In this document: positions 1 to 6,629 of the stretch, piece by piece
Numbering within the stretch: the stretch's first letter is position 1
Layout: every line of letters starts with the position of its first letter
Source: Alphaproteobacteria bacterium
GTDB lineage: Bacteria; Pseudomonadota; Alphaproteobacteria; Rhodobacterales; Rhodobacteraceae
Reading direction: 5' to 3'
DNA: 6,629 bases
Assembly: GCA_030424705.1 (NCBI GenBank)
Contig: JAUHWJ010000115.1
Coordinates: 1 to 6,629 of the forward strand
Made by a program: the position numbers and the translations under genes
Notes under the pieces: generated by a model
The model's input: the letters and a program-made list of their open reading frames with translations, nothing else
Database searches by the model: none
What the model was told of the DNA's origin: nothing

Positions 1-1537
1 CGCTCGTCGCCTCGTCGAGGAGCAGGATCGGCGCGTCGCGCAGGATCGCGCGGGCGATGGCGATGCGCTGCTTCTGCCCGCCGGAGAGCATCACTCCCCG
101 CTCCCCCACGAAGCTGTCATAACCTTCGGGGAGCGCGGCGATGAACTCATGCGCCGCCGCCGCCTTCGCCGCCGCCTCCACATCGGCGTCAGAGGCGCCC
201 GGCCGGCCGAAGCGGATGTTCTCCCGCGCCGAGGCGGCGAAGATCACCGGCTCCTGCGGCACGAGCGCGATGCGCGCGCGGAGCGCCGCCGGATCCATCT
301 CCGCGATGTCCGCCCCATCGACGAGGATGCGCCCGGAGCCGATATCGTAGAACCGCTGGAGAAGCTGGAACACCGTCGTCTTGCCCGCCCCCGAAGGGCC
401 CACGAGCGCGACCGTCTCTCCCGGCTTCACATCGAGGTCGAAGCCTTCGAGCGCAGAGACGAGCGGTCGTTGCGGATAGCGGAATCCCACCCCCTCGAAG
501 CGGATCGCGCCCCGCGCCGGCTCGGGGAGCGGCGCCGGGGAAGCCGGCGCCGCCACCGGGTCCGGCGTCTCCAGCAATTCCACGAGCCGCTCCGTCGCGC
601 CCGCGGCGCGCTGCAACTCGCCCCAGATCTCCGACAGCGCGGCCACGGCGCCGGAGACGAGCACGGCGTAGATCAGGAACTGCGCCAATTCCCCCGGGCT
701 CATCGCGCCCGAGCGCACGTCCCGCGCCCCGATCCAGAGCACGCCGACGATCCCGGTGAAGACGAGGAAGATCACGATCGCCGTCATCCAGGAGCGGACG
801 ACGACGCGCCGCCGCGCCGCGTCGAAGGCCTGCTCCGTCAGCGCGCCGAACCGCGAACGGCTCGCGCCCTCGGCGGTGAAGGCGAGCACGGTCTGCGCCG
901 CCAGCAGCGTCTCCGAGGCCTGGGCCGAACTGTCCGCCACCCGGTCCTGGCTCTCCCGGCTGAGGCTCCGCACCCGCCGCCCGAGGATCAGGATCGGGAA
1001 GATCACCAGCGGCACGATGAGGAGCGCGAAGCCCGCCAGCTTCGGCGAGGTCCAGGTCATCAGCGCCATGCCGCCCACGAACATCAGCGCGTTGCGGAGC
1101 GCGATGGAGACGGAGGAAGAGATGACGGAGAGGAGCAGCGTCGTGTCCGTCGTGAGGCGGGAGATCACCTCCCCCGTCATCGCCCGCTCGTAGAACCCCG
1201 GGCTCATGCCGATCACATGATCGTAGACCGCCCGGCGGATGTCGGCGATCACCCGCTCCCCTAGCCGGGTCACCAGCCAGAAGCGCAGCGCGGTCGCCAC
1301 CGCAAGCAGCGCGGCGATGCCGATGGCCCCGGCGAAATACTGGTCCATCAGCGCCGCGTTCTCCTCCGCGAACCCGTCCACCACCCGGCGCACCGCGAGC
1401 GGCAGGATCAGGCTCAGCACGGCGGTGGAGACGAGCGCCGCCAGGGCCGCGAGCACCGTGCCGCGATAGGGCGCGAGGAACGGGGCCAGCGCACGGAGCG
1501 GTTTTACGGTCTTCGACTTGGCTCTGATCTCGGTCAT
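1..1537 (-). CDS. ABC transporter, fused permease/ATPase (MsbA-like exporter), C-terminus cut by the window
   Basis: This is a half-transporter with an N-terminal membrane domain and a C-terminal ATPase, which should dimerise in the inner membrane and export a lipid, drug or other hydrophobic substrate; the substrate cannot be read from the sequence. Membrane helices occupy about residues 20-300 (for example near 28-48 and 76-93, then several more). The nucleotide-binding domain starts near residue 345, with Walker A GPSGAGKT at about 380-387, Q-loop VPQEP around Gln428, the signature LSGGQ at 484-488 and Walker B ILLLDEA with Asp508 and Glu509. The frame is open from the ATG at 1537 to base 2, giving 512 residues. 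Relatives have about 590-620, so the D-loop, H-loop and last 80-100 residues lie off the left edge. The start is supported by a strong GGGAGGG ribosome site three bases upstream. Family call is secure; MsbA-type lipid export versus multidrug export is open. Confidence 0.95.
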   Translation of the reverse strand, partial: MTEIRAKSKTVKPLRALAPFLAPYRGTVLAALAALVSTAVLSLILPLAVRRVVDGFAEENAALMDQYFAGAIGIAALLAVATALRFWLVTRLGERVIADIRRAVYDHVIGMSPGFYERAMTGEVISRLTTDTTLLLSVISSSVSIALRNALMFVGGMALMTWTSPKLAGFALLIVPLVIFPILILGRRVRSLSRESQDRVADSSAQASETLLAAQTVLAFTAEGASRSRFGALTEQAFDAARRRVVVRSWMTAIVIFLVFTGIVGVLWIGARDVRSGAMSPGELAQFLIYAVLVSGAVAALSEIWGELQRAAGATERLVELLETPDPVAAPASPAPLPEPARGAIRFEGVGFRYPQRPLVSALEGFDLDVKPGETVALVGPSGAGKTTVFQLLQRFYDIGSGRILVDGADIAEMDPAALRARIALVPQEPVIFAASARENIRFGRPGASDADVEAAAKAAAAHEFIAALPEGYDSFVGERGVMLSGGQKQRIAIARAILRDAPILLLDEATS

Positions 1538-1556
1538 CGTCCCTCCCGGCGGGCCG

Positions 1557-1585
1557 ATCTAACCGGCGGGCGGGGCGCGGAGCAA
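1557..1585 (-). promoter_or_regulatory. Probable sigma-70 type promoter of the ABC exporter gene
   Basis: On the minus strand a TTGCTC -35 element (1585-1580) is followed after exactly 17 bases by a TTAGAT -10 element (1562-1557). Transcription would begin near 1550, leaving a leader of about 13 bases that still contains the GGGAGGG ribosome site at 1541-1547. The spacing is ideal and both boxes resemble the housekeeping consensus, but there is no experimental support. Confidence 0.5.
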
Positions 1586-1717
1586 GGCGGCGGACCGCGG
1601 CTTGCCGACGCGCACATGCGAATCACCCCATTTTCGCGTTATATGGCGCGCATTCGCAGAGTGTTCTTCACGTATTCGACAGGCGCATGGTCCCGCGCCG
1701 CCGCAGCGGAAGCCCCG

Positions 1718-2350
1718 ATGGTCTCGATGATCCTTCGCGACACGGTCGACGCCGCCCTTGCCGATCCGGGGGCCGCGGAGGGATTCCGCCGCCGCGTCTC
1801 CGCCCTCGCCGCGGCGCAGGGCGTCTCGCTTCGACCGGAAGATGAGGCGACGATCGCGGAGATGGGCGCCCGCTATGTGCGCGAGACGGTTCGGCTCATC
1901 GAATCCTGCGCCACTGCGGCGGGGCAGGCGCGGGCGGACGCGATGATGAAGCCGCTGACCGGCGCGGCGGAGGGCTTCTTCCTCCGCCCGCCGCCCGGTC
2001 TGCCGGAGCCGCGAGGGCTCTTCGGCATGATCTGCGCCGCCTTCCTTGCCCGTTCCACGCTCCGCGCCGTCTCCGAGGCGACGCGCCTCCGCCGCGGCTT
2101 TCCCCTCATCGCGGCGGACCCGCATCCCGAGGCGGGGACGATCCGCGCCCTGCTTGGCGAAGGGCTCGCCCGCTCGCTCGACGCGCTGGTGGAGGATGCG
2201 CTCTCCGCCCCCGGCCTCCGGCATTTCGCGAACATGGCCTGGACCCTCCAGAACTCCCTGCACGCGACCGGAAGGATCTCCGAATGGGGCCCGACCTGGG
2301 CGGACGAGATGGCCAGGCGGAGCGCGCGGATCGGCTTCAGATTGTCCTGA
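1718..2350 (+). CDS. Hypothetical protein, helix-rich, 210 residues
   Basis: I do not recognise this protein. It starts MVSMILRDTVDAALAD and is predicted to be mostly alpha-helical and soluble, with no signal peptide, no clear membrane segment and no cysteine or histidine cluster suggesting metal binding. A Pro-rich break (LRPPPGLPEP) in the middle separates an N-terminal helical half from a C-terminal half containing FANMAWTLQNSLHATGR. The frame is open further upstream to an ATG at 1616, but that ATG has no ribosome site. The stretch 1621-1680 is AT-richer, with TTATAT at 1639, and looks regulatory. The ATG at 1718 has CGGAAG (1707-1712) five bases upstream, so it is preferred; 1727 is a second choice. 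The gene is divergent from the ABC exporter and its end overlaps the convergent lysozyme-like gene by 14 bases. G/C-ending codon use throughout supports it as coding. Confidence 0.7.
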   Translation: MVSMILRDTVDAALADPGAAEGFRRRVSALAAAQGVSLRPEDEATIAEMGARYVRETVRLIESCATAAGQARADAMMKPLTGAAEGFFLRPPPGLPEPRGLFGMICAAFLARSTLRAVSEATRLRRGFPLIAADPHPEAGTIRALLGEGLARSLDALVEDALSAPGLRHFANMAWTLQNSLHATGRISEWGPTWADEMARRSARIGFRLS

Positions 2351-3149
2351 ACGCCCGCTGCGGCGCGACGACCTCCCCCGCCCGGATCATCGCCTTCAGC
2401 ACCGTCGCCGCCCCCGCCTGGCGGGAGACGGCCTCGGGATCGTAAACCCCGTCCTTCACGTATTTCCCCGCCCGGTACTGGTTGGAGAAGCTCCAGAGAT
2501 AGGGCGTCGGCGCCCCGCGGCGGCGATAGCCGAAGCCGTTATAGCGTTCGAGTTCGAAGAGGAGCCGCGCCAGCGTCCAGTCCGCGATCCGGTGCAGCCC
2601 GTGGCCGCGCAGCGCGTCCGCCGCGCTCTCCTCCCACGAAAAGGGCGGCTCCCCCCTCGCGGGCCGCCCGGCCGGAACGCGCACCGTCCGCGCCGTCAGC
2701 GGGTCGCCGTTATGGAGATGGCGGGAGAAGTCGAACCCCGCCTCCAGCCCGTGCGTGAGCCCGGTGAAGACCCATGGAACCCCCGTCTCCGCCTCCGCCG
2801 CGCGATAGGCCTCCGCCCCGCGCTTGAGCCGGGCGCGGAAGGCGGCGATTTCGTGCGCGCGCTCGGCGAGCGGCTCCGCCGCGTCGAACATCGCCTCGTA
2901 TTCCGCCCCGATCTCCTCGAACCGGGTCGCGCGGGAGACGAAGAGAGCGGCCCGCGGCGGAGCCGAAGGCTGCGCCGCCTCCGCCGCCGGGCGCGGCTCC
3001 AGCGCGGCTCGGGCCCGGGAGAGCGTCGCGGCGCGAAGGCCGCGCAGCGCCTCCCGCGCCGCCTCCCGCAGGGGCCGTGCGGCGTGCGGGTCGCGGGAGA
3101 GCGCGTAAAGAGCGGCCATGTCCAGCCCGGCGAGGTTCATGCGGTTCAT
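2337..3149 (-). CDS. Lysozyme-family-like protein (putative peptidoglycan hydrolase)
   Basis: Residues 125-253 match, from memory, a lysozyme-like domain found in many cyanobacterial, proteobacterial and phage-related proteins that are usually annotated as lysozyme family or peptidoglycan-binding. Visible hallmarks are PWVFTGLTHGLEAGFDF (125-141) with a candidate catalytic Glu136 after His133, the block HLHNGDPLTARTVRVPAGRP (144-163), PPFSWEESA (168-176), ERYNGFGYR (201-209) and PYLWSFSNQYRAGKYV (216-231). The expected role is cleavage of the peptidoglycan glycan strand. The N-terminal 120 residues are Ala/Arg/Glu-rich and helical. There is no signal peptide, so the route to the cell wall is unclear. 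The start at 3149 is fixed by AAGGAG eight bases upstream and by an ATGA overlap with the preceding lipoprotein gene, which implies coupled translation. Length is 270 residues. Domain recognition is good; enzymatic activity and substrate are inferred. Confidence 0.75.
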   Translation of the reverse strand: MNRMNLAGLDMAALYALSRDPHAARPLREAAREALRGLRAATLSRARAALEPRPAAEAAQPSAPPRAALFVSRATRFEEIGAEYEAMFDAAEPLAERAHEIAAFRARLKRGAEAYRAAEAETGVPWVFTGLTHGLEAGFDFSRHLHNGDPLTARTVRVPAGRPARGEPPFSWEESAADALRGHGLHRIADWTLARLLFELERYNGFGYRRRGAPTPYLWSFSNQYRAGKYVKDGVYDPEAVSRQAGAATVLKAMIRAGEVVAPQRAFRTI

Positions 3150-3808
3150 TCTCCGGTCTCCTTGGCGGCGAGCGCGGCTTCATAGGCTTCAAGGGCGCGG
3201 AGCGCGGCGGAGAAGCGCATGTTCGCAGTTCTCCATTCGGCCCGCGCCGCCTCCGCCGCCTTGAGGCGCCGGCCGAGCGCGGCGGCCTCCGCCGCATTCA
3301 GGGGAAGGCCGCCCGCCTCCATCACGGCGGCGAAGGAGCCTGCGCCCCAGCCCGGACCCTCTGCAGCGAGAAGCGCGGCGAGCTCCCGCTCCGCCGCCGC
3401 GAAGTCCCGCGCCGCCGCCGCGCCCTGCGGCGCGGCCCGCCCCGCGAGCGGATCGAACAGCGCGTCCATCGCGGAAAGGAACCGCGCCTCTTCCGCCGCC
3501 GCGCCCGCTTCCGCCATGGCCGCGGCGAGCGCGCGGAGCCGCGGCATTTCGGAGACGAGCGCGGTTCGGTCCCCCTTCGGCGCCACGCAGCGCGCGCGCA
3601 GCGCCTCTACGGCGTAGCGCATGGCGCAGTCCGACTCCGCCTGCCGCGCCGCGCCGCCGAAGGCCGGCGCCAGCGCGTCGAGCGCAAGGAGCCCGGCGCC
3701 GCGCGGGCCGATGACGACCGGCGCGCGGTCGAACGCGCCGTCGGGCGCGCAGGCCGAGAGGAAGAGCGCCGCGCCCGAAAGGGCGGCGCGAAGGGTTGAG
3801 ATGTCCAT
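3146..3808 (-). CDS. Predicted lipoprotein, alanine-rich, helical
   Basis: The N-terminus has one arginine, a hydrophobic stretch (ALSGAALFL) and the lipobox LSAC with the acylated cysteine at residue 20. The residue after it is alanine, not aspartate, which by the general rule favours the outer membrane. The mature part is about one third alanine and predicted to form long helices, possibly coiled coils, at about 85-125 and 165-215. Two further cysteines (61 and 74) could form a disulfide in the periplasm. I recognise no family. The start at 3808 has GGAGA five bases upstream. Its stop codon overlaps the start of the lysozyme-like gene (ATGA), so the two proteins are probably made together; a periplasmic partner, anchor or regulator of the hydrolase is an inference from this linkage only. 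Confidence 0.75.
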   Translation of the reverse strand: MDISTLRAALSGAALFLSACAPDGAFDRAPVVIGPRGAGLLALDALAPAFGGAARQAESDCAMRYAVEALRARCVAPKGDRTALVSEMPRLRALAAAMAEAGAAAEEARFLSAMDALFDPLAGRAAPQGAAAARDFAAAERELAALLAAEGPGWGAGSFAAVMEAGGLPLNAAEAAALGRRLKAAEAARAEWRTANMRFSAALRALEAYEAALAAKETGE

Positions 3809-3843
3809 GTCTGTCTCCGGCGGCTGCGGAGAGCAGGGTTAAC

Positions 3844-3853
3844 GGAAGCTTCC
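3844..3853. repeat. Perfect 10-base palindrome upstream of the lipoprotein gene
   Basis: GGAAGCTTCC is a perfect palindrome 36 bases upstream of the lipoprotein start, in the 156-base gap shared with metG. A second TTTCC half-site follows at 3857-3861. This gap is AT-richer here than the surrounding DNA, so it may be an operator or part of the minus-strand promoter; no clear -35/-10 pair is visible for that strand. A chance palindrome is possible. Confidence 0.25.
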
Positions 3854-3930
3854 TAATTTCCGGCGAATCGAGCGCGCGTTGCGTGCGCCGCGCGGTCTTT
3901 CGCGCCCGTCTCGCCCTTCCTGCGCCGATC

Positions 3931-3940
3931 CGCTATAGCG
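3931..3940 (+). promoter_or_regulatory. metG: Candidate -10 region of the metG promoter
   Basis: CGCTATAGCG contains a TATAGC or CTATAG -10-like hexamer about 30 bases before the metG ATG, which would give a leader of roughly 20 bases holding the CGGAGG ribosome site at 3954-3959. The ten bases are themselves a perfect palindrome. The matching -35 region is poor. A similar CGCTATCTG element sits at the same distance before the Popeye-like gene. Confidence 0.35.
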
Positions 3941-3964
3941 CGCCCACAAGTCTCGGAGGCCTCG

Positions 3965-5683
3965 ATGGCGCGCATCCTCATCACGTCCGCCCTTCCCTAT
4001 ATCAACGGGATCAAGCATCTCGGGAATCTCGTCGGTTCGCAGCTGCCGGCGGACCTTCACGCCCGCTACATGCGCGCCCGCGGCCACGAGGTGCTCTTCA
4101 TCTGCGCGACGGATGAGCACGGAACCCCGGCGGAGCTCGCCGCCGCGAAGGCCGGCGAGCCCGTGGCCGAATACTGCGCCCGCATGTGGCGCGTGCAGAA
4201 GGACATCGCGGACGGATTCCGCCTCTCCTTCGACCATTTCGGCCGCTCCTCCTCGGACCGGAACCGCCGCCTGACCCAGCATTTCGCGGAGCGGCTCTCG
4301 GCCGCGGGCCTGATCGACGAGGTAATGGAGCGGCAGGTCTATTCGAAGGCGGACGGCCGCTTCCTCCCCGACCGCTACATCGAGGGGACCTGCCCGAACT
4401 GCGGCTATGAGAAAGCCCGCGGCGACCAGTGCGAGAACTGCACCAAGCAGCTCGACCCGACGGACCTCATCAACCCCCGCTCCGCCATTTCCGGCTCCAC
4501 CGATCTGGAAGTGCGGGAGACGAAGCACCTCCATCTCCGCCAGTCCGCCATGCGCGCGCATCTCCGCGATTGGATCGACACGCGGGAGGGTTGGCCGGTC
4601 CTCACCACCTCCATCGCCCGGAAATGGCTGGATGACGGCGAGGGCCTGCAGGACCGGTCGATCACCCGCGATCTCGACTGGGGCATCCCCGTGCAAAAGG
4701 GGGAGAAGCCATGGCCTGGCATGGAGGGCAAGGTCTTCTACGTCTGGTTCGACGCCCCCATCGAATACATTGCCGCGACGGCGGAATGGGCGGACGCGCA
4801 CGGGCTGGGCGAGGATGGCTGGCGCCGCTGGTGGCGCGCGGATGAGGGCGCGGGCGACGTCCGCTACACGCAGTTCATGGGGAAGGACAACGTGCCCTTC
4901 CACACCCTCTCTTTCCCCGCCACGCTGATGGGCTCGGCCGAGCCGTGGAAGCTCGTAGACTACATCAAGAGCTTCAACTATCTCAATTACGAGGGCGGGA
5001 AATTCTCTACCTCCTCCGGCCGCGGCGTGTTCATGGACCAGGCGCTGGAGATCCTGCCCGCCGATTACTGGCGCTGGTGGCTTCTCTCCAACGTCCCCGA
5101 AAGCTCGGATTCCGACTTCACGTGGGAGAGCTTCCAGAACGGCGTGAACAAGGACCTGGCGGATGTGCTGGGCAACTTCGTCTCCCGCATCACCAAATTC
5201 TGCCGCTCCCGTTTCGGGGAGGCTCTGCCCGAGGGCGGCGCGCCGGGGCCGGAGGAGGCGGAGCTTGCGGCGGAACTGTCCCGGCGCCTTGCGGAGTATG
5301 AGCGTGCGATGGAGGCGATCGAGGTCCGCCGTGCGGCGCAGGCGCTTCGCGCGATCTGGGTCGCGGGCAACGAATATCTTCAGCGCGCCGCGCCCTGGAC
5401 GAAGATGAAGGAAAGCCCGGAGGAGGCGGCGATGATCGTCCGTACAGGCCTCAACCTCGTCCGCCTCTACGCCATCCTCTCCCGCCCCTTCATCCCGGAC
5501 GCTGCGGGCGCGATGCTAACCGCGCTCGGCCTGACGGAGAACGAACCCTGGCCGGAAAGCGCGGAGGCGGCGCTCGCCGCCCTCCCCTCCGGCCACGCCT
5601 TCACGACGCCGGACGTCCTCTTCGCCAAGCTGGACGACGAACGGCGGGAGGCGCTGGAGGCCCGCTTCGCCGGAAAGGGCTGA
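3965..5683 (+). CDS. metG: Methionyl-tRNA synthetase
   Basis: This class I enzyme charges tRNA-Met and initiator tRNA with methionine in the cytoplasm, using ATP. The catalytic Rossmann fold opens with [12 protein letters not shown], where HLGN (18-21) is the HIGH-type motif, followed by ATDEHGT (48-54). A single zinc knuckle of the E. coli type is seen as CPNC (143-146) and CENC (156-159). WFDAPIEYI (261-269) and MGKDNVPFH (305-313) are typical MetRS blocks. The KMSKS loop reads KFSTS (346-350). The anticodon-binding helical domain follows from about residue 385, including a conserved [14 protein letters not shown]. At 572 residues it lacks the C-terminal tRNA-binding (EMAPII-like) domain of the 677-residue E. 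coli enzyme; other Rhodobacterales enzymes, as I recall, are equally short, so this is not a truncation. The start has CGGAGG five bases upstream. It is divergent from the lipoprotein pair and probably monocistronic, with 79 bases to the next gene. Confidence 0.97.
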
Positions 5684-5701
5684 GCCGCCGCGTGCAGCCC
5701 T
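5676..5701 (+). terminator. Weak hairpin at the end of metG
   Basis: AGGGCTG (5676-5682), which includes most of the stop codon, can pair with CAGCCCT (5695-5701) to give a 7-base-pair stem with a 12-base loop. No T-run follows, so it is not a classical intrinsic terminator; it could slow polymerase or protect the 3' end, or be chance in GC-rich DNA. Confidence 0.2.
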
Positions 5702-5727
5702 GCACTCCCGCTCCACCCCGCGCCGCG

Positions 5728-5733
5728 CTATCT
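5728..5733 (+). promoter_or_regulatory. Candidate -10 element of the Popeye-like gene
   Basis: CTATCT within CGCTATCTG lies about 30 bases before the ATG at 5763, the same placement as the CGCTATAGCG element before metG. No good -35 hexamer is seen at 16-18 bases upstream. If used, the Popeye-like gene and the gene after it would form an operon independent of metG. Confidence 0.3.
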
Positions 5734-5762
5734 GCGGTTGAAAGACAACAGGCGAGGGCGGG

Positions 5763-6509
5763 ATGCAGGCGATCATGGCGGAGACTCTGGCGGGCGGCGG
5801 GTGGCTCCTCGCCTGCGCCACGCTGGCCTATATCCTCGGCTTCCTGTTCCGCGACCAGGCGCTTCTCCGGGCCCTTCTCCTGCTCGGCTCCGCCTTCTAC
5901 ATCGCCTATTACTACATGCGGCCGGAGCCGCTCTGGGGCGCGATCGCGGCGAGCCTCGCGATCAACGCCGCCAATCTCTTCGGGCTGCTGCGGCTTCTCT
6001 ACAGCCGCCATTTCACCATCCTCCCCGCCGCCTCCCGCCCCGTCTTCGCGGCGATGCGCGGGCTCCAGCCCGGCGAGTTCCGCGCGCTTATGCGTCTCGG
6101 CGAACCGGTGGAGCCCGCCCGCGCCCTGAAGCTGACGACCGAAGGCGTCACGCCCGAATATCTCTGGTTCGTCACCCGCGGCGAGGCCACGGCGGAAAAG
6201 GCCGGGCGCCGCTTCGCCATCCCGGAGATGACCTTCATCGGGGAAATCAGCTTCGTGCTGAAGGAGCCCGCCTCCGCCACCGTAGCGCTCGAAGCCGGGG
6301 GCGCCGCGATCCGATGGCGGAGGGGCCGCCTCTCCGCCGCCCTCCGCCGCGCGCCGCAACTCGAGCGCGCGGTGGAGGCCCTCATCGCGCGGGACATGGC
6401 GCGGAAGGTGGCGGACGGGATCCATATCGGCGCCGGCGCCCGGGAAACGGGCGCCCGCGAGGCTGGCGCTCCCGGTCCGCGCGGCTTATCTTCCGCGCAT
6501 GTCGCATGA
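5763..6509 (+). CDS. Popeye-like membrane protein: three transmembrane helices plus cyclic-nucleotide-binding-like domain
   Basis: A short N-terminus leads into three hydrophobic helices at about residues 12-29, 33-52 and 56-79, followed by a cytoplasmic domain at about 85-217. This order, and the local pattern (LYSRHF after helix three, LQPGEFRALM, ATAEKAGRRFAIPEMTFIGE, ALIARDMARKV at the end), matches the layout of animal POPDC proteins, which bind cAMP. FIGEISF (158-164) sits where a phosphate-binding cassette is expected, with the family's Gly-Glu pair (160-161). The canonical Arg of the PRAATV motif is absent: here the segment reads EPASATV. The last 30 residues are a Gly/Ala/Arg tail. 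GAGGG at 5754-5758 is a modest ribosome site; ATG 5775 is an alternative start. The 3' end overlaps the next gene by 11 bases. A generic CNBD/Crp-like sensor is the alternative reading. Fold assignment is from recalled patterns, not a search. Confidence 0.65.
   Translation: MQAIMAETLAGGGWLLACATLAYILGFLFRDQALLRALLLLGSAFYIAYYYMRPEPLWGAIAASLAINAANLFGLLRLLYSRHFTILPAASRPVFAAMRGLQPGEFRALMRLGEPVEPARALKLTTEGVTPEYLWFVTRGEATAEKAGRRFAIPEMTFIGEISFVLKEPASATVALEAGGAAIRWRRGRLSAALRRAPQLERAVEALIARDMARKVADGIHIGAGARETGAREAGAPGPRGLSSAHVA
6435..6455 (+). repeat. Perfect GC hairpin near the end of the Popeye-like gene
   Basis: GGCGCCCG (6435-6442) and CGGGCGCC (6448-6455) form a perfect 8-base-pair stem around a GGAAA loop. 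It lies inside the coding region, about 45 bases before the next start codon, and encodes a GARETGARE repeat. No T-run follows. It could influence coupled translation of the downstream gene, or be a by-product of the short direct repeat. Confidence 0.35.
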
Positions 6510-6629
6510 CGGCCTGATCCAGGAAATCGAGAGCTGGCTGATCGACCGGTCGCTGGGCGAGCCGGATATAGAGCGGCTCTTCGAACAGCTCTGCGCCCGT
6601 CTCGCCGGCATCGGCGTGCCGCTCCAGCG
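6499..6629 (+). CDS. N-terminus of a probable class III adenylate/guanylate cyclase (cut by the right edge)
   Basis: Only 43 residues are visible, opening MSHDGLIQEIESWLIDRS and continuing with DIERLFEQLCARLAGIGVPL. The pattern of a Trp-Leu helix, an LFEQLC-RL helix and a GVPL turn is how many alphaproteobacterial adenylate/guanylate cyclases begin, ahead of a catalytic domain that here would lie outside the window; no catalytic residue can be seen. The ATG lies 11 bases inside the end of the Popeye-like gene and has no ribosome site of its own, so translation probably depends on ribosomes finishing that gene; TTATCT just upstream could alternatively act as a -10 for a nearly leaderless transcript. 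The other ATG (6506) meets a stop after three codons. The reading frame is convincing; the cyclase identity is inferred from a short match and could be another signalling protein with the same N-terminal helices. Confidence 0.55.
   Translation, partial: MSHDGLIQEIESWLIDRSLGEPDIERLFEQLCARLAGIGVPLQ

Follow-up and report, generated by a model that had tools for sequence, protein, structure and literature searches.

A Popeye-like membrane protein gene overlapping a class III cyclase gene in Rhodobacteraceae: a candidate local cyclic-nucleotide receptor

Popeye proteins are animal heart-and-muscle proteins. The locus described here raises the question of what a bacterial membrane protein that resembles them is doing next to, and partly within, the gene for a class III nucleotide cyclase, and whether the two products act as a sender and a receiver. 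The window, that is, the whole stretch of 6,629 nucleotides that was analysed, is a complete contig (G000:C631) from a genome, G000, assembled in 654 contigs and 66.6% complete. The contig ends soon after the second gene begins, so that no more than its first 43 codons can be read in the window. The reading that we consider best, to which we assign a probability of about 45%, is that the Popeye-like protein, which carries a cyclic-nucleotide-binding domain (CNBD), serves as a local membrane receptor for the messenger of the adjoining cyclase, and that this messenger is probably not cAMP.

The features of the locus are collected in Table 1. The initial annotation had reported an open reading frame at 5763–6509 and its 11-nt overlap with the next ATG; both are present in the sequence, and the overlap recurs in L006, a locus on contig JAUIDE010000042.1 that is near-identical (98% at the protein level) and has the same gene arrangement. 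There the Popeye-like frame occupies 6001–6747 and the complete cyclase gene 6737–7975, encoding 412 amino acids. The two Popeye-like frames differ at 22 of 248 codons, 17 synonymously and five non-synonymously, which fits a protein-coding gene under constraint; this codon constraint, together with the existence of homologues, rules out a chance frame. A consensus scan of 5600–6629 found neither a terminator nor a sigma-70 promoter, which says little since shuffled sequences yield only 0.5 and 0.1.

Table 1. Positions of the features of the locus within the window
Feature	Position	Strand	Basis or remark
metG (methionyl-tRNA synthetase)	3965..5683	+	tblastn; upstream of the cyclase locus in other genera too
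Gap between metG and the Popeye-like gene, 79 nt	5684..5762	+	consensus scan
Popeye-like membrane CNBD protein gene	5763..6509	+	248 aa, ATG to TGA; family searches
Three predicted membrane helices (residues 13-28, 32-52, 58-82)	5799..6008	+	AlphaFold2 secondary structure; moderate hydropathy peaks
CNBD, residues 89-217	6027..6413	+	cytoplasmic side assumed
Phosphate-binding-cassette motif FIGEISFVLKEPASATV, residues 158-174	6234..6284	+	Glu161 present; Ala170 in place of the canonical Arg
Overlap of the Popeye-like and cyclase genes, 11 nt	6499..6509	+	L006 shows the same overlap
Class III cyclase gene, first 43 codons (contig end cuts the gene)	6499..6627	+	ATG at 6499

An AlphaFold2 model of the window protein (pLDDT 89.6) places a short helix (residues 2–10) ahead of the three putative membrane helices, and a CNBD fold after them. 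The hydropathy peaks of the helices are moderate (19-residue means of 1.4–1.7). The three-helix protein with a CNBD-like domain envisaged at the outset is thus borne out by prediction, the CNBD being further supported by profile and structure matches, and the predicted architecture is that of animal POPDC/BVES proteins, in which three N-terminal membrane helices are likewise followed by a CNBD. Formal membership of the Popeye family (PF04831), against which a search had been suggested, fails for the window protein, which scores 19.1 bits against a cut-off of 28.1, and holds for some of its relatives. Three of six others pass (P0003, 28.6; P0015, 32.2; P0040, 31.4 bits) and three remain below (P0001, 18.1; P0061, 14.5; P0070, 22.1 bits). 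A further scan saw seven of ten relatives pass at 44.1–55.9 bits (P0264 highest, at 55.9), while P0060 (25.8) and the second Popeye-like copy of G000 itself (L041, 25.1) fell short and P0278 gave no match. In P0015 (Pikeienuella sp.) and P0040 (Pseudaestuariivita sp.), at 31–32 bits, the profile spans both the helices and the CNBD, as it does in P0264 and in the match from genome G120, and 56 of the 74 Popeye-like family members reach it at E 0.001. Across 398 genomes of the phylum, PF04831 reached E 0.001 in only four and exceeded its cut-off in one (G120, 35.7 bits), and in G000 it detected the second copy and missed the window's gene, so the model picks up this family poorly. Even so, the precomputed Pfam annotation already tags many database relatives with it, so that the Popeye-like family as such is no novelty there. 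The ordinary CNBD profile, PF00027, gives the window protein 16.1 bits (cut-off 27.5) and is reached at E 0.001 by 63 of the 74 relatives. The structure matches listed for the window protein include no POPDC structure; they hardly cover the membrane part and exclude nothing.

There are also differences from the animal proteins. Besides falling below the PF04831 cut-off, the window protein lacks the POPDC motifs DSPE and FQVT, each found in 0 of 74 aligned Popeye-like sequences (DSPE also in 0 of 83 more distant relatives), and keeps the Gly-Glu of ordinary CNBDs; its gene, moreover, adjoins that of a cyclase, and the likeness is to the PF04831 model rather than to animal sequences compared directly. 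The window protein is probably a distant relative of animal Popeye proteins, and the label Popeye-like is fair. Position 170, where a canonical CNBD has the arginine that contacts the phosphate, is Ala in 61, Ser in 13 and Arg in none of the 74 aligned sequences, and the cassette pattern was matched in 66 of the 83 distant relatives with Ala at the arginine position in all 66. Since the arginine is missing throughout the 74, the CNBD may bind a nucleotide weakly, in another manner or not at all.

The downstream gene had been taken, from its N-terminus, for that of a probable class III cyclase. The family assignment stood, in that the complete copy in L006 scores 26.2 bits with PF00211 (cut-off 21.9), but the 43 visible codons are the start of an N-terminal part and not the catalytic domain. 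Residues 65–412 of G000's own cyclase lie on a second contig (G000:C207:3-1046) and are 98% identical to the L006 protein, residues 1–43 being those on C631. The N-terminal part looks GAF-like, judged from the order of its predicted secondary structure, and no tool named GAF. The class III hallmarks, namely two metal-binding aspartates (D226 and D270) and the Asn/Arg pair (N346 and R350), are present in 30 of 30 aligned cyclases. The substrate-specifying residues depart from those of adenylate cyclases, lysine with aspartate or threonine, and are Asp and Ser instead: position 266 is Asp, Glu or Asn in 19, six and five of the 30 sequences, and position 339 is Ser in 29 and Thr in one. Seventeen of 21 cyclase loci scanned for this pattern were readable, and comprise nine K-T paralogues (32–38% identical), two T-S paralogues and six orthologues with D/E/N-S. 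The pair includes an acidic residue, but as Asp with Ser and not as Glu with Cys or Gly, the E-C and E-G combinations described for known guanylyl cyclases in the accessible part of the literature (PMC4215837). The best solved relative of the family by profile, Cya2 of Synechocystis (2w01; E 1.5e-23), is a guanylyl cyclase in which an acidic residue also replaces the ATP-specifying lysine, although its pair is E-G where that of the present cyclase is D-S, and the N-terminal part of the cyclase lies outside the match.

The inference is that the D-S pair points away from cAMP and perhaps towards cGMP. It should be set against the guanylyl reading that the pair is neither E-C nor E-G and that two T-S paralogues also lack the lysine. 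Animal Popdc proteins do not bind cGMP. cAMP itself appears doubtful as the messenger, because the cyclase lacks the ATP-specifying lysine while the CNBD lacks both the phosphate arginine and the DSPE and FQVT motifs of POPDC.

The genus is represented by four genomes, and the genes are adjacent in three (G000, G198 and G199); G198, whose locus we take L006 to be, is 98% alike to G000, so that two of the three are near-identical. In G199, where identity is about 46% for the Popeye-like protein and 67% for the cyclase, the Popeye-like reading frame is broken into two parts, and 57 nt lie between it and the cyclase gene, with no overlap. The split frame (L092 6267–7136 and 6827–7021) reflects either a frameshift or an assembly error. 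The fourth genome, G101, the complete one of the genus, has the cyclase (74%). Its whole genome gives no Popeye-like match at E 1e-10, and relaxing the threshold to E 0.001 adds just two segments of an 836-residue frame with CNBDs, so that the gene is absent rather than moved; the interval between metG and the cyclase (L090 1804–5000) is occupied by an IS4/5-family transposase gene (PF13340), a methyltransferase-domain gene and others.

Among 394 family genomes, nearly all of different genera, seven have a close cyclase (E 1e-90), and two of these seven belong to this genus. The five closest outside it (G162, G265, G278, G320 and G340) have no Popeye-like neighbour within 5 kb, and only G320 among them has a Popeye-like gene (E 1e-10), on another contig. 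Two weaker, interrupted cyclase copies (G122 and G124; L065 and L057) are likewise flanked by no Popeye-like gene. The cyclase has metG upstream of it in four of the five outside-genus genomes, at about 61, 140, 1350 and 2480 nt between tblastn ends; it is adjacent in G340 and G265 (about 61 and 140 nt), separated by other genes in G278 and G320, and was not found within the cyclase region of G162. In L084 and L097 the metG homologue contains the domains PF09334 and PF19303. Approached from the other side, class III cyclases lie within 5 kb of two of 24 Popeye-like regions in other genera, these being part of those found, and both of the cyclases carry CHASE2 domains. All adjacency counts were taken from six-frame scans because the gene caller chose antisense frames at several loci. 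The two CHASE2 cyclase genes (L078 6330–8456 and L085 1948–4137) belong to two other genera, and L085 has a second Popeye-profile match on the opposite strand.

These counts reject wide conservation of the pair, and with it a pairing across Rhodobacterales, which the initial annotation had proposed to test: the pair is lineage-restricted. Matches to the A1 profile occur in 99 of 198 family genomes, many of them being other CNBD proteins. Six of 73 Popeye-like database matches apparently share a genome with a cyclase match (among the best 120 of 862), so that further pairs are probable. In a quick tree of 113 rows, all ten pair-labelled rows fall in one group of 33 (SH-aLRT 95), which mixes them with unlabelled rows whose neighbours are mostly unseen, and the pair label needs eight changes. 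Since the cyclase follows metG in several genera with no Popeye-like neighbour, the cyclase locus looks older than the pairing; insertion of the Popeye-like gene into the metG-cyclase interval is probable for this lineage, as is its later loss in one species. It is most likely that the Popeye-like protein thereby joined an older cyclase as a local sender-receiver pair. The cyclase does not need this partner, being present alone in the five outside-genus copies, in L057 and L065 and in G101, and this persistence implies that it probably has other uses.

In the proposed mechanism the N-terminal part of the cyclase would sense an input and the catalytic domain would make a cyclic nucleotide, putatively cGMP or another whose base contacts the acidic residue. 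The 11-nt overlap is predicted to couple translation of the cyclase to that of the Popeye-like protein on the same message, so that the membrane-held CNBD could read the nucleotide near its source, and ligand binding may then change the contact of the membrane helices with a membrane partner.

The likeliest alternative to this receptor reading is that the two genes are chance neighbours, the Popeye-like gene having been inserted behind metG while its product and the cyclase work in separate pathways. In its favour are the metG-cyclase loci of G265 and G340, which have no Popeye-like gene, and of G278 and G320, which have other genes in the gap, along with the 22 of 24 other-genus Popeye-like regions in which the 5 kb on either side hold no class III cyclase. 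That most of the Popeye-like genes examined have no cyclase nearby counts against the receptor reading too, as does the G199 locus, with its split frame and no overlap; a position behind metG may mean no more than membership of a housekeeping operon. The genus also has numerous further class III cyclases and CNBD proteins, so that the nearest gene need not be the partner. Against mere proximity, two lineages with about 46% identity between their Popeye-like proteins have retained the pair, one of them with an 11-nt overlap, both products come from cyclic-nucleotide families, and in G101 the Popeye-like gene is missing and not relocated. On balance we regard chance neighbourhood as unlikely.

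Overlapping genes often encode proteins that are in contact. This general tendency speaks for a second alternative, that the Popeye-like protein serves as membrane anchor and regulator of the cyclase, its CNBD fold having lost ligand binding and its role being to bring in the cyclase or gate it by touching it directly. Also in favour, all 74 aligned sequences have Ala or Ser where the phosphate arginine is expected, and the cyclase, whose 19-residue hydropathy means peak at 1.37 and so show no strongly hydrophobic stretch, would depend on an anchor in order to act at the membrane. However, Gly160 and Glu161 are kept in 73 and 72 of the 74 sequences, which argues for a working pocket; the equivalents of these residues touch the ligand in ordinary CNBDs, according to the available text of PMC11224242. 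Furthermore, the cyclase persists in other genera with no Popeye-like partner, and animal POPDC proteins are described, in the portions of the sources at hand, as binding cAMP despite a non-canonical cassette (PMC4973886, PMC6952887). We consider this anchor-and-regulator role quite unlikely.

A Pycsar-type anti-phage system, in which a pyrimidine cyclase (PycC) signals to a membrane CNBD effector (PycTM), is very improbable here, as neither the PADLOC models, read against five paralogues as a yardstick, nor the specificity residues support it. The parts list is the same, with a cyclase and a CNBD receptor of which one kind has a membrane domain (PMC11224242, as far as its accessible text goes), and PycC models do match both the cyclase (67.0 bits with PDLC00734 and 64.0 with PDLC02367) and a relative of it, P0086 (71.5 and 70.4 bits). 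Two shorter PycC models, PDLC02367 and PDLC00766, also rank the cyclase above the five paralogues scanned (64.0 vs 29.1–56.8 and 50.4 vs 21.6–39.2), and the best solved match of its 69-residue catalytic segment is the cUMP synthase 7r65 (E 1.5e-6). Yet PDLC00734, the model with the strongest match, gives the paralogues 62.5–98.0 bits, with two K-T ones (82.1 and 98.0) above the cyclase, so that a PycC match is not diagnostic. Among the specificity residues described for BcPycC, Tyr50, Asp94 and Arg97 (PMC11224242, accessible text), only the first has its counterpart in the cyclase, as Tyr224, while the others correspond to Val268 and Ala271 in our own numbering of the 7r65 alignment; none of the AnPycC set is present, Phe60, Lys104 and Phe109 being Tyr224, Val268 and Leu273. 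The residue two before the second metal aspartate, where BcPycC Asp94 aligns, is charged in both BcPycC and AnPycC but Ile in 21 and Val in nine of 30 cyclases. On the effector side, P0194, P0276 and P0070 among the six scanned Popeye-like proteins match PycTIR or TIR-effector models through their CNBDs at E 0.001 or better, and none of the six matches a PycTM-named model; the window protein matches only a TIR-effector model, again through its CNBD (E 0.0072). The identified neighbours (metG, an ABC transporter-like gene and a TPR gene) recur in other genera, with no obvious defence island, and this housekeeping-type setting together with the results above makes a defence role for the pair unlikely.

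Cyclase-plus-receptor neighbours are already known, from Pycsar and from XC_0250/XC_0249 of Xanthomonas campestris; the present locus has, as we read it, a Popeye-type membrane receptor beside the cyclase. XC_0250 and XC_0249 are adjacent genes for a class III guanylate cyclase and a cNMP-binding GGDEF protein, for which cGMP synthesis and binding have been demonstrated (PMC3770947, in the part available). In that account the receptor has a GGDEF output domain and no Popeye-like membrane part is described, and the cyclase has TPRs but no Asn/Arg pair, a feature that the present cyclase retains. Among the titles and abstract openings listed in searches of open-licence papers, no description of a bacterial Popeye protein or a Popeye-cyclase pair could be recognised. 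A broader proposal, which we put forward as speculative and rather unlikely, is that a bacterial branch of Popeye proteins acts as membrane receptors for a cyclic nucleotide distinct from cAMP, of which cGMP is the likeliest, and that a co-translated class III cyclase with exchanged ATP-specifying residues produces this nucleotide. If true, Popeye proteins would be an old prokaryotic receptor class and not an animal invention. A small bacterial relative next to a candidate cyclase would offer a genetically simple system for testing ligand, pocket and membrane output, in a little-studied bacterial group, and the locus also offers a class III cyclase subgroup with a D-S substrate pair.

Several further Popeye-like genes were observed. 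A second, distant copy, from a different part of the tree, is found at L089 3047–3733 (G000:C570) and L098 5004–5690 (G198:C198), with no class III cyclase within the region examined. In three genera (L074, L079 and L081) the Popeye-like genes share two neighbour clusters, glpX-like and recJ-like by eye, which suggests a fixed neighbourhood that does not include a cyclase. Genome G184 has tandem Popeye-like genes (L081 4995–5705 and 5811–6911), and the database proteins P0022 and P0025 are a candidate further tandem pair. A very divergent Popeye-like gene (25% identity) at L084 5031–5711 in G001 lies two genes downstream of metG with a TPR gene between them, in a region with no class III cyclase. 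Finally, downstream of the paired genes in L006, 9043–9360 encodes a small protein of 106 amino acids with two halves that are similar by eye, and relatives of it are found at the corresponding locus in G101 and G199.
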